NCBI RefSeq assembly: GCF_030268965.1
Contig: NZ_BSSE01000024.1
Span: 1-64,000, forward strand
DNA from: Microtetraspora sp. NBRC 16547
Lineage (GTDB): Bacteria > Actinomycetota > Actinomycetes > Streptosporangiales > Streptosporangiaceae
Length of the DNA: 64,000 nt
Direction: 5' to 3'
Shown one piece after another: positions 1 through 64,000 of this stretch. The notes under the pieces are model-generated. The model was given only the letters and a program-made list of their open reading frames with translations, did no database searches and was not told where the DNA came from. A program made the position numbers and the translations under genes. The first letter of the stretch is position 1, and every line of letters starts with the position of its first letter.

Positions 1-172
1 GTGCCCCTCCCGTCAATCTTTGCCCCGTCGCGTCGCCCAGGGCGGCACCTCGCCGCGTTGTCGTCGTCGGCCGTAGGCTCCGCTACGACCTCCTCCTCCG
101 CCTTGCGATGCACCACCCTGGACACCGCTCCGTCCGGGCAAACCTTGCCGGTCACGGCACTAGCTTGCGCCC

Positions 173-346
173 TCATGTCTCCAAGGCGTCGTCTATCCGC
201 CGGTTGGTGATCTCTGCACCGCCGTCGATGCACTTCGCGTAGACCCTGAGCAACACGTCCACGCGTGCCCGGCGCGTCCGGCGACCTCGGGAGCGGCTAC
301 CCGGCGTTGAGCCAGAGCCAGACGACGGCGTTCCGTAGACCTGCCG
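173..346 (-). pseudogene. Tyrosine recombinase C-terminal remnant, frameshifted
   Basis: The last 29 codons (about 176-262) read VDVLLRVYAKCIDGG followed by ITNRRIDDAL. This is the usual C-terminus of actinobacterial phage-type integrases, with the catalytic Tyr in the VYAKC motif. Further upstream on the same strand, pieces resembling WLNAG and PEVAGRAGH appear in the two other frames, so at least two frameshifts separate the parts. Bases 1-172 hold no recognisable gene. I read it as the decayed end of an integrated element whose remainder lies outside the window. The family call rests on motif memory. Confidence 0.55.
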
Positions 347-439
347 ACATTGGATGTGGATGGACACCCGGGGTACGCAGCTCGGCCGGGCCTGGTGGGT
401 GCGGCGACTTCTTCGGCGCCCGTTAGAGAGCCGGAGAGG

Positions 440-2887
440 TCATCGCGTGGCGAGGAAGTCCTTGATGGCTGCCGTGACCTCCTCGCCGGTGGCGTGGCTG
501 GTCACGATCCGCATGACCCGGCCGTGCAAGTTGTCGTTGCCGTATCGGTCGTACATGTCCGAGACCAACAGGTCCAGCCAGGGCCGGGCGATGTCGGTCG
601 GCTTGCCGTGGGGTGGCTGGCTGAGGAATGTCGTGACGGCCTCGGCGATCCGGCGCTTCGCGGTCGCTGTGTCTTCCGGCAGAGAGCCACGACGGTCGGC
701 GGGTAGCTGGTCGATGATCTTCGTCGCCTCGCCGAGGTCGGCGATGGCGCTGTCGATCTTGTCGGAATCGGTCAGGTTGTTCGAGGCGATTCCCGCGAGC
801 AGGTCCTGGACCTGGACGATCGTCTTCACCACCGCGAGCCGCTGGGTCAGCGCGTCGGTGTCGGCACCTGCGGCGAGCTTGGCGACGGCGGCCTCGGCAG
901 CCTGGACCGTTGCGGCCGACGGGTTCGCCTCTGCGGCGGCAACCGCGTCCTTGGCGGCCTTCAGCAACTCCTCCTGGCCTCCGATGAGGTCGATGCTCAT
1001 CGACCCGATGATGAAGGGCAGGTTGTTGGCGCCGACTATCCGCATGTCGGCGTTGCCGTTCTGCCGGTTGCGGAACATGGTCTGCGGCAGGTCGAGCGTC
1101 ACGGTCTGCCAGGTGTTCACCTTTTCCGGAGTGATCTGCACCCGCGGAGTGCTCTGGTACGCGGACCCGGTGGCTGCGGAGTCGTACTGCAGGACGAACG
1201 AGCCGGCAACTGGCGAGCGGTACTCGATGGTCGCTTTGGCGTCGTACGGGCCTCCGCTGATGTGGGCGTCGTCGACCCCGAGGTAGAGGTTGTTGCCGGC
1301 GTTGAAGGGGTTCTTGTCCACCTGCAGGGCGCGGCGGCCGTCGATGGTGATCTCGTGGGCGGGGCCGCTCTCGTAGGGAATCCAGTTCAGGCCGTCGGAC
1401 TCGCCGGAGAAGTCCATCGAGACGTGGGTCACCCGGGGCGCGGGCGGGACCACGTCGATCTTCATTGCCGAGATGGCGAGCGGAAGGTTGGCCGGAGCCG
1501 ACAGGCGCAGGTCGGCGCCGCCGTTCTGCCGGTTGGTGAACCGGATGTCGGGGATCTCGATCGTCGCCGACTGCCACTGGTTCACCTGGTCCGCGCGGAT
1601 CGAGACCGGCGCCGACTTCTGGTACGCGGATCCGCTGTTCGCGGAGTCGTACTGGAGGGCGAACGAGCCGGCGACCGGGGAGCGATAGCTGACTGTGGCT
1701 GTGACCTTGTAGGGTCCGCCGGAGATCGCCGCGTCGTCGACGAACATGTACAGCTGGTTGGCGCCGCCGAACGGGTTCTTCTGCAGTTCGAGCGCATTGC
1801 GGCCGTCGACCGTGCTCTCGAGGTAGGGACCGTCCTCGTAGTTCTTGTACGTCAGCCCGTCGCTCTTGCCGGCCGCGAGGTCGAAGGAGACGGAGTACTT
1901 GTCGGGGACGGGGTACTCAACGGGGGGATTCGGATCGACCCAGTCGGAGCGCTCGGCCAGGTACGACCTGCCCTGGGCGTCCTTCTTCAGGATGAAGTAG
2001 TAGTCGACCGTGCCACCCAGTGACAGGTACTCGGCTTTCAGCGACTCCTTGGTCACCGTGAGCCGCATGGCCCCGAAGTGTTCAGCATCACGGAACTTGC
2101 TGCCCGGGGCGACGCTGAATATGGGCGTGAGGCCCGCGCCGCCGTTCCCGGTGATCGCGATGTTGTAGCCGTCCGCGGTGACGATGTGCTCGGCGTGATG
2201 ATCGTGGCCGGCGAGGATCAGGTCGACCTCGGGCAGTTTCACCCACGACCGGTCGGGGTTGTTGCCGGCCTTGCCGGAAGAGAAGATCGGCTGGTGCTCA
2301 CCGGTGAGGACCCATTCGGCCGTACTGCCGGTGACTGTGTTCTTGTAGCGGTCGTAGATGGGCGGCATCGCGGTGCCCGACGACACCTGGCAGTTGGCGT
2401 CCGGGTTGACGAAGTCGACCAGCCCGTTGCCGAAGCCCGCCACGTACTCCACCGGGACCTTGAAGTAGTCCACACTGGGCTGGACACTCTCCGGGCTGCA
2501 GCCGTTGCCGTAGTCATGGTTGCCCATGATCGGGAAGAGCTTTCCCGCGTCGATGTCGGCCTTGTACGGTGCCTGGGCCTTCACCACCTCCTCAGGCCGG
2601 CCCTGTTGGTAGGTGTTGTCGCCGGTGGTCAGGATGGCCGCGGGGTTCCACGAGTGCACCATGTCGGCCACCTGGTACTCCTCGGCGCAGGTACGGTCCG
2701 CGCCGCAGCCGCCGTAATCGCCGATCACGGCGAGGACCATCTGGTCTTGTGGCGGCCGACTGGTGTCCACCGCGGGAGTGATCCGCTTGAGCTCATCCCC
2801 CGCCGCCTGAACGGGCTGGGGCGCCATAGAGGTGATCGCCGCGGCAGCAGCGGCCAGTGTTATGAACACTCTGGTCGTGAGTGACAC
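440..2887 (-). CDS. Secreted metallophosphatase with two carbohydrate-binding-like repeats
   Basis: An 815-residue exported phosphoesterase. Residues 1-29 form a Sec signal peptide ending in PVQAA. A calcineurin-like metallophosphoesterase domain follows, with metal-ligand motifs GDYG (about 56), GDN (about 89), GNHD (about 122) and GHDH (about 230), as in purple-acid and alkaline phosphatases. Residues about 330-485 and 490-640 are two near-identical beta-rich modules (SDGL, ISGGPY, YRSPVAGSF, LQYDSA and FxNRQNG occur in both), probably carbohydrate or surface binding. The last 170 residues are Ala-rich helix. It stands alone. An inverted repeat, GTCACAA-N10-TTGTGAC, lies at 2911-2934 in its promoter region. 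The physiological substrate cannot be read from the sequence. Confidence 0.9.
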   Translation of the reverse strand: MSLTTRVFITLAAAAAAITSMAPQPVQAAGDELKRITPAVDTSRPPQDQMVLAVIGDYGGCGADRTCAEEYQVADMVHSWNPAAILTTGDNTYQQGRPEEVVKAQAPYKADIDAGKLFPIMGNHDYGNGCSPESVQPSVDYFKVPVEYVAGFGNGLVDFVNPDANCQVSSGTAMPPIYDRYKNTVTGSTAEWVLTGEHQPIFSSGKAGNNPDRSWVKLPEVDLILAGHDHHAEHIVTADGYNIAITGNGGAGLTPIFSVAPGSKFRDAEHFGAMRLTVTKESLKAEYLSLGGTVDYYFILKKDAQGRSYLAERSDWVDPNPPVEYPVPDKYSVSFDLAAGKSDGLTYKNYEDGPYLESTVDGRNALELQKNPFGGANQLYMFVDDAAISGGPYKVTATVSYRSPVAGSFALQYDSANSGSAYQKSAPVSIRADQVNQWQSATIEIPDIRFTNRQNGGADLRLSAPANLPLAISAMKIDVVPPAPRVTHVSMDFSGESDGLNWIPYESGPAHEITIDGRRALQVDKNPFNAGNNLYLGVDDAHISGGPYDAKATIEYRSPVAGSFVLQYDSAATGSAYQSTPRVQITPEKVNTWQTVTLDLPQTMFRNRQNGNADMRIVGANNLPFIIGSMSIDLIGGQEELLKAAKDAVAAAEANPSAATVQAAEAAVAKLAAGADTDALTQRLAVVKTIVQVQDLLAGIASNNLTDSDKIDSAIADLGEATKIIDQLPADRRGSLPEDTATAKRRIAEAVTTFLSQPPHGKPTDIARPWLDLLVSDMYDRYGNDNLHGRVMRIVTSHATGEEVTAAIKDFLATR

Positions 2888-2910
2888 GTTTTATCCCTTA
2901 TTCCCCATTT

Positions 2911-2934
2911 GTCACAAGATGATCGCGTTGTGAC
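2911..2934. promoter_or_regulatory. Inverted repeat upstream of metallophosphatase
   Basis: Perfect 7-bp arms GTCACAA and TTGTGAC are separated by 10 bp, 24 bp upstream of the metallophosphatase start codon. The arms face the opposite way to a CRP site, so it is not a standard CRP box. It is a candidate operator or leader hairpin. The rest of 2888-3107 is relatively AT-rich promoter DNA without a gene. Confidence 0.3.
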
Positions 2935-3107
2935 GCTAGATCACATCTCCGACCCTGAGCTGAATATGGGATGAATTTGGACATTCGATCACATAACATC
3001 CGCTGGTGTGGAAGAGTGTGGACACTCATGGATCCAAACTCCAGCGCGGAACAGTGACCCTTTTCCAGCGTGATGTGGCTGGTTGCAGGGTGGCTGATCT
3101 TGGGGGC

Positions 3108-3390
3108 ATGGCGGATCATCACACGCTCGATGTCGGCGGCCTCCGGCTGGCGTACCAGGTATCGGGTCCCGACGGCGCCCCGCCGCTGATTCTGCTGCAT
3201 GGGCTGGGCTCGAGTACGGCGGACTGGGACGGCGTGGTGGACGCTTTCGCCCGCCACTGGCGGGTGTACGCCCTGGAACTGCGTGGCCATGGCCGGACGG
3301 GAAAGTACTCGCTCGAACTCATGCGAGACGACGTCCTGCGGTCCAGCGGGATCGATGCCGCTGGACCGTCGTGTCGGGCACGGACTCAGA
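3108..3390 (+). pseudogene. Truncated alpha/beta hydrolase
   Basis: From ATG 3108 the frame reads the N-terminal third of an alpha/beta hydrolase: a two-strand start (LDVGGLRLAYQVSG), the oxyanion-hole motif HGLG and the ELRGHGRTG motif. At about codon 75 (LELMRDDV) homology stops, and the frame runs out antisense to the next gene. The nucleophile elbow, acid and His are all absent, so it cannot be catalytic. The break lies against the 3' end of the PAS-protein gene at 3386, pointing to a deletion or rearrangement there. Confidence 0.7.
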
Positions 3391-4753
3391 ATGCGTCGCG
3401 GGAGCCCACGGCGTTGGCCCGGATCCTGGTCACCTGCGCCTCCAGCGCCTCGACGTCGAACGGCACGGCCGAGGCCTCGAACTCCTTGCCCAACGCGTGC
3501 AGCATGTCCATGCCGTCCCAGCTCGCGGTGAACTCGTCGTCGATCGGCTGCATCAGGTCGCCAAGCGCGTCCTCAGCTCGGTTACGCATCACGAGGATCC
3601 GCCACTGCCCGAGGAACCGGCGGAACTCGGCCAGCCGCTCGCCCGCCTCGGCGACAGCGGAGACGACCTCGCGCAGCGCCTGATTCACCTGCTGCGCCCT
3701 GGTCGACATCTCCAGCACGCTCTCATGTACGGCATCGCACAGCAGGGGCACCTCGCTCAGCGAGGTCGGCGGCGCGATGCCGTCCACGACCTCGGCGGCG
3801 AACGCGGCGACCATGTCGTTGTGCAAGCTGGCCAGCGCGATCCGGAACCGCAGGTCCGTGACGTACGAGCGCAGCGCGGCGAGCCTGGGGACCAGCTGCT
3901 CCAGCGTGGCCACAGCGGTGCGGGTCGGCGCGGCCATCACCCGGGCGACGTTGTGCAGCACCGGCGCGGTGTCGGCGACCCTCGCGGAGGCGGTCTGGGC
4001 GCTGGTGACCGTGCGGTCGAGCCGGCGGGCGATGTCGAGCACCTGGGTGGACGACGTCATGAGCCGGTCGCTGAAGACCCGGTAACTCTCCAGGCGCTCC
4101 ACCAGGTCGGCGAGCATCGCTTCCAGCGCTCCCGCGCCGGTCAGCACCTCCCCGATCGGTCCCTGGGCCCGGGGCCGCGCGTACGTCGCGGAAGCCAGCC
4201 GGCCGCGCGCCGCGACCTCGGTGGTCAGCGCCTCAGTGAGGAATTCGTCGTGCGAGGCGAACCCGAGCTCGGCCAACAGCAGTTCAAGCTGCTCCATGCC
4301 GAACTGTGCCACCTCGCGGCGGTTCATGCCCTTGCGCTTGACCGCCTCGAGCTCGATGTCGGCCGCGTACTTGTACATCCGCTTGACTTCGTCGAACAGC
4401 TCGGCCTGCGGCGCCATCCGCACCGACAGGAAGCCCTCCGCCGACGGCGTCATCGTGGCGAAAACCCAGTAGGTGCTGCCGTCCTTGGCCCGGTTCTGCA
4501 CGTACGCTCCCGCCGGACGACCGGCAAGCAAGCGGTTCCACATCAGCCGGAAGACGCCGGCCGGCATGTCGGGGTGGCGCACGATGTTGTGCGGAGCCCC
4601 GGTGAGCTCGTCGAGGGAGAACCGGGAGGTCCGGACGAAGACCGAGTTGCCGCTGCGGATCAACCCGCGCCGGTCGGTCGTGGAGAAGAAGAGCTCCTCC
4701 GAACCGATGAACTGCTCGATGCCGCTGGGCACGCTCAACTCGCCAAGGCTCAT
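3386..4753 (-). CDS. Aer-like PAS domain protein with long helical C-terminus
   Basis: A 455-residue protein. Residues about 10-120 form a PAS domain of the aerotaxis (Aer) type, with the signature NSVFVRTSRFSLDELTG, then PHNIVRHPDMP, FRLMWNRLLAG and KDGSTYWVFATMTP. In Aer this fold binds FAD and reports redox or oxygen state. The remaining 330 residues are almost entirely helical, but I see no methyl-accepting signalling hairpin, HAMP, kinase or GGDEF domain. The start at 4753 is preceded by a good GGAGGTG ribosome site. No flagellar or che genes are nearby. It is probably a soluble redox-sensing scaffold with an unknown output partner. Confidence 0.85.
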   Translation of the reverse strand: MSLGELSVPSGIEQFIGSEELFFSTTDRRGLIRSGNSVFVRTSRFSLDELTGAPHNIVRHPDMPAGVFRLMWNRLLAGRPAGAYVQNRAKDGSTYWVFATMTPSAEGFLSVRMAPQAELFDEVKRMYKYAADIELEAVKRKGMNRREVAQFGMEQLELLLAELGFASHDEFLTEALTTEVAARGRLASATYARPRAQGPIGEVLTGAGALEAMLADLVERLESYRVFSDRLMTSSTQVLDIARRLDRTVTSAQTASARVADTAPVLHNVARVMAAPTRTAVATLEQLVPRLAALRSYVTDLRFRIALASLHNDMVAAFAAEVVDGIAPPTSLSEVPLLCDAVHESVLEMSTRAQQVNQALREVVSAVAEAGERLAEFRRFLGQWRILVMRNRAEDALGDLMQPIDDEFTASWDGMDMLHALGKEFEASAVPFDVEALEAQVTRIRANAVGSRDAF

Positions 4754-5198
4754 CGCCCACCTCCCCGATCTGGCGGAGAGACTATCCGGCGGGTGCGGCG
4801 GCCCCTCACGCCGCCTACATGAGCATCGACGACCGGCTCGCGTAGTGCTTCCTGAGCCGAGCGAGGGACATCGGAGCAGGTAGGAGCGGTCGGCGGCCGC
4901 GTACGTGCTCTCAGGTGTCGAGGCGCCCGCACGTCCGAGGCAGGTCTCTTCCGGGTGGCGGACCGGAGCTGTGATCTTCGTCTCGATGGCGGAGAACGAG
5001 GGATCGGCGACCTGGCCGCGGAGGCGCGGAGGGTGTGATCCCTCCGCGCCTGTGCCGGCTGATGCCGTACCGCGAACGTCAGCAGGTCAAGGCCGGTGCC
5101 GTTCCAGCGGTCGGCGTGGTTCACAACGTGCGTCCGGCCGGCCGGTGTCGCCGAAGACATCCCGCTTGACGTCGGGAGGGACGCTCCCGGCGGGCCTC
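4754..5198. other. 445-bp stretch without a recognisable gene
   Basis: No reading frame here has recognisable protein features. The one clear structure is the perfect 11-bp hairpin at 5023-5050, listed separately. The left part is the promoter region of the PAS-protein gene and the right part is the 3' flank of the PRC-barrel gene. Confidence 0.5.
5023..5050 (-). terminator. GC hairpin downstream of PRC-barrel gene
   Basis: An 11-bp perfect stem (GGCGCGGAGGG / CCCTCCGCGCC) with a TGTGAT loop, about 150 nt past the stop codon at 5199. It has no U-run, as is common for actinobacterial terminators. It could also act on the other strand. Confidence 0.4.
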
Positions 5199-5741
5199 CT
5201 AGCGCTTCAGGTACCGGCGCAGGCGCGTGCGCAGCGTCTCCGCCATCCGGCGACCGGCCTCTGCCCCCTCTCGCAGGTGACCGGTCACGCCTGGGGGCGT
5301 GGTCACCCCTGGGCGAGGGGTCGTCCCACCTTCGGGCCGACCGCTCAGGCGCTCGCGTTCCTGCGGGCCACCTGTTTGCGCCCATCCCTGGCCGGGCTGG
5401 TTGGCCTGCTCCCAGGACGTGTCCCAGCTCATGTCGTAATAGCGGAAGAGCTTGCGCTCCTGCTCGACGGACATATGCCCGGCGGCGTCCACGTAGATGT
5501 GGGGAGCGCCGTTGACGCGCTCCTTGTCGTACGGGACCTCCACATGATCTCCGACCAGGTCCGCGTTGCGGATCGGAACGAACGTCTCGGTCGTGCCGAA
5601 CAGCCCGGTCTTCACGCACAGCCACTCCGGCTGCCCGGTGTCGTCGTCGAGGAAGACGTGTTTGACCTCGCCGAGCTTCTGTCCGCCGGTGCCCTCGACC
5701 GGGATGTCCAGTACCTGCGGAATCTGCTCCTGCCTGATCAT
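5199..5741 (-). CDS. PRC-barrel domain protein
   Basis: A 180-residue soluble protein. Residues about 5-85 form a PRC-barrel, with LDIPVEGTGGQKLGEVKHVF, the short DDTGQPEW turn, a strand starting KTGLFG, and VPIRNADLVGDHVEVPYDK. This domain is common in actinobacterial stress-associated proteins and in RimM. A linker containing MSVEQERKLFRYYDMSW follows; the EQERKLFRYY segment is typical of the CsbD-neighbour type of PRC proteins. The tail is Pro/Gly-rich and then basic (RTRLRRYLKR). The start at 5741 has a strong GGAGGAG site. It is monocistronic. The ligand is unknown. Confidence 0.85.
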   Translation of the reverse strand: MIRQEQIPQVLDIPVEGTGGQKLGEVKHVFLDDDTGQPEWLCVKTGLFGTTETFVPIRNADLVGDHVEVPYDKERVNGAPHIYVDAAGHMSVEQERKLFRYYDMSWDTSWEQANQPGQGWAQTGGPQERERLSGRPEGGTTPRPGVTTPPGVTGHLREGAEAGRRMAETLRTRLRRYLKR

Positions 5742-5857
5742 GCTCTCCTCCGTCCTTCGCCGTCTCCCTCGGCCCTACCGCTGGACCTTGAAGGAAAACC
5801 CGATGTACTGGACGAAGCAGCTAGATCTTCTGTTGGCTCATGGTGGCCGTGCGCGTT

Positions 5858-6643
5858 TCACCAACCGATGTCACAGCGGGCGAGCCACTCCTGCGTCAGG
5901 TCACGGAAGGCGCGTGGCTGCTCGAGGGGGAGGTAATGCCCCGCGTCGGCCAGCGCGCTGTAGGAGGCGTTCGGAAAGGACGCAAGGGCGCGGAACTGGT
6001 CCGCGTATCCGGCGATCCGGTCCTGCCGCCCGGCGATGACGCTCGTGGGGCCCGGGTAGGTCCACGCGGCGTCCTCGTCGGAGAGCCGGTAACCCGTCGC
6101 CCTCAGCCGTCCCAGATAGTCGTCGTCGCCCGGCGCCGAAGAGGCCAGTACGGCGGCCACCCGCTCAGCGACCTCGCCGGTCCGGTTGCCCAGCGCCAGA
6201 GAGAAGTGATCACGCAGGTCGGCGGGCACACCCGACAGCCATCCGGCGGGGTCGACGCGGTGCGGTGGGTCGGGCAGATCTCGATCCGCCGGCCGGATCT
6301 TCACTCCGGAGCAGATCGACAACAGCCCGGCCACCTGTTCCGGCCGGCGCCGGGCGACGGCGGAGGCGATGTATCCGCCATAGGAACAACCGGCCAGGAG
6401 GAATCGACCGGAGCCGATCCGCGCGTCGAGGAATTCCAAGACGGCGTCCACGATCCCATCGGAATCCTCGGGACCTCCCGGCGATCGACCACATCCCGGC
6501 AGATCTGGATATATCCGCTGTAATGCAATGGATCCGGATAGGGCGGGCTCCATGGCCGCCGCCATGGCATCGCCGTCCAACCCGAACCAGGAGAGGCACA
6601 CGAAGGGGAAGCCGTCGCCGTGGGTGTTCGCAGCCATGCTCAT
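5858..6643 (-). CDS. Alpha/beta hydrolase
   Basis: About 261 residues from ATG 6643 (ATG 6637 is equally possible; a GGAG lies just upstream). It is a canonical alpha/beta hydrolase: YPDLPGCGRS loop, nucleophile elbow GCSYGG with Ser in the middle, a strand-6 region ending in VIAGRQDRIAGY that carries the acidic residue, and the catalytic His in DAGHYLPLEQP near the C-terminus. This pattern is shared by haloperoxidase-like and proline-iminopeptidase-like esterases, and the substrate cannot be told. The gene is divergent from the GNAT gene. The 200-bp gap between them contains a hairpin at 6742-6762 (AGCCCCGC / GCGGGGCT). Confidence 0.88.
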   Translation of the reverse strand: MSMAANTHGDGFPFVCLSWFGLDGDAMAAAMEPALSGSIALQRIYPDLPGCGRSPGGPEDSDGIVDAVLEFLDARIGSGRFLLAGCSYGGYIASAVARRRPEQVAGLLSICSGVKIRPADRDLPDPPHRVDPAGWLSGVPADLRDHFSLALGNRTGEVAERVAAVLASSAPGDDDYLGRLRATGYRLSDEDAAWTYPGPTSVIAGRQDRIAGYADQFRALASFPNASYSALADAGHYLPLEQPRAFRDLTQEWLARCDIGW

Positions 6644-6846
6644 GCTCCACGATCCAAGCACAGCGAAAATCGTTTGAATCACTGATGGACGCGCGGCAGG
6701 ATTTCTGGTGCTCTGTCGCCGGTCGAGCCGGTTCCGCATGCAGCCCCGCTGCCCGCGGGGCTCCGGTCTTTCACCGGATCCGCGCCGGCTCAGCTGTCCG
6801 TCGAGCGTGAGTTTTCACCGGACTCGTCCCGACCCGAAGGAACCAT

Positions 6847-7689
6847 GTGACCGATCAGTTGATCCCCGGCCTCGCCGTTCGCCTCCTCGATGTCACCGAC
6901 CTGCCGGAGTGCCTGCGCCTGGCCGAGGACCGCGAGTGGGCGCCCGAAGAGCGCAAGTGGCGGTTGCTGTTCGAGGTCGGAGACGTCTACGGGATCGATG
7001 ATCCGGATGGTGGGCTGGCCGGAACGGTCGTGTCCACCCGGTTCGGCCGCGAGGTCGCCGCCATCGGCATGATGCTCGTCGCCAAGCGGCACGAACGCCG
7101 TGGCCTCGGCAGTGCCCTGATGCGGTACGCCCTGGACCGATCGGGCACGGCGAGTGCCTGGCTGACCGCCACCGCGTACGGGCGGCCGATGTACGAGAGG
7201 CTCGGCTTCCGGGGGATCGGCCAGTGTGCCACCCATGTGGGGCAGGTGACCGGCCTGTCCCGTGGGACCTCCCGGCCTGCGGAGCCCTCGGATCTGCCCG
7301 CGATCCTCGCCCTGGACGCCGAGGTCTTCGGCGCGCCACGGGTCGAGCTGCTGACCCGGTTGCAGTCGTTTTCGGAGCGGTTCCGCGTGGTCGACGGGCC
7401 GAGCGGGCTCGCCGGATTCGGTGGTGCCTGGCGGAACATGACCGAGACGGTCCTCGGCCCGATGATCGCGCAGGACGCGGACGTGGCGCTGGAACTCCTC
7501 TCCGACCTGGCCTCCGAGGTCGAAGGTCCGGTTCGCGTCGACATCGACACCAGCAGGCCCGAGCTGCTCGCCTGGGCGGAGCGACACGGCCTGACCCACA
7601 GCTTCTCCACCACGATCATGGAGTACGGCGAGGCGCTCCCCGGAGACCGCACCCGCCTGTTCACCCCCGTAATGGTCGCCCTCGGCTGA
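6847..7689 (+). CDS. GNAT family N-acetyltransferase, two-domain
   Basis: A 280-residue protein starting at GTG 6847, behind a GAAGGAA ribosome site. The N-terminal half is a GNAT domain with the acetyl-CoA pyrophosphate-binding motif RRGLGSALM at about residues 80-88 and the downstream strand AWLTATAYGRPMYERLGF. The C-terminal half (PSDLPAILALDAEVFGAPR, then PVRVDIDTSRPELLAWAERHGL) looks like a second, degenerate GNAT domain. This layout is common in actinobacterial acetyltransferases of unknown substrate. It ends 23 bp before the convergent permease operon. Confidence 0.88.
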   Translation: MTDQLIPGLAVRLLDVTDLPECLRLAEDREWAPEERKWRLLFEVGDVYGIDDPDGGLAGTVVSTRFGREVAAIGMMLVAKRHERRGLGSALMRYALDRSGTASAWLTATAYGRPMYERLGFRGIGQCATHVGQVTGLSRGTSRPAEPSDLPAILALDAEVFGAPRVELLTRLQSFSERFRVVDGPSGLAGFGGAWRNMTETVLGPMIAQDADVALELLSDLASEVEGPVRVDIDTSRPELLAWAERHGLTHSFSTTIMEYGEALPGDRTRLFTPVMVALG

Positions 7690-7712
7690 CCTGCGTCGCT
7701 CTTCTCTGCCTC

Positions 7713-8612
7713 TCACTCATAGGGCTCCACGGGCTGGGGGACCTCGGTGACGTCGGTGGCCACCAGCTCGGGGGCGACCATCCCGTTGGGGATCTTGTCG
7801 GACTTGGGACGGACCCACGTGCCGGTGACCTCCACCCAGGTGTCCACCGGCGGCCGGGCCGCCTTGAGGACGGCCACCTTCAGCGGGATGCCGTCGGCAG
7901 CGCAGCAGTTCATCTGGATGCGGGTGACGTACCACCGGTTCTTTTTCGCCGACGGCACCACGAAGCCGGTCAGCCGGACCCGCTTCCCGGTGAGGGAGTA
8001 GGTGGAGTCGGCCCAGGCCCGGCCGATGAACTCGCCGATCGGCATCGCGGTCACCGAGTCGGTGGCGAGAGGGGCGTAGGCGTCCGTGGTGACCGGCGGT
8101 CGCGGGGGAGGCTCCTCCGAGCGGGCCGCGAACGCCCCCAGCGCGGGCGGAGCGATGAGGAAGATCGCGAACACCGGCAGGCAGAGCAACCACGCCACCC
8201 GTGGTCCGTGGGAGTGATCATGCCCCCCATGCCCGCGGCCCTCGTGATCGCTGTGGCTCGGGTCCGTGCTCTCGTGACTGCTGTGGCTCAGGTCCAGGCT
8301 CCCACGGCTGCCGCCGCTCCCCCGCCCGGCGCGACTCCCAGGATCACTGTGCCCGGCATCTCCACTGTGATCTTCATGTCTGTGGTGTTCGGCGTGCTCG
8401 CCGTGTGGGTGGTCCGGGGCGGTGAGGTACGGCTTACGCCACTCCTGGATCAGACCGATGACCCCGAGCGCCAGGACCACGGCGCCCGCCGCGATCAGGA
8501 ACGGTCGGAAGCCGGGCTTCACATAGTTGAGGTAGCTCGTGGACAGCACGGTGATCCGCAACACGGCGCCGCCGAGGAACACCATCACCAGGCTCTGTGA
8601 CATCCGGTTCAC
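7713..8612 (-). CDS. TIGR03943-like putative permease subunit
   Basis: About 299 residues, starting at GTG 8612, which overlaps the TGA of the upstream permease (GTGA) and suggests translational coupling. Two N-terminal membrane segments (FLGGAVLRITVLST; FLIAAGAVVLALGVIGL) are followed by a long His/Asp/Ser-rich cytoplasmic stretch with many HSDHE- and HGGHDH-like repeats, a third membrane segment (VAWLLCLPVFAIFLIAPP), and a soluble domain containing MNCCAADGIPLKV. This is the usual partner of DUF318 permeases (YcgR/YcgQ type). The His-rich stretch suggests metal handling, which is inference. Confidence 0.85.
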   Translation of the reverse strand: MNRMSQSLVMVFLGGAVLRITVLSTSYLNYVKPGFRPFLIAAGAVVLALGVIGLIQEWRKPYLTAPDHPHGEHAEHHRHEDHSGDAGHSDPGSRAGRGSGGSRGSLDLSHSSHESTDPSHSDHEGRGHGGHDHSHGPRVAWLLCLPVFAIFLIAPPALGAFAARSEEPPPRPPVTTDAYAPLATDSVTAMPIGEFIGRAWADSTYSLTGKRVRLTGFVVPSAKKNRWYVTRIQMNCCAADGIPLKVAVLKAARPPVDTWVEVTGTWVRPKSDKIPNGMVAPELVATDVTEVPQPVEPYE

Positions 8613-9622
8613 AGCAGAACACCTCCGACGGCCATGCTCACCAGCAACGCCAACATGAATGTCAGAGGGACGAACCGGGCCGCGAATGCTCGCCCGAACG
8701 TCCCGATCTGGAGGGCGATCAGCTTCAGGTCCACCATCGGCCCGACCACCAGGAAGGCCAGCTTCGCTGTGGGAGAGAACGCTGTCAGCGACGCCGCCAC
8801 GAAGGCATCCGCCTCCGAGCAGATCGACAGCAGGACGGAGAGCAGCGTGAGTACCAGGACGGAGAGCAGCGGCACATCGGCCACCGCGGTGAGCCAGGAG
8901 CGTGGCACCACGACGTTCAGCGTGGCCGCGGTGAGCCCGCCGACGACCAGGAAGCCTCCGGCATGGAGGAGGTCGTGTTGCGCGGCCTCCCGGAACGCCT
9001 CCCATTTCGACCCGGCGGTGGCCGTACGGGCGGGGACGCGCAACCAGGTGGAGCGGCCGAAGCGGAGCCACAGCCAGCCGACCAGGACGGCCACGATGAG
9101 GGACGCGGCGAACCGCGCGACCGCCATCATCGGCTGGCCGGGGAACGCGACCGCGGTGGCCACCACGACCACTGGGTTGATCGCGGGAGAGGCGAGCAGG
9201 AACGCCAGCGCGGCCGCGGGGGTGACGCCTCGCGACATCAGACCGGAGGCCACCGGGACGGACGCGCACTCGCACCCGGGAAGGACCGCGCCCGCCGCGC
9301 CCGCCACGGGAACCGCAGCGTAGGGATGCCGGGGAAGGGCGCGCGTCCAGAACGAGGCCGGCACGAACGCCGTGATCGCGGCCGACAGCAGCACGCCGAA
9401 GACGAGGAACGGCAGCGCCTGCACGGAGATCGCCACGAAGATCGTCGCCCAGGTCTGGAGCGAGGGGAACGCCAGCAAGGGAGTGAGGACGAACCGCCCG
9501 GCGATCAACAGAATGACGACGGCGGCGAAGATCCATGGCATGGCAGGCGGCGCCGCGGACCTGCGCCCCCACTCTGAGGGGGGCAACTCCGTCGACACAT
9601 CGGCCAGGGTCCGGTCGGGCAT
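8609..9622 (-). CDS. DUF318-family permease (YcgR/YraQ type)
   Basis: A 337-residue polytopic membrane protein with about eight hydrophobic segments. Family hallmarks are the Cys-containing motif GCECASVPVASGLMSRG and its second-half counterpart LSICSEADAFVAASL, followed by GPMVDLKL. The start at 9622 (MPDRTLADV) gives a short soluble N-terminus before the first segment. The gene overlaps the TIGR03943-like gene by 4 bp, so the two probably form one complex. Neighbouring family members have been suggested to export metals or sulfur compounds, but no substrate is established for this one. Confidence 0.88.
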   Translation of the reverse strand: MPDRTLADVSTELPPSEWGRRSAAPPAMPWIFAAVVILLIAGRFVLTPLLAFPSLQTWATIFVAISVQALPFLVFGVLLSAAITAFVPASFWTRALPRHPYAAVPVAGAAGAVLPGCECASVPVASGLMSRGVTPAAALAFLLASPAINPVVVVATAVAFPGQPMMAVARFAASLIVAVLVGWLWLRFGRSTWLRVPARTATAGSKWEAFREAAQHDLLHAGGFLVVGGLTAATLNVVVPRSWLTAVADVPLLSVLVLTLLSVLLSICSEADAFVAASLTAFSPTAKLAFLVVGPMVDLKLIALQIGTFGRAFAARFVPLTFMLALLVSMAVGGVLL

Positions 9623-9708
9623 GTGGTCATCCTGGCAGACCTCCAGCGCCGGTCGGCCTGCCTGTGGATAACCGGCGACAGCCCATGGGGGGGTGGGCCG
9701 GCACGCGG

Positions 9709-10590
9709 TCAGAGCTGGTTCAGCAACCAGCGTGGGCCGGTGAACGACGCTCCGAGGGCTTCCACCCGTCGGCGGAGTTCGCGGTCGGCGGTGACGACGA
9801 GGATCTTCTCCCAGGGCCTCGCATCGCGTACGAGCGCCACGATCGCGTCGTCCCCGCTGCCGGTCGCCTCGACGATCGAGATCCCGGAGACTCCGGAAAC
9901 CTCCGAGACGCCCGTGACGCCTCGGGCGGCGCCCTCGACCACGACGGTCATCCGGGGGAACCACTGGGTGAGGTCGTGCATGTCGTCCGGCGGCCGGCGC
10001 AGGCCGCGCGCCGCGAGCGCGCCGAGTTCGCCGATCAGCCGGGCGGTGGCCGCGGCGCGGTCCCGCCACCAGCCGTGCTCGGCCCGCGCGCCGATGATGT
10101 TGGCCGCGTCGAGGATGACGGTGAGTGGAGTGAGCGCGAGCCGGATCCGCGGCCAGGTCTCGGCGAACCCCGGATGCAGCTTCCTGGCCGCGATCTCGTC
10201 GGCCGCGATCCAGCGCATGTCGGAGCTCTCGCCGTTCGCCGGGGACGCGTCGAGGAGACCCTCGGCCTGGGCGATCACGGTGTGGAACGACCAGCCGCCA
10301 TGATCGTCGAGATAGACGCTCTGGACCCGGAGGAGGTCACCGGTCAGCGCCGCCTCCTCGCGGGCTTCGCGCAGCGCACCGGTGATCGCGTCCTCGTGGC
10401 TGTCGCGTGCGCCGCCGGGCAGCCCCCATGTGCCGCCGTGGTGGCTCCACCAGGAGCGTTTCTGCATCAGGATGTACGGCATGCCGTCCAGGGTGTGGTG
10501 GACGGCGAGCAGGCCGGCCGCGCCGTGGATGCCCCAGTGCCGGTGTCCGCGATCGCACTGGGCCCAACCGTCCCCGTCCTTGGCCGCCAT
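9709..10590 (-). CDS. NUDIX hydrolase fused to NYN/PIN-like domain
   Basis: A 293-residue protein. Residues about 20-135 are a NUDIX domain with an intact Nudix box (GGARDSHEDAITGALREARE plus EAAL). The rest resembles an NYN/PIN-type (YacP-like) RNase domain: VILDAANIIGA at about residue 158 carries the first Asp, then TVVVEG, GSGDDAIVALVRDA with paired acids, and ILVVTADRELRRRVEALGA. The two catalytic modules in one chain suggest nucleotide or RNA-cap clean-up coupled to RNA cleavage, which is inference. A small gene lies 26 bp upstream on the same strand. Confidence 0.85.
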   Translation of the reverse strand: MAAKDGDGWAQCDRGHRHWGIHGAAGLLAVHHTLDGMPYILMQKRSWWSHHGGTWGLPGGARDSHEDAITGALREAREEAALTGDLLRVQSVYLDDHGGWSFHTVIAQAEGLLDASPANGESSDMRWIAADEIAARKLHPGFAETWPRIRLALTPLTVILDAANIIGARAEHGWWRDRAAATARLIGELGALAARGLRRPPDDMHDLTQWFPRMTVVVEGAARGVTGVSEVSGVSGISIVEATGSGDDAIVALVRDARPWEKILVVTADRELRRRVEALGASFTGPRWLLNQL

Positions 10591-10616
10591 GCCCCTCGTC
10601 CTGTCGTGTCAGTGGT

Positions 10617-10868
10617 TCACCACTGCTCGGCCGGGACGCTCGTCCCGGAGGCAAGGTCGTAGAGCACCGCGCCGTCGTCGAGCCGGATGGCCTGGATCTG
10701 CGTCGCCAGTCCGGCGTCTCTGAGCCGGAGTATGGCTTCGTGCGCGTTTTTGGCGTAGTGGTAGCGGTCAGCCGAGGAGAACTCGGGACTCGGCCGCATA
10801 CAGCGGACTTCGAAGCGGTCCGGTGGCCACAACCGGACGGTTGGGCCTGAATTGTTCCAACCCGACAT
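10617..10868 (-). CDS. Small conserved-type hypothetical protein
   Basis: An 83-residue protein (MSGWNNSGPTVRLWPPDR start). It has the central segment YHYAKNAHEAILRLRDAGLATQIQAIRLDDGAVLYDL, which looks like a compact helix followed by strands. There is no signal peptide or membrane segment. It lies 26 bp upstream of the NUDIX-NYN gene on the same strand, so co-transcription is likely. I do not recognise the family. Confidence 0.6.
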   Translation of the reverse strand: MSGWNNSGPTVRLWPPDRFEVRCMRPSPEFSSADRYHYAKNAHEAILRLRDAGLATQIQAIRLDDGAVLYDLASGTSVPAEQW

Positions 10869-11020
10869 CTAGTGCTTCTCCTGTCACGCCGTCGTAAGAC
10901 AAACAGTTGATCCGTGGACCCGGCACGATGGAACGTGACAGGCCCGATTGCCGATCGTTATGGAGTGGTAAGCGATCCTTCCCGTTTCTCTCCCCACATC
11001 CGTTAGCGTGTGAGCCCTCG

Positions 11021-11057
11021 CTCGCGATTCCCGGCGGCTCCGGGCATCGCGAGTTTT
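11021..11057 (+). terminator. Rho-independent-type terminator 1
   Basis: An 8-bp outer stem (CTCGCGAT / ATCGCGAG) with an inner CCCGG/CCGGG stem, followed directly by TTTT. It is oriented for plus-strand transcription, although no plus gene is annotated upstream. Confidence 0.5.
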
Positions 11058-11072
11058 CATAGCACGGCACAG

Positions 11073-11115
11073 ACGCCCGCCCCTTCGGCCGAAGGAGCGG
11101 GCGTACGCGTTTTCA
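11073..11115 (+). terminator. Rho-independent-type terminator 2
   Basis: An outer stem ACGCCCGC / GCGGGCGT (11073-11080 with 11097-11104) and an inner stem CCTTCGG / CCGAAGG. It is followed by ACGCGTTTTCAT, repeating the GTTTTCAT tail of the first hairpin. Confidence 0.45.
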
Positions 11116-11249
11116 TGACGATGCTCCCCCCTGACCGTGGCAGTATTCGCCCCTTCCGCAGCCGGCCGAACTCCGGCGACGGCGGGACCAGAGATCAGCG
11201 TGACACGGCCGGTCCCGCTTGCACCAGTGCGATTCCCGGCGCGGGACGT

Positions 11250-12011
11250 CTACTTGCCGCTCTTCGAGAAGTGCTGGTAGTCCTTCGCGCCCGACCAGGA
11301 GCCGCCCCAGCCCCAGCCGATCGTCGAGAAAGTCCGGACCACCCGGTCGCCCGCGTTGATCACGCCGGGCTTGTGGAGCGGGCGCTTGACGTACGCGTCG
11401 GCGTTGCTGTGCGCGTGCGACCCGTTCGCGTACACGTACGGGTTCTCAAGGGGGTTGAGGTCGATCGCCTGGCCGTACGCGTGCTCGGACCAGCTGGTCG
11501 ACCCCGTGGCGGCCCGGCAGTTGAACGCCGAGGTGTTGTCCGCGTCGATCGAGTCGTAGTCACTGCCCTTGTAGGCGTCGATCGGCTCCATCTTGCGGAT
11601 CGGATAGCGGTAGCCGTAGAGCTTCTTGAAGACCGAGACGACGTCGTCGGCGACGGCCTGGTTGACGACGAGCCTGCCGGTGTGCGGCTTGCCGTCGAAG
11701 CCCCAGTGAGTCATCGTGATCATGCGCAGGTCGCTCAGCTGGACCGGGCATCCCGGCCGCCAGGAGTACGCCACCTGATCCCGCGTCACCTTCGTCACCT
11801 CGGCCGAGAACGGAGGAGGACCGGAAGGAGACGGTTTCCCCGTCGCGCTCGGACTCTCCGTCGGGGCCGCTGTGGGAGCCGCCGTCGCGTTCCCCGAGGG
11901 TGTGACCGTCGCCGGAGGGGGCATCACCGACTTCACCTCGGTGCTGCACGCCGTCGCCCCGGCAATGGCCAACATCACTATCGCTGATCTGCGGAAACGT
12001 GTGGTAGCCAT
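11250..12011 (-). CDS. Secreted M15-type D-Ala-D-Ala carboxypeptidase-like protein
   Basis: A 253-residue protein. The N-terminal hydrophobic segment ends in ATAC, a plausible lipobox, so it is probably a lipoprotein. A Pro/Ser/Thr-rich wall-spanning linker (about 28-70) leads to a Peptidase_M15_4-like domain. Zinc-site signatures are SEHAYGQAIDLN (H and D ligands) and DYQHFS near the C-terminus; RMITMTHWGFDG fits the family strand. It probably trims peptidoglycan stem peptides outside the membrane. It is divergent from the lgt-like operon, with starts 71 bp apart. Confidence 0.85.
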   Translation of the reverse strand: MATTRFRRSAIVMLAIAGATACSTEVKSVMPPPATVTPSGNATAAPTAAPTESPSATGKPSPSGPPPFSAEVTKVTRDQVAYSWRPGCPVQLSDLRMITMTHWGFDGKPHTGRLVVNQAVADDVVSVFKKLYGYRYPIRKMEPIDAYKGSDYDSIDADNTSAFNCRAATGSTSWSEHAYGQAIDLNPLENPYVYANGSHAHSNADAYVKRPLHKPGVINAGDRVVRTFSTIGWGWGGSWSGAKDYQHFSKSGK

Positions 12012-12082
12012 ACGTCAGCGTAACCCCGCCGTCACCCCCGGATCGGCCGATCGCGGCATCGGGATCGTCGGAGTGCCCCGCT

Positions 12083-12925
12083 ATGGTGGCGATCGTGCTT
12101 CCCGAGCTGCGCTTCGGCGGACTGGCCGTCCCCACCCACGGCTTCTTCGTCGGTCTCGGTGTGGTCCTGGCGGCCGTGGTCTTCGTTCTGGAGGCCCGCC
12201 GCAGGGGCGCGTTGCACGAGGACTCGCTGGTCGCGGTCACCGGAGCGCTTGTAGGCGGCGCGATCGGGATGCGCCTGTCCGGCTGGGCCGAGCACCTGGA
12301 CCCGCGGCTGAACCCCAGCCTCCTCGAAGCGTGGATGTTCGGCTCGCGCAGCATTCTCGGCGGCCTCACCGGAGCCTACGCCGGAGTGCTGATCGCCAAG
12401 CGGATCATCGGCTACCGCGGCAAGACGGGCGACCTGTTCGCCCCCGCCGTCGCGCTCGGCATGGCCGTGGGCCGGATCGGCTGCTTCCTCACCGAGGCGC
12501 CCGGGCGTCCCACGAGTCTTCCCTGGGGCGTGCACGCGCCCGCCTCCGTCCCGGAGTGCCCCGGCTGTCTCGCCGGGCAGGCCATGCATCCGTCCTTCCT
12601 GTACGAGATCGTCTTCCAGCTGGCCGCGTTCTGCGCCCTGCTCTGGGCCCGCGACCGGGTCGACCGGCCGGGCGAGCTGTTCACGCTGTACGTCGGCGCG
12701 TACGCGGTTTTCCGGTTCCTGGTGGAGTTCACCAGGGCGAACGAGACGGTCTGGCTTGATCTGACCCGGCCGCAGTGGTTCCTCGTTCCCGGCCTCGTGC
12801 TCGTCTTCCTCAGACTGCTGTCCGGCTATCGGCGTGGTTATTACGACATGCTGGTACACAAGAGAGACCGCTGGACCTACACGCGACAGGAGGAGGGCGC
12901 CTCCCCGGCCCCGAAGACGCCATGA
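12083..12925 (+). CDS. Lgt-family diacylglyceryl transferase paralogue
   Basis: A 280-residue polytopic protein of the prolipoprotein diacylglyceryl transferase family: about seven membrane segments, the GRIGCF region at 130-135, GRPTSLPWG after it, and the C-terminal FRFLVEFTR block. Two positions considered critical in E. coli Lgt appear changed. Its HGGLIG motif (His103) aligns with LGGLTG here (Leu92), and the Asn of GRxGN is Cys134. The alignment was made by eye. The gene is not beside trp genes, the usual place of the housekeeping lgt, so it is probably a paralogue with another substrate or activity. It heads an operon of four genes, each overlapping the next by 4 bp. Confidence 0.85.
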   Translation: MVAIVLPELRFGGLAVPTHGFFVGLGVVLAAVVFVLEARRRGALHEDSLVAVTGALVGGAIGMRLSGWAEHLDPRLNPSLLEAWMFGSRSILGGLTGAYAGVLIAKRIIGYRGKTGDLFAPAVALGMAVGRIGCFLTEAPGRPTSLPWGVHAPASVPECPGCLAGQAMHPSFLYEIVFQLAAFCALLWARDRVDRPGELFTLYVGAYAVFRFLVEFTRANETVWLDLTRPQWFLVPGLVLVFLRLLSGYRRGYYDMLVHKRDRWTYTRQEEGASPAPKTP

Positions 12926-13425
12926 CGACTCCCCCCGAGCCTCCCGGCGGACCCCAGGACGACCGGGGCCCCGAGCCCGGCCCGCCACAGGGATCCCACG
13001 GACCCGGTTTCCAGGGACCCCAAGGACCTCAAGGACCCCAAGGTCCTCAGGGGCCGTACGGACCGCCGCCGCCCGGCTACGGCTGGCCGCCGCCTCCGCG
13101 GCCGCAGAAGAGCTCCACAGGACTCGTCGTCGGCATGACCTTCGTCGGGTTCGCGATCTTCATAGTGATCAATCTGATGGCCTTCTTGCTGACGCTGGGC
13201 ATCGCGGACGGCATCGGCGACCACAAGACGCTGGTCGTCGGCGTGGCCGCGCTGATCCTGGCGGCCATCGCGCTCGGCGGTGGCGCCGGGCTCATCTTCC
13301 TGCGCAGGCCGTGGAGCAAGGGGCTCGGCCTCGGCCTCATGATCGGCTGGGCGCTCGTCTCGATCGTCTCCGTCGGGTTCTGCACCGGGATCAACCCGGA
13401 AATCTACAGTGGTGGTGTCCTGTGA
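12922..13425 (+). CDS. Pro/Gly/Gln-rich three-TM membrane protein
   Basis: A 167-residue protein whose ATG overlaps the lgt-like stop (ATGA). Residues 1-58 are disordered, with a GPQ repeat run followed by PYGPPPPGYGWPPPPRP. Three hydrophobic helices follow (MTFVGFAIFIVINLMAFLLT; LVVGVAALILAAIALGGGAG; LGLMIGWALVSIVSVGF). It has no catalytic motif. The position between an Lgt paralogue and a radical SAM enzyme suggests a membrane anchor or substrate presenter for them. That is inference. Confidence 0.8.
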   Translation: MTTPPEPPGGPQDDRGPEPGPPQGSHGPGFQGPQGPQGPQGPQGPYGPPPPGYGWPPPPRPQKSSTGLVVGMTFVGFAIFIVINLMAFLLTLGIADGIGDHKTLVVGVAALILAAIALGGGAGLIFLRRPWSKGLGLGLMIGWALVSIVSVGFCTGINPEIYSGGVL

Positions 13426-14987
13426 GCGGAATGCCCCTGCGCGGTGATCGGATCCTGCGCTACGTCAACGCGTTCTGTCCCCGTTGTCACGACGAGCGTC
13501 CGGATCGGCCGCTCGACCAGGTACCCCGGCTCTCGGGCTGGCTGGCCGCCAGGAACGACCGCGTCTACCTGGAGCGCGGCTGCCGTACGCACGGCATGGT
13601 CCGCACGCTGTACGACGAGGATCCGGAGATCCTCGCCTATCTCGAAGAATGGACCGCTCCCACGAAGGCGCACATCCCCGACGTCGCGGGAAACTTCGCC
13701 CCCGTTCCGGAGGCGTACCTGCGGGGGCTCCCCGAGATGCAGACCCAGCACACCTGCATCCTGCTCGAGGACATCGCCGAGACCTGCAATCTCCGCTGCC
13801 CGACCTGCTTCACCGAGTCCTCGCCCGACCTGCGCGGCGTGGTGCCGGTCGAGGAGATCCTGGCCAGTGTGGACCAGCGGCTCGCCCGCGAGAACGGCCG
13901 CATCGACGTCCTCATGTTGAGCGGGGGCGAGCCGACCCTGCACCCCGCGCTGCCCGAGCTGCTCGAACGGCTGGCGTCCCGGCCCATCACCCGCATCCTG
14001 ATCAACACCAACGGCGTCCTCGTGGCCAGGGACGACGCCCTGCTCGACCTCCTGACCGAGCACCGGGAGCGGGTCGAGATCTACCTCCAGTACGACGGAG
14101 TCTCCGCGGAGGCGTCCCGCCACCACCGGGGTGGTGACCTGCGGCGCTTCAAGGAGCAGGCGCTCGAACGGCTCTCCGGGCGAGAGATCTTCACCACGCT
14201 CGTGATGACCGCCGCCCTCGGCGTGAACGACGGCGAGATCGGCGATGTCGTACGGCTGGCGCTCGACACGCCGTACGTCGGCGGGGTGTCGATTCAGCCC
14301 CAGTTCGGGTCGGGCCGCTCCGGGCTGATCGATCCGATGGACCGGCTGACCCACACCGGCGTGCTGAAGCGGCTCGGCCCGCAGACGGACGGCCTGGTCA
14401 CCTGGCGTGACCTGACCGCGTTGCCGTGCTCCCACCCGCACTGCTGCTCGGTCGGCTACATGCTCAAGGACGACGCCGGCAGCTGGCGGTCCCTGACCGC
14501 GCTCATCGGCCACGACCGATTGAAGGAGAACCTCGGCCTGGTCTCCAATCGGATCGCCGACTCGGAGATTCCGCGCGAGCTGCGCCTCGCCGTACAGGAG
14601 TCGCTGCTGGGGTTGCTGTCCGAGCAGTCGTCGCTGTCCCACCCGGAGATCGGCAATGTCTGGCGCGACATCTGCGAGAACTGCGATCTCGGCATGTCCA
14701 CGTTGCTGACCCTCGCGTCGTCGGCGTTGCCCGGCCGTAAGCGACGCCTACGGCGCCTGCTCGGGGAGCGGGTGGTCCGCATCACGGTCAAGCCGTTCAT
14801 GGACATGTCGACCATGATCGAGGAGCGGTTGACCCAGTGCTGCGTGCACGTCGGCACCCGCCCCGACCAGGACCAGTGCGCGCCCTTCTGTGCGGTGCAG
14901 GCGTGGCCGGCGCTCGCCCGCCAGCGCCTGTCCGCGGTCGCCTCGGTCGACTCCGGCGTACGGCTCCCGTTGGTGGAGATCACATGA
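13422..14987 (+). CDS. Radical SAM protein of the MJ0619/tetraether-synthase-like group
   Basis: A 521-residue protein from GTG 13422 (overlapping the previous stop as GTGA; ATG 13431 is an alternative). An N-terminal Cys knuckle, CPRC at 19-22 with a later CRTHG, precedes the radical SAM site CNLRCPTC (Cys122, 126, 129). The glycine-rich SAM motif LSGGEPTLHP follows. Later cysteines (CSHPHCC, CENCD, QCCVHVG, CAPFC) could hold auxiliary iron-sulfur clusters. The length, the N-terminal knuckle and the extra Cys sets match the MJ0619 group, which includes archaeal tetraether synthase (acyl/alkyl chain coupling) and a proposed pterin methylase. The substrate here is unknown. The operon partner is an Lgt paralogue, which points to a lipid substrate. 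Confidence 0.85.
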   Translation: MSGMPLRGDRILRYVNAFCPRCHDERPDRPLDQVPRLSGWLAARNDRVYLERGCRTHGMVRTLYDEDPEILAYLEEWTAPTKAHIPDVAGNFAPVPEAYLRGLPEMQTQHTCILLEDIAETCNLRCPTCFTESSPDLRGVVPVEEILASVDQRLARENGRIDVLMLSGGEPTLHPALPELLERLASRPITRILINTNGVLVARDDALLDLLTEHRERVEIYLQYDGVSAEASRHHRGGDLRRFKEQALERLSGREIFTTLVMTAALGVNDGEIGDVVRLALDTPYVGGVSIQPQFGSGRSGLIDPMDRLTHTGVLKRLGPQTDGLVTWRDLTALPCSHPHCCSVGYMLKDDAGSWRSLTALIGHDRLKENLGLVSNRIADSEIPRELRLAVQESLLGLLSEQSSLSHPEIGNVWRDICENCDLGMSTLLTLASSALPGRKRRLRRLLGERVVRITVKPFMDMSTMIEERLTQCCVHVGTRPDQDQCAPFCAVQAWPALARQRLSAVASVDSGVRLPLVEIT

Positions 14988-15505
14988 GACGGGGAGAGAC
15001 GCCGGACGAGCCGAAGCCGCCGCTGATCGGGGTGGTCTACCAGGAGGCGCTCGCGGCGCAGGCAGCCGCGGCGGACAGATCGATGACAAACGAATCTACG
15101 ACAAACGAATCTACGACGAACGGATCTACGACGAACGGATCGACGCGCGACGGGTACGCGACCAGCGGGTCCTCGAGGCCCGGGTCATCCGCTTACGGAT
15201 CCCCGAGCGGGTCCGCGAGCGGATCCGGGCCCTACGGAGGAGGCCGGAGGGGGCCGGTCGGCGCGCCGCCGTTCGATCCGTTGCGGCTCTGCGTCTACGC
15301 GACCGTGGCCCTGCTGGGCTGGCTGCTGGGCCCGTTGGCGGTGATCGGGTTCGCCGCCGTCGGGTTCGTGGGGTACGTCCGGGCCCGCCGGGCGGGGCTT
15401 GTCCGGAGCAAGTGCCTGCTGCGCGACACGCGGCTGGTTCTGGCCTACCTCGCCCTCATCGTCGTCGCCGCGACCGCCGCCCTCGTCCTGCGGTTCTTCG
15501 GCTGA
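14984..15505 (+). CDS. Two-TM protein with Ser/Thr/Asn repeat, last gene of lgt-like operon
   Basis: A 173-residue protein starting at ATG 14984, overlapping the radical SAM stop (ATGA). The N-terminal 30 residues are conserved-looking (LIGVVYQEALAAQ). A low-complexity run of ESTTN/GSTTN units follows, then a Gly/Ser-rich stretch. The C-terminal half holds two or three hydrophobic helices (LCVYATVALLGWLLGPLAVIG; LVLAYLALIVVAATAALVL). The stop codon lies only 6 bp from the IS605 right end at 15511, so the native 3' end may have been affected by that insertion. The function is unknown. Confidence 0.75.
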   Translation: MRRGETPDEPKPPLIGVVYQEALAAQAAAADRSMTNESTTNESTTNGSTTNGSTRDGYATSGSSRPGSSAYGSPSGSASGSGPYGGGRRGPVGAPPFDPLRLCVYATVALLGWLLGPLAVIGFAAVGFVGYVRARRAGLVRSKCLLRDTRLVLAYLALIVVAATAALVLRFFG

Positions 15506-15510
15506 ATCGC

Positions 15511-15572
15511 GTCAGCTTCTCGGCCCTGAAGGGCCGAGCTTGCAGCTCCTCGCCGTACCTGGCGGGTACGGG
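15511..15572 (-). ncRNA. Candidate TnpB omega-RNA scaffold / IS right end
   Basis: In IS605 elements the guide RNA of TnpB comes from the region at and beyond the tnpB stop, ending at the element's right end, with the guide in flanking DNA. Here that region contains the 8-bp hairpin with TGAA loop at 15519-15538. Transcribed on the minus strand, the guide would begin at about 15510 and read into the 3' end of the 14984-15505 gene. Structure and position are seen; the RNA itself is inferred. Confidence 0.45.
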
Positions 15573-16733
15573 TCAGGCCGCGTCGTCGGCAGCGTGACTC
15601 ACTGCCCAGCCCGTGACACCGCGCGAGGCGATGTTGCGGGCCGCGTTGACGTCGGCGTGCTCAGCGAAGCCGCACGACGTACAGGAGAAGGTTGCCTGGC
15701 CCGGCCGGTTGGCCTTGTCCACATGCCCGCAGGCCGAGCAGGTTTGGGAGGTGTAGGCCGGATCGATGTGGATCACGGCGACCCCGTGCCGGGCCGCCTT
15801 GTAGGCGATGAAGCTCCCCAACTGGTGGAAACTCCAGGAGTGCAGCGTGACCCGCTGGGGCTTGCGGAGCCGTACCCGGTCACGGATGCCGCCCAGGTCT
15901 TCCAGGGCGATGCCGCGTCCGGTGCGTTCTGCCTCGGTCACGATGCGTTTGGCGATGCGGTGATTGGTATCGGCGGCGAACCGCGCCTCCTTGCGGCGGC
16001 GCTTCTTCAGCAGCCGTTTGGCGGACCTGGTGGCCTTGGCCTGCAACCGGCGGCGCAGCTCCCGGTTGCGGTGGCGGACCGCGTTCAGGCCCTTACCGCA
16101 GTGGCGGGCGCCGTCACTGGTGGTGGCAATGTTGGCGATGCCCAGATCCACCCCTATGAAGGCGTCGGGTTCGGCGACCGGAACATCGGGGATCTCGCAG
16201 GTCGCGTACAGGAACCACATGCCGTCCCGGCAGACCAGGTCGGACTCGCCCTTCCGGTACAAGGCGAGCGTCTTGAGCTGGTCGGCCGACCCGGTGAACG
16301 CGACATTCTTCAACCGGCCGGCCGTGGTCCAGATCGACACCATGCGCGCGTCGATCTGCCAGGACAGGCAGCGGTCATCGAACGACTGCGCGGCACCGGC
16401 GCGGAAGACGATCGGTTTACTCTCGGCCCGCGCGCGGCGCCGGGAGCCTTCCGGTCCCAGGTTCCCGGCCCGGATGTTGGCTTTCAGTGTGGTGTAGGCG
16501 TCGGCGACCTTCTTGATCACATGCTGGGCGGCCTGCGCCCCCAACCCGCGCGCTTTCACCTCGCGATAGGTGTGCTTGCGCAGCGCGTACTCGCGCCGGT
16601 CCCCGGTCGTGAACGCGGTCGCCGAGGCGAAGTTCGCGGCGTCGTTGCAGGCGCGCAGGGTCGCCTCCAACGACGCCGCCTGCTCGGGCGTCGGCCGCAG
16701 CCTCACCTGCACCACCAGCTTCACATCGAACAC
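15573..16733 (-). CDS. tnpB: TnpB RNA-guided nuclease / IS605 OrfB
   Basis: About 386 residues from GTG 16733. An N-terminal OrfB helix-turn-helix-like domain precedes a RuvC nuclease with all three acids: Asp in FIGVDLGIAN, Glu in ALEDLGGIR and Asp in HADVNAARNI. The zinc ribbon CSAC / CTSC lies between the last two. Basic helices (RNRELRRRLQAK; RLLKKRRRKEARF) are typical. In characterised homologues TnpB uses an RNA from the element's right end to cut DNA next to a short target motif, which helps retain the IS. Nothing visible disables it. It is divergent from tnpA. Confidence 0.93.
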   Translation of the reverse strand: MFDVKLVVQVRLRPTPEQAASLEATLRACNDAANFASATAFTTGDRREYALRKHTYREVKARGLGAQAAQHVIKKVADAYTTLKANIRAGNLGPEGSRRRARAESKPIVFRAGAAQSFDDRCLSWQIDARMVSIWTTAGRLKNVAFTGSADQLKTLALYRKGESDLVCRDGMWFLYATCEIPDVPVAEPDAFIGVDLGIANIATTSDGARHCGKGLNAVRHRNRELRRRLQAKATRSAKRLLKKRRRKEARFAADTNHRIAKRIVTEAERTGRGIALEDLGGIRDRVRLRKPQRVTLHSWSFHQLGSFIAYKAARHGVAVIHIDPAYTSQTCSACGHVDKANRPGQATFSCTSCGFAEHADVNAARNIASRGVTGWAVSHAADDAA

Positions 16734-16759
16734 ATTATCGGCTGGTGCGCGTCGCCGTG

Positions 16760-17212
16760 ATGGAAACCGAAACCGGATATCCGCCAAGGTCACAGCGTGG
16801 TCCACAGGTCTACAGCCTCCACGCGCATTCGGTCTTCCCCACCACGTACCGGCGTGGTGTGTTCACGGGCGAACTCCTGTCACGCTGCGAGGAGATCATG
16901 ATCGAGGTGTGCGACAGTTTCGGAGCGGAGCTGCGCGAGTTCAACGGCGACAGCGACCACGTGCATCTACTGGTGTTCTACACGCCCAAGGTGGCCCTGT
17001 CCGCCCTGGTCAACTCCCTCAAGGGCGTCTCGGCACGCCTGCTGCGCAAGGAGTTCCCCAGCCACGTCCGCAAGTATCTGTGGGGCGGGCACTTCTGGCC
17101 TCCGTCCTACTTCGCCGCCTTCTGTGGCGGTGCCCGCCGAGACGGCAGACTCAGTCGGCTGCCGCTGTCGATCATCAGGAAGTACATCGAGAACCAGAAA
17201 CGCCCGGACTAG
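16760..17212 (+). CDS. tnpA: IS200/IS605 Y1 transposase TnpA
   Basis: About 150 residues from ATG 16760 (GTG 16745 also possible). The HUH motif is DHVHLLV and the catalytic Tyr lies in SIIRKYIENQ near the C-terminus, as in Y1 single-strand transposases. SLHAHSVFPTTYRRGVF and the helix ending GVSARLLRKEF fit the family, and the length is normal. It excises and inserts the element as single-stranded DNA. Its start faces that of tnpB with fewer than 30 bp between. It appears intact. Confidence 0.93.
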   Translation: METETGYPPRSQRGPQVYSLHAHSVFPTTYRRGVFTGELLSRCEEIMIEVCDSFGAELREFNGDSDHVHLLVFYTPKVALSALVNSLKGVSARLLRKEFPSHVRKYLWGGHFWPPSYFAAFCGGARRDGRLSRLPLSIIRKYIENQKRPD

Positions 17213-17242
17213 CGTCCTGGCGGGGAGAGGGAAGCGATTCCT

Positions 17243-17262
17243 CCCGGGCGTGAACGCCCGGG
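17243..17262. repeat. IS605 left-end hairpin
   Basis: An 8-bp perfect stem CCCGGGCG / CGCCCGGG with a TGAA loop, 30 bp past the tnpA stop. The loop is the same as in the right-end hairpin. Such hairpins are the binding sites of TnpA. Confidence 0.8.
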
Positions 17263-17290
17263 GTTCCTCGCTAAATCACGCTGAATCGTC

Positions 17291-17588
17291 GGCTCGACGC
17301 GCGGGCGGCCGCGCGACACGTCGCGCTTCGCGGTGGCTTTTTTCGGAAGACGTCGCGCACATGTTCGAGGGAGCGCTACAGTCATGGGCATCGGATCGAA
17401 CAAGGGTTCGGTCGCCGACTCTGCAGGTGAGGTGTGCCATGGCGTTGCTCGCGGCACCGATGGCGTCCCGGGAGCGGACGTCGGCCACCTCTGGGCGATG
17501 TGTCCCGCTCCGGCCCGGAGCGACACGCCGTAGCGCTTTCTACGGAAATCTACGACGGCCGCTATATCCGGTAATAAAGTCCGAGAGC
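17291..17588. other. Gene-free stretch between IS605 and the AAA ATPase
   Basis: No supported protein. A T-run at 17338-17343 follows a GC-rich, imperfectly paired stretch and may be a weak plus-strand terminator. At 17529-17546 a small hairpin (CCGTAG / CTACGG) shares the CTTTCTACGG word with the large hairpin beyond the ATPase gene at 18788-18831. Confidence 0.4.
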
Positions 17589-18770
17589 GTGGACCCCGTG
17601 CGCAATCCCTACGCCCCCGGTGCGGGGCAGCGCCCACCGGAGCTCGCCGGGCGCGATCGTGAGCTGCAGCAGTTCGAGGTCGTGCTGGAGCGGGTGGCCC
17701 GCGGCCGTCCGGAGCGGAGCATGGTGCTCACCGGGCTTCGGGGCGTCGGCAAGACCGTCCTGCTCAACACCTTCAAGTCGATGGCCATGCAGCGGCTGTG
17801 GGGCACCGGCAAGATCGAGGCCCGGCCGGACCAGTCGATCCGCCGCCCGGTCGCCGCCGCGCTGCACATGGCGATACGCGAGCTCGCCCCCCGTCACCGC
17901 GCTCCCGACCGCATCGAGATGTTCCTCGGCGTGCTGAAGGCCTTCGCGATGCGCGACCCGGCCGCCGCCAAGGGGACCTCCCACTGGTCGCCGGGCATCG
18001 ACGTCCCCGCGTCGCGCGGCCGGGCCGACTCCGGCGACCTGGAGATCGACCTGACCGAGCTGTTCGTCGACGCCGCCGGTGTCGCGACCGACCTCGGTGT
18101 CGGCATCGCGCTGTTCATCGACGAGATGCAGGACGTGCCGGCATCCGACATCTCCGCGCTCTGCGCCGCGTGTCATGAGCTGTCGCAGAACGGCGGGCCG
18201 CTGATCGTGGTCGGGGCCGGGCTGCCGCACCTGCCCGGGGTCCTGTCCGCGAGCAAGAGCTACTCCGAGCGGCTGTTCCGGTACGCGCGGATTGACCGCC
18301 TGGACCGGGACGCCGCCGACCTCGCGCTCATCGCTCCCGCCGGGCGTGAGGACGTCGAGTTCACCGACGAGGCGCTCGACGCCCTCTACGAGGCGGCCGA
18401 CGGCTATCCCTACTTCGTCCAGGCGTACGGCAAGGTCGCCTGGGATCTCGCCCCGCGAAGCCCGATCACGGCCGACGACATCAAGGTGTCGGCGCCCGAG
18501 GCCGAGGAGGAGCTCGCCGTCGGGTTCTTCGGCAGCAGGTACGAGCGCGCCACCCCGGCCGAGCGCGACTACATGCACGCGATGGCCCAGCTCGGCGATG
18601 ACCCGGTGCCCACGGCCGACGTCGCCGACCTGCTCGGACGTAAGCCGTCGAGCCTCTCGCCAGCTCGCGACAACCTCATCAAGAAGGGTCTGATCTACAG
18701 CGCGGAGCGCGGTGTGATCGCCTTCACCGTCCCCCATTTCGGGAGGTTCCTGCGTGCGCAACCGCTGTAG
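17589..18770 (+). CDS. AAA ATPase, ORC/MSP-like ATP-binding protein
   Basis: 393 residues from GTG 17589 (GTG 17598 is an alternative). Residues about 15-60 hold LAGRDRELQQFEVVLERV and the Walker A motif GLRGVGKT. Walker B is IALFIDEMQD, and a sensor-like GAGLPHLPG follows. The C-terminal part has a winged-helix look (VPTADVADLLGRKPSSLSPA, then LIKKGLIYSAERGVIAFTVPHFGRFL). This build is that of archaeal-type ORC-like or Orc1-fold ATPases, frequent in actinobacteria without known targets. It is isolated and flanked by inverted repeats on both sides. DNA binding is likely; the function is unknown. Confidence 0.85.
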   Translation: MDPVRNPYAPGAGQRPPELAGRDRELQQFEVVLERVARGRPERSMVLTGLRGVGKTVLLNTFKSMAMQRLWGTGKIEARPDQSIRRPVAAALHMAIRELAPRHRAPDRIEMFLGVLKAFAMRDPAAAKGTSHWSPGIDVPASRGRADSGDLEIDLTELFVDAAGVATDLGVGIALFIDEMQDVPASDISALCAACHELSQNGGPLIVVGAGLPHLPGVLSASKSYSERLFRYARIDRLDRDAADLALIAPAGREDVEFTDEALDALYEAADGYPYFVQAYGKVAWDLAPRSPITADDIKVSAPEAEEELAVGFFGSRYERATPAERDYMHAMAQLGDDPVPTADVADLLGRKPSSLSPARDNLIKKGLIYSAERGVIAFTVPHFGRFLRAQPL

Positions 18771-18787
18771 CGACCCCCGCCATTGAC

Positions 18788-18831
18788 CTCTCTACGGCTT
18801 TCTAGTGGGGAAGCTAGAGAGCCGTAGAGAG
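18788..18831. terminator. Long inverted repeat after AAA ATPase
   Basis: 18-bp arms (18788-18805 and 18814-18831) with one mismatch around an 8-nt loop TGGGGAAG; the arms begin CTCTCTACGG. It starts 18 bp after the ATPase stop, between two convergent genes. It has no U-run. It most likely ends transcription from either side. Confidence 0.5.
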
Positions 18832-18854
18832 CTGAATTCACCTGCCCGCATTCG

Positions 18855-18900
18855 GGAATCTATGGCTGTCTAGCCTCAGGCCGATACAGCGATAGATTCC
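18855..18900 (-). terminator. Second inverted repeat spanning the MauE-like stop codon
   Basis: 15-bp arms (18855-18869 and 18886-18900, one mismatch) enclose the last codons and the stop at 18876-18878 of the minus-strand MauE-like gene. The arms share the TCTAYGGCTNTCTAG word with the 18788-18831 repeat. Confidence 0.45.
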
Positions 18901-19694
18901 TGTAGCGGCTCGACCGGGTTGCCGTCCTGCCCGACCACCGCCACCCTGACGGCGGGCCGCCGCCCGCTCAGATAGACCGCGAAGACCACCTCGGTTCCTC
19001 CCCGGCCGGGGAAGACGAAGAACCGCCAGCACAGCTCCCGCCACGAGTCGTGCGGCTCGTCCGACTCCAGCTCTCCGGCGTGGGCGCGCCATGCCGTACT
19101 GGCTCGGAGCCGGGACAGCGCGTGGTCGGCGGGCATGGGCCGCTGCTCGCACGGAGCCCGGTGGCGCAGCCGGGAGAAGGTCTCCTCGATCTCCGGCGAG
19201 AGTGACAGCAGCAGCGCGAGGCCGCCCGCGGCCCAGGCCGCGGCCGTCCAGGACGCTCCCGACAGGACGTCGGCCGGACCGACGTCCGCCATCGCCACCA
19301 CGACCGCCATCGCGGTCAGCACCGCCGCCCGCGCGACGGACCGCAGGCCGACCGGGGCGGAGCTCACCTCGCCGAAACAGCCGCATCCCACATCGGGACG
19401 GCGCCGCCGCAGGTCCCACAACACGTACGTCGACATCGTGAAGAACACGGCGGTGAGCCAGCGGGCGACGGCGAGGTTCGCGGCGAGCTGGCCGGCGACC
19501 AGCGCGAACTCGCCCAGGGCACCGGCGAGCATGGCGGCTCTCCTGAAGCGCTCCGGAATCAGGACAGCGGGGCCGAGCCGGCTCAGCGCCCCCTGCCCGG
19601 CGTCCTCGCCGGCGGTGATCAATTTGGCGACGCCGCCCGTGGTCAGGAGCAGCGTCAGGATGGGCAGGGCGGCCACCGCCGCGGTCACCAGCAC
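18876..19694 (-). CDS. MauE/DoxX-like membrane protein
   Basis: 272 residues from GTG 19694. Four hydrophobic helices in the first 170 residues follow the MauE layout: ILTLLLTTGGVAKLI, EFALVAGQLAANLAVARWLTA, then VGCGCFGE at about 103-109, the conserved Cys pair of the family, and further helices. The C-terminal 100 residues are soluble and unique (PCEQRPMPADHAL; RRPAVRVAVVGQDGNPV). MauE helps mature the disulfide-rich methylamine dehydrogenase light chain. No mau structural genes are here. Instead the gene follows, 3 bp after its stop, a Cys-rich protein, its probable partner. Confidence 0.85.
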   Translation of the reverse strand: MLVTAAVAALPILTLLLTTGGVAKLITAGEDAGQGALSRLGPAVLIPERFRRAAMLAGALGEFALVAGQLAANLAVARWLTAVFFTMSTYVLWDLRRRRPDVGCGCFGEVSSAPVGLRSVARAAVLTAMAVVVAMADVGPADVLSGASWTAAAWAAGGLALLLSLSPEIEETFSRLRHRAPCEQRPMPADHALSRLRASTAWRAHAGELESDEPHDSWRELCWRFFVFPGRGGTEVVFAVYLSGRRPAVRVAVVGQDGNPVEPLQESIAVSA

Positions 19695-19697
19695 ACT

Positions 19698-20636
19698 TCA
19701 CCCCAATCCGACCTGGGCGTTGAAACAGCCCTTGGTCAGGTCGCCACCGAGTCGCACGTACGAGACCGCGGACAGCTCGACGATCCTGCCGCGCGGCGAA
19801 GTGTCACAGTCGACGCAGCGGTCGCAGAAACGGCCGGCCATGCAGCCGCACCCCACGATCGGCACGGTCCCCGACCGCTGGGCGCAGACATTGCGCACGA
19901 AGAGCATCGATCCCAGCGAGAGGTACGGCAGGCGGGCGCACGAGACCACGCCCTCGTCGCACCCGGTGTCGGAGCTCTCCAGCATCGGATAGGCCGCGCC
20001 GTGGTCCGCGTAGTCCGACCACACGGCCGTCCCGGAGATCTTCGCCTGCGTCCCACCGAACGCCGGTGGCGGCGGAGGAACCGCTCTCCCTCGGTGCGGC
20101 GGCTGCGACGTGGCGGGGACCTGGGCCAGGGCGGCGCCGTCCTGCATCGTGCCGATGGCGTCGAAGAGGTAGCCGGGTTCCAGTTTCGGATGCCGTACCC
20201 GGATCCGGCCGGTCGAGCGGTAGGGGATCACGACCGAGCGTCGCCCCCGGTGAGGTCCGCTGTCGATCTCGACGGTGAGGTCGCGCCGGCCGCGGACGTC
20301 GAGAATGATCCCGGTCATCCGGGTCATGTCCGCCCACACGCAGTCCGCGACCCGGCCCGCGCGCGTCCTGATGATCACACGGGAGCCGATGGGCAGTCTT
20401 GTCGGAGGGACGGGGCCGGCGCGCCAGGCGGTCGCCCATGGGGCGATGACGAGGCGTTCCTCCTGTCCGTCGTCGTTCTCGATGATCAGGAGGTGGGTGG
20501 TGGCGTCGAGGATCTGGCCGCTCACGGCGTCGATCGCCGTGCCGTCGTCGTCCTCGGCCGGTCGGGGCGCCTGCGGGGCGCGGCCCAGGGCGGCCGCGGA
20601 CAGCAGGTGCCGGCGCTCGACCCGCGCGTGCGGCAT
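19698..20636 (-). CDS. Cysteine-rich protein with Tat-like leader, partner of MauE-like protein
   Basis: About 312 residues from ATG 20636 (GTG 20648 possible). The N-terminus ERRHLLSAAALG resembles a short twin-arginine leader, though the hydrophobic stretch is brief. The middle is beta-rich (LLIIENDDGQEERLVIAPW; RIRVRHPKLEPGYLFDAIG). The last 100 residues carry nine of about ten cysteines, including VGCGCMAGRFCDRCVDCD and KGCFNAQVGLG. That pattern suggests disulfides or a metal/cofactor site. Linkage to a MauE-type thiol-handling protein points to an exported, oxidatively matured protein. I do not recognise the family. It shows no visible similarity to methylamine dehydrogenase light chain. 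Confidence 0.75.
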   Translation of the reverse strand: MPHARVERRHLLSAAALGRAPQAPRPAEDDDGTAIDAVSGQILDATTHLLIIENDDGQEERLVIAPWATAWRAGPVPPTRLPIGSRVIIRTRAGRVADCVWADMTRMTGIILDVRGRRDLTVEIDSGPHRGRRSVVIPYRSTGRIRVRHPKLEPGYLFDAIGTMQDGAALAQVPATSQPPHRGRAVPPPPPAFGGTQAKISGTAVWSDYADHGAAYPMLESSDTGCDEGVVSCARLPYLSLGSMLFVRNVCAQRSGTVPIVGCGCMAGRFCDRCVDCDTSPRGRIVELSAVSYVRLGGDLTKGCFNAQVGLG

Positions 20637-20938
20637 CGGTACTCTCACCCGTCCAGCGTCACATGCCGCCGATGACCGATAGGGACGCATTCGGGGCCGA
20701 TGAGGGGTTCGGGAGCAATATTCCCCCACTTGGTGGAAGCTGTTGTCTCCCGATCTGGTGAACCCGGGTGCGTGGCGGCCGATCCGCGGCCATGAGAGCC
20801 ATGTCGATCCGCCACCGATCTGCCGTCTCTTTGCACTTGACGGTACGAAACCTGGATGACGGTTCAGCCGGATCGCGGGTCCCAACTGCGATTCTGGCGA
20901 CGAAGCAGCCTCTCCACGGCCGGACCGGTGATCGTTTT

Positions 20939-21427
20939 ATGGGGAATCATGAGGAGTTCCGCGAGTACGTCATGACGCGCGGGCCGGCACTCCTGCGTGC
21001 CGCCCATCAGCTCACCGGGAACCCCTCAGACGCCGAAGACCTGCTTCAGGCCGCGCTGGCCAAGACCTATGTCGCCTGGGACCGGATCCAGGACCGCGCC
21101 TCCCTCGACGGGTACGTGCGCCGGGCCATGGTCAACATCAACATCTCGTGGTGGCGGCGGCGCAAGCTCCAGGAGTTCCCCTCCGAGGAGCTCCCCGAGG
21201 TCCCCTTCCAGCAGGACTCGCGGCATCATCACGAGGAGCTGGAACGGGCGCTCGAACGGCTCCCGGTGCGGCAGCGGACCGCGATCGTCCTGCGCTACTA
21301 CGAGGACATGACGGAGCTCGAGATCGCCAAGGCCCTCGGCATCAGCGTCGGAACGGTCAAGAGCACGGTCTCACGGGGGATGGCCAAGCTTCGCGGGGAC
21401 ATGGCGGTCCAGCCCTCCTTGAACTGA
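20939..21427 (+). CDS. SigE-family ECF RNA polymerase sigma factor
   Basis: 162 residues. Region 2 includes FREYVMTRGPALLRAAHQLTG, then DAEDLLQAALAKTYVAWDRI. Region 4 includes ERLPVRQRTAIVLRYYEDMTE and the HTH EIAKALGISVGTVKSTVSRGM. This is the SigE-like ECF subgroup abundant in actinobacteria. The start chosen at 20939 (MGNHEEFREY) gives the usual length, although no clear ribosome site precedes it. No anti-sigma gene follows. The next gene is a convergent MarR regulator ending 14 bp away. Confidence 0.9.
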   Translation: MGNHEEFREYVMTRGPALLRAAHQLTGNPSDAEDLLQAALAKTYVAWDRIQDRASLDGYVRRAMVNINISWWRRRKLQEFPSEELPEVPFQQDSRHHHEELERALERLPVRQRTAIVLRYYEDMTELEIAKALGISVGTVKSTVSRGMAKLRGDMAVQPSLN

Positions 21428-21440
21428 CCACTCCTCCGGA

Positions 21441-21923
21441 TCACTCGGTCTTGGCGGGCTCCGTGACCCCCGCCGTGGCGCAGGGCCGTACGACGTCGCG
21501 GATGAGGCGGAGCGTGGTCAGGAAGTCGGTGAGCTGCCCGGGGGTCAGCAGACCGGTGAACCACCTCTCGATGTCGTCGAGGTGCTGGGGCAGCACGCTG
21601 AGCAGCCGGTCCCTGCCCTCGTCAGTGAGGACGGCGTACGACGCGCGACGGTCGTGGTGGCAGGCCCGGCGGGTCACCAGGTTCTCGCGCTCCAGCCGGT
21701 CGACGACGCGGGTGATCCCGCTGGTGGAGAGCGACGTCTGTGCCGCCAGGTCGCTCATGCGCAGGCCGTGCTCGGGGGAGCGGGCGAGCCTGATCAGCGT
21801 CTCGAAGTCGACGTCGGACAGCCCTGCGCCCGAGAGCGCGGGACTTATCTTTCCGGAGATCCCCGACATGACCTCGGCGAGCAGGCCCATCGCGGTAAGC
21901 CGGGGATCGTCAAATGGGCTCAT
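21441..21923 (-). CDS. MarR-family transcriptional regulator
   Basis: 160 residues with a winged helix-turn-helix: DFETLIRLARSPEHGLRMSDLAAQ, recognition helix TSLSTSGITRVVDRLERENLV, wing TRRACHHDRRASYAVLT, and dimerising helices at both ends. It is divergent from the YceI gene. The 99-bp gap contains a perfect 10-bp palindrome inside a sigma70-type promoter, so it likely represses the YceI gene and perhaps itself. The ligand is unknown. Confidence 0.92.
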   Translation of the reverse strand: MSPFDDPRLTAMGLLAEVMSGISGKISPALSGAGLSDVDFETLIRLARSPEHGLRMSDLAAQTSLSTSGITRVVDRLERENLVTRRACHHDRRASYAVLTDEGRDRLLSVLPQHLDDIERWFTGLLTPGQLTDFLTTLRLIRDVVRPCATAGVTEPAKTE

Positions 21924-21946
21924 AGGCCGAGTCTAGCGCGTCTTAT

Positions 21947-21976
21947 TTGACATGGGGAATATTCCTCCTGTAGACA
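21947..21976 (+). promoter_or_regulatory. YceI promoter with embedded palindrome (candidate MarR operator)
   Basis: TTGACA (21947-21952) and TAGACA (21971-21976) are spaced by 18 bp. The spacer contains the perfect palindrome GGAATATTCC at 21956-21965. A repressor bound there would block RNA polymerase. The MarR gene is immediately divergent, which makes it the obvious candidate. Confidence 0.55.
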
Positions 21977-22022
21977 GTTGCTTGCTCAGACATCCACACG
22001 GCAAGTACATCGGGAGGCCAGC

Positions 22023-22586
22023 ATGAGCATCCGTGAGTGGGAAGGCATCAAGATTCCGACCGCCGGGACATTCGCCCTGGACGTCGCGCACACGCGTGTC
22101 GGTTTCGTCGTCAAGCACATGATGGTCAGCAAGGTTCGCGGCAACTTCGCCGAGTTCGAGGGCAAGATCGTCATCGCGGAGAGCCCGCTGGAGTCGGGTG
22201 TCGAGGCCGTGCTCAAGACCGCCAGCATCCACACCGGTGTCGGCGACCGCGACAACCACCTCCGCAGCGACGACTTCCTGTCCGCCGAGAAGTTCCCGGA
22301 GATCACCTTCCGGAGCAGCCGGGTGGCCGAGCACTCGGGCGACGAGTTCGTCCTCGTCGGCGACCTCACGATCCGCGACGTCACCAAGGAGGTCGAGCTC
22401 AAGGTCGAGTTCGGCGGCGCCGCGCAGAACCCCTGGGGCCAGGAGATCTTCGGCTTCAGCGCCGAGACCGAGATCGACCGCGAGGACTTCGGCCTGACCT
22501 ACAACCAGGCCCTGGAGACCGGTGGCGTTCTGGTCGGCAAGAAGGTCAAGATTGAGATCGAGGGCGAAGCCGTACGGCAGGCCTGA
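22023..22586 (+). CDS. YceI-family lipid-binding protein
   Basis: A 187-residue protein without a signal peptide, starting at ATG 22023 behind GGGAGG. It is a YceI lipocalin-like barrel: TFALDVAHTRVGFVVKHMMVSKVRGNF at the start, then TASIHTGVGDRDNHLRSDDFL, FPEITFRSS, a strand reading LVGDLTIRDVTKEV, and FGLTYNQALETGGVLVGKKV near the end. Family members bind polyisoprenoid-type lipids and respond to stress. It is probably controlled by the divergent MarR protein and ends at a 21-bp hairpin terminator. Confidence 0.92.
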   Translation: MSIREWEGIKIPTAGTFALDVAHTRVGFVVKHMMVSKVRGNFAEFEGKIVIAESPLESGVEAVLKTASIHTGVGDRDNHLRSDDFLSAEKFPEITFRSSRVAEHSGDEFVLVGDLTIRDVTKEVELKVEFGGAAQNPWGQEIFGFSAETEIDREDFGLTYNQALETGGVLVGKKVKIEIEGEAVRQA

Positions 22587-22604
22587 GCGAGGTTCCCCAG
22601 TCTT

Positions 22605-22647
22605 ACACACAGCCCTTATCCACAGCCTGTGGACAAGGGCTGTGTGT
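22605..22647 (+). terminator. Terminator hairpin after YceI gene
   Basis: 21-bp arms (22605-22625 and 22627-22647) with a single mismatch, starting 19 nt after the stop. It lacks a U-run, which is common in this phylum. Confidence 0.65.
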
Positions 22648-22765
22648 TCAGGCCGCGGCCTTGTTGATAAGTGCCCGATCACGTTCAGGGCGGTGGTGTC
22701 GGCCACCTGTCGGCACGTCCGCGTCGCACCGTCGCCTTTCGTGATCGATCAAGGCCGGTTTCGCT

Positions 22766-22794
22766 TTGCTGGCTGGCGCAATCGCCGGTACGCT
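22766..22794 (+). promoter_or_regulatory. Promoter of tRNA-Ser
   Basis: TTGCTG and TACGCT are separated by 17 bp, with the -10 element 22 bp before the mature tRNA start at 22817. The rest of 22650-22765 shows no gene. Confidence 0.5.
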
Positions 22795-22816
22795 GTCTTG
22801 AGCCAATCGGCAACCA

Positions 22817-22906
22817 GGAGGCTTCGCCTAGTCAGGTCTATGGCGCCGCACTGCTAATGCGGTTTGGGTTTACCGCCCATCCGGGGTTCAAATCCCCGAG
22901 CCTCCG
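22817..22906 (+). tRNA. tRNA-Ser (anticodon GCT)
   Basis: 90 nt, folding as a class II tRNA: acceptor GGAGGCT pairs with AGCCTCC, anticodon stem-loop around CTGCTAA, a long variable arm, and T-arm GGGGTTCAAATCCCC. The discriminator is G and CCA is not encoded. The anticodon GCT reads AGC/AGT. Integrase remnants begin 90 bp downstream, so this tRNA is the likely attachment site of the accessory region. Confidence 0.95.
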
Positions 22907-22912
22907 CAGGTC

Positions 22913-22949
22913 AGAGCCCCTCTCGCGAATCGAGCGAGAGGGGCTCTTT
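22913..22949 (+). terminator. Rho-independent terminator after tRNA-Ser
   Basis: A 14-bp perfect stem beginning AGAGCCCCTCTCGC, a 7-nt loop, then TTT, 7 nt after the tRNA. Confidence 0.8.
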
Positions 22950-22994
22950 CGATCTTCAAGGGTGCTGTAGTTGCAGTTTTAGTTGCAGTTGCTC

Positions 22995-24000
22995 TCAGGA
23001 TTCGCCCCAGAGGGCGGCGCCTATGCGCTCGCTCGCGTCCTGGATGAGCGCGCCTGCCACGTGTGTGTACCTCTCGGTCGTGGTCACCCGGGCGTGCCCG
23101 AGGATCTCTTGCACGACGCGGATGTGGACGCCCTGCTCAACGAGGAGGGTTCCGGCGGTGTGGCGGGCGTCGTGGAGGCGGGCTTCCCTGACCCCGGCCT
23201 GCCGGAGGAGCGCTTTCCACATCTTGTAGTCCTCGCTGCGCTCCATCGGCCGGCCCCGCCGCGTCGGGAACAGCAGGTCGTGATCTTCCCAGAGGTCCCC
23301 GGCTTCCGCTCGTTCGGCGTCTTGGAGCTTCTTGTGCTCGCGGAGGATGGGCAGCAGCTCGGGCGGGCACTGGAGGGTCAGCCTGCTTCGGCCTTGGCGT
23401 TGCCGAAAGTCGATGCCGCCGCCGGTGCGCTTCAGGCAGTGGTCCGCGTGGCCGGTGCATCCCTTGGGGCATGTCCTCGTCGGGCAGACGTGGCCGCGCC
23501 GCTTGTAGTCCTGTGGACAGTCAGGGTCGTGCCTGTGGGTTTTGCACCGCGGCTTGCACGGCCAGCGGTGCCACTCCTTGCCGCACTCCTGGGGATCGTC
23601 GCAGCCGTGTCGCCAGGGGGACCGCTGCGCCTGGTACCAGGTTCTGATCACACCCGGTGATCGAGATCGACAAAGGACCAGCGGAGACCGAGCGCTTCGC
23701 CCTGCCGGATGCCGAGAGCCAGGGCGACCGACCACCGGGCGGCGTTCCTGCGTGGTTTGGCGGCTTCCAGGATCTTCCGTGCCTCGTTGCGGGTCAGCGG
23801 TGCGAGGTCAGGGTCAGCGGCGACCGGTGCGTCAATCAGAGCGGCGACGTTCCTCGTGACCTTGCCCCGGCGCATGGCGATCTTCAGTGCGCGCGACAGG
23901 ATGCGATGGACTTTGAGGACCGTGCTGGATGAGAGGTCCTGTTCGAGCATCGTGGCGTACGCCTTGTCTAGGTGCTCAGGGGCGAGCCGGTCAAGCGGCG
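22995..24000 (-). pseudogene. Tyrosine integrase, N-terminally truncated and frameshifted (copy A)
   Basis: The fullest of four copies. Reading leftward on the minus strand: core-binding segment (LDRLAPEHLDKAYATMLEQD) to RWSFVDLDHRV in one frame. Then IRTWYQAQRSPW, a Cys-rich insertion (CPTRTCPKGCTGHADHC) and the catalytic block with Arg in LHDARHTAGTLL, His in LGHARVTTTERYTH and Tyr in that same motif, in the next frame. A GTGTGATC at about 23650 in place of an expected GTGCTGATC implies a 1-base deletion. The N-terminal arm domain is replaced by a 39-bp tandem repeat at 24001. It is not expected to give an active enzyme without repair. Confidence 0.88.
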
Positions 24001-24085
24001 GCGCTGCGCGCCGCCTCGCGGCCCTACGCCCGCTCGGCGGCGCTGCGCGCCGCCTCGCGGCCCTACGCCCGCTCGGCGGCCGGGC
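24001..24085. repeat. 39-bp tandem repeat with GC hairpins
   Basis: Two full copies of a 39-bp unit (24001-24039 and 24040-24078) and a partial third. Each contains the hairpin GGCGGCGC-TGC-GCGCCGCC. It sits exactly where integrase copy A loses its N-terminus. Integrase fragment C at 28730 breaks at the same codons (LDRLAPEH) beside a similar GC hairpin. Confidence 0.8.
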
Positions 24086-24180
24086 ATGCGGCCTGGGGGC
24101 CGGTCCCGGCCGCCGGCAGCTCGGGCCGCGGCCGGCACAAGACGGAGCAGGTCCTAGGAGACGCCTGAAGCCACGCACCC

Positions 24181-25095
24181 CTAGCCGACGAGCCGTCTGC
24201 GCCAGTCCAGCGGCGTGATCGTGATGGCCTGCCGGGGTTCGCCGTTCCATTCCACCGACAGCCCGGTCTCCTCGAGCGCCGCCACGACCTCCTGGCCGAT
24301 TGATGTTGTCGTCGCCGGTGAACCGTCGAACCCGCCATACAAGAGCATCAGCCCGTGCCCGCCTGCAGCCGCGTCTGTGCACTGGGAGTGGAAGTAAACG
24401 AAGCCACGGGCGTCCGGAGAGCCCACCCCGCCGATCTCCGCCTGACCACACGTACGGCAACAGGTGAAGTTCTCCCGGGCCGTAATGCCGGCCGTCTCCA
24501 GTGCTGTGAAGGCCCGCGTGAGCCGCTCCGGGTCAGTCTCACCCTCCCAGGCGGTCTGTTCCTCGACTCGCTCCACCCACATACGGTCAACCAGTCGCCG
24601 CGCCTGCTCAGGCGAGACCGGCCCATAATCCTCGGAGACAAGATAATCCTGTGCAATCTCGGCCAGCTCTGCCCGCGTGGCATAGCCGCCGACCAGCACC
24701 TCACGGACGCGCTTTTCAAGCTGCTCACGTTCGTCATCGTCGAGTTCGAGCGGGGGCACAGGACCCGGCCCCAAGTCCAGCGGCACCCAGTCCAGCCCCG
24801 TGTTCCAGCCGTGTTCCATGCGCGCCCAGCCGGTCATCGCCGCGATCACCGGCTCTGGTCCGTCGAGCATCGTCTGGAAGTGCCGGTCGGGCGCGCCGTC
24901 GCGGTACTCCAGCGTGTAGTCGCCCCCTCTCCTATGCCACACCTGGATGAAGACATCGGGCAGATCGGGGATCCGCTGGACAACCAGGAGCTTGTCGTTC
25001 TCACCGCCAATCCGGCGGACCAGGCTGGCCAGCTCCTGTGTGGCTATCCGGATGTGCCGCTGCCCGTTCTCTGTCTCTACTGTGATCGCAAGCAT
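24181..25095 (-). CDS. DUF6891-like protein
   Basis: 304 residues from ATG 25095. The C-terminal 150 residues match a family common in actinobacteria: FTCCRTCGQAEIG, DARGFVYFHSQCTDAA, GHGLMLLYGGFDG and a closing ITPLDWRRRL. The Cys pair suggests a metal knuckle. The N-terminal half (MLAITVETENGQRHIRIATQ; DVFIQVWHRRGGDYTLEYRDG) looks like an immunity-type or Imm1-like strand-rich domain, which is tentative. It lies inside the accessory region but looks intact. The cellular role is unknown. Confidence 0.75.
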   Translation of the reverse strand: MLAITVETENGQRHIRIATQELASLVRRIGGENDKLLVVQRIPDLPDVFIQVWHRRGGDYTLEYRDGAPDRHFQTMLDGPEPVIAAMTGWARMEHGWNTGLDWVPLDLGPGPVPPLELDDDEREQLEKRVREVLVGGYATRAELAEIAQDYLVSEDYGPVSPEQARRLVDRMWVERVEEQTAWEGETDPERLTRAFTALETAGITARENFTCCRTCGQAEIGGVGSPDARGFVYFHSQCTDAAAGGHGLMLLYGGFDGSPATTTSIGQEVVAALEETGLSVEWNGEPRQAITITPLDWRRRLVG

Positions 25096-25857
25096 TCTGC
25101 TCACTCTGACATAGGCGGCCGACAACCCAGGGCCGGGACTTCCCCTGACTGCGGCCACTTGAGACCGGCCTCCCCGCCTCCCGAACAGAGCCGCCAGCGT
25201 TTGCCCCGGATCAGCCACCACGGCGTCTACGACACGCACGACTGCGGCGAGCCACGCGACGCAAGAAGCGCACCCCATTGAAACTACGTGCCTCCGGCGG
25301 GGGCCTCGGCTCCGGGGTGATCGCCACGAGCAAGAGCCGGGTCCGCGGCAGTACCCACCACGCGGCGGTCATTCTCATGAGCGGCCGACACTTGGCCGAC
25401 CAGGAGTTCCCCGCCACCCCCGACGGCTGGCCAGCCCGGCTGGATGACGATGCTGGACCGCGTCCCTGAGAGTCCGATCCCCATGGTCGGCGTCGCACAG
25501 TTCTATGCACTCGATACCGGAGATTCCCTTTCCTGAGGGAACCGATCTGCTTCAGTAGGGCGGCCTGTACCTCCACCGTTCGGCCGCATGTCGGCCACGG
25601 CTCATTGGACGGCCAGAGCAGCGGACGTGGAGGACACGGGACTCGCTCCTGCTCCACTGCTGGTCTGGCGTCGCGCCTCCGACTTGACCGATGTTCTCGC
25701 TGAACCGCCGATGCGGGATCACACCACGCCCGACGGCGGTCCTGAGACCCCGGTGGCCGATCTCAGCTACGAGGACTACCTGCCACGCACTGGCTGAGGT
25801 GGAAGCCTGATCGTCCCGCCTGCCACGACCCAGGCAAGCCCAGCAGACCGGCTCCTA
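25096..25857. other. Gene-poor stretch with one half of a split repeat
   Basis: No convincing gene. Bases 25288-25330 and 25790-25873 together match the continuous sequence 30449-30595, so about 460 bp (25331-25789) look inserted here or deleted there. A 69-codon frame at 25588-25797 has no recognisable features and ends inside the repeat. Confidence 0.5.
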
Positions 25858-25940
25858 TGGCTCAAGCCCGTCTGCGAGACGTTCTTCACCTACTACAACC
25901 ACCGTCACTCCGGGATCGGGCTGCACACCCCGGCCTCGGT
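25858..25940 (+). pseudogene. IS3-family transposase OrfB C-terminal fragment
   Basis: One plus frame reads WLKPVCETFFTYYNHRHSGIG then LHTPASV, the end of an IS3-type integrase-core transposase. It is abruptly joined at 25940 to integrase fragment B. No other part of the IS is present. Confidence 0.75.
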
Positions 25941-26074
25941 GCGCTCGCTCGCGTCCTGGATGAGCGCACCCGCCACGTGTGTGTACCGCTCGGTCGTGGT
26001 CACCCGGGCGTGCCCGAGGATCTCCTGAACAACGCGGATGTGGACACCCTGCTCGACGAGGAGGGTCCCGGCGG
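25940..26074 (-). pseudogene. Tyrosine integrase fragment B
   Basis: Carries only the last 45 or so codons of the same integrase: GTLLVEQGVHIRVVQEILGH, then ARVTTTERYTHVAGALIQDA. Nearly identical to copy A in this stretch. Both ends are abrupt. Confidence 0.85.
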
Positions 26075-26206
26075 GGGCGCATTGCTGTGACGGACGTCGT
26101 CCTGGCCAGGTCACGAAGAATGATGACGCAGCGCAGTCGTTTGCTGCATCGCCACTCGCATCGGGATGCCGACGTGCCCAGCGATCAAGAATGTGATGAT
26201 TGATTC

Positions 26207-26614
26207 ATGAGCTATGACCTCGCCGTCCTCGGCATGAGCGGGCTCGCCGATGCCCAGACGGCTCGTCAGATGTTCGATCGTTGCAGTTCCGCGCACCATG
26301 CCGAAGGCGAACTTGATGAGCGGATCGTCGCCTTCTACGAGGAGTTGCGTGCGCACTTCCCCGACTATCCGCCATACGGCCCCGAGAATCCGTGGATGTC
26401 GATGCCCTTATCCGTTGGCATCGACCATGTGATCATGCACCTGAGCTACTCGGAACGTAGCACCCCGGCACTCGAAAAGATCACGGAGCTGGCGGCGCTG
26501 CACGGTCTGGTTGTCTACGATCCGCAGTTCGACGAGGTGTTCGTCCTCGAGGAAGGGCTTGATCACCCGCACACCATCTCCCTGGACGTGAACAGACCTA
26601 TCTACTGCCCGTAG
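26207..26614 (+). CDS. Hypothetical protein, intact
   Basis: 135 residues (MSYDLAVLGMSGLADAQTAR start). Seen: a short beta-alpha start, acidic helices (AEGELDERIVAFYEELRAHF), a loop PPYGPENPWMSMPLSVGIDHV and a strand VVYDPQFDEVFVL. There is no signal peptide or membrane segment. It overlaps the convergent next gene by 13 bp. It resembles actinobacterial proteins of about this length with no known function; related ones occur near toxin or immunity genes, but I cannot support that here. Confidence 0.7.
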   Translation: MSYDLAVLGMSGLADAQTARQMFDRCSSAHHAEGELDERIVAFYEELRAHFPDYPPYGPENPWMSMPLSVGIDHVIMHLSYSERSTPALEKITELAALHGLVVYDPQFDEVFVLEEGLDHPHTISLDVNRPIYCP

Positions 26615-26958
26615 GAGAATCGGAGCTGAGCGTTGATCAGGAAGTTGAGCCGATAGCGCAGATGGCCGATGACAGCCTGTTCTGGAACTTCCCCAGGCGT
26701 TAACAACGTCCAACGCAGTGCGCATCCGTTCTCAGCTGGCCTGATGTCGAACCGGATCTCATCATCGGGCCTTTCAGGCCACAACGACGACCAGACCACG
26801 AGTTCCGGCTTCACCGCCTGAAGGATGCGAGGGTCAACCTCGTCGGGATGCAGATCGAGCCATTGGCGCCCACCGGGTCGCCGCGGGTCGGCCAGACTCT
26901 CCCACACGATATGGGGAGGCGGCGGTTGCTTACGCTCTCGCGAACCCAGCTCGATCAC
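26602..26958 (-). CDS. SRPBCC-like hypothetical protein
   Basis: 118 residues. The order of elements resembles polyketide-cyclase/START-like (SRPBCC) proteins: PHIVWESLADPRRPGGRQWL near the start, then PELVVWSSLWPERPDDEIRFDI, a strand ALRWTLLTPG, and the terminal helix HLRYRLNFLINAQLRFSYGQ. It lacks a recognisable ligand signature. Convergent with the preceding gene. Probably intact. Confidence 0.7.
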   Translation of the reverse strand: MIELGSRERKQPPPPHIVWESLADPRRPGGRQWLDLHPDEVDPRILQAVKPELVVWSSLWPERPDDEIRFDIRPAENGCALRWTLLTPGEVPEQAVIGHLRYRLNFLINAQLRFSYGQ

Positions 26959-27029
26959 TTCAACAGTTTAGAGATCGGTCCAGCCCTCGCCTGATGGCAG
27001 GTTCACCAGTTTGGAAGATTTGGGCCGTG

Positions 27030-27165
27030 CTGCGCTTCTCGGCGGCTATTTGGCCGGCGCGCTGGGGCTGCGCACGAGTCTGCTGCTGACCGCTGTCGCG
27101 CTGGCGCTGTCTCCGTTGTTCATGGCCCTGTCCCCCCTCACCCGCCTGGGGAGGGACCTTCCTGG
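27030..27165 (+). pseudogene. MFS transporter C-terminal fragment
   Basis: A frame reading LGGYLAGALGLRTSLLLTAV, then ALALSPLFMALSPLTRLGRD, matches the last helix pair of a major facilitator protein. Nothing of the upstream eleven helices is present. It runs directly into the higB fragment. Confidence 0.7.
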
Positions 27166-27177
27166 TACGGCGGCTGA

Positions 27178-27318
27178 TATTGGATCGCCCCGGGCAGGCG
27201 GATCATCATGCTGACTGTGTTCCGCAAGCAGCGGATGCGCGAGTCCGCCGAGATCGAGGGTGCGTGGCGGGCCATGCAGCGGTGCATCGCTGAGGCCCAC
27301 ACGGCAGATGAGGAGTGA
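27178..27318 (+). pseudogene. HigB-like toxin, C-terminal half only
   Basis: In frame from 27178: YWIAPGRRIIMLTVFRKQRM, then RESAEIEGAWRAMQRCIAEAHT, ending at TGA 27316-27318. This is the C-terminal half of phage-derived Gp49/HigB-type toxins. An in-frame TGA lies immediately upstream and the N-terminal half is replaced by the MFS fragment, so no functional toxin can be made. Confidence 0.8.
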
Positions 27319-27623
27319 GCGGCGTGGGGGAGCGTAAGACGTGGGCCGGCAAGCGGGCTGACATCATGAGCCGTCCTGGGGCGGGATCGGCGTATGAGGC
27401 GGCCAGGATCCGGTTCGAACTGGGTGAGGCGGTACGGCTGCGGCGTGAGCAGCTCGGACTGACCCAGACCGAGCTGGCCGAACGCACAGGGTTGAAGCAG
27501 CCGGCGGTGGCACGGTTCGAAACGGGTGGGACCATGCCGACCATTCCGATGCTGGAGAGGCTCGCGGAGGCTCTGGAGATGCGGTTGACCGTCCAGTTCC
27601 GGCCGCAGCGAGAGGCAAGCTGA
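27315..27623 (+). CDS. XRE-family antitoxin (HigA-like)
   Basis: 102 residues from GTG 27315, overlapping the higB remnant stop (GTGA). It has a helix-turn-helix domain: FELGEAVRLRREQLGLTQTELAERTGLKQPAVARFE, then MLERLAEALEMRLTVQF. It was the second gene of a toxin-antitoxin pair; its partner is now broken. It appears intact and may still repress its own promoter or act on related toxins elsewhere. Confidence 0.88.
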   Translation: MSGVGERKTWAGKRADIMSRPGAGSAYEAARIRFELGEAVRLRREQLGLTQTELAERTGLKQPAVARFETGGTMPTIPMLERLAEALEMRLTVQFRPQREAS

Positions 27624-27740
27624 CCTTGCTGAAGCAGTGTTCAGGGCTGTGGGGTGCCGAAGCCGGAACGGCGACTGAGCAGCAGCAGAAACGATCAGGG
27701 CCCGGGTTGGGAAACCTTCCTGACGTGGGCCTTCATGATG

Positions 27741-27770
27741 AGAGCGGGTGACGGGAATCGAACCCGCGCT
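27741..27770 (-). repeat. 3' end of a tRNA-Gly-like gene (candidate attachment-site relic)
   Basis: On the minus strand the 30 nt contain a complete T-arm (GCGGGTTCGATTCCCGT) and the acceptor 3' strand CACCCGC followed by T. Upstream there is no anticodon or D-arm. A 3' tRNA fragment of this kind is what integration by a tyrosine recombinase leaves at the far end of an island. The match to a glycine tRNA is from memory of its acceptor and T-arm. Confidence 0.6.
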
Positions 27771-27795
27771 GTGTGGTTCCCGCGGTGCAGTGGTC

Positions 27796-28023
27796 TCAGA
27801 GCTTGTACAGCTTTTTGTATGGTGTCGTGATTCGTTCCTGCCGCGATCCGAAATCGATGACCACGGCGACCTCGTCTTCTACACCGATGACGACGCCAAG
27901 GCCGTACCGATCGTGGGTCACCTGGTCGTTCACGCTGAACCGCTCGGCAGGCGGGGCGGGGGGCGGGGGTTTGAAGGGGCTTGTGGGCAGGTGACGGCGG
28001 GTCTCGCCGTTAGCTGGCTTCAT
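27796..28023 (-). CDS. Small SH3-like (CarD/TRCF-type) protein
   Basis: 75 residues from ATG 28023, preceded by GGAGGAG (very close spacing). After a Pro-rich leader the domain reads RFSVNDQVTHDRYGLGVVIG, then VEDEVAVVIDFGSRQERITTPYKKLYKL. The motif V-x-H-x-x-Y/F-G-x-G-V-V resembles the Tudor-like domain of CarD and TRCF that contacts RNA polymerase. Similar short proteins are widespread in actinobacteria. The family function is not established. It is intact although embedded in IS debris. Confidence 0.75.
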   Translation of the reverse strand: MKPANGETRRHLPTSPFKPPPPAPPAERFSVNDQVTHDRYGLGVVIGVEDEVAVVIDFGSRQERITTPYKKLYKL

Positions 28024-28065
28024 CTCCTCCAGTATGTGCCGCCTGTGAGTGCGCTCGCGACAAAA

Positions 28066-28466
28066 GCTCGACAAGCTCGCTAAAATGATCAAGACCTGAT
28101 TCGGAACTGGCGGGACGGTGTTCGTAGTCGCGGACCAGGGCGGCGGTGATAGGCGAGGATGCCGTAGGTCTGCTCCACCACCCACCGCTTTGCGCTCGAT
28201 GATCTCCACGTCGATGCCGAGCGAGGCGCCGTGGGTGACGACCGCGTTCTTGAATCCCTTGTCGACCAGGGCCTTGCGCACGGTGTCGGTCTGCGCGGCG
28301 ACCCGGTCCAGCACGTCCACGGCCAGGCCGCGCTTGCGCCCGGGCACTTTCTTGCCCGCGTCTCGGCCCGTCGTGTCCGACGGCACCCCGGCCGCCGCGT
28401 GCACGCTTTGGGTGTCCAGCACCACCAGGCTCGGATCGGCTAATCGCCGGTGTTTCTCCCGTGTCT
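28066..28466 (-). pseudogene. IS5-like transposase remnant
   Basis: Pieces read LADPSLVVLDTQSVHAAAGV, then DAGKKVPGRKRGLAVDVL, TDTVRKALVDKGFKNAVV and, after a frameshift, LVRDYEHRPASSESGLDHF. The Asp of VLDTQS and the DxG-containing strand fit an IS5-type DDE transposase. Internal deletions and at least one frameshift make it dead. It is fused in frame to integrase fragment C. Confidence 0.75.
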
Positions 28467-28730
28467 GCCAGCGCAGCAGGTCGTGATCTTCCCGGAGGTC
28501 CCCGGCTTCCGCGCGTTCGGCGTCCTGGTGCTTCTTGTGCTCGCGGAGGATGGGCAGCAGCTCGGGCGGGCACTGGAGGGTCAGCCTGCTCCGGCCCTTG
28601 CGTTGCCGAAAGACGATGCCGCCGCTGGTGCGCTTCGGGCAGCGGTCGGCGTGGCCGGTGCATCCCTTGCGGCATGTCCTCGTCGGGCAGACGTGGCCGC
28701 GTCGCGCATGCTCAGGAGCGAGTCGATCAA
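28467..28730 (-). pseudogene. Tyrosine integrase fragment C
   Basis: Reads LDRLAPEH joined directly to ARRGHVCPTRTCRKGCTGHA and then FRQRKGRSRLTLQCPPELLP, down to DLREDHDLL, where the IS5-like remnant begins. Compared with copy A, the stretch between LDRLAPEH and the Cys-rich insertion is deleted. Same orientation as the other copies. Confidence 0.85.
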
Positions 28731-28884
28731 GGCGGCGCCTGCGGCGCCGCTCGCCGCGCTCGCTCCGGGCTCTGCCTTGGAAGGCCCGCCCGGCGCGGCG
28801 GCGACAGGCGGGAAGGCCCCTGACCGGCCGTTCTCGCCGCCTGGGGCGCGGATCCGGTGATTGCCCGCAGCGGGGCATGCCAGC

Positions 28885-29679
28885 ATGGGCCGCATGCCTA
28901 GCGACCGCACTCCCCCCGGCGGGATCTCCACCAGGCTCGTCTCGCTGTCTGCTGACTCTGCAGATCCGCCGGGGATCAACGACTATGACAGCTTCGCCGA
29001 GGCGTACACGGCCTCAAACGAGAACAACCTCATCAATGCTTACTACGAGCGCCCCGCGATGCTGGCGCTGGCGGGGGACGTGGCTGGCCGACGCATTCTC
29101 GACGCTGGCTGCGGCTCCGGCCCCCTGTTCGCGGCGCTGCGCGACCGGGGCGCCATCGTGACCGGCATCGACAAAAGCGCCAGGATGCTGGAGCTGGCCC
29201 GGCGGCGGCTCGGTGACGACGCGGACGTGCAGGTGGCCGAGCTGGGCAGCCCGCTTCCCTTCCCCGACGACACGTTCGACGACGTCACGGCTTCCCTGGT
29301 ATTGCACTACCTGGAGGACTGGGGCCCGGCACTAGCCGAGCTGCGGCGCGTGCTCAAGCCCGGCGGGCGGCTCATCGTCTCTGTTGACCACCCCTTTGCA
29401 GAGAACCTGTTGCATCGCGAGGCCGGCCTCGAGCCCGATTATTTCGCGACCTACAACTATGTCGACGAGTGGACCGTGGGCGGCCAGACCGCGCTGCTGA
29501 GTTTCTGGACCCGGCCGCTGCATGCGATGACCGACGCCTTCACCGCGGCCGGCTTCCGGATAACGGTCATCAGCGAGCCAGCGGTCGCGCCGGATACCCC
29601 CCGCGAGCTGCTCCCTGACCGCATCGCGGACAGGCGGCGCTTCCTGTGCTTCCTGTTCTTCGTCCTGCACGCCAGCTAA
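28885..29679 (+). CDS. Class I SAM-dependent methyltransferase
   Basis: About 264 residues from ATG 28885 (ATG 28894 possible; no strong ribosome site). Methyltransferase_11 type fold: SAM motif I ILDAGCGSGPLFAAL, acidic loop end IVTGIDKSARML, motif DVQVAELGSPLPFPDDTFDDV, and LRRVLKPGGRLIVSVDHPF. The C-terminal part (ETxx-type cap with YVDEWTVGGQTALLSFWTRPLH) fits small-molecule methyltransferases of the UbiE/menaquinone-like group. The substrate is unknown. It is an intact gene flanked on both sides by integrase fragments, so it may have come with the island. Confidence 0.88.
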   Translation: MGRMPSDRTPPGGISTRLVSLSADSADPPGINDYDSFAEAYTASNENNLINAYYERPAMLALAGDVAGRRILDAGCGSGPLFAALRDRGAIVTGIDKSARMLELARRRLGDDADVQVAELGSPLPFPDDTFDDVTASLVLHYLEDWGPALAELRRVLKPGGRLIVSVDHPFAENLLHREAGLEPDYFATYNYVDEWTVGGQTALLSFWTRPLHAMTDAFTAAGFRITVISEPAVAPDTPRELLPDRIADRRRFLCFLFFVLHAS

Positions 29680-29730
29680 GCGCCAGGCAAGCAGTCGGCC
29701 ATGGTGTCTGGGGACGTTGCTCCGCTGCTC

Positions 29731-30005
29731 TCCTGAACGATGCGGATGTGGACGCCTTGCTCGACGAGGAGGGTGCCGGCGGTGTGGCGGGCATCGTGGA
29801 GACGGGCTTCCCTGACCCCGGCTTGCTTGAGCAGCGCCTTCCACATCTTGTAGTCCTCGCTGCGTTCCATGGGCCGTCCACGGCGGGTGGGGAACAGCAG
29901 GTCGTGATCTTCCCAGAGGTTGTCGGCTTGCGCGCGTTCGGCGTCCTGGAGTTTCTTGTTCTCGCGGAGGATGGGCAGCAGCTCCGGCGGGCACTGAAGG
30001 GTCAT
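29731..30005 (-). pseudogene. Tyrosine integrase fragment D
   Basis: Covers LTLQCPPELLPILRENKKLQ through the catalytic Arg region RLHDARHTAGTLLVEQGVHI to RIVQE, then diverges. The His and Tyr of the active site are missing. It shares about 30 codons with fragment C, so C and D cannot be two parts of one original copy. Confidence 0.85.
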
Positions 30006-30044
30006 GCCTTCCGGACATCCCGGCCGCCTCGGCCTCGTCTGATG

Positions 30045-30422
30045 TCACACAGGTGTGTACGGCGTCCAGGTGATGACGAATGCGGTAACCAGCAGGAGCG
30101 GAATGACCTGCACCAATGCGATGTCCCTTCGGCGACGCCTCCACGCCACAGCAGCAACCACCAGCAGAATCAAGGCCACGGCTACCGATAACGTGTAAGT
30201 AACAGCGGAGCGGAAATTCATTTCCGCCAGCCATTCGGCGGGAGTCGGATCTCCCCGCCCGTCACACCACACATTGGCTCCATCGCAGAGCTCCCCCCGG
30301 AGGTGAACACTGCTTCGAATCCACCCCGCCACCAAGAGAAGGAGCACGTCTCCAATCAAAACCGCGCCGACAGACACAACTCGCTTAGTCGCTGAAACTT
30401 CCCCGGCTTCTTGATCCCACAT
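30045..30422 (-). CDS. Small two- or three-TM membrane protein
   Basis: 125 residues from ATG 30422. Helices: VVSVGAVLIGDVLLLLVAGWI (about 15-35), TYTLSVAVALILLVVAAVAW (about 74-93) and VQVIPLLLVTAFVITW (about 104-119). The outside loop has two Cys (ELCDGANVWCDG) that could form a disulfide. I do not recognise the family. It is monocistronic, within the accessory region. Confidence 0.65.
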   Translation of the reverse strand: MWDQEAGEVSATKRVVSVGAVLIGDVLLLLVAGWIRSSVHLRGELCDGANVWCDGRGDPTPAEWLAEMNFRSAVTYTLSVAVALILLVVAAVAWRRRRRDIALVQVIPLLLVTAFVITWTPYTPV

Positions 30423-30833
30423 CCTTTGATCGTACGAAAGACATGCCTCCGGCGGGGGCCTCGGCTCCGGGGTGATCGCCGACGAGCAGGAACCAGGTCC
30501 GTAGCTGGCTGAGGTGGAGCCCGCGCATCCCTTCTGCCACCGACTCAGCCAAGCCCAGTAGATCGGCTCCTACGACTCAAGCCCGTCTGTGACCGCTGGT
30601 ATCCGTTCAATCGCGGTGATTACGAGCAGGCCGACTTCCTGTTCGTCGCCGGGCAGATCCGGGAGCACAAGGTCTGGGGCGCCACTGTCCGGGCCAAGGA
30701 ACAACGCATCGAGATGGCGAATCAGGATCGCGAAAGATTGAGGCCGGCGAGTTGGGAATGCCGCCTGAATTCCGGCGAATACCGTTGATCGATCTGTTGC
30801 TGGAGCTCGTTTCCGGCATTACGCGATCATGAG
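30423..30833. other. Repeat copy and small reading-frame remnant
   Basis: Bases 30449-30595 are the continuous copy of the split repeat found at 25288-25330 plus 25790-25873; the first 37 bp are identical. Directly after it, 30591-30788 (plus) reads RWYPFNRGDYEQADFLFVAG and on to a stop, with no start codon of its own. It looks like the tail of a lost gene of unrecognised family. No intact gene is here. Confidence 0.5.
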
Positions 30834-31367
30834 ATGATCTCGACCATGCCTCCTCTTTATCCTGTTGCGACCGGGTTCCTCATCACCTCACTTGCGCTCC
30901 GCATCAACGGGTTCGACATCCTCGTCGATGCCGTCGGATGGTTGCTTGTGGTTTTCGGGCTCTCACACATGGAAGCGTCGATCGATCCCGTCTTCGGCAA
31001 GGCCAAGGTGGCCGCCATCGTGACGTTGGTGCTCTCGGCCGCGGAGCTCGTCGGGCTTACGGTGCACGTTGTCATCGGCCTGCTGTATGGGCTGAGCAGA
31101 ATGGCCACGATATGGCTGGTGGCAGAGGGCATCATCACCCGTGCACAAGCTTTCGGCGACGTCTCCACCGCTTCGACCTTCAACGCCCTCCGTTGGGTTC
31201 TGGCGATAGTCAGCGTCGTCGGATGGCTGATCGGTTACACCGGCGCCCCGGTGCCAATCATCGCACTCATCGTGGTGATCATCGGATTGGGCGCAATCCT
31301 GTGGTTCACCATCTGCCTGTACAGGTCGGCACGCCTGCCCTACCTGGTGTCAGCTTCTCGGCCCTGA
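30834..31367 (+). CDS. Membrane protein whose last codons come from an IS605 end
   Basis: 177 residues with four to five hydrophobic helices (ILVDAVGWLLVVFGLSHM; VAAIVTLVLSAAELVGLTVHVVIGLLYG; ALRWVLAIVSVVGWLIG; IIALIVVIIGLGAILWF). The final codons VSASRP and the stop lie within the IS605 right-end copy that begins at 31349, so the original C-terminus has been replaced. The family is not recognised. The protein may still be functional because all helices are upstream of the junction. Confidence 0.7.
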   Translation: MISTMPPLYPVATGFLITSLALRINGFDILVDAVGWLLVVFGLSHMEASIDPVFGKAKVAAIVTLVLSAAELVGLTVHVVIGLLYGLSRMATIWLVAEGIITRAQAFGDVSTASTFNALRWVLAIVSVVGWLIGYTGAPVPIIALIVVIIGLGAILWFTICLYRSARLPYLVSASRP

Positions 31368-31404
31368 AGGTGCCGAGCTTGCAGTTCCTCGCCGTACCTG
31401 GCGG
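31349..31404. repeat. Orphan copy of the IS605 right end
   Basis: 56 bp matching 15511-15565 with one substitution and one inserted base. Homology starts at the same GTCAGC in both places and stops before the tnpB stop-codon region, so no tnpB sequence is included. It contains the TGAA-loop hairpin in altered form (CTCGGC / GCCGAG). The remainder of 31405-31523 shows nothing recognisable. Confidence 0.85.
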
Positions 31405-31523
31405 CAAACGGCATCGCCCACCAAGCACCTGGCGCGTGACCGTACAGCCAGCGCGCGGGCCGCTCCATGGACTCGTTGGCGAGGATCACGTCCCCGGACG
31501 GGCCGGGAAGTTACGATCGGTTA

Positions 31524-32060
31524 ATGACCGAAATGACCGAAACCGCGCCCGGCTGGCTCTCTCCCGAGGAGCTGGAGTCCACCCGCGCGCGGATGCCGAT
31601 CCTCTATGTGGACGCCGTGCCGGTACGTGTCGACGACACGGGAGTGGTCACGCATGTCGGCCTGCTGCTGCGCATCGGATCGGACGGGACGGTCAGCCGC
31701 GCCCTCGTGTCCGGCCGCGTGCTGCACCATGAACGTGTCCGCGACGCGCTCATGCGTCATCTGGAGAAGGACCTCGGCCCGACGGCGCTGCCCCGCGTCC
31801 CCGCCTCTCCACAGCCGTTTACCGTCGCGGAGTATTTCCCGACGCACGGCATCACGCCATATCACGATCCCCGGCAGCACGCGGTGTCTCTCGCCTACGT
31901 CGTCCCGGTGGCGGGTGACTGCCGTCCTCGGCAGGATGCTCTCGATCTCGTCTGGTTCACGCCGGAGGAGGCCGCGTCGCCGCTCGTGCAGCAGGAGATG
32001 GCCGGCGGGCAGGGCATCCTGCTGAAGCAGGCCCTCGCGTACGTTGGCTGCCTCTCCTGA
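31524..32060 (+). CDS. NUDIX-like protein (DUF4916 type)
   Basis: 178 residues from ATG 31524. NUDIX-fold strands (MPILYVDAVPVRVDDTGVVTHVGLLLRI; RALVSGRVLHHERVRDALMRHLEKDLG) are followed by VAEYFPTHG, then HAVSLAYVVPVAG and DLVWFTPEEA. The classical Nudix box acids are largely missing, as in the DUF4916 group, so it may bind rather than hydrolyse nucleotides. The stop lies in the first copy of a 16-bp tandem repeat. Confidence 0.85.
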   Translation: MTEMTETAPGWLSPEELESTRARMPILYVDAVPVRVDDTGVVTHVGLLLRIGSDGTVSRALVSGRVLHHERVRDALMRHLEKDLGPTALPRVPASPQPFTVAEYFPTHGITPYHDPRQHAVSLAYVVPVAGDCRPRQDALDLVWFTPEEAASPLVQQEMAGGQGILLKQALAYVGCLS

Positions 32061-32117
32061 CCCGCCAGACTCCTGACCCGCCAGACTCCTGACCCACCAG
32101 ACTCCTGACCCGCCGGA
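32054..32117. repeat. 16-bp tandem repeat, four copies
   Basis: The unit CTCCTGACCCGCCAGA is repeated four times at 32054, 32070, 32086 and 32102, with a single change in copy 3 and one in copy 4. The first copy supplies the last codons and TGA of the DUF4916 gene. It has no spacers, so it is not CRISPR. Confidence 0.9.
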
Positions 32118-32203
32118 TTCCTGCATGTGCCAGGCGCCTACGACGGACCGACGCGGCTGACCATCTGTACATGTGATGATCAGCCGCGCCGGCATACGAC
32201 AGG

Positions 32204-32962
32204 TCAGGGGCGAGGCCGTCGCCTGAGAAGGCGCCATCCCGCGAAGGCGATCGCGGCACCGGCCCCGGCGCCGGCGGCTCCCGTGTAGATCCCGGCCGGA
32301 GCCGGAGCCGGAGCCGGAGCCAGAGCCGGAACGCCGCCGGAGGCACCGGAGGCGCCAGGCGTGAGGGTGACGGTGGGTGACGGCGTGACGCCAGGCGTGA
32401 GGGTGACGGTGGGCGACGGCGTGACGGTGGGCGCCGGGGCCCGTTTCGGCTTGCCGAGAGCGGTGAGGAGCGCGCTGTCCAGACGCTCCCCGTTGTAGCC
32501 GTCCTGGTTGCGCACGATCCCGTCCTTCGGGCGGAGCGGGCCCGTGCCGCGGCGGACCTCGCGGTTCCCCGCGCACAGCGAGGTGTGCAGGCGCACCCCC
32601 GGGTCGATATCGAACAGGCCCGACTGGCCCGCGGCGGCGAACACCAGGTAGCGCGACCCCACCGTGAAGTCGACTCCGCACGCGGCGCTGTCGGCGTTGG
32701 TGGCGATCTCGTACGTCGCGCTCGGCGCGCCCTTGTAGATCTGGTCGGCTCGGAAGGTGTAGACGAGCGGCGGAGGCGGACCGAGGGGGTCGCCGCCGCT
32801 GACGCGGCGGACTGCCGTCACCGTCCCGGTGAACACGGCGGCCGACCCCTTCATCTGCTGGGACGGCTTGAGCGGCGCGCAGGAGCAGGCGCACGCCGTA
32901 CTGGGGGTGAACGCGACCGTCCCTAAGATCAATAGAAGGACGGCGAGCAGTCGGTGTCTCAT
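32204..32962 (-). CDS. Secreted, C-terminally anchored TIMP/NTR-like protein
   Basis: 252 residues from ATG 32962. A signal peptide ends around STACA. The mature start CSCAPLKPSQQMKGSAAVF resembles the Cys-x-Cys start of netrin/TIMP-like (NTR) domains, and VFTGTVTAVRR and SAACGVDFTVGSRYLVFA match that fold. A linker of VTPSPTVTLTPG repeats and an APAPAP run leads to a C-terminal helix (GAGAGAAIAFAGWRLL) and RRRPRP tail, so the protein is membrane-anchored facing outward. There is no LPXTG. Bacterial NTR proteins are of unknown role; protease inhibition is only suggested by the fold. Confidence 0.8.
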   Translation of the reverse strand: MRHRLLAVLLLILGTVAFTPSTACACSCAPLKPSQQMKGSAAVFTGTVTAVRRVSGGDPLGPPPPLVYTFRADQIYKGAPSATYEIATNADSAACGVDFTVGSRYLVFAAAGQSGLFDIDPGVRLHTSLCAGNREVRRGTGPLRPKDGIVRNQDGYNGERLDSALLTALGKPKRAPAPTVTPSPTVTLTPGVTPSPTVTLTPGASGASGGVPALAPAPAPAPAGIYTGAAGAGAGAAIAFAGWRLLRRRPRP

Positions 32963-33181
32963 GCTCCTATCACGTACACGCCCGCGAGCCGGTTCGGCGG
33001 TCGCCACGCTGGTCGCCACCAGCGACGATGCCGATCCCGGCCGCTGTGGGAAGGGTGTGCCACTCTGCCGTGGAAGACGCCGATGCCCGGGTAGGGGGCT
33101 CGGCTCCCCTCACGCGTACGTCCGTGATCGAGGAAGCGAGCGCCGCCGCACCCGGGCATCGCGGCGCGGTGTGAACGGGCC

Positions 33182-33994
33182 TTACGGCTTGCGGCCCACG
33201 CCGCCGAACTGGAACACGTCGCGGTCCTGGAAGCTGGTCTCCGGCTCGGGCCGCCACTTGGGCAGCGACACCATGCCGGGCGTCAGCAACTCCATCCCCG
33301 TGAAGAACTCCTCAAGCTGTTCGGGGGTGCGCAGGGTGAGCGGGGAGGCGTTGCTGGCATTCCACTTGGCCGCGGCGTCGTCCATCGACGGGCTGTGGAC
33401 GCTGTGCGCGATCGCCATGTAGCTGCCGGAGGGGAGCGCGTCCCGCAGCGCGCCCACCGCGGCGTGCGCGGTCTCGGTGTCGGGGACGAACTCCAGCACG
33501 CCCATCAGCATCAGCGCGATGGGACGCGAGAAGTCGAGCGTGCGCGCCGCCTCCTCCAGGATGGGCTCCGGCTTGCGCAGGTCGGCGTCGATGTACGCGG
33601 TGGCCCCCTCGGGGGTGCTCTGCAGCAGCGCCCGGGCGTGGACGAGCACGATCGGGTCGTTGTCGACGTAGACGATCCGCGCCTTGGGGTTGACCCGCTG
33701 CGCGACCTCGTGGGTGTTGTCCGCGGTCGGGATGCCGGTGCCGACGTCGAGGAACTGGTCGATGCCGGCCTCGCCGGCGAGGTGGCGGACGACCCGGCCG
33801 ATGAACTGGCGCTCCGCCCGCGCGTTGACCGGCAGGTCCGGCATGACCTTCACGATCTCGTCGCCGACCGCGCGGTCGGGCGCGTAGTTGTCCTCGCCGC
33901 CCAGCCAGTAGTCCCATACTCGGGCCGAATGCGGGACGGAGGTGTTGATGCGTGCCAGCACCTCGTTGTCGAACTCGCGGGATTCCCCACCCAT
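33182..33994 (-). CDS. DUF574-family SAM-dependent methyltransferase
   Basis: About 270 residues. ATG 33994 has AGGAGG at 5 nt; GTG 33997 is less likely. Family signatures: VPHSARVWDYWLGGEDNYAP, FLDVGTGIPTADNTHEVAQ, IVYVDNDPIVLVHARALL and LMGVLEFVPD. The group is greatly expanded in filamentous actinobacteria. Substrates are unknown. It is monocistronic and divergent from the deacetylase gene. Confidence 0.93.
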   Translation of the reverse strand: MGGESREFDNEVLARINTSVPHSARVWDYWLGGEDNYAPDRAVGDEIVKVMPDLPVNARAERQFIGRVVRHLAGEAGIDQFLDVGTGIPTADNTHEVAQRVNPKARIVYVDNDPIVLVHARALLQSTPEGATAYIDADLRKPEPILEEAARTLDFSRPIALMLMGVLEFVPDTETAHAAVGALRDALPSGSYMAIAHSVHSPSMDDAAAKWNASNASPLTLRTPEQLEEFFTGMELLTPGMVSLPKWRPEPETSFQDRDVFQFGGVGRKP

Positions 33995-34284
33995 CACAGC
34001 CTCCTCATCGGCGTCGAAGACGGCACGCCCACGAGATCAACTTAGGCGATCAGGCTCCTGCTAGGCCCGGCAAATCACGACACATCAGGGTATTTCGCGC
34101 CATTGTCGTCAAGTTGTACGACTCCCTGGTGTCGAGGGCGCCGGCTCCGGAGGGCGCCCGACCCGAGCGCGATCGGGCCTTTCCGGTAATGAATCCGAAG
34201 CGTGAGCATGGTGGTACTAAGGGTGAAATCGGGAAATTGCCGGGGTACAGGAGACCTATCTTCCGCAACTCGGTTGGAGGGACC

Positions 34285-35337
34285 ATGGGTCGCTTCGGGG
34301 TCGTCCGTATCGGGGTGGCTTGTGCGGGCATGGTGGCGCTCGCGGCCTGCCAATCCACAGAGTCCAAGACGGCGGCGCACGCGACGCCCAACGCGAAGGC
34401 GGCGGCCGCTTCCGCCGAACTGACGCGGAAGGCGAACATGGCCGCCGCCGCCAAGGTGAAAGCCAACGAGCTGGGCGTGATCCCAGTGATCATGTATCAC
34501 CGGGTCACCGCCAAGCCCGGCGGGACCGACGACCGCACGCCCGCGCAGTTCCGCGCCGAGCTGGAGCGCCTCGCCTCCGAGAACTACGTGCCGATCACCG
34601 CGGCCGAGTACGTCACCGGGAAGATCGGCATCCCCGCGGGCACCCACCCGGTCGTGCTGACCTTCGACGACTCCTCGCCGTCGCAGCTCACGCTGGACGC
34701 GATGGGCAAGCCCATGCCGGACACCGCGGTGGGCATCCTGTTCGACGTCGCAAAGAAGCACCCCGGATTCCGGCCCGTCGGCACCTTCTTTGTGATCCGC
34801 GACATGTTCGGGAAGTTCAGCCCCGAGGAGCGTACTCAGGTCCTCAGCTGGCTGCACGACAACGGATTCGACATCGGCAACCACACGCGCGACCACCTGA
34901 ACCTGCTCGGGAAGTCCGAGAAGGAGGTGAGCGAGCAGATCGCCGCCGGCCAGAAGCTCATCACGGATCTGGACAAGAAGGTCCAGGTCCACACGCTGGC
35001 CCTGCCGTACGGCAACCAGCCGCGGGACAAGCAGTGGGCGCTGCACGGCTCCGCGAACGGCGTGCGGTACGACTACCAGGGGGTGTTCCTGGCGGGGTAC
35101 ACGCCCGCGCCCTCGCCGTTCAGCAAGGAGTTCAACCCGGTCGGGATCCCGCGGATCCGGGCGATGGACAAGAAGGGCGACTGCGTCAAGTTCTGCTCGA
35201 CGGCCTGGCTGGACGAGCTCAAGGCACACCCGGATGAGCGTTACACCTCCGACGGCAACATCGCGACGGTGGCATACCCGAAGTTCAAGGCGCCTTTCAT
35301 GGCTAAGAACTTCGCCTCCAACGCCCTGCCGTACTGA
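34285..35337 (+). CDS. Lipoprotein polysaccharide deacetylase
   Basis: 350 residues from ATG 34285 behind GGAGGG. The signal peptide ends in the lipobox LAAC (Cys23 region). NodB homology domain: VIPVIMYHRVT, VVLTFDDSSPSQ with the catalytic and metal Asp pair, and HTRDH holding the two His ligands (GNHTRDHLNLLG). It probably removes acetyl groups from a cell-wall polysaccharide outside the membrane. The usual TFDDG is TFDDSS here. It is monocistronic. Confidence 0.9.
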   Translation: MGRFGVVRIGVACAGMVALAACQSTESKTAAHATPNAKAAAASAELTRKANMAAAAKVKANELGVIPVIMYHRVTAKPGGTDDRTPAQFRAELERLASENYVPITAAEYVTGKIGIPAGTHPVVLTFDDSSPSQLTLDAMGKPMPDTAVGILFDVAKKHPGFRPVGTFFVIRDMFGKFSPEERTQVLSWLHDNGFDIGNHTRDHLNLLGKSEKEVSEQIAAGQKLITDLDKKVQVHTLALPYGNQPRDKQWALHGSANGVRYDYQGVFLAGYTPAPSPFSKEFNPVGIPRIRAMDKKGDCVKFCSTAWLDELKAHPDERYTSDGNIATVAYPKFKAPFMAKNFASNALPY

Positions 35338-35381
35338 CCGGGTCCGTCGGCGCCGGCCTGTGCTCGGACGGTCGCGGCCTC

Positions 35382-36014
35382 TCAGTCACGGTCGTGCGCC
35401 TGGCGGCGGCCCTCCTCCAGGAACGCGGTGACCGCGTCGGCGCCGCCCAGCTCGGATATCGGGCGGGCCGCGCCGAAGGTCATGTTCCAGAACGCGCCCT
35501 CCCTGGCCTGCCAGGGGCCCACGTAGGCGTACGGCTCCTCGATCGTGCTGTTTCCGAGGGACACGCCGTAGTTGATCTCGTCGCTACTGACGCCCAGGTC
35601 GAAGTGCTCGGGCCACAGCACCGGGGTCAACTCGGGGTCCAGGCGGCGCAGGGCCGTTTCGCCGATGGCCAGGCAGTCCGCGATGTATTCGACGGCGGCG
35701 GGATCGACCTCCACGCGCTCGTCGGCCTGGACGCCGGATCCGTCGCGGTAGAGCCCCTCGGGCGCGCCCACCTGGACGCCGGCGGCCTCGGCCAGCCCGG
35801 CGAAGGTGACGTCCCGGAGGGGAAGGACCAGCCCGGTCCCCGTCACCAGCGTGTCGCCGTCGACCCGCAGGTGGGGTGCGGTGACCGTGGCGAAACCGCC
35901 GGAGACCGGGCGGAGCCGGATGGTGCCGCTCAGCCGGTACTGCGGGCCGGCCAGCACGAGTTCGGCCACTCCGTGCAGGACGCGCCGCGTCCTCGGCAGA
36001 TCTTGGATGCGCAT
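35382..36014 (-). CDS. Hypothetical protein, 210 aa
   Basis: From ATG 36014 behind GGAGGAG. Strand-rich N-terminal half (LVLAGPQYRLSGTIRLRPVSGG; LVTGTGLVLPLRDVTFAGLAEAAGV), then a helical segment (AVEYIADCLAIGETALRRL) and the conserved-looking stretch PVLWPEHFDLGVSSDEINYGVSLG followed by EPYAYVGPW. The last part is a pattern I associate with an actinobacterial family of unknown function. It has no signal peptide. Confidence 0.75.
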   Translation of the reverse strand: MRIQDLPRTRRVLHGVAELVLAGPQYRLSGTIRLRPVSGGFATVTAPHLRVDGDTLVTGTGLVLPLRDVTFAGLAEAAGVQVGAPEGLYRDGSGVQADERVEVDPAAVEYIADCLAIGETALRRLDPELTPVLWPEHFDLGVSSDEINYGVSLGNSTIEEPYAYVGPWQAREGAFWNMTFGAARPISELGGADAVTAFLEEGRRQAHDRD

Positions 36015-36135
36015 CCTCGTCTCCTCCTCAGCTCGGCCGTACCACACCATCGTGTCCGACGGAGCGGCCGGGGGAGCGTTTCCGTGCGGAGTAGGCTGGC
36101 GGTGAAGTCCGCACGACGTCTATGGGGGCGGGCCG

Positions 36136-36387
36136 ATGGTGACCAGTGAGCCCACATGCGAGCTTCATCTCCGGATGGTCGGGCAGCTGCACGACCTCGT
36201 GTTGCGCGTGCACAAGCCGCCGCTGACCGAGGACGAGGTGGCCCGCTGGATGCAGTCGGGCGCGGTGGTCCGGCTTGAGGTCTCCGAGATGGGCACCCAG
36301 GTCGCGCACAGCATGCTGGTGAACTTCGGGAACATCGGGTTCGCCTGGCTGCTTCCCTACCGCGGGGGGCGCGGCCTGAGCTTCTGA
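36136..36387 (+). CDS. Small hypothetical protein, 83 aa
   Basis: Starts at ATG 36136 behind GGGGCGGG. Sequence HLRMVGQLHDLVLRVHKPPLTEDEVARWM, then VVRLEVSEMGTQVAHSMLVNFGNIGFAWLLPY. It has the length and character of a small alpha/beta regulator-associated protein but no recognisable family. It ends 4 bp before the convergent CDF transporter gene. Confidence 0.6.
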   Translation: MVTSEPTCELHLRMVGQLHDLVLRVHKPPLTEDEVARWMQSGAVVRLEVSEMGTQVAHSMLVNFGNIGFAWLLPYRGGRGLSF

Positions 36388-36391
36388 CGGA

Positions 36392-37504
36392 TCACTCGCG
36401 GGGGATCCCGTCGCCGAGGTGCGCGGGCCCGTGCGGATCGGCGCAGTGGTCGGTGTAGTGGTCGGCGTGCCGATCGGCCGTGCGGCCGTGCGGCCGAATG
36501 GACAGGACGTCCGGGGACGCGTGGTCGACCTGGAGCGTCGTGTGCTCGATGCCGTACTCCTCGCGCACGAGCCGCTCGGCGGCCAGCCGTACGGCGTGGC
36601 AGTCGGCGCCGGGCGCGACGAGGATGTGCGCGGACAGCGCCGGGTAGCCGGAGGTCACCTCCCAGACGTGCAGGTCGTGCACCTCGACCACCGTGTCGAG
36701 CGCGGCCGTCCTGCGCCCGATCTCGGCCGGGTTGATCCCGTCGGGCGCCGCCTCCATGAACACTCGGGCCGAGGCGCGGACCAGGCCCCAGCCGGCCTTG
36801 AGCATCAGCGCGGCGACGACCAGGGCGGCGACGGCGTCGGCCCGGCCCCACCCGGTCAGCCAGACGACCAGGCCGGCGACGGTGGTCGCGATGAACGCGT
36901 AGAGGTCGTTGAGGATGTGTTGGAAGGCGCCCTCGACGTTGAGGCTGCCCCGGTCGGCCCGGGCGAGCAGCCAGGTGGCGGTGATGTTGACGGCGATCCC
37001 GGCCAGGCCGGTGGCGACGACGTAGACGCCCTGGACCTCGGGCGGCGTGACCAGCCGACGCGCGGCCTCGTAGACGAAGTAGGCGCTGAGCAGCAGCAGG
37101 GTGATGCCGTTCAGCTGGGCTGAGATGATCTCGGCGCGTTTGAGGCCGTAGGTGAACCCGCCCTGCGGCGGGCGGGCGGCGATCCGCATCGCGACCAGCG
37201 CGAGCACGATGGCGATGGCGTCGGTGAGCATGTGGCCGGCGTCGGAGATCAGGGCGAGCGAGCCCGCGATGACGCCGATGACCACCTCGACGGCCATGAA
37301 ACCGATGATCAGCAGGAGTGCCGCGGTCAGGAGGCGCCGGTCGGCCCCCGCGCTCACACCGTGCCCGTGCCTGTGGCTGTTCCCGCGACCGTGGCTGTGA
37401 CTGTTCCGGTGCCCGTGGCTGTTCCCGTGCCCGTGTGCATGTCCGTGTCCGTGTCCGTGACCGTTCCCAGGATCCTGTCCATGACCGTGGCCGTGGTCCG
37501 CCAT
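36392..37504 (-). CDS. Cation diffusion facilitator (zinc/cobalt exporter)
   Basis: 370 residues. Residues 1-50 are an unusually long His/Gly run (HGHGHG units), likely a metal-buffering arm. Six membrane helices follow; the two metal-site motifs are SDAGHMLTDA (helix 2) and HILNDLYAF (helix 5). The cytoplasmic CTD contains VVEVHDLHVWEVTSGYPALSAHI. The His-rich tail (RHADHYTDHCADPH) adds further ligands. It matches CzcD/ZitB-type Zn2+/H+ antiporters. Monocistronic; no metal regulator is adjacent. Confidence 0.93.
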   Translation of the reverse strand: MADHGHGHGQDPGNGHGHGHGHAHGHGNSHGHRNSHSHGRGNSHRHGHGVSAGADRRLLTAALLLIIGFMAVEVVIGVIAGSLALISDAGHMLTDAIAIVLALVAMRIAARPPQGGFTYGLKRAEIISAQLNGITLLLLSAYFVYEAARRLVTPPEVQGVYVVATGLAGIAVNITATWLLARADRGSLNVEGAFQHILNDLYAFIATTVAGLVVWLTGWGRADAVAALVVAALMLKAGWGLVRASARVFMEAAPDGINPAEIGRRTAALDTVVEVHDLHVWEVTSGYPALSAHILVAPGADCHAVRLAAERLVREEYGIEHTTLQVDHASPDVLSIRPHGRTADRHADHYTDHCADPHGPAHLGDGIPRE

Positions 37505-37624
37505 CGTACGGATCCCTCTCGTTTTGTCCCGTTATGCGAGCTTAGCGCGCGGGGCTGGAAATAATCGAGCCTTTGTCAACGATCTGTAAGCATCCGGCTA
37601 CGTTAAGTGAGCATCATAGGTCGT

Positions 37625-38422
37625 ATGGCAGTCAGCCTTCCCAACGCGCTGGGCACCTCGCTCCTGGTGATCACGATGCTCGATCCCTCGGCGGGGCCGA
37701 CCCACCTGGCCATCTCGTCCTCCTGCCCCGCCCCCAGGCTCGCTTCCCATAGGGGATACGGGACGGAGAACACGCTCGCGGCATTCGCGAGCGCGCTGGA
37801 CGCGGGCTCCGAGCAGGTCGAGTTCGACGTCCACTTCACCAGCGACCACCAACCCGTGCTGATGCACGACGCCACGGTGGACCGTACGACCACGGGAACG
37901 GGACGGGTCGCGGACATGACGCTGGCGGAGTTCCGCGCGCTGCGCACCGCGAACGGCGAGCGGCCCCCGACCCTGGCGGCCGCGTTGCGGCTGGTCCGGG
38001 ACCGGGGCGGCCGCGCCATGGTGGAACTCAAGGAGGTTCCGGACGCGGAGGACGTGCGCGAGCTGCGCGAGATCTACACCCTCCTGAACGCCCGCCGATG
38101 GGCGAGCATGACGTCCTTCATCCCCGCCGCGCTGCGGGCGGTGGGCTCCATCGGGGCCGCACGTGGACTGCTGTCGTCGTCCGCGCTCAGCGTGTCGGCC
38201 GCCAAAGGGTTCTCCTTCGTCAGCGTCCGGTACGACCGGCTGACCACGGCGCTGGTGCAGGAGTACCGCGCGGCCGGCTTCCCCGTGTACGCGTTCACCC
38301 CCAACGACGAGGTCGCCTGGCGGCGCCTGGCCGATTACGGCGTGAGCGGCGTCGTGACCGACCGGACCCCCGCCTACCTGGACTGGGCCAGGTCGGTGTG
38401 TCCGGTCCCGGTCACGGACTGA
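37625..38422 (+). CDS. Glycerophosphodiester phosphodiesterase
   Basis: 265 residues from ATG 37625 (GTG 37607 possible, neither with a strong ribosome site). GDPD fold: LASHRGYGTENTLAAFASAL with the catalytic His, VEFDVHFTSDHQPVLMHDATVDRTT carrying the E-x-D metal ligands and second His, and MVELKEV for the third acid. It hydrolyses glycerophosphodiesters to glycerol-3-phosphate and an alcohol. Convergent with the dehydrogenase gene, which overlaps its last 11 bp. Confidence 0.9.
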   Translation: MAVSLPNALGTSLLVITMLDPSAGPTHLAISSSCPAPRLASHRGYGTENTLAAFASALDAGSEQVEFDVHFTSDHQPVLMHDATVDRTTTGTGRVADMTLAEFRALRTANGERPPTLAAALRLVRDRGGRAMVELKEVPDAEDVRELREIYTLLNARRWASMTSFIPAALRAVGSIGAARGLLSSSALSVSAAKGFSFVSVRYDRLTTALVQEYRAAGFPVYAFTPNDEVAWRRLADYGVSGVVTDRTPAYLDWARSVCPVPVTD

Positions 38423-39593
38423 GCAGGACCTTGATCGCGCCGTCGCGCTTCTTCTGGAAGATCTCGTAGCCGTGCGGCGCCTGGTCGAGCGGCAGGCGGT
38501 GCGTGGCGAGATCCATCACACCCAGCGGGTCCGCGTCGTCCTCGACCAGCGGCAGCAGCGTGTCGATCCAGCGCTTGACGTGCGTCAGGCCCATGCGCAA
38601 CGTGATGCCCTTGTCGAACATCCGCAGCATGGGCATCGGGTCGGCCATGCCGCCGTAGAGGCCGATGATCGATATGGTGCCGCCGCGCCGTACCGTCTCG
38701 ATCGCGTGGTGCAGCGCGGAGAGCCGGTCGACGCCCGCGGTCTCCATCAGCGGCGCGGCGACCCGGCCCGGCAGCATGCCGGTGATGCTCTGCGCGAGCT
38801 TGGCGAACGGGGAGCCGTGTGACTCCATGCCGACCGCGTCGATCACCGAGTCGGGGCCGCGGCCGTCGGTGAGGTCGCGGATCGCCTCGGGGACGTTGCC
38901 GTGGCTCGGCACGTCCACGGTCTCGACGCCGTGCCTGCGGGCCATGGCGAGCCGCTCGGGCACGCCGTCCACCGCGATGACGCGGTGCCCGAGGTGCCGC
39001 GCGATGCGGGCGCACATCTGACCGATGGGGCCGAGGCCGAAGATCGCGACGGAGCCGCCGCCGGGAATGTCGGCCCACTCGACGGCCTGCCAGGCGGTGG
39101 GCAGGACGTCGGAGAGGTAGACGTAGCGCTCGTCCGGAGGCCCCTCCGGGACCTTGATCGGGCCGAAGTGGGCCTGCGGGACGCGGAGGTACTCCGCCTG
39201 CCCGCCGGGCACCTCGCCGTACAGCTTGGTGTAGCCGAACAGGGCCGCGCCCATCCCGTGGTCGCGGACCTGGGTCGTCTCGCACTGGGCGAAGAGCTTC
39301 CGGTCGCACATGAAGCAGTGCCCGCACGAGATGTTGAACGGGATGACCACCCGGTCGCCCGGCTTGATGTTCTTGACCTCGGCGCCGACCTCCTCGACGA
39401 TGCCCATCGCCTCGTGGCCGAGGACGTCACCCTCCAGCATGAACGGCCCGAACAGCTCGTAGAGGTGCAGGTCGGAGCCGCAGATCCCGGACGTGGTGAC
39501 CTTGATGATGGCGTCGGTGGCTTCCTTGATCGACGGGTCCGAGACCTCCTGGACCCGTACGTCGCGCTTTCCGTGCCAGGTGAGTGCCTTCAT
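38412..39593 (-). CDS. Zinc-dependent alcohol dehydrogenase (formaldehyde-dehydrogenase-like)
   Basis: 393 residues from ATG 39593. MDR fold: catalytic zinc motif GSDLHLYELFGPF / GHEAMGIVEEVG, structural zinc cysteines in CGHCFMCDRKLFAQCE, Rossmann motif AIFGLGPIGQMCARIAR. The length and the insert after the zinc loop match the glutathione-independent formaldehyde dehydrogenase-like subgroup. An inverted repeat CTGTCCT-N12-AGGACAG at 39610-39635 lies in its promoter. It is next to the low-oxygen cluster but has no DevR-type box of its own that I can see. Confidence 0.9.
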   Translation of the reverse strand: MKALTWHGKRDVRVQEVSDPSIKEATDAIIKVTTSGICGSDLHLYELFGPFMLEGDVLGHEAMGIVEEVGAEVKNIKPGDRVVIPFNISCGHCFMCDRKLFAQCETTQVRDHGMGAALFGYTKLYGEVPGGQAEYLRVPQAHFGPIKVPEGPPDERYVYLSDVLPTAWQAVEWADIPGGGSVAIFGLGPIGQMCARIARHLGHRVIAVDGVPERLAMARRHGVETVDVPSHGNVPEAIRDLTDGRGPDSVIDAVGMESHGSPFAKLAQSITGMLPGRVAAPLMETAGVDRLSALHHAIETVRRGGTISIIGLYGGMADPMPMLRMFDKGITLRMGLTHVKRWIDTLLPLVEDDADPLGVMDLATHRLPLDQAPHGYEIFQKKRDGAIKVLLSP

Positions 39594-39609
39594 GTGGCCC
39601 CCGCCTACC

Positions 39610-39635
39610 CTGTCCTCGGCCGTCAAACAGGACAG
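39610..39635. promoter_or_regulatory. Inverted repeat upstream of alcohol dehydrogenase
   Basis: 7-bp perfect arms CTGTCCT and AGGACAG with 12 bp between, 16 bp before the start codon. A candidate operator of unknown factor. Confidence 0.35.
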
Positions 39636-39671
39636 TGGGGTTCTCGCCCGTGAAGTCAGTGCTCTGTGAAG

Positions 39672-40106
39672 TCAGCGCTCCGTGAACGCGACCGGTTCGC
39701 TGAAGGACATCAGCCGGAACCCCGTGACGACCTCGGGGTGGATCCGGATCACGTGGTCCATGTTCCCGAAGACCCACGGCCGCAGCATCGAGGTGTAACG
39801 CTCGATCTCGCCCTGGTCCCGGACGAGCCGGGCCGTGCCGAGGACGATCACGCTCCAGCCGAGATGGTCGTGCGGGTCGATCGCGTCGGCCTCGTACGCG
39901 ACCACGGTGCCGTCGCCGTCGGCCGCCGAGGTGATGGCCGCGCCCAGATGGGTGCGAATAATGATGTCGCCGTCGTCGAGAATGTGGTTGACCGGCCGGA
40001 TCGCGGGGAGCGCGTGCAACGTGAACACCACGCGGCCCATCGCCACGGAGGCGAGCAGCCGCAGCGACTCGTCCCGGGGCAGTTCCCGGAGTTCTCGTTC
40101 GTTCAT
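39672..40106 (-). CDS. PPOX-fold flavin/F420-binding protein 1
   Basis: 144 residues from ATG 40106. Split-barrel pyridoxamine-phosphate-oxidase-like fold: SLRLLASVAMGRVVFTLHALPAIRPVNHIL, the strand DGDIIIRTHLGAAIT, then GTVVAYEADAIDPHDHLGWSVIVLGTARLV. Proteins of this type bind flavin or F420 and are common members of dormancy (DosR) regulons. Divergent from the doxX-like gene; two GGGAC-N4-GTCC-type sites lie in the shared promoter region. Confidence 0.88.
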   Translation of the reverse strand: MNERELRELPRDESLRLLASVAMGRVVFTLHALPAIRPVNHILDDGDIIIRTHLGAAITSAADGDGTVVAYEADAIDPHDHLGWSVIVLGTARLVRDQGEIERYTSMLRPWVFGNMDHVIRIHPEVVTGFRLMSFSEPVAFTER

Positions 40107-40163
40107 GCCGGATCGCCACGATTCACAAACCCACCATGCCATTGGTAACGCCATGTCCCGCTA

Positions 40164-40177
40164 GGGACCAAAGTCCT
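40164..40177. promoter_or_regulatory. DevR/DosR-like box 1
   Basis: GGGAC-CAAA-GTCC fits the DosR core GGGAC-N4-GTCCC, missing only the last C. It is in the intergenic region between the divergent PPOX protein 1 and doxX-like genes. Confidence 0.6.
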
Positions 40178-40212
40178 GGAGAAAAGGTCGTTCCTCCCTG
40201 ACCTGTCTCGTG

Positions 40213-40226
40213 GGGCCGAAGGTCCT
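40213..40226. promoter_or_regulatory. DevR/DosR-like box 2
   Basis: GGGCC-GAAG-GTCCT, the same 5-4-5 geometry with two deviations, 36 bp after box 1 in the same intergenic region. Confidence 0.45.
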
Positions 40227-40335
40227 TCAAGCCGGGGACCTCGGTGCCGTCGGGCCCGAGCCGTACGGCACTGCCGTCGATCCCGCCGAGGCGATGGACT
40301 TGTGCCATCGCAGCAGAAAGGGAAAGGGGCTCACG

Positions 40336-40914
40336 ATGGCGATCATGGAGCGGGGCAGCCAGCAGAACAGCCGGCAGGCGACGCATGCGGTCCCGGGACC
40401 CGGGGCGCACGCCGCAGTGCAGCCGGCGCGCAGACCGGTGAACTACATCTGGGCGGTCGCCCGTTTGGCGATCGGCTGGATCTTCCTCTGGGCCTTCGTC
40501 GACAAGCTTCTCGGTCTGGGGTTCGCCACCCCTGAGCAGAAGGCGTGGATCAACGGCGGCAGCCCGACCACCGGGTTCCTTAAGGGAATGGCCGACGGCA
40601 CCTTCGGCGGCTTCTTCTCGGGCCTCGCCGGGCAGGGCTGGGTCGACTGGCTCTTCATGATCGGCCTGGCCGGGATCGGCACCGCGCTGATCCTGGGCGC
40701 GGGCGTCCGCGTCGCCGCGATCACCGGTGGCCTGCTCCTCATGCTCATGTGGGCGGCCGAACTGCCCCTCGCGAACAACCCGTTCCTCGACGAGCACGTG
40801 ATCTACGCCATCGTCCTCGCCGGGCTCGCCCTGGTGAACGCCGGCGACACCCTCGGCCTCGGTCGCTGGTGGGGCGGAACCGCGCTCGTCAAGCGGTATC
40901 CGATCCTCAAGTGA
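40336..40914 (+). CDS. DoxX-family membrane protein
   Basis: 192 residues from ATG 40336 behind GGAAAGGGG. Helices: NYIWAVARLAIGWIFLWAFVDKLLGLGF, then WVDWLFMIGLAGIGTALILGAG, VAAITGGLLLMLMWAAEL and VIYAIVLAGLALVNAGDTLGLG. DoxX-type proteins are linked to thiol redox balance or quinol oxidation in different organisms. Position in the DevR-box locus suggests expression at low oxygen. A GC hairpin at 40936-40968 follows. Confidence 0.88.
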   Translation: MAIMERGSQQNSRQATHAVPGPGAHAAVQPARRPVNYIWAVARLAIGWIFLWAFVDKLLGLGFATPEQKAWINGGSPTTGFLKGMADGTFGGFFSGLAGQGWVDWLFMIGLAGIGTALILGAGVRVAAITGGLLLMLMWAAELPLANNPFLDEHVIYAIVLAGLALVNAGDTLGLGRWWGGTALVKRYPILK

Positions 40915-40935
40915 CCGAAGTTACCGTCCCCCTTC

Positions 40936-40968
40936 CACCGCCCGTCCTCGCGAAGAGGGCGGGCGGTG
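40936..40968 (+). terminator. Hairpin after doxX-like gene
   Basis: 14-bp arms (40936-40949, 40955-40968) with one G-T mismatch, starting 21 nt after the stop. No U-run. Confidence 0.5.
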
Positions 40969-41007
40969 TGCTATGCCCTGAGTGGTATCACTTTGAGAGG
41001 GCGCGAC

Positions 41008-42690
41008 ATGGCGGACACCGAATTGGGATCATTCCTCCCGCGAATGCGGCTGGACGATCTCCTGGCCGAGCTGCAGAACCGGCTGGAGGCCGTGCTCGCC
41101 ACCCGGGACCGGGTCCACTCGCTCCTGGAGGCCGTGGTCTCGGTCGGTAGCGAGCTCGACCTGGAGACCGTGCTCCACCGCATCGTCGAGTCGGCCACCG
41201 CCCTGGTCAACGCCTCGTACGGCGCGCTCGGCGTGATCGGCGACCAGAGCACGCTGATCCAGTTTGTCCCGGTCGGCCTGACCGAGGAGGAGATCGCCAG
41301 GATCGAGCACTGGCCGCACGGGCTCGGCCTCCTCGGACTGCTGATCAAGGAGCCGCAGTCGCTCCGGCTGCGCGACATCGCCGACCATCCCGACTCGCAT
41401 GGCTTCCCCGCGGGCCACCCGCCGATGCGCTCGTTCCTCGGCGTCCCCATTCGCGTACGCGACGAGATCTTCGGCAACCTCTACCTCACCGAGAAGCGCA
41501 ACGGCGAGTTCGACGAGGAGGACGAGGCGATCGTCACCGCCCTGGCCACGGCCGCGGGCGTCGCCATCGAGAACGCCCGGCTGTACGAGGAGACCCGGCG
41601 CAGGGAGGCGTGGCTGGAGGTCTCCTCCGAGGTGACCACGAGCCTGCTGTCCGGGACCGATCCGCACGACGTGCTGGTGACCCTCGCCCGGCGCACCCGG
41701 GAGTTGACCGACGCGGACGTGGTGACGATCTCCTTCGGCGTCGCCCCCGACCTGCTGCGGGTCGAGATCGCCGAGGGGCTCGGCGCGGAGGAGCTGCTCG
41801 GCATCGAGCTGCCCGCCGGAGACACGGTGGCGGGGCTGGTGCTGCGTGCCGCGGAGCCGCAGGTCGCCGACTTCAGGTCCTGCCCCGATGCCCCGGAGAA
41901 TTTCAAGACCGGTCCGTCGCTGTCCGTCCCCCTCGGGAAGGGGCGGCTCGTCCGTGGCGTGCTCGGCCTGGGCAAGCGGACGGGACGCATGCCGTTCAGC
42001 GCCGCCGACCTGCGGATGGTCCAGGCCCTCGCGGGTCAGGCCGCCGTCGCGCTCGAGCTGGCCGAGGCCAGGAAGGACGCCGAGCGCCTCGGCCTGCTCG
42101 AAGATCGCGACCGCATCGCCAAGGACCTGCACGACGTGGTGATCCAGCGGCTGTTCGCGGCGGCGATGACGCTGATGAGCGTCGTCCGGCTGGTGGAGAA
42201 ACCGGAGGTCACCGGGCGCGTCCAGCACGTCGTGGACGAGCTCGACGCCACGATCAGGCAGATCCGGTCCACGATCTTCGCTCTGCACACGCCGAGGGAG
42301 GAGGCGGCGGCCACGGTGCGCGGGCAGCTCATGGACCTGGTGGAGTCGGCGCGCGGCCATCTCGGGTTCATGCCGGGCGTCCGCCTGGAAGGGGCGCTGG
42401 ACACCCTCGTCACGCCCAAGATCGCGGACCACCTCCTCGCCGTCCTGCGCGAGGCCCTGTCCAACGTCGTACGGCACGCGCACGCGACCGAGGTGGACGT
42501 GACCGTGGACGCCCGTGACAACGTCCTCCTGCTCGAAGTGGGGGACAACGGCGTCGGCGTGCCGGAGGAGGGGCGGCGCAGCGGCCTGCGCAACCTGGCC
42601 GAACGGGCGGAGCTCCTCGGCGGCACGTTCGAGGTGCTCCGGCGCGAGCCCCGGGGCACCTGCCTGTCCTGGCAGGTCCCCCTCAGCTGA
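41008..42690 (+). CDS. DevS/DosT-like GAF sensor histidine kinase
   Basis: 560 residues from ATG 41008. Two GAF domains (about 45-190 and 215-360), then a HisKA_3 dimerisation helix with the phospho-acceptor His375 in DRIAKDLHDVVIQRLF, then HATPase_c (LREALSNVVRHAHATEVDV; GDNGVGVP; GLRNLAERAELLGG). The first GAF has HPPMRSFLGVPIRVRDEIFG followed by NLYLTEK, which aligns by eye with the heme-binding GAF of mycobacterial DevS/DosT; His137 lies in the region of the heme ligand. No response regulator is adjacent. It would sense O2/NO/CO or redox and phosphorylate a DevR-type regulator encoded elsewhere. Confidence 0.9.
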   Translation: MADTELGSFLPRMRLDDLLAELQNRLEAVLATRDRVHSLLEAVVSVGSELDLETVLHRIVESATALVNASYGALGVIGDQSTLIQFVPVGLTEEEIARIEHWPHGLGLLGLLIKEPQSLRLRDIADHPDSHGFPAGHPPMRSFLGVPIRVRDEIFGNLYLTEKRNGEFDEEDEAIVTALATAAGVAIENARLYEETRRREAWLEVSSEVTTSLLSGTDPHDVLVTLARRTRELTDADVVTISFGVAPDLLRVEIAEGLGAEELLGIELPAGDTVAGLVLRAAEPQVADFRSCPDAPENFKTGPSLSVPLGKGRLVRGVLGLGKRTGRMPFSAADLRMVQALAGQAAVALELAEARKDAERLGLLEDRDRIAKDLHDVVIQRLFAAAMTLMSVVRLVEKPEVTGRVQHVVDELDATIRQIRSTIFALHTPREEAAATVRGQLMDLVESARGHLGFMPGVRLEGALDTLVTPKIADHLLAVLREALSNVVRHAHATEVDVTVDARDNVLLLEVGDNGVGVPEEGRRSGLRNLAERAELLGGTFEVLRREPRGTCLSWQVPLS

Positions 42691-43087
42691 GGCGCCTCCC
42701 GGTGACCAGTTCCGCGCGTATGGAGATGAGCTGGTCGTGGTGGCCTGGCGCCCACGGGGCGAGCGGCAGCCGGGCCAGCCGTACGACCTCGGCGGGCTCC
42801 TCGACCAGGCGGGCCGGACCCACGGCGGTCACCGACCAGCCCCTGCGGGTGACCGGATCGAAGTGGTCGGCCTCGAAGGCCACGATCGTGCCGCGCGCGG
42901 CGTCCGACAGGCGCGAGCCGGCGGCGGTGCGGAACACCACGTCGTCCCCGTCCAGCATGTAGTTGACGACCTGCACCGCGGGAAGCGCGCGCTCGGTGAA
43001 CACGACGCGGCCGATCGGTGTCGTGGAAAGCAGAGCCAGGCACTCCGCCCGCGAGAGCTCCTGGAGCTCGGCCATGTCGAGGTTCAT
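42683..43087 (-). CDS. PPOX-fold flavin/F420-binding protein 2
   Basis: 134 residues from ATG 43087. Paralogue of the 39672-40106 protein: [42 protein letters not shown], then [30 protein letters not shown]. The last 8 bp overlap the end of the sensor kinase gene. Divergent from the phosphoketolase gene, with DevR-like box 3 in the 139-bp gap, 36 bp upstream of this start. Confidence 0.88.
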
Positions 43088-43122
43088 GTCTTCAGGGTTT
43101 CGCACCCGGATTCTCGCCAGCA

Positions 43123-43136
43123 GGGACGAAGGTCCC
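43123..43136. promoter_or_regulatory. DevR/DosR-like box 3
   Basis: GGGAC-GAAG-GTCCC, a perfect match to the core GGGAC-N4-GTCCC, between the divergent PPOX protein 2 and phosphoketolase genes. A short imperfect CGGCTCGTTCGGCTCG repeat follows at 43150-43195. Confidence 0.65.
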
Positions 43137-43226
43137 CCCGGTCCCGGCGTTCGGCTCGTTCGGCTCGCTCGTTCGGCTCGCTTCGGCTCGTGTCGGGCAA
43201 TCAATCTCCCGCTCCCGGGTACTGAG

Positions 43227-45548
43227 ATGTTCATGAATGAACTCGCGCAGATCGACGCATTCTGGCGTGCCGCGAACTACCTGTCGGTCGGGCAGATCTA
43301 CCTGCTCGACAACCCGCTCCTCAAGGAGCCGCTGTCCCCCAAGGACGTCAAACCGCGGCTGCTCGGCCACTGGGGGACCACCCCTGGGCTGAACTTCTGC
43401 TTCGCCCACCTCAACCGGATCATCCGGCAGCGTGACCAGGACATGATCTACGTCGTCGGTCCCGGCCACGGGGGCCCCGCCGCGGTCGCGCACGCCTGGC
43501 TGGAGGGCACCTACAGCGAGGTCTACCCCTCCGTCTCGCAGGACGCCCCGGGCATGCGCCGGCTGTTCCGCCAGTTCTCCTTCCCCGGCGGCATCCCGAG
43601 CCATGTCGCGCCGGAGACGCCCGGGTCGATCCACGAGGGCGGCGAGCTCGGCTACGCCCTCGCGCACGCGTACGGCGCGGCGTTCGACAACCCGGACCTG
43701 GTCGTGGCGTGCATCGTCGGCGACGGCGAGGCGGAGACCGGGCCGCTGGCGGCGAGCTGGCACTCGAACAAGTTCCTCGACCCGACGCGGGACGGGATCG
43801 TGCTGCCGATCCTCCACCTGAACGGCTACAAGATCGCCAACCCGACGGTCCTCGCCCGCATCCCGGAGAGCGAGCTGGTCAAGCTCATTGAGGGGTACGG
43901 CTACCGCCCGCACATCGTCTCCGGGAACGACCCAGCGGTCATGCACCGCCTGATGGCCGACACGCTCGACGCGGTCTTCGACCAGATCGCGGAGGTCAAG
44001 GCGGGATCGGGTGAGCGGCTGCCGATGATCGTGCTGCGCACGCCCAAGGGCTGGACCGGCCCGCGCGAGGTGGACGGCCTGCCGGTCGAGGGCACCTGGC
44101 GGGCCCACCAGGTGCCGCTGGCCGACGTCCGGGATCACCCGGACCGGCTGGCCGCCCTGGAGGAGTGGATGCGCTCCTACCGTCCCGATGAGCTGTTCGA
44201 CGCCGACGGGCGTCCGGTGCCCGAGGTCACCGTCGGCGTGCCGCACGGGCCGCGCCGGATGAGCGCCAACCCGCACGCCAACGGCGGCGAGCTGCTGCGC
44301 CCGCTGGTGCTGCCCGACTTCCGCGACTACGGAGTCGAGGTCAAGGCCCCGGCCACCGCGACCAGCGAGCCCACGCGGATCTTCGGCGCGTTCCTCCGGG
44401 ACGTGATCGCCGCCAACCCGCGGGACTTCCGGCTGATGGGCCCGGACGAGACCGCGTCCAACCGGCTGCAGGCGGTGTTCGAGGTGACCGACCGGGCGTG
44501 GGACGCCGAGCGGCTGCCGACCGACGAGCACCTCGCGCCCGAGGGCCGGGTGATGGAGGTGCTGTCGGAGCACCTGTGCCAGGGCTGGCTGGAGGGCTAC
44601 CTGCTGACCGGGCGGCACGGCCTGTTCAACTGCTATGAGGCGTTCATCCACATCGTGGACGCGATGTTCAACCAGCACGCCAAATGGCTGGAGTCGTCGC
44701 GCAAGATCCCGTGGCGGCGTCCGGTGGCCTCGCTCAACTACCTGCTGTCCTCGCACGTATGGCGCCAGGACCACAACGGCTTCAGCCACCAGGACCCCGG
44801 GTTCTTGGACGTGGTCATGAACAAGAAGGCCTCGGTCGTGCGCGTCTACCTGCCGCCGGACGCCAACACGCTGCTCTCGGTCGGGGACCACTGCCTGCGG
44901 TCGCGCGACTACGTGAACGTCGTGGTCGCCGGCAAGCAGCCGACACTCGACCTGTTCACCATGCCGGAGGCGGTGGCGCACTGCACCCGAGGCCTCGGCA
45001 TCATCGAGTGGGCCTCCAACGACGAGGGCGTGGAGCCCGACGTGGTCCTCGCCTGCGCCGGCGACGTGCCCACCATGGAGACCCTGGCCGCCGCCGCGCT
45101 GCTCCGCGAACACCTGCCCGAGCTGCGGGTCCGAGTGATCAACGTCGTGGACCTGATGCGCCTGCAGCCGCCGAGCGAGCACCCGCACGGCATGTCGGAC
45201 GCCGAGTACGACACGCTGTTCACCACCGACCGGCCGGTGATCTTCAACTTCCACGGCTACCCGTGGCTGATCCACCGGCTCACCTACCGGAGGGCGGGCC
45301 ACGACAACCTGCACGTGCGCGGATACAAGGAGGAGGGCACCACGACCACGCCGTTCGACATGGCGATGCTCAACGACATCGACCGCTTCCACCTGGTCCT
45401 CGACGTGATCGACCGGGTCCCCGGACTCGGTGCGCGCACCGCCCACCTGCGCCAGCGGATGCTCGACGAGCGGCTGCGCTGCCGTGTCTACACCCGGGAG
45501 TACGGTGAGGACGCGCCGGTGATCCGCAACTGGGTCTGGCCGTACTGA
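43227..45548 (+). CDS. xfp: Xylulose-5-phosphate/fructose-6-phosphate phosphoketolase
   Basis: 773 residues from ATG 43227 (ATG 43233 also possible). It cleaves xylulose-5-P or fructose-6-P with phosphate to acetyl-phosphate plus a triose or tetrose phosphate, using TPP. Signatures: [62 protein letters not shown]-Mg motif [15 protein letters not shown], and the C-terminal [22 protein letters not shown]. The length is normal. Acetate kinase is encoded convergently 10 bp away, so the pair makes ATP from sugar phosphates without respiration. DevR-like box 3 lies about 90 bp upstream. Confidence 0.97.
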
Positions 45549-45558
45549 GCGGTCCGGG

Positions 45559-46812
45559 TCAGCCGCCGAGCAGACGCAGGGCCAGGGACGCGATCTCCCA
45601 CTCCTCGTCGGTCGGGACCACCATCACCGCGACGTCGGAGCCGGGCGGCGAGATGATCCGCGCGCCCTCGCCGCCCTGGTTGCGGGCCGGATCGACGGCG
45701 ATGCCGAGTCGTTCCAGCCCGCTCATGGAACGGGCCCTGGTCCGCGCGTCGTGCTCGCCCACGCCGGCGGTGAACACGATCGCGTCGAGCCGGCCGAGCA
45801 CGGCGTAGTACGCCCCGACGTACTTGCGTATCCGGTGGCAGTAGACGTCGAGCGCCAGCCGGGCGTCCTCGTCGCCGGCGTCGGCCTTCTCCCACACCTC
45901 GCGCATGTCGCTCGCTCCGGCCATGGCCAGCATGCCCCCGGCCCGCATCAACGCCTCGTGGCTCTCGGCCACGCCCAGGCCCGCCGTACTGGCCAGGAAC
46001 GAGGGCAGCGAGGGGTCCACGTCTCCGGAGCGGGTGCCCATGACCAGGCCCTCCAGAGGCGTCAGGCCCATCGAGGTCTCCACACTGCGGCCGCCCCTGA
46101 TCGCCGTCGCGCTCGCGCCGTTGCCGAGATGGAGCACGATCACGTTGGTCTCCTCCAGCGGCTTGCCGAGCAGCTCCGCCGCCAGCCGGGAGACGTACGC
46201 GCACGAGGTGCCGTGGAAGCCGTACCGCCGCACGCCCAGGTCCTCGGTCCAGGTGCGCGGCACCGCGTACGTGTACGCGTGCGGGGGCAGGGTCTGGTGG
46301 AAGGCCGTGTCGAACACGGCGACCTGCGGGACGCCGGGGAACGCCTTGCGCGCCACCCGGATCCCGTCCAGGTTCGCCGGGTTGTGCAGCGGGGCGAACT
46401 TCGCCAGCTCCTCGATGCCGGAGATCACCTCGTCGTCGATCAGGACCGGCCCGGTGAACCGGTCGGCGCCGTGGACGACCCGGTGCCCGACGGCGCGTAG
46501 CGGGATCCGCGTCAGGTCGGGACCGGCCTCGGCGAACGCGTCGAGCGCCGCCCGCAGCCCCGACTCGTGATCGGGAAAGGGCCGGTGCAGCGCGTACGGC
46601 TCGGCGCCCGGCCGCGTGTGGGTGAGCGCTCCCTGCTCGTCGCCGATCCGCTCCACCAGCCCGACGGCGAGGCGGCTCCCGGACTCCGTGTCGATCAGCT
46701 CGTACTTGATCGACGAGGAGCCGGTGTTCAGCACCAGCACGCACGGGTCCACACCTGTGTCCACGGTTGTGTTCACTGGGTCCACTGGGTCCACGGTTGT
46801 GCCCTCGCTCAC
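45559..46812 (-). CDS. ackA: Acetate kinase
   Basis: 417 residues from GTG 46812. It interconverts acetyl-phosphate + ADP with acetate + ATP. ASKHA fold: VLVLNTGSSSIKYEL, VGHRVVHGAD, FDTAFHQTLPP, RYGFHGTSCAYVS, HLGNGASATAIRGG, TPLEGLVMGTRSGDVDP and FTAGVGEHDA. The N-terminal 22 residues (VDPVDPVNTTVDTGVDP) are an unusual Val/Asp/Thr repeat extension. It is convergent with xfp and divergent from the Usp gene. Two degenerate DevR-like boxes lie in the Usp-ackA gap. Confidence 0.97.
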   Translation of the reverse strand: MSEGTTVDPVDPVNTTVDTGVDPCVLVLNTGSSSIKYELIDTESGSRLAVGLVERIGDEQGALTHTRPGAEPYALHRPFPDHESGLRAALDAFAEAGPDLTRIPLRAVGHRVVHGADRFTGPVLIDDEVISGIEELAKFAPLHNPANLDGIRVARKAFPGVPQVAVFDTAFHQTLPPHAYTYAVPRTWTEDLGVRRYGFHGTSCAYVSRLAAELLGKPLEETNVIVLHLGNGASATAIRGGRSVETSMGLTPLEGLVMGTRSGDVDPSLPSFLASTAGLGVAESHEALMRAGGMLAMAGASDMREVWEKADAGDEDARLALDVYCHRIRKYVGAYYAVLGRLDAIVFTAGVGEHDARTRARSMSGLERLGIAVDPARNQGGEGARIISPPGSDVAVMVVPTDEEWEIASLALRLLGG

Positions 46813-46921
46813 GGGATGCTTCCAAAACGGCCGAACCTACCGTGATCACCATCCTTCCCCTGGTGGGGCGGCACATGCTTTTTGGGAAACTTTCCGACTT
46901 TTCGTGTTCGCATTACGGGGA

Positions 46922-46957
46922 AGGCGGAAGGTCCCGTCCCATGAGGACCAGCGGCCC
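46922..46957. promoter_or_regulatory. DevR/DosR-like boxes 4 and 5
   Basis: AGGCG-GAAG-GTCCC (46922-46935) and AGGAC-CAGC-GGCCC (46944-46957) each keep one good half-site with the 5-4-5 spacing, in the gap between the divergent acetate kinase and universal stress protein genes. Confidence 0.45.
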
Positions 46958-47017
46958 TGGAACCCGCTCCGCCGCGGTCGTGTCATGGATGTGCCCGGGA
47001 CGAACGAGGAGGACATC

Positions 47018-47860
47018 ATGATCATCGTTGCCACCGACGGCTCCCCCGCCGCGACGGCCGCCGTGGAATGGGCCGCTGACGACGCGGCGCGCAAGGGACT
47101 GCCGTTGCGCGTTCTCCACGTGGTGGACCGCCTGCCGTACGAGATCCCGCGGTATCCGATCCCGGGTGTGCAGGAGTCCATCGTCCAGTCGGGCGAGCGG
47201 ATCCTCCGTGACGCGCGCCAGGCCGTACGGACCCGGCAGCCCGGCGTCGAGGTGAACACGGAGCTGGTCTACGGCGTGCCCGCACCCTCGCTGCGGCAGG
47301 AGGCCGAGCACTCCTCCGAGCTGGTGGTGGGCAGCCGCGGCAGGGGCGGCTTCGCCGGGATGCTGCTCGGCTCCGTCAGCTCGCATGTCGCCGGGCACGT
47401 CCATGTGCCGGTCGTCGTCGTACGGCCCGGGCCCGCCACCGCGTACGGCGAGATCGTGGTCGGCGTGAGCGAGTCGGAGGAGTGCGATCCCGCCCTGGCC
47501 TACGCGTTCGAGGAGGCCAAGCTGCGCGGCGCCCGGCTGCGTGCGATCTGCGCGTGGGAGCTTCCCGTGCACATCCTCGGACCGGAGGTCGTCTACGACG
47601 TCGACGAGATCCAGCACGCCTTCCGCCAGGCCGCCCAGGACAAGATCGGAGACCTGGAGGAGCGGTTCCCCGAGGTCGAGGTCACGCTGGACATCGTGCG
47701 CGGGCACCCCGTCGCGGCACTGGTGGACACATCCGAGAAGGCGGACCTCGTCGTCGTCGGCTCGCGTGGACGCGGGGCCTTCGGCGCCGTGGTGCTCGGC
47801 TCGGTGAGCCGCGGCATACTGCACCACGCGCGCTGCCCGGTCGCGGTCGTGCGGTCGTGA
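47018..47860 (+). CDS. Tandem universal stress protein
   Basis: 280 residues from ATG 47018 behind AGGAGG (in-frame ATG 46985 is less well placed). Two Usp domains: 1-140 (MIIVATDGSPAATAAVEWA, then VVGSRGRGGFAGMLLGSVSS) and 146-280 (EIVVGVSESEECDPALAYAF, then VVGSRGRGAFGAVVLGSVSR). Both keep the ATP-binding G-x2-G-x9-G-S pattern. Tandem Usps of this type are a hallmark of DosR regulons. Divergent from ackA with boxes 4 and 5 between. Confidence 0.93.
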   Translation: MIIVATDGSPAATAAVEWAADDAARKGLPLRVLHVVDRLPYEIPRYPIPGVQESIVQSGERILRDARQAVRTRQPGVEVNTELVYGVPAPSLRQEAEHSSELVVGSRGRGGFAGMLLGSVSSHVAGHVHVPVVVVRPGPATAYGEIVVGVSESEECDPALAYAFEEAKLRGARLRAICAWELPVHILGPEVVYDVDEIQHAFRQAAQDKIGDLEERFPEVEVTLDIVRGHPVAALVDTSEKADLVVVGSRGRGAFGAVVLGSVSRGILHHARCPVAVVRS

Positions 47861-47872
47861 CCGCGAGGGCCT

Positions 47873-47970
47873 CGGGGTGATCTGGTCGGGGTGATCTGGT
47901 CGGGGTGATCTGGGCGGGCTGATCTTGTCGGGCTGATCTGGTCGGGCTGATCTGGTCGGGCTGATCTGGG
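47873..47970. repeat. 14-bp tandem repeat, seven copies, upstream of cydA
   Basis: The unit CGGGGTGATCTGGT occurs seven times without a gap (47873-47970). Copies 4-7 carry a C at position 5, and minor changes occur in copies 3, 4 and 7. It occupies most of the gap between the Usp gene and cydA. It is non-coding and has no spacers. Confidence 0.92.
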
Positions 47971-48076
47971 GCGAGCGCCAGAAGTGAGGAGGCGGCGTGC
48001 GGGGGTAGCCCTGTGGCATCCCGGCCTCTCGGGGGGCTTCCCCGAGGCCGGTCCCGACGGCACGGGGGGAGCCGTT

Positions 48077-49459
48077 GTGGACAAGCTGTCTCTGGCCCGC
48101 TGGCAGTTCGGGATCACCACCGTCTATCACTTCATCTTCGTCCCGATGACGATCGGACTCGCCATCCTGGTGGCGGCCATGCAGACCACATGGCACGTCA
48201 CCGGGAACGAGATCTACCTCCGGATGACCAAGTTCTTCGGAAAGCTCTTCCTGGTCAGCTTCTTCATGGGTGTGGTCACCGGAATCTGGCAGGAGTTCCA
48301 GTTCGGCATGAATTGGAGCTCCTACTCCCGGTTCGTCGGTGACGTGTTCGGGGCCCCGCTGGCGATGGAGGGGATTCTCGCGTTCTTCGCCGAATCGACC
48401 TTCATCGGGCTGTGGGTATTCGGCTGGAACCGGCTGCCACCCCTGGTCCATCTCGGCACGATCTGGCTGGCCGCAATCGGGACCGTCGCGTCGGCGTACT
48501 TCATCCTCGCGGCGAACTCCTGGATGCAGCATCCGGTTGGATACCGGATCAACCCGGACACACGCCGGGCGGAACTGACGAGCATCTGGGCCGTGATCAG
48601 TAACCCGACGAACCTCGTGACGGTCCCGCACGTCCTCTTCGCCGCTTTCCTCACCGCAGGGGGCTTTCTGGCCGGGGTCAGCGCCTGGCATCTCGCCCGG
48701 CGCAGCGAGACCGACCTGTTCCGCCCGGCTTTGCGGGCCGGACTCGTGCTGCTGGTCGTCGCGGGCATCGGGACGGCGATCACCGGTGACCTACAGGCCA
48801 AGATCATGACCAAGCAGCAGCCGATGAAGATCGCCTCCGCCGAGGCGCTTTACGAGACGTCCACGCCCGCGCCGTTCTCGCTGTTCACCGTGGGCAACCT
48901 GAGCGGCGAGAAGGCCATCTGGAGCCTGCGGGTGCCGCACGTGCTGTCCTACCTCGCCACCGGGAACTCGAACGGCACGGTCCAGGGCGTCAACAACATC
49001 CAGCGCGACTACGTCGCCCGGTACGGCCCCGGGGACTACCGCCCGTACATCCCGGTGACGTACTGGTCGTTCCGGCTGATGATCGGGTTCGGGGGTCTGG
49101 CCAGCCTGATCGGCCTGATCGGACTGTGGGTGAGCCGGCCGGGCAGAACTCCCGGCCGCCGGTTCTACCGGGTCGCGGTCATCGCCATGGTGCTGCCCTT
49201 TCTCGGGAACACCGCCGGCTGGATCTTCACCGAGATGGGCCGCCAACCCTGGACCGTCGTCGGCGTGTTCAAAACGGTCGAGAGCGACTCGCCGGGGGTC
49301 GGTGCGGGCACGATCGCGATCTCCCTGGGTGCGTTCACGCTGATCTATGGAATCCTCGCCGCGATCACCGCCGTGATCATGGTGCGGATGGTCAGAGCCG
49401 GTCCTGGCGCCGCCGGAGAAAGCGAGGAACCTCCCCACCTTCCTCATCTGACGTACTGA
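48077..49459 (+). CDS. cydA: Cytochrome bd quinol oxidase subunit I
   Basis: 460 residues from GTG 48077 behind GGGGGGAG. Nine helices. Heme ligands: His in ARWQFGITTVYHFIFVP, His in SWMQHPVGY, and Met/Glu regions in GILAFFAESTFIGLWVFGWN. The quinol (Q) loop after GDLQAKIMTKQQPMKIASAEALYET is of the short type. GRQPWTVVGVFKT near the end is the family signature. It reduces O2 with very high affinity using menaquinol and fits the low-oxygen context. It forms an operon with cydB. Confidence 0.96.
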   Translation: MDKLSLARWQFGITTVYHFIFVPMTIGLAILVAAMQTTWHVTGNEIYLRMTKFFGKLFLVSFFMGVVTGIWQEFQFGMNWSSYSRFVGDVFGAPLAMEGILAFFAESTFIGLWVFGWNRLPPLVHLGTIWLAAIGTVASAYFILAANSWMQHPVGYRINPDTRRAELTSIWAVISNPTNLVTVPHVLFAAFLTAGGFLAGVSAWHLARRSETDLFRPALRAGLVLLVVAGIGTAITGDLQAKIMTKQQPMKIASAEALYETSTPAPFSLFTVGNLSGEKAIWSLRVPHVLSYLATGNSNGTVQGVNNIQRDYVARYGPGDYRPYIPVTYWSFRLMIGFGGLASLIGLIGLWVSRPGRTPGRRFYRVAVIAMVLPFLGNTAGWIFTEMGRQPWTVVGVFKTVESDSPGVGAGTIAISLGAFTLIYGILAAITAVIMVRMVRAGPGAAGESEEPPHLPHLTY

Positions 49460-49523
49460 CGCTCGTGTGCGGGGCTGTTCGCCGCGGCCGATGGCTGATT
49501 CGACCTGCTCAGGAGGGATGCCG

Positions 49524-50513
49524 ATGGAACTCGCCACCGTATGGTTCATCCTGATCGCAGTGCTCTGGATCGGCTACTTCGTCCTGGAGGGCTTTGATTT
49601 CGGAGTCGGCATGCTGCTGCCGGCGCTCGGGCGCGACGACATCGACCGGCGCATCCTCATCAACACGATCGGGCCGGTCTGGGACGGCAACGAGGTGTGG
49701 CTGATCGTCGCCGGCGGCGGGACCTTCGCCGCCTTCCCCGAGTGGTACGCCACCATGTTCAGCGGTTTCTACCTGATCCTGCTGGTCATCCTGCTCGCAC
49801 TCATCGCCCGAGGGGTGGCCTTCGAGTTCCGCGGCAAGCACGACTCCGACCGTTGGCGCCGCGGCTGGGACCGGGCCATTTTCTGGGGGTCGCTCATCCC
49901 CTCCGCTTTGTGGGGCGTGGCCTTCGGGAACATCATCGCCGGGGTGCCGATCGACGCCCGGCACGTCTACACGGGGAACCTGCTCACGCTGCTCAATCCG
50001 TACGCGCTGCTCGCCGGGCTCGTCACCCTCGGCCTGTTCCTGCTGCACGGCGCGGTGTTCCTGTCCCTCAAGACCGGCGACGAGCTGCGCGCCCGTGCCA
50101 GGACGGTGACTCTGCGCCTGGCCCCGGTGGTCGTCCTGATCGTGGTGCTCTTCCTCGCGGTGACCCAGATCCTGCACGGCAAGCCGGTCACCTTGATCAC
50201 GTCGGCGCTGGCCGTTCTCGCCCTGCTCGCGGGGGTGGGGGCCGCGTTCCGGCACCGGGACGGCTGGGCGTTCACCGCCACGGCGGCCACGATCATCCTG
50301 GCCACGGGCACGCTGTTCATCAACCTGTGGCCGAACGTGCTGCCGTCGAGCACGGCCGAGGCGTACAGCCTGACGATCACGAACGCCTCGTCGTCGCCGT
50401 ACACGCTGCTGGTGATGACGTGGGTCGCGGCCATCTTCCTGCCACTTGTCCTGCTGTACGAGGGATGGAGCTACTGGGTCTTCCGGCAACGCCTCACCCG
50501 CCCGCCGAGCTGA
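49524..50513 (+). CDS. cydB: Cytochrome bd quinol oxidase subunit II
   Basis: 329 residues from ATG 49524 behind AGGAGG (ATG 49518 also possible). Start motif WFILIAVLWIGYFVLEGFDFGVGML, then IGPVWDGNEVWLIVAGGGTFAAFPEWYATMFSGFYL and RGVAFEFRGK, all typical. Eight helices. The length is normal. cydCD assembly transporters do not follow; the next gene is convergent, so they must be elsewhere if present. Confidence 0.96.
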   Translation: MELATVWFILIAVLWIGYFVLEGFDFGVGMLLPALGRDDIDRRILINTIGPVWDGNEVWLIVAGGGTFAAFPEWYATMFSGFYLILLVILLALIARGVAFEFRGKHDSDRWRRGWDRAIFWGSLIPSALWGVAFGNIIAGVPIDARHVYTGNLLTLLNPYALLAGLVTLGLFLLHGAVFLSLKTGDELRARARTVTLRLAPVVVLIVVLFLAVTQILHGKPVTLITSALAVLALLAGVGAAFRHRDGWAFTATAATIILATGTLFINLWPNVLPSSTAEAYSLTITNASSSPYTLLVMTWVAAIFLPLVLLYEGWSYWVFRQRLTRPPS

Positions 50514-50596
50514 AATTCGTGGTGGCGTCTGGCGGAGCGGTGCCTGGGTGGAGTGATGTCTGGGGGTCGCGTCACCAACCTGCCTGGGCAGGACAT

Positions 50597-52018
50597 CTAG
50601 TCGCGCGTGAAGCGGCGGAGGGCGCCGCGCAGGCGGTCGAGGAGTAGAGGCTGCGTGCGCACCGGATAGTTGGTGTTGCTGGAGTCGCGCGCCTGCCGCA
50701 GTACGGCGAGGGCCTCGGCCGCCTCGGGGCGCTTGCCGGGCGTCTCGTCGCGCATCCGGCGCAGCAGGTCCATGATCTCGGGGGCGACGCCCGCGGCGGC
50801 GGCCTCGATGTCGGTGCCGGGGGTGGGGAGCTGTCCGGTGAGGATCTGGAAGGCGATGACCCCGGCCGCGTACACGTCGGAGGCGGGGGTCATCCGGTCG
50901 GGCCTGAGCCGGCACTCGGGCGCGACATAGTGCGTGTCGAGGACGTTGGGCAGTTCGTTGGCGACGGTGTGCTTGCGCGGCCCCGGCTTGGCGTAGTCGA
51001 AGCCGGTGAGTACCGCCTGCCCGCTCTCCGTGACGAGGACGCAGGCGGGGCTGAGCGCGCGATGGATGACCTGGTTGGCGTGGACGTGGGCGAGACCGCT
51101 CAGGATGTCGTCCACCATGTCGAGGCGGGCGGCGGTGGCCGGCATCCGCCCGGCGAGGCGCAGGTGCAGCGCCTGCCCGTGCACGTCGTCGAGGACCAGT
51201 ACGAACCGGCTCTCGTCGTCGATCGCGAAGAAGTCGCGCGAGCGGGCGACGCACGGGTGCGCGGGAATCTTGGCGAGCGCCTGGTAGGCGTTGGCGATCC
51301 GCCGCTGCTCGGCGACGCGCTGGTCCCGGTCGGCCAGCGGGTCCGCCTGGTACACCCGAAGCAGGACGGTCTCGCTGGCCGGGGCCGTGGCGTTGACCGC
51401 GCGGTATTCGGTGACCCGGTTGTCCCCGCCCAGCTGCTCCTCGACCTTCCAGTTGCCGAACCTGGGTGGCGCGGTGGAGCGCCGGACGGTGCCGTTCAGG
51501 GCCTCGATGAGCGCCGTGCGGTACGGCGTGGCGTCCGGGCTGCAGCCCTGCCTGACCCGGGAGGCGTCACCCAGCATTCCGATGAGACCGGTGAGGTTGG
51601 TGACGTGCCGGGCGTCCCGGCCGCTCGGGTCGACCAGCACGGCGTCGGGTGCGGTCAGCACCACCACGCTGTCGACGTAGACGCGGTCGAGGCCCCGGTG
51701 GATCTCGAGGAGCACGCCCTTGAGGGCGCGTGCCGTACCGCGGAGCTTGGCCACAGGGGAGCCGAACGCCTCCCCGCCCCGCTGCGGGAACCAGCGTGTG
51801 CCGGAGACCTCGAAACGACCGCGGGCGCCCTTGACGTCGATCACGCAGAGCGAGTGGCCGGTGATCACGATCACGTCGACCTCGAACAGGTCGGCGCCGC
51901 GCGGCACCTCGATGTTGTGGAGCAGCAGCCAGTCGTGTGGGGCATTGTCCCTGAGGTGGGCGATGACCCGTCGCTCCGCGTCATTGACGGGGCTTCCGCC
52001 ACCCACGATCTGAGCCAT
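50597..52018 (-). CDS. NERD domain-pseudokinase fusion
   Basis: 473 residues. Residues about 10-180 are a NERD (nuclease-related) domain with NDAERRVIAHLRDNAPHDWLL, FEVDVIVITGHSLCVIDVKG (D and the ExK-like site) and a FGSPVAKLRGTARAL helix. Residues about 200-450 are a protein-kinase fold in which key residues are changed: the VAIK lysine is Arg (VLLRVYQ), HRD is HRA (HRALSPACVLV) and the DFG region reads TGFDYAK. YVAPE and SDVYAAGVI are kept. So it is probably a pseudokinase controlling or recruiting a NERD nuclease. No phage-defence partners are adjacent. Confidence 0.87.
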   Translation of the reverse strand: MAQIVGGGSPVNDAERRVIAHLRDNAPHDWLLLHNIEVPRGADLFEVDVIVITGHSLCVIDVKGARGRFEVSGTRWFPQRGGEAFGSPVAKLRGTARALKGVLLEIHRGLDRVYVDSVVVLTAPDAVLVDPSGRDARHVTNLTGLIGMLGDASRVRQGCSPDATPYRTALIEALNGTVRRSTAPPRFGNWKVEEQLGGDNRVTEYRAVNATAPASETVLLRVYQADPLADRDQRVAEQRRIANAYQALAKIPAHPCVARSRDFFAIDDESRFVLVLDDVHGQALHLRLAGRMPATAARLDMVDDILSGLAHVHANQVIHRALSPACVLVTESGQAVLTGFDYAKPGPRKHTVANELPNVLDTHYVAPECRLRPDRMTPASDVYAAGVIAFQILTGQLPTPGTDIEAAAAGVAPEIMDLLRRMRDETPGKRPEAAEALAVLRQARDSSNTNYPVRTQPLLLDRLRGALRRFTRD

Positions 52019-52102
52019 CTCCCCGTGCCGCCTTTCTCACCCACATTCCCGGACGTCATCCTTCTGGATACAGGTCCTCACGCGCCAGATCAGATCCAGA
52101 CT

Positions 52103-52404
52103 TCATGATCCGGGCTCGGTGACCACTGCCGGGTGTCGTGGGTCCTCGACACGGACGACGATGTCAGCGACCTGCGACGGTCTGGCCTCGTGCTCGTACC
52201 GAGTGTAAGCGGGCAGTCGCCAACGGTGTTCGTCGAGGGTGCGTCGAGCGCGACGCGTACCCAGGAGTCCCTCGGCGCCGAGGCGATCCGGTCGGCGAGC
52301 TCCTCGACCAGCAGCGGAGGAGAGACGGGGCGTGCGCACAGCATCCACCGTACTGGTGTCGCGGGGACGCGCGCCGCCACCGGACCGCCGCCGGGCTCGG
52401 TCAC
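52103..52404 (-). pseudogene. Uridine/nucleoside kinase-like gene with internal deletion
   Basis: The first part (from about 52404) reads ARPVSPPLLVEELADRIASA, then SWVRVALDAP, as at the start of actinobacterial uridine-kinase-like proteins. After a frame change the tail reads RYEHEARPSQVADIVVRVED, then PRHPAVV, as at their end. The central 100 or more residues, including the P-loop region, are missing. The remaining 52405-52471 has two copies of CTGTCAGAGGGTG and no gene. Confidence 0.6.
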
Positions 52405-52471
52405 CCCCTCGCGTCGCTCTGTCAGAGGGTGGGTCAGACCCGGCGGGAGGTGCTCACCTACATCATCTCTG

Positions 52472-53287
52472 TCAGAGGGTGACGAAGGTGAGCCCTCGGC
52501 TCAGGAGGGCGGGGACGACGTTCGTCAGGGCGCGCAGGGTCTCGGCGCGGTCGCCGCCCCCGTCGTGGCACAGCAGAATGCTGCCCGGCTTGGCGCGCAG
52601 CAGGTCCCTCTCGATGGCGGCGGTGCCGGGGCGAGACCAGTCCCGGGGGTCGATGTCCCAGTCGAGTGGTTGCATCCCGTTCTCCGCGACGGTGTTGAGC
52701 ACGGCCGGCGACCAGGAACCTCCGGGTGCGCGGAACAGCCGTGTGGTGACGCCGGTGGTCTTCCAGATCTCGCGGTGGGCGCCGGCGACCTCGGAGCTCA
52801 TGCGCTCGGCCGACAGCCCGGCGAAGGGCTGCGGGTGGCTCATCGTGTGGTTGCAGATGGCGTGACCCGCGGCCGTGACCCGTTTCGCGAGATCGGGATA
52901 CTCGCGGACCGCGTCTCCGATCATGCAGAAGGTGGCCACCACGTGGTGCTGGGCCAGGAGGTCGAGGACGCGCGGAGTCCATTCCGGGTCGGGCCCGTCG
53001 TCGATGGTCAGGGCGATCGCGTTCGGCGGTGCCGCCGGGTTGACCTCGCTGATCAGGTGGATGGGCCTCCGGGTCGGAACCGCGACCGGCCGGAACACCG
53101 GACTCGGTGAAGGACTCGGTGAAGGGCTGGGCGAGCCGGGCCTGCGGCTCGCTTTCGGCGTCCGGCCGGACGCGTTGGCGGCGGGCCGGGTCCCGGGTGC
53201 CGACGTGTCCGCGCAGGCCGCCAGCGTCGTTTCGACGGCGACCAGGACCCCCAGGTAAATAGCCCGACGTCTCCCCATTTCATCCAT
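52472..53287 (-). CDS. Lipoprotein polysaccharide deacetylase
   Basis: 271 residues from ATG 53287 (ATG 53278 possible). The lipobox TLAAC is followed by a Ser/Pro linker (SPSPSPSPSPSP). NodB domain: IALTIDDGPDPEWTPRVLD with the Asp pair, NHTMSHPQP with both His ligands, RLFRAPGGSWSP, then LDWDIDPRDW and LLCHDGGGDR. It resembles peptidoglycan N-acetylglucosamine/MurNAc deacetylases. Exported and membrane-anchored. Monocistronic, divergent from the SDR gene. Confidence 0.92.
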   Translation of the reverse strand: MDEMGRRRAIYLGVLVAVETTLAACADTSAPGTRPAANASGRTPKASRRPGSPSPSPSPSPSPVFRPVAVPTRRPIHLISEVNPAAPPNAIALTIDDGPDPEWTPRVLDLLAQHHVVATFCMIGDAVREYPDLAKRVTAAGHAICNHTMSHPQPFAGLSAERMSSEVAGAHREIWKTTGVTTRLFRAPGGSWSPAVLNTVAENGMQPLDWDIDPRDWSRPGTAAIERDLLRAKPGSILLCHDGGGDRAETLRALTNVVPALLSRGLTFVTL

Positions 53288-53558
53288 GTTGTTCTCTTTT
53301 CCGATATGAGGTCAGCTCAGAGCCAAAGCCGTGTCACTTCTCTGGTGCGGCGCAGGAGCCTCTGGCGCTCCACTAGCGGAAATAAGATCATGCGTCGGGG
53401 TGCGGGATCCGGCCGTGATCGCGGTGAGCTGGGTGATCTGGCAGCTGTGCTCCCAAGTCGCCCGCGCCGTCCCCCTGAACAACAGGGGAGATAAACCCAG
53501 GGAACGCGGGGGAACGACCTCCCCGAGACGACATCACCGGGCTGGGGAGGGCGGGGCG

Positions 53559-54326
53559 ATGAGACTCGCGGGTGCCCGTGTGCTGATCACTGGCGCGTCC
53601 TCGGGGATCGGGGCCGCGACGGCGCGGGCGATGGCCGCGTCCGGCGCCCGCCTCGTGCTCGCCGGCCGTGACCGGGCGCGGCTCGACGCTGTCGCGGCGG
53701 AGACCGGCGGGCTGGCCGTCGCGGGCGACCTCACGACCGGCGTGGCCGACCTGGCCGGGCGCGCGGGTCCCGTGGACGTCCTGGTCGGCAATGCGGGACG
53801 GGGATGGGCCGGGCCGCTGGCCGCCATGCCGGACGGCACCGCCGAGGAACTGATCGCGGCCAACCTGACCGCTCAGATCGCGCTGACCCGGTTGCTGCTC
53901 CCCGGGATGATCGAGCGCGGGCGGGGCCATCTCGTCTTCGTGGCCTCGATCGCCGGAGCGGTCGGCGTCCGCGACGAGGCCGTCTACGCGGCGACGAAGG
54001 CGGGGCTGATCGGCTTCGCCGAGAGCCTGCGGTACGAGCTGCGCCGGATCGGCGTCTCCGTGATCCTGCCGGGCGTGGTGGACACGCCGTTCTTCGCACG
54101 GCGCGGCGTGGCCTACGCGCGGCGGTGGCCCGCGCCGATCCCGGCGGAGCGGGTCGCCCGGGCCATCGTGGCCGCCGTCGAGCACGGCCGTCCCGAGTCG
54201 TTCGCCCCCGGCTGGCTGCGGCTGCCCGCCCGCCTCCGGGGCGCCGCGCCCGGCCCGTTCCGGGCGCTCGCCGGGGTGTTCGGACGGCCGGTCAGTGACC
54301 GCGCACGGCCCGGAGCGACTCCTTGA
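53559..54326 (+). CDS. Short-chain dehydrogenase/reductase
   Basis: 255 residues from ATG 53559 (SD GGAGGGCGGGG). Cofactor motif TGASSGIG at 11-18, GDLTTG, VGNAGRG, and the catalytic Ser/Tyr/Lys in VASIAGAVGVRDEAVYAATKAG. The Arg after the cofactor loop (AGRDRARL) suggests NADP(H). The last 35 bp overlap the end of the convergent hpnH gene. A link with hopanoids is possible only by position; the substrate is unknown. Confidence 0.9.
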   Translation: MRLAGARVLITGASSGIGAATARAMAASGARLVLAGRDRARLDAVAAETGGLAVAGDLTTGVADLAGRAGPVDVLVGNAGRGWAGPLAAMPDGTAEELIAANLTAQIALTRLLLPGMIERGRGHLVFVASIAGAVGVRDEAVYAATKAGLIGFAESLRYELRRIGVSVILPGVVDTPFFARRGVAYARRWPAPIPAERVARAIVAAVEHGRPESFAPGWLRLPARLRGAAPGPFRALAGVFGRPVSDRARPGATP

Positions 54327-55296
54327 GCGAGGAGAGCGTGGCGAACACGGCCGTGGGCTCGTACCCGCAATGGGCCATGCAGTTCGCGCAGCGGGGATCG
54401 CGTCCCCTGCCGTAGGCATCCCAGTCGGTCTCCTCGACCAGCTCCCGGTAGGTCGCCGCGTACCCGTCGGACATGAGGTAGCAGGGGCGCTGCCAGCCGA
54501 ACAGCGAATACGACGGGATGGCCCACGCCGTGCACGGGAAGTCGACCCGGCCCTCCAGGAAGTCGAGGAACAGGGGCGTGTGGTTGAACCGCCACCGCCG
54601 CCGGTTGCCGCCGGCGAACGCCTTGCGGAACAGCTCCCTGGTCTCCCGTACGCCGAGGAAGTGCTCCTGGTCCGGGGCCTTCTCGTACGCGTACCCGGGC
54701 GAGATCATCATCTCGTCCACCTGGAGGTCGTCGTTGAGGTAGTTGAGCACGTCGATGACGGTCTGCGGGCTGTCGGTGTTGAAGAACGTGGTGTTCGTGG
54801 TGACCCGGAACCCCCGGCGCCGGCACTCCCGTACGGCGGCGACGGCCTCGTCGAACACGCCCTCCTTGCACACCGACGCGTCGTGCCGCTCGCGCAGCCC
54901 GTCGAGGTGGACCGTCCAGGCGAAGTACGGCGACGGCTCGAACTGGTCGATCTTCTTGGGGATCAGCAGCGCGTTGGTGCAGAGGAACACGTATGTCTTC
55001 CGGTTGACGAACTCCCGCACCATCTCCGCGATCTGCGGATGCATGAGGGGCTCCCCGCCGGCGATCGACACCATGGGGGCCCCGCACTCCTCGACGGCGG
55101 CGACGGCCTGCTCGACCGGCATGCGCCGTTTGAGTACGTCGGCGGGGTGCTGGATCTTGCCGCAGCCGGCGCATTTCAGGTTGCAGGCGAACAGCGGCTC
55201 CAGCTCCACCAGGAGCGGGAACTTCGTCCGCCCGCGCAGCCTCTGCTGGAGGATGTAGCCGCCGATGCGCAGCGCTTGCCGAACCGGCATCGTCAT
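54292..55296 (-). CDS. hpnH: Adenosyl-hopene transferase HpnH (radical SAM)
   Basis: 334 residues. Radical SAM cysteines 38, 42 and 45 in [20 protein letters not shown] motif [12 protein letters not shown], then [12 protein letters not shown], and C-terminal cysteines in [15 protein letters not shown]. HpnH attaches 5'-deoxyadenosine to diploptene to give adenosylhopane, the first step of the C35 side chain. The start overlaps the end of hpnG-ispH by 4 bp (ATGA). It is the last gene of the hopanoid operon. Confidence 0.95.
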
Positions 55297-56885
55297 CTCG
55301 ATCGCACCTCCTTGGGCAGGGTGAACTGGACCGTCTCCTCGGCCACCCGGCGCTCCTCGACGGACACCCGGCCGAGCCCGCGCAGGGCCGCCACGACCGC
55401 GTCCACCAGGGCGGGCGGGGCCGAGGCGCCGGCGGTCAACCCCACCGTGCGGGCGCCCACGAGCCAGTCCAGGGCGATGTCGCCGGGGTCGTCGATCAGG
55501 TGGGCGGGGGAGGCGCGGCTCGCGACCTCGGTCAGCCGACGGGAGTTGGACGAGTTGGCCGAGCCGACGACGAGCACCAGGTCGGAGTCCTCGGCCACCG
55601 TGTGCACGGCGTGCTGCCGGTTGGTGGTGGCGTAGCAGATGTCGTCCTTCTGGGGGCCTTCGGCGTCGGCGAACCGCCGCCGGATCGCGGCGGCGATGTC
55701 GGCCGCCTCGTCCACGGCCAGGGTGGTCTGCGTCAGGTAGGAGACCCGGCGGCCCTCGGGGAGCGCCGCCACGTCGTCCACGTTCTGGACGAGGACGACG
55801 GAGTCCGGGATCTCGCCGAGGATCCCCTCGACCTCCTCGTGCCCGGCGTGCCCGATCAGCGCCACCAGATCGCCGCGGGCGGCGAACCTACGCGCCTCGG
55901 CGTGCACCTTCGTGACCAGCGGGCAGGTCGCGTCGATCACCCGCAGCCCGCGCCGCGCCGCCTCGTCCCGGACGCCGGGCGACACGCCGTGCGCCGAGAA
56001 GACCGTGACGACTCCCTCGGGCACCTCGTCGAGCTCGTCCACGAAGACGGCCCCGCGCCCCTCCAACTCGCGTACGACGTGCAGGTTGTGCACGATCTGC
56101 TTGCGCACGTAGACCGGAGGGCCGTAGCGGTCCAGCGCGCGCTCGACGATCTCGATCGCCCGCTCGACCCCGGCGCAGAAGGACCGGGGCGCGGCGAGCA
56201 GCACGCGGCGCGGCCCGCACGCGGCCGCCCACCGCGCCAGCGCCGGGCCGACCTGGCGCAACGTACGGCTAGCCAGGACCCCGCCGCGGATGGTGGCCGG
56301 GCGCAGCAGCGGCACGGCGGGGGTGTCCACGATGACCCGCACCGCCGCGAAGGGCCGGCCCGCCGCGACGACGGCCACCGGCCCGGACTCCATGTCGACG
56401 GCCAGCGCCCCCTCGTCCGCGAGCCGGCGGCGTTCCGCCCCCGTCACGATGTGGTCGGAGGTGACCAGCGGCCCGGTGCGTACGGGCAGCCCGGCGCGGG
56501 CCAGCTCCCCGGCGAGCAGCGGCGCGGACGGGCAGGGCAGTGTCCGGCCGCCGAACCGGATCTCGCTCGCCACCACCACGTCGCCGGGCCGCAGGCTCTC
56601 GTCGAGGGCGCCGCCGAAGCCGGTCACGGCCAGCGCCCCGGCACGGGCCAGGCGGTTCTCGGCCTGGCCGGCCGAGTCCGGCCCCATCCCGATCCTGATC
56701 ACCTCCACACCGCGGGCCGAGTCCGGGATGCCGTCGCGTACGGCTCTCGCCTCGATGCCCAGGGCGGTGCAGATCACGGTGTTCACCGCGGGGCGGATCG
56801 CAGGCCTGGTCAAAGGCTGGGTCACAGCGTTCGTCACAGCGTTCGTCACAGGGTCGGTCACAGGGTCGGTCACAGGGTCGGTCAC
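55293..56885 (-). CDS. HpnG nucleosidase-IspH fusion
   Basis: 530 residues. After a repeat tail (TDPV/TNAV four-residue units, residues 3-24) comes an HpnG-type phosphorylase/nucleosidase domain (about 35-225: [46 protein letters not shown]), which releases adenine from adenosylhopane. From about 228 the chain is IspH (HMBPP reductase): [58 protein letters not shown] and [11 protein letters not shown], with the three Fe-S cysteines and the active-site His residues kept. IspH makes IPP/DMAPP, the precursors for squalene. The coding sequence overlaps shc and hpnH by 4 bp each. Confidence 0.92.
56821..56885. repeat. 12-bp tandem repeat in the hpnG-ispH start
   Basis: Three copies of GTCACAGGGTCG (plus-strand reading) and two of a variant GTCACAGCGTTC, encoding the TDPV/TNAV units at the N-terminus of the fusion protein and running into the shc stop region. 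Confidence 0.85.
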
Positions 56886-58756
56886 GGCGAGGCCCCCTCG
56901 TCTCCGGCCCGCACGTAACGCCCCAGCGCGCTGATGGGGAAGACCAGCCGGTACAGGTGGTAGTTGATGTAGAAATCGCCGGGGAACCCGGTGCCCGTGA
57001 AGTCCGGTTCATCCCATGTGCCGTCCGGCTGCTGGGCGCCGACCAGCCATGCCACGCCGCGTTCCACCGCCGGTGAACGGATCTCCCCGGCGGCGAGCAG
57101 GGCCAGGAGCGCCCACGCGGTCTGGGACGGGGTGGACCGGCCCTGGCCGATCCACGCGGGGTCGCGGTACGAGCGCAGGTCCTCGCCCCAGCCGCCGTCG
57201 TCGTTCTGGTGCGCCTCCAACCAGGAGACCGCCCGCCGTACGCAGGGGGCCGTGGTCCGGACCCCGGCCGCGACGAGCGCGGGCACCACGGCGCCGGTGC
57301 CGTACACGTGGTTGGCCCCCCAGCGGCCGAACCACGACCCGTCCGCCTCCTGGGCGCGCAGCAGCCAGACGACGGCCCGCCGTACGACGTCGGAGGCGGG
57401 CTCCTCCGCCGCGAGGGCCTCGACGACGTGCGCGGTGACGTCGGCGGACGGCGGGTCGATGACCGCGCCGAAGTCGCAGAACGGCAGCCGGGTGCACAGC
57501 TCGCGCGTGTTGTCCGCGTCGAACGCGCCGAAACCGCCGTCCCGCGAGACCATGCCGTTGACCCAGCGGAGGGCGCGGTCGATGGCGGGACGGGCGTCCG
57601 GGTGCTTCACCCGGCGCAGGGCCAGGATCGCCTCGGCCGTGTCGTCGATGTCCGGATAACCGTCGTTGTCGAACTCGAACGCCCACCCGCCGGGCGCGAG
57701 CGACGGCCGCCGCACGCTCCAGTCGCCCGGCCCCTTGATCTCCTCGCCGAGCACCCAGTCGGCGGCGTTGACGAGGGCGGGGTGGTCGCCGGACAGGCCG
57801 GCGTCGAGCAGGGCGTTGACCGCGAGAACGGTGTCCCACACCGGGGACTGGCACGCCTCAAGCCTGCGGCCCTGCTCGTCCCTGATGGTGAACCTGTCCA
57901 GGCCCCCGATGCCCTTGCGCATGACGGGGTGGTCCAGGCGGTAGCCGCACAGGTCGAGGGCGATCAGGGAGTAGACCCACGGCGGCTGGATGCCGCCCCA
58001 CGAACCGTCCAGCTCCTGCCGGGTCACGATCCATTCGACCGCCCGCCGTACCGCCGCCCGGCGCAGCCCCGGGATCGGGCGCCGCTCGTACTGGTGCAGC
58101 AGCCGGTCCAGGTTGACGAAGAAGCCGTCCCAGCCGGTGCGCGGGCCACGCGGGGCGGGCCGTCCGGTGCGCAGCTCGGCCAGGCCGAACGGCAGCGGCC
58201 GCACCGGGCGGCGGGCGCTCACGACGGTGAGCGGCACGATCGTCTGCCGGGCCCAGCACGCGAAGTCGTAGACGTTCAGCGGGAACCACGGCGGCAGGAA
58301 GATCATCTCCGGTGGCAGGACGGGCAGGTCCTGCCACCGCCACTGACCGAAAAGGGCCAGCCAGATGCGGGTGAACACCCGGGATGCCTCGATCCCGCCG
58401 GAGTCCCGGACGAACGCGGCCGCCGTCCGCATGTGCGCCGCGTCGACCGGGTCCCCGGCCAGCCGTAGCGCCGCGTACGCCTCGATCGTGGTGGACAGGT
58501 CGCCGGGGCCCTCGTGGAAGTTGGCCCAGGTGCCGTCGTCGCGCTGCTGGGAGCGGATCCAGCGGGCCGCCTCCGCCGTGTCCTCCTCGGTGCGTACGCC
58601 GAGGAACTGCCGCAGCAGCAGGTCCTCGGCGTCCATGGTGACGTTCGTCTGCAGCTCGGCCTTCCACCAGCCCTCGGGCACCTGGAGGCCGAGCAGGTGG
58701 TCGCAGGCCGCGTCGAGGGCGAGCGCGGCGGAGCTGGGAGCGGCGACTGTGGTCAT
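56882..58756 (-). CDS. shc: Squalene-hopene cyclase
   Basis: 624 residues. It cyclises squalene to hopene/hopanol at the membrane. The catalytic DxDD motif is DIDD at about 368-371 ([15 protein letters not shown]). Several QW repeats are visible: [50 protein letters not shown] and QQPDGTWDE. The start ATG 58756 lies 1 nt after the stop of the polyprenyl synthase gene. The length is normal for the family. Confidence 0.97.
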
Positions 58757-58757
58757 G

Positions 58758-59765
58758 TCAGTGTCCTCGGGACGTCAGGAAGTGGGCGATGTCGAGGAAC
58801 TCGGCGCGGACCGCCGAGGGCATGTCGGCGTCGGCGAGGTGGCGCTCCGCCGCGTCGAGCCGGTGCTTGGCCTCGGTCTCGGCCCAGGCGCGCCCGCCCG
58901 CCTCCTCGACCAGACCGGCAGCGTCGCGCAGATCGGACTCCGAAAGCGGCTCCGTACCGGCCATCAGGGCGGCGAGCCGCTCGCCCGCCCGGGTGCCGCT
59001 GGTGAGCGCGGCGACGATCGGCAGGGACTTCTTGCGGGCCCGCAGGTCCGAGAGCACCGGCTTCCCGGTCGCGGCCGGGCTGCCCCAGATGCCGAGCAGG
59101 TCGTCGGCCAGCTGGAAGGCGAGCCCCGCCTCGGCCCCGAACGCGGCCAGGGCCGCGACGAGCGGATCGGGGCCGCCCACCGCCAGAGCACCGATCGAGC
59201 AGGCGCAGGCCAGCAGTGCGCCGGTCTTCTGGGTGGACATCTCGCGGCATTCGTCCAGGCTCACGTCGGAGCGCCGCTCGAACTCCAGGTCCAGCGCCTG
59301 CCCGGCGATCAGCCGCCGGGTCGCGGCGGCCAGGCAGCGCGCCGCTGCGACGAGCCCCGGGTCGCCGTCCTCCAGCAGCACCTCACCGGCCAGCGACAGG
59401 AGCGCGTCCCCGGCGAGGATGGCCGACGACTGGCCGAAGACGGTCCAGGCCGCGGGCCGGTGCCGCCGCATCCGGTCCCCGTCCATGATGTCGTCGTGGA
59501 GCAGCGAGAACGCGTGCACGAGCTCGACCGCCGCGGCCGCCGTCAACGCCTGCTCCGTGCCCGCCGCCCTGGCGGACAGAACGGCGAGCGCCGGTCGCAG
59601 GGCCTTGCCCCCCGGCGTGACGGGCCGGCCCATCGGGTCGGCCCAGCCGAGGTGGTAGGCGGCGACGCGCCGCGTGATCGGGTCGAGCCGGGCCACGGCG
59701 TCGCGCAGCACGGGCTCCACCAGCCCGCGGGCGGCCGCGACGGTCGGCGGGATGACCTCCCTCAC
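58758..59765 (-). CDS. Polyprenyl (farnesyl/geranylgeranyl-type) diphosphate synthase
   Basis: 335 residues from GTG 59765, which overlaps the hpnE stop (GTGA). First Asp-rich motif LLHDDIMDGDRMRRHRPAAW, second FQLADDLLGIWG; GKALRPALAVLSA at the start and SDLRARKKSLPIVAAL after the second motif. It condenses IPP with DMAPP/GPP to give the prenyl diphosphate for presqualene formation. The hopanoid operon position suggests FPP as product; chain length is not proven from sequence. Confidence 0.93.
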   Translation of the reverse strand: MREVIPPTVAAARGLVEPVLRDAVARLDPITRRVAAYHLGWADPMGRPVTPGGKALRPALAVLSARAAGTEQALTAAAAVELVHAFSLLHDDIMDGDRMRRHRPAAWTVFGQSSAILAGDALLSLAGEVLLEDGDPGLVAAARCLAAATRRLIAGQALDLEFERRSDVSLDECREMSTQKTGALLACACSIGALAVGGPDPLVAALAAFGAEAGLAFQLADDLLGIWGSPAATGKPVLSDLRARKKSLPIVAALTSGTRAGERLAALMAGTEPLSESDLRDAAGLVEEAGGRAWAETEAKHRLDAAERHLADADMPSAVRAEFLDIAHFLTSRGH

Positions 59766-61225
59766 CGGGCCGCCTCCGTGTCGAGAGTCGCCGTGTCGAG
59801 AGTCGCCGTGTCGAGAGTCGCCGTGTCGCGAGTCGCCGTGTCGCGGGTCGCCGTGTCCCGAGTTGCCGTGTCGCGAGTCCCCATGTCGCGAGTTCCCGTG
59901 TTCGGAATCCCCGCGTCCAGATGACGCCTGGCCAATCTGGCCGCGTTGAGTCCGCTGCGCACGGCCGCCTCCATCGTGTCGGGCCAGCCCGTGTCGGTCC
60001 ACGCGCCGGCGAGGAACAGTCCGGGCCACCGGGTGGCGGCCTCGGGGCGGAGCGCGCCGCTGCCAGGACCCTGGCGGAAGGTGGCGCGACGTTCTCTGGT
60101 GACGAAGAAGTCCGTGACCCGGGCCCGTCGTGCGCCGGGGAAGAGCTGTTCCAGCGCCAGGACGAACACGGCCCGGGCCCGCGCGGTGGGCGTGTCGATC
60201 CAGCGGTCGGCGGCCGACACGGAGACCGCGAGGTACTGGCCGTCGCGCAGCCCGGCCACCCGCGTCTTGTCGAACACCCACTGCACCGGCGACCCCACGA
60301 CCGCGGCGAACGGCAGGTCGGTGACCCGCCGGTCGTAGACGACGTGCACGTTGACGATCGGGCTGGCGGACAGGCCGCTCCAGCGCTCCCGGTCCGGCGC
60401 CGCGTCCATCGGGACGAGCCGCGCGGCCTGCTCGTGCGGCGTGGCGACGATCACCGCCGACGCCTTCACCCGCGTGCCGTCCACGACGATCATGGGGCCC
60501 GGTTCGATCGCCGTGACCTTCGCCGACAGCCGTACGACACCGCCGTGCCGGGTGATGGCGGCCTGCGCGGCCGTGCCGTGCAGCTCGCCGAGCGGCACGG
60601 TGGGCACGCCGATGTCGGCCGCGTCCGCCCGGCCGAACAGCGCGGTCTGGAACACCATCGCCGCGGGGCCGAGCGCCGCGTCCCCGGCGCACACGTTCAG
60701 CGCGGCCACCGCGAACAGCTCCCACAGGACGCGCCGCGCGGCGTCGCCCTGCCCGTGTGCGGCCAGCCAGGTCGCGAGGTCCACCCGGTCGAGCGCGGGG
60801 TCGGCCGGGTCGAGCCGCCGCAGGGCGAGCGAGCCGCGCATCGCGCGCAGCCGGTCGGCCGGCGCGAGCAGCGGGTACCGCGCCAGCGCGGGCAGGAGGT
60901 GGAACGGCCCGGGTAGCGCGGACCGGCGCAGCCGCGCCGTCCGGCCGTCCGGGGTGAGCACCCGCACGTCGAACCGGTCCTGCACGTCCACCCGGGACGC
61001 GCCGCCGAGCCGGTCGAGCAGCCCCCGGTAGGCCGTGCAGCAGCGCAGGAACACGTGCTGCCCGTTGTCGACCACGAGGCCGTTGCGCACGAACGAGTGC
61101 GTGGCGCCCCCGAGCCGCGGCCGGGCCTCGTACAGCGTCACCGGGTGGCCGGCCTCCCCGAGCGCCACGGCGGCGGCGATGCCCGCGAGGCCGCCCCCGA
61201 CGATCGCCACCGGAGCCCGCGTCAT
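59762..61225 (-). CDS. hpnE: Hydroxysqualene dehydroxylase HpnE
   Basis: 487 residues from ATG 61225. FAD-binding start VAIVGGGLAGIAAAVALGEAG, then LYEARPRLGGATHSF, DNGQHVFLRCCTAY, and the C-terminal FAD motif GLFLAGAWTDTGWPDTMEAAVRSG. It reduces hydroxysqualene to squalene in the HpnC/D/E route. The last 50 residues (TRDTA/TLDTA units) are encoded by a 15-bp tandem repeat and have no counterpart that I know of in the family. Overlaps hpnD by 4 bp. Confidence 0.93.
   Translation of the reverse strand: MTRAPVAIVGGGLAGIAAAVALGEAGHPVTLYEARPRLGGATHSFVRNGLVVDNGQHVFLRCCTAYRGLLDRLGGASRVDVQDRFDVRVLTPDGRTARLRRSALPGPFHLLPALARYPLLAPADRLRAMRGSLALRRLDPADPALDRVDLATWLAAHGQGDAARRVLWELFAVAALNVCAGDAALGPAAMVFQTALFGRADAADIGVPTVPLGELHGTAAQAAITRHGGVVRLSAKVTAIEPGPMIVVDGTRVKASAVIVATPHEQAARLVPMDAAPDRERWSGLSASPIVNVHVVYDRRVTDLPFAAVVGSPVQWVFDKTRVAGLRDGQYLAVSVSAADRWIDTPTARARAVFVLALEQLFPGARRARVTDFFVTRERRATFRQGPGSGALRPEAATRWPGLFLAGAWTDTGWPDTMEAAVRSGLNAARLARRHLDAGIPNTGTRDMGTRDTATRDTATRDTATRDTATLDTATLDTATLDTEAAR
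59776..59925. repeat. 15-bp tandem repeat, about ten copies, in the 3' end of hpnE
   Basis: The plus-strand unit CCGTGTCGAGAGTCG is repeated in register from 59776 to about 59925. Copies 1-3 are identical, later ones increasingly changed. It encodes the five-residue units TRDTA/TLDTA at the HpnE C-terminus. Being a multiple of three, copy-number change would keep the frame. Confidence 0.92.
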
Positions 61226-62151
61226 CGGCCCGCCCCCGCGAGCGCCCGCGCCGCGACCATGGCTTTCGCCCAGGGCGGCAGCGATAACCGAGCGGACAGC
61301 GCCACGGCGGGGTCTGCCGCGATGCGGTCGAGCAGGCACCGGTAGATCCCGGCCATCGCCGCAGTGCACGCCGCGCTGCGGGTGTCGAGCAGGGGCAGCA
61401 GGCGCATGCCGTCCGCGAACCACTCGCGGGCGCGTACGGCCTCGTAGCGGATGAGTGTGGCGAGCCGGTGCGGCGGATCGGTGAACCGCCCGGCGCCGTC
61501 GAGGGTCAGGGTGCAGCCGAACCGCTCGAGATCCTCGATCGGCAGGTAGATCCGCCCGGCCAGCCGGTCCTCGCGCACGTCTCTGAGGATGTTCGTGATC
61601 TGCAGGGCCACGCCGAGCGCGTCCGCGAGCGGCGTGGCCGCCGCGGGGTCGTCGGTGCCGAAGACGCCGAGCGAGAGCCGCCCGATCGACCCGGCGACGC
61701 ATCGGCAGTACGACAGCAGCTCGTCGAACCGGGCGTACGTCGTGCCGCGCACGTCGGCGGCGCAGCCGTCGATCAGCTCGCCGAACGCGGCGAGCGGCAG
61801 CGGGTAGCGCCGCGCGGCGTCGTGCAACGCGATCAGCACGAGGTCCTCACGGCCGTCACGGTTGTCACGGCCCTCGCCGTCGTCCCGGCCGTCCCGGCCG
61901 TCCCGGCCGTCCCGCTCGCCGCGGAGCTCCGGCGGGCCGTCCAGCGCCTCTCTGGCCGCGGCCAGCTGGGCCAGCCGCTGCCCGACCGGCCCGTGGCCGT
62001 CGGCGATGTCGTCGATCCGCCGGGCGAAGGCGTACACCGCGCTCAGCGCGCGGCGCTTGGGCGCCGGCAGCAGCCGGAGGCCGTAGGAGAAGTTCCGCGC
62101 CTGCCTGCGCATGATCTGTTCGCAGTGTCGGTACGCCTCAGGAACGCCCAC
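61222..62151 (-). CDS. hpnD: Presqualene diphosphate synthase HpnD
   Basis: 309 residues. Trans-isoprenyl synthase fold: NFSYGLRLLPAPKRRALSAVYAFARRIDDIAD with the first Asp motif, LLSYCRCVAGSIGRLSLGVFG, and NILRDVREDRLAGRIYLPIEDLERFG with the second. A short GRD/NRD repeat (about residues 78-103) is inserted in a surface loop. It joins two FPP to presqualene diphosphate. The C-terminal AGIYRCLLDRI fits HpnD better than HpnC. Overlaps the hpnC end by 14 bp. Confidence 0.9.
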   Translation of the reverse strand: MGVPEAYRHCEQIMRRQARNFSYGLRLLPAPKRRALSAVYAFARRIDDIADGHGPVGQRLAQLAAAREALDGPPELRGERDGRDGRDGRDDGEGRDNRDGREDLVLIALHDAARRYPLPLAAFGELIDGCAADVRGTTYARFDELLSYCRCVAGSIGRLSLGVFGTDDPAAATPLADALGVALQITNILRDVREDRLAGRIYLPIEDLERFGCTLTLDGAGRFTDPPHRLATLIRYEAVRAREWFADGMRLLPLLDTRSAACTAAMAGIYRCLLDRIAADPAVALSARLSLPPWAKAMVAARALAGAGR

Positions 62152-62998
62152 GGCTCGCCCCCCTTCTCACCAGGATGCGCAGCCACGCCCGCATCAGGCG
62201 CGTCCCGCGCGGCCGTACGGCGCGGCCGAGAACGTCGTAACCGGCCTGCCGCAGCGCGGCGATCGTGGCGTGGCCCCCGGCGAGGTAGCCCGCGATGGCG
62301 AGCCGGGCCAGGCCGCCCACCGAGGCGACCAGCGGGGCCCCCTCGTTGAGCAGCCGTTCGGCCCGTTCGGTCTGCAGCGCGACCACGTTGCGCAGCCGGC
62401 CGGGGGTGCTCGCCGCGGCGAGGTCGGCGTCGGTGCAGCCGAACCGCCGGAGGTCCTCTTTCGGCAGGTAGATCCGGCCCCGGGCGTAGTCCTCGCCGAC
62501 GTCCTGGCAGTGCTCGATGATCTGCAGCGCCGTGCAGACCCGGTCGGACAGGTCGAGGCGGTCGGGGGCGGCCAGGCCGAACACGTGCAGCACGATGTGC
62601 CCGACCGGGTTGGCGGACAGCTCGCAGTAGCCGAGCAGCTCGTCGAACGTCTTGTACCGGGTGATCGTCTGGTCGCGCCGGTTCGCCTCGACCAGCCGGT
62701 GGAAGGGCTCCGCGGGGATGGAGAACGCCGTGACCGTCTCCTCGAGCTCGCGCACGGCGGGCAGGTACGGCGTCCGACCGGCGTAGAGACGGTGAAGGTC
62801 GGTTTCCACGGTGTCGAGCAGGCGCAGCGGGTCGCCGTTCCCGGGTTCGTCGCCGATGTCGTCCACGAACCGCGCGAAGCCGTACACCGCGAGGAGGTGA
62901 TGACGATAACCGCGGGGCAGCAGCCGGGAAGCGACCGGGAAGTTTTCCCGGCGCGCTTTGAGTGCGACGTCCCGAACGTCGTCTCCCCCCGATGACAT
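62138..62998 (-). CDS. hpnC: Hydroxysqualene synthase HpnC
   Basis: 286 residues from ATG 62998 (ATG 63049 gives 17 more residues; neither has a clear ribosome site). RRENFPVASRLLPRGYRHHLLAVYGFARFVDDIGDE, CELSANPVGHIVLHVFG, then EHCQDVGEDYARGRIYLPKEDLRRFG. It converts presqualene diphosphate to hydroxysqualene. First gene of the hopanoid operon, so the promoter must lie in 62999-63190, an AT-richer gap. Confidence 0.9.
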   Translation of the reverse strand: MSSGGDDVRDVALKARRENFPVASRLLPRGYRHHLLAVYGFARFVDDIGDEPGNGDPLRLLDTVETDLHRLYAGRTPYLPAVRELEETVTAFSIPAEPFHRLVEANRRDQTITRYKTFDELLGYCELSANPVGHIVLHVFGLAAPDRLDLSDRVCTALQIIEHCQDVGEDYARGRIYLPKEDLRRFGCTDADLAAASTPGRLRNVVALQTERAERLLNEGAPLVASVGGLARLAIAGYLAGGHATIAALRQAGYDVLGRAVRPRGTRLMRAWLRILVRRGASRGRS

Positions 62999-63097
62999 AA
63001 ATTGAGGCTGTCCGTCGTGGGCTGGTATAAACACGGACGCCCAGCTCATTGGGGTTTAGCGGACAGGAGCAGGGCGAATATTTTGATATCCGGATGT

Positions 63098-63128
63098 GCC
63101 GCCGAATTTCTGAGAATTCATCGGCGGC
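63098..63128 (-). terminator. Hairpin between deacetylase and hopanoid operon
   Basis: 8-bp arms GCCGCCGA / TCGGCGGC with a shorter AATT/AATT inner pairing, 64 nt past the stop of the 63192 gene. It may end that transcript before the hpn promoter. No U-run. Confidence 0.4.
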
Positions 63129-63191
63129 TATTTGCCGAACGGGCCGTTTAAACCGGGAATCGCGGAAATCGGAGGTCGGTCTTCCGTGTTT

Positions 63192-63938
63192 TCAGCAGAC
63201 GCCGTGGTCCCGCAGGGGCCCGATCAACAGGCCCGCCGAGCGGCAGGCGTCCACCAGCCGGGGCAGGGCGCCGAGCGCCGACCGCCAGGCGCCCGGATCC
63301 GAGGTGTGGTCGGAGTCGTGCAGCAGGAGAGTGGCCCCGCCGCGCAGGCCGGGCGTCATGGCCGCCACCACGGAGTCCGGGGTCGCCGAGCGGGTCCAGT
63401 CCCGGCCCCACACGGTCCACAGCACCGGCCGCAGCCCGCGGAGCCGGGCGGCGATCAGTGTCTCGGCGCTGAGCACGCCGTACGGCGGGCGGTACCACCG
63501 GGGGACCGTCCCGGTCACGGCGGTGACCAGGTCGGCGGCCCGAGCCAGCTCGGCCGCCATGCGTCCCGGGCGGGTGACGAGCGCGTTGTCGTGGTGCCAG
63601 CCGTGCACGGCGATCTCGTGGCCGCACGCGGCGACGCGGCGGCCGAGCGCGGGATGGCGGTCGAGCATCTCGCCGAGCATGAAGAACGTCGCCCGGCAGC
63701 CGAGCCGGTCCAGCTCGTCGAGGAACCGCGGTGTGGATCGCGGGTCGGGGCCGTCGTCGAAGGTCAGCGCGACATGGTCGCCCGCGCCCACGCCCGCGAT
63801 GCCGGGCAGCAGGCGGCGTACGGCGGGCAGCCAGGTCGCGGCGGGGCCGGCATGCAGCAGGGCCAGCCCGGCGAGGCCGGCCAGCGCGGGCGCGATGCGG
63901 CGCGTCCCGCTGTTTTCCCAGGTCGTTTCCCAGGTCAC
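63192..63938 (-). CDS. Polysaccharide deacetylase family protein
   Basis: About 248 residues from GTG 63938 (TTG 63974 is the longest possible start; an in-frame stop lies just beyond). One N-terminal hydrophobic helix (IAPALAGLAGLALLHAGPAA) anchors it. NodB domain: VALTFDDGPDPRSTPRFLDELD, FFMLGEMLDRHP, VHGWHHDN with the His ligands, YRPPYGVLS, then LWTVWGRDWTRS and LLLHDSDH. Likely acts on a cell-envelope glycan. Divergent from the gene starting at 63968. Confidence 0.9.
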   Translation of the reverse strand: MTWETTWENSGTRRIAPALAGLAGLALLHAGPAATWLPAVRRLLPGIAGVGAGDHVALTFDDGPDPRSTPRFLDELDRLGCRATFFMLGEMLDRHPALGRRVAACGHEIAVHGWHHDNALVTRPGRMAAELARAADLVTAVTGTVPRWYRPPYGVLSAETLIAARLRGLRPVLWTVWGRDWTRSATPDSVVAAMTPGLRGGATLLLHDSDHTSDPGAWRSALGALPRLVDACRSAGLLIGPLRDHGVC

Positions 63939-63967
63939 TCCGTCAAGTGTGCGGGAGAGGTGCGGCG

Positions 63968-64000
63968 ATGCCAACGCGGCGCACGGTCCTGATCCTCAGC
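63968..64000 (+). CDS. Start of a gene cut by the window end
   Basis: ATG 63968 with GGGAGAGG at a good distance opens MPTRRTVLILS, cut after 11 codons. The VLILS start recalls MGDG-synthase-like glycosyltransferases, but this is too short to support a function. Confidence 0.4.
   Translation, partial: MPTRRTVLILS

Follow-up and report, generated by a model that had tools for sequence, protein, structure and literature searches.

An Lgt paralogue (Lgt') and a radical SAM protein of the Tes superfamily (rSAM) form the core unit of a gene cassette in Microtetraspora sp. NBRC 16547 and in many other actinobacteria, while two membrane proteins, TM2 and TM4, are not found at every locus. The cassette is tentatively read as building and installing a modified diacylglyceryl group at the membrane, in which rSAM would modify the lipid tails and Lgt' would transfer the group. 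The window analysed, a stretch of 64,000 nucleotides, holds the cassette at positions 12083-15505 as four co-directional open reading frames on the + strand (Table 1). A literature search found no description of an Lgt' paired with a Tes-like rSAM, and the earlier note on this DNA likewise knew of no described bacterial pathway with such a pair.

Table 1. Cassette genes and their diagnostic sites in the window
Feature	Position	Strand	Basis
Lgt' (Lgt paralogue), 280 aa	12083..12925	+	Pfam LGT (PF01790)
Lgt' His19 = E. coli Lgt Y26	12137..12139	+	alignment of 90 Lgt'
Lgt' Leu92 = E. coli Lgt H103	12356..12358	+	alignment of 90 Lgt'
Lgt' Arg131 (= E. coli R143, kept), Cys134 (= E. coli N146)	12473..12484	+	alignment
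Lgt' Arg211 = E. coli R239, kept	12713..12715	+	R in 90/90 Lgt'
TM2, 167 aa, Pro-rich N-terminus, three hydrophobic segments, one Cys	12922..13425	+	hydropathy
TM2 conserved C-terminal motif	13303..13422	+	pattern search of loci
rSAM, Tes-superfamily radical SAM protein, 521 aa, GTG start	13422..14987	+	7tol match, Foldseek, VIA-align
rSAM rubredoxin-like site C19, C22, C54, H57	13476..13592	+	kept in 13/13 Lgt-linked
rSAM radical SAM motif CX3CX2C (C122, C126, C129)	13785..13808	+	
rSAM CSHPHCC motif (C336, C341, C342)	14427..14447	+	alignment
rSAM CX2C (C418, C421)	14673..14684	+	both in 13/13 Lgt-linked
rSAM C-terminal auxiliary-cluster region, C473, C474, C486, C490	14838..14891	+	alignment with Tes
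TM4	14984..15505	+	no Pfam or NCBIfam match

Conservation and mobility of the cassette

Each of the three junctions in the cassette is a 4-bp ATGA/GTGA overlap, so that the coupling of the four genes, as noted earlier, is borne out by both the ORF coordinates and the junction sequences. The co-occurrence of Lgt' and rSAM, which the earlier note had suggested surveying, was found in all 79 informative loci from named genomes; the 80th of the best 80 (L036) begins at a contig edge. A chance association is excluded by this conserved adjacency. In a survey of the phylum, 10 genomes contained an rSAM orthologue and Lgt' lay beside it in all eight examined, while among 60 related genomes Lgt' (at least 50% identity) was found in 10: the very nine in which a full rSAM occurs, and one with remnants of both genes. 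The genome sets behind these locus counts overlap in part, and no entry was removed. The four-gene order, whose complete lack in relatives would have spoken against the earlier note, is conserved in part but not universal: it varies (TM2-Lgt-rSAM-TM4 in Nonomuraea and a few others), TM4 is often absent and TM2 sometimes missing.

The surroundings of the cassette vary between lineages and are shared within some, and a fixed genomic context was rejected on this ground. Two mycobacterial plasmids carry the cassette, and in one genus of mycobacteria it occurs in 37 of 148 genomes. Given the varied surroundings and the plasmid copies, the cassette looks self-contained and mobile, and no further local gene seems needed. 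Furthermore, comparison of three close species (two for Lgt', without L035) gave dN/dS values of 0.10-0.14 for Lgt' and rSAM and 0.39-0.57 for TM2 and TM4, indicating purifying selection on the cassette genes.

The Lgt paralogue and the radical SAM protein

Lgt' passes the family test of Pfam LGT with 118.8 bits (E 3e-34; gathering score 24.9), stays under the cut-off of every NCBIfam lgt model listed (for example, 90.8 against 118.9 for TIGR00544) and scores lowest of the three Lgt matches in the genome. In a tree, 17 Lgt' and 17 ordinary Lgt sequences split at 100/100; with the Pfam match, this separate branch upholds the view that the Lgt-like gene is an Lgt paralogue. Six residues were reported as required in E. 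coli Lgt, namely Y26, H103, R143, N146, R239 and G154 (PMC13251419). Five of the six were compared, and Lgt' keeps R143 and R239 while Y26, H103 and N146 are replaced; by these residues, Lgt' does not qualify as a functional canonical Lgt. The replacements at the three essential E. coli positions (Y26H, H103L/I and N146C) are fixed among the 90 Lgt' aligned, which include at least three repeats, none removed (L022/L046 and L023/L064, each pair on contigs of equal length, and L089/L091, both N. lactucae). The His19 position is H in 89 of the 90, the remaining one being unaligned there, against Y in 17/17 ordinary actinobacterial Lgt; the Leu92 position is L in 86 and I in four, against W in 17/17, H103 being absent from the ordinary actinobacterial enzymes as well; Arg131 and Cys134 are R and C in 90/90, against R and N in 17/17. 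Compared with canonical Lgt (E. coli 5azb/5azc and actinobacterial), Lgt' belongs to the same family and retains the equivalents of R143, R239, E243 and R246, but differs by the three replacements, by its separate branch and by an altered signature around GCFLTEAPGR. The kept arginines would handle phosphatidylglycerol, and the acceptor site is presumably remodelled.

In a plainer explanation, Lgt' would be a redundant or failing Lgt and rSAM an MJ0619-type enzyme with a soluble substrate, the two being adjacent by shared ancestry only; MJ0619 was once assigned a pterin-methylating role, which speaks for it. Such an explanation is very improbable, because Lgt' and rSAM co-occur across genera while surroundings and gene order change, both genes have low dN/dS, and the active-site changes of Lgt' are fixed rather than scattered. 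In its favor, a second Lgt homologue of M. smegmatis, MSMEG_5408, was presumed in a 2026 Lgt paper to have low activity (PMC13251419), a point that also counts against the diacylglyceryl reading. The Y26H and N146C changes reported for MSMEG_5408 are those of Lgt' (PMC13251419), and from these two residues it is probably a member of the Lgt' group. N146C was also reported in L. interrogans Lgt (PMC13251419) and is thus not unique to the group.

Tes (GDGT-MAS, MJ0619) forms a bond between two unactivated carbons of lipids; its discoverers described this chemistry as unobserved elsewhere in nature and also noted homologues in bacteria not known for such lipids (PMC9433317). rSAM belongs to the radical SAM superfamily by Pfam (Radical_SAM, PF04055, E 4e-20, with the CX3CX2C motif), and its "CPRC" set corresponds to the HMPTM N-terminal Zn ribbon (E 1e-9). 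Among proteins of solved structure, Tes is the nearest in sequence (7tol, E 4.3e-30, full-length). The structure model of rSAM (mean pLDDT 60) matched Tes in Foldseek at E 5.6e-21 and in VIA-align at Z 24.6 (396 aligned, 4.8 A), with the next protein at Z 14.9, and the model has the overall Tes fold. The kinship to Tes/MJ0619 claimed in the earlier note is thereby supported by sequence and fold, and its N-terminal CPRC and several extra Cys sets proved real, with 15 Cys invariant in 43 orthologues and C418 nearly so; rather than an unrelated family with a known soluble substrate, Tes was the best match. The profile search suggested in that note gave a divided answer, Tes-related but below the models' cut-offs: rSAM scored 145.6 bits against the Tes model NF045702 (cut-off 450; distant orthologues 142.8 and 150.5) and 187.2 bits over residues 36-492 against TrsS (NF045646), the best-scoring NCBIfam model, whose cut-off is 490. 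In the literature found, TrsS is merely a row in a table of selenoproteins. Neither rSAM fold-match table (Foldseek, VIA-align) holds an entry named Mss or TrsS. Anti-phage viperin was rejected as an identity, its core matches being weak (best E 4e-9) and its folds (Z <=12.7) far below Tes, and so was a peptide-acting radical SAM enzyme (Z <=14.1 over ~220 residues, against 24.6 for Tes).

Besides the full-length match, the fold and the radical SAM motif, rSAM shares with Tes the rubredoxin-like site, in which C19, C22, C54 and H57 correspond to the CX2C...CX2H iron ligands reported for Tes (PMC9433317), as well as three Cys of the C-terminal cluster region (C473, C474 and C490) and four of five quoted SAM/5'-deoxyadenosine residues (F130, R236, Q292 and R299). 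In contrast, the N-terminal auxiliary-cluster Cys (Tes C73, C77, C80) occur in 0/13 Lgt-linked rSAMs but in 17/17 other paralogues and Tes. Two Tes residues that were reported as fully conserved across 1000 archaeal homologues (PMC9433317), Met439 and Tyr459, are replaced by K457 and V477, both invariant in the 43 orthologues; in 13 diverse Lgt-linked rSAMs, K is found in 13/13 and V in 12/13, with A in L142. rSAM, which is bacterial and tied to Lgt', also adds Cys: C336 (13/13 Lgt-linked, 16/17 paralogues; S in Tes), C418 and C421 (12/17 and 13/17 paralogues; Tes without Cys at either position) and C486 (13/13 Lgt-linked, 0/17 paralogues). C341 is present in 13/13 Lgt-linked rSAMs and 17/17 paralogues, and a Tes Cys aligns there after an insertion. 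Since rSAM is missing residues of the Tes signature and also the Cys ligands for one of the Tes clusters, the Tes reaction cannot be assumed. A 100/100 branch sets the Lgt-linked rSAMs apart, in a tree that comprises no Mss or TrsS sequences and leaves out paralogue L153 (<400 aa). By this phylogeny rSAM belongs to a separate, well-supported subfamily, a full-length Tes homologue but not a Tes; the sole Tes compared is that of Methanocaldococcus (7tol, 7tom), whose long branch makes its placement relative to the paralogues unsure.

The membrane proteins TM2 and TM4

TM2 has hydropathy peaks at 74-92, 104-122 and 135-153, followed by its sole Cys, Cys154. An AlphaFold2 model (mean pLDDT 78, pTM 0.56) predicted two long helices, 66-126 and 130-163; the last one extends beyond Cys154, so the Cys need not mark the helix end. 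TM2 is variable apart from a conserved C-terminus of ~35 residues and sometimes occurs in two copies. The conserved motif consists of a positive turn, a hydrophobic helix, Cys154 and a TGINPEIY tail (in general TGxNPxxY), and its pattern was present in 78/80 loci (92 copies; absent from L075 and L103), a count that shows motif presence but says nothing on the frequency of Cys loss, since the pattern demands Cys. A looser tail filter returned 99 segments from 77 loci, some out-of-frame noise included. When 20 copies taken from 18 genomes were aligned, the Cys was in register in 19 rows; in the second copies of L082, L098, L111 and L112 it is shifted out of alignment and the TGxNP tail is lacking. 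N. gerenzanensis and the two mycobacterial plasmids carry the motif as well. In the distant loci L139, L140, L142 and L156, no TM2-like gene lies between Lgt' and rSAM, so that the favored reading has to postulate for these four either a TM2 copy elsewhere in the genome or a different acceptor. Distant cassettes contain four small proteins of 70-110 aa whose single Cys closes the last hydrophobic stretch, and in a Pfam search of the small membrane proteins only the one from L143 scored above cut-off, with DUF2510.

The normal lipobox consensus has a small residue at -1 of the Cys. In TM2 this residue is F in the window (G-F-C) and in most other copies F, I, Y, W or L, with S or A in two of the distant small proteins, so TM2 would not pass as a lipobox by its sequence. 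The G-F-C context fits a transferase that has changed its acceptor site, and the charge distribution suggests that Cys154 lies at the outer face.

TM2, with its conserved C-terminus, variable remainder and occasional second copy, would also suit peptide maturation, in which rSAM modifies the TM2 C-terminus or helix in a RiPP-like manner, with protein and not lipid as the target of the radical chemistry, and Lgt' lipidates the same peptide. The peptide-acting SuiB and SkfB are indeed among the next fold matches of rSAM, though far weaker (Z 13.4-14.1), Tes being best by a wide margin. However, the motif is predicted to lie within or beyond the membrane, where a cytosolic enzyme would not be at hand, and the four distant loci offer no TM2 between the pair; such maturation is distinctly unlikely.

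TM4 has a variable Ser/Thr/Asn-rich N-terminus followed by a conserved membrane core, DPLRLC...SKCLLRDTRLVLAYL. It was searched for in 18 genomes without TM4 seen beside rSAM and in one positive control; the control matched, and 18/19 genomes gave no match at E 1e-5, where a diverged copy could escape detection. TM4 was dismissed as an essential part of the cassette, the gene being often absent and unmatched in these genomes.

A possible route to a modified diacylglyceryl group

The favored reading takes the cassette as a self-contained unit that makes a modified diacylglyceryl group and installs it at the membrane. The soluble, Tes-fold rSAM would dock at the inner membrane face, perhaps through TM4, and a membrane phospholipid would insert one or both of its acyl tails into the tunnel of the enzyme. 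The 5'-deoxyadenosyl radical, together with the C-terminal auxiliary Fe-S cluster, could then functionalise an unactivated C-H, most likely in a tail-tail C-C coupling as in Tes. Lgt' would move the diacylglyceryl group at the outer face onto a non-standard acceptor, most plausibly Cys154 of TM2, which would lie where the last helix reaches the outer side. The reading is favored by the co-occurrence and adjacency of the pair, the 100/100 rSAM branch, Tes as the closest solved protein, the kept SAM/5'-deoxyadenosine residues and the H/L/C signature of Lgt' with its kept arginines; TM2 as acceptor is favored because its Cys-containing C-terminus is its conserved part and distant cassettes hold single-Cys small proteins. 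Counted against it are K and V at Met439/Tyr459, the lost N-terminal cluster Cys, the loci without TM2, the out-of-register second TM2 copies and the helix running past Cys154. The earlier note's view, a membrane lipid or lipid-modified protein made or altered by radical C-C bond formation or methylation, is thus supported in part: the gene pairing, the fold, the residue signatures and the TM2 motif are observed, whereas the two reactions with their order, the acceptor, the docking and the topology are inferred.

Alternatively, Lgt' and rSAM may act in sequence on free phospholipid, yielding a novel lipid, perhaps membrane-spanning or cross-linked, with TM2 and TM4 as scaffolds and no protein lipidated. 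This agrees with the lack of TM2 or TM4 at some loci, with the phosphatidylglycerol-handling residues kept in Lgt' and with the action of Tes on lipids (PMC9433317). Furthermore, bacterial Mss (membrane-spanning lipid synthase) was proposed to use PG-type lipids and, from models, to resemble Tes in catalytic architecture and lipid binding (PMC13274423); the available part of that source does not mention Lgt. Conservation of the Cys-containing C-terminus of TM2 is left unexplained by a lipid-only pathway, which is rather unlikely, if a serious contender. A further-reaching reading is doubtful: a dedicated actinobacterial pathway in which the C-terminal Cys of a small membrane protein receives a diacylglyceryl anchor that has been modified by radical chemistry and may be C-C coupled or membrane-spanning. 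The product would be a reversed lipoprotein, its lipid-bearing Cys C-terminal, made by a matched pair of a Tes-superfamily enzyme and a re-specialised Lgt.

In conclusion, the pairing of an altered Lgt with a distant relative of Tes, in a cassette found in many actinobacteria, points to an undescribed route to make or attach a modified membrane lipid. Because its partner is fixed, an acceptor candidate is at hand and mycobacteria are among the hosts, this rSAM subfamily makes the role of bacterial Tes homologues directly testable. Aerobic actinobacteria may thus turn out to have a novel lipid or a novel type of protein lipidation.

Cassette anatomy, spread and gene order

The gene pair, its anatomy and the selection acting on it are matters of observation. 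The four-gene set described in the earlier note was recovered intact, with all genes on one strand and a 4-bp overlap at each junction: the Lgt paralogue (Lgt'), a small membrane protein (TM2), a radical SAM protein (rSAM) of the superfamily of archaeal tetraether lipid synthase (Tes, or GDGT-MAS), and a further small membrane protein (TM4).

Features of the cassette and adjoining DNA in the window
Feature	Positions	Strand	Evidence
Lgt-family protein (Lgt')	12083-12925	+	Pfam LGT 118.8 bits
TM2, small membrane protein, Pro-rich N-terminus	12922-13425	+	Pfam: nothing above cut-off
Radical SAM protein (rSAM)	13422-14987	+	Pfam Radical_SAM 73.2 bits; HMPTM N-terminal zinc ribbon 37.8 bits
C336, C341, C418, C421 set of rSAM	14427-14684		
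TM4, second small membrane protein	14984-15505	+	Pfam: nothing above cut-off
TM4 N-terminus with short Ser/Thr/Asn repeats, species-specific	15084-15145		
IS200/IS605-type pair directly 3' of TM4	15573-17212	TnpB-like -; Y1 transposase +	Pfam

A full rSAM orthologue (72-100% identity) was found in 9 of 60 related genomes and remnants in one more, G029. At that remnant locus (L032, 4255-5810) all four cassette genes have left traces, rSAM keeping both ends and lacking most of its middle. The expected co-occurrence of the two enzymes held, as Lgt' at 50% identity or more was present in the same 10 of the 60 genomes and elsewhere reached at most 39%. In a scan of named genomes the best 80 of 311 relatives were retained, including Microtetraspora, Microbispora, Planomonospora, Nonomuraea, Nocardia, Mycobacterium and others; Lgt' adjoined rSAM at 79 of these 80 loci, the exception (L036) lying on a contig that starts 452 bases before rSAM. 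Across the phylum, rSAM matches of at least 400 bits occurred in 10 of 396 genomes, the window's own included, and Lgt' was present at all eight loci examined from those 10. An ordinary pair in which Lgt' and rSAM are unlinked is improbable. The cassette rSAM was also found in 37 of 148 genomes of the genus of G043, read as mycobacterial because of shared neighbour genes and because a match in G578 is near-equal in coordinates to the M. branderi plasmid copy.

Gene order is not constant, TM2 standing upstream of Lgt' in Nonomuraea. The cassette looks mobile: neighbour genes vary between lineages and are common within some (31 loci compared), and there are plasmid copies. Lgt', two small TM2-motif proteins and rSAM are encoded on two annotated plasmids from mycobacteria, pS2b and pJCM12687, where Lgt' is labelled only a prolipoprotein diacylglyceryl transferase family protein, rSAM only a radical SAM protein and the small ones hypothetical. 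On pJCM12687 an IS200/IS605 transposase and TnpB pair lies 3' of rSAM, as it does 3' of TM4 in the window. A third match, from N. gerenzanensis, belongs to a record of 11.9 Mb that is listed as a plasmid and is probably a chromosome. Two distant cassettes, L139 and L140, lie near a molybdopterin oxidoreductase-like gene and have a DUF6855-like gene 3' of TM4 (Pfam was run on L139 only). TM4 has the conserved core DPLRLC...SKCLLRDTRLVLAYL. Of 19 genomes searched for it, 18 gave no match; all but one of the 19 had been picked because no TM4 was seen beside rSAM.

The radical SAM protein and Tes

Among solved structures Tes is by far the best relative of rSAM, as had been proposed, matching 7tol with an E value of 4.3e-30 over residues 36-493. 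An AlphaFold2 model built with 43 orthologues (mean pLDDT 60, pTM 0.68) placed 7tol (5.6e-21) and 7tom (8.0e-21) on top in Foldseek, with the next match at 1.7e-6, and VIA-align of this model scored Tes at Z 24.6 (396 residues, 4.8 A) and MoaA at 14.9. Membership of the named family is another matter: NCBIfam profiles for Tes (145.6, cut-off 450) and TrsS, another radical SAM model (187.2, cut-off 490), both matched far below cut-off. Two distant Lgt-linked orthologues likewise scored well under both, and eight other paralogues fell under both, mostly nearer to them than rSAM.

PMC9433317 describes for Tes an iron site of rubredoxin-like type (CX2C/CX2H), an RS cluster, an N-terminal [4Fe-4S] cluster bound by C73, C77, C80 and a His, and a C-terminal [4Fe-4S] cluster with labile Met439, and reports that the M439A variant still works. 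Thirteen Lgt-linked sequences were aligned with 17 paralogues and Tes. The Lgt-linked set retains the RS motif, the residues of the rubredoxin-like site and the cysteines of CC...PFC. All three N-terminal cluster cysteines are gone from it (0/13) and are present in 17/17 paralogues. Met439 of Tes is replaced by Lys in all 13 (K457 in the window) and Tyr459 by Val in 12, with Ala in L142, and four of the five 5'-dA/SAM contacts named for Tes are identical in the window protein (F130, R236, Q292, R299), the fifth, a Ser, being F295. Since M439A Tes is reported as active, K457 by itself leaves Tes-like chemistry possible.

C486 is peculiar to the Lgt-linked set in this alignment. C336, C341, C418 and C421 are common to most bacterial paralogues, Tes having an aligned Cys at C341 alone, after an insertion; the four may bind an additional metal in bacterial members. 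A tree of 31 rows sets the 13 Lgt-linked proteins apart as a subfamily, on a very long stem with 100/100 support; relations outside this subfamily are unsure because Tes and two paralogues form long branches. No Lgt' match was found at the 17 loci of other paralogues (L027-L031, L144-L155), several of which are short contigs. In the rSAM of the distant cassette L143 (7999-9807) about 70 residues are inserted where the window protein has residue 351. In L030 (7771-9597), where a Tes-family paralogue stands without Lgt, the radical SAM motif is followed by an insertion of tandem repeats, each about 18 residues long (ARSASVEGGGGRRAEEAA).

The transferase and its candidate acceptor

Lgt' is the weakest Pfam match of three Lgt genes in the genome. 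According to PMC13251419, E. coli Lgt requires Y26, H103, R143, N146, G154 and R239, the H103 position is Trp in actinobacterial Lgt, Cys at N146 occurs in the distant L. interrogans Lgt, partly functional in E. coli, and MSMEG_5408 is the second Lgt of M. smegmatis. Among 90 Lgt' sequences from 91 loci (none from L036, at least three repeats included), Y26 is His in 89, the remaining one not aligning there, H103 is Leu in 86 and Ile in four, and N146 is Cys in all; ordinary actinobacterial Lgt (n=17) has Tyr, Trp and Asn. Equivalents of R143, R239, E243, Y235 and R246 are retained in 90/90, and a tree splits Lgt' from ordinary Lgt with 100/100 support. The part that handles phosphatidylglycerol thus appears intact, and elsewhere the site is remodelled in the same way throughout; this speaks for a new specificity and against decay. 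In M. wolinskyi (L074) genes for a DUF1942 protein, Ppx-GppA, DUF501 and enolase lie downstream of the cassette; the M. smegmatis enolase is numbered just after MSMEG_5408, so the latter probably belongs to the counterpart of this locus.

TM2 is variable: its dN/dS is 0.47-0.57, that of Lgt' and rSAM 0.10-0.14. Its C-terminus is conserved: a K/R-rich turn, GLGLMIGWALxSIxSxGF, Cys, TGxNPxxY and a stop within a few residues. The Cys-requiring motif pattern found 92 copies at 78 of the 80 loci, and the Cys was in register in 19 of 20 aligned copies selected with no Cys demanded. In the window the single Cys immediately follows the third hydrophobic segment, preceded by RRPWSKG, and by the positive-inside rule would face outward. 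The AlphaFold2 model counts against so clean a picture, showing two long helices, the last extending beyond the Cys to residue 163. Charged turn, helix and Cys follow one another as in a lipoprotein signal, here at the wrong terminus. Unlike in a normal lipobox, however, the Cys is mostly preceded by a bulky residue. Four other lineages (L025, L026, L141, L143) encode proteins of 70-110 residues with a single Cys in the last hydrophobic stretch, 7-10 residues from the end, with little else in common, the L143 copy lying upstream of Lgt'; no TM2-like gene lies between Lgt' and rSAM in L139, L140, L142 or L156. Maturation of a peptide is a doubtful explanation, given a low probability.

The leading reading, tentative and at somewhat under an even chance, is that rSAM would alter acyl tails and that TM2, or an acceptor like it, would receive a diacylglyceryl group from Lgt'. 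We infer it mainly because a transferase altered on its acceptor side adjoins a Cys in an altered lipobox. A lipid-only pathway comes next and is rather unlikely. The open-licence literature yielded nothing on prolipoprotein diacylglyceryl transferase with tetraether lipid synthase, on lgt with radical SAM in Mycobacterium, or on MSMEG_5409-5411, and, by title, nothing on this subject for diacylglyceryl transferase or lipobox with radical SAM. The pathway formed by Lgt' and rSAM appears undescribed, and each enzyme represents a new form within a known family.
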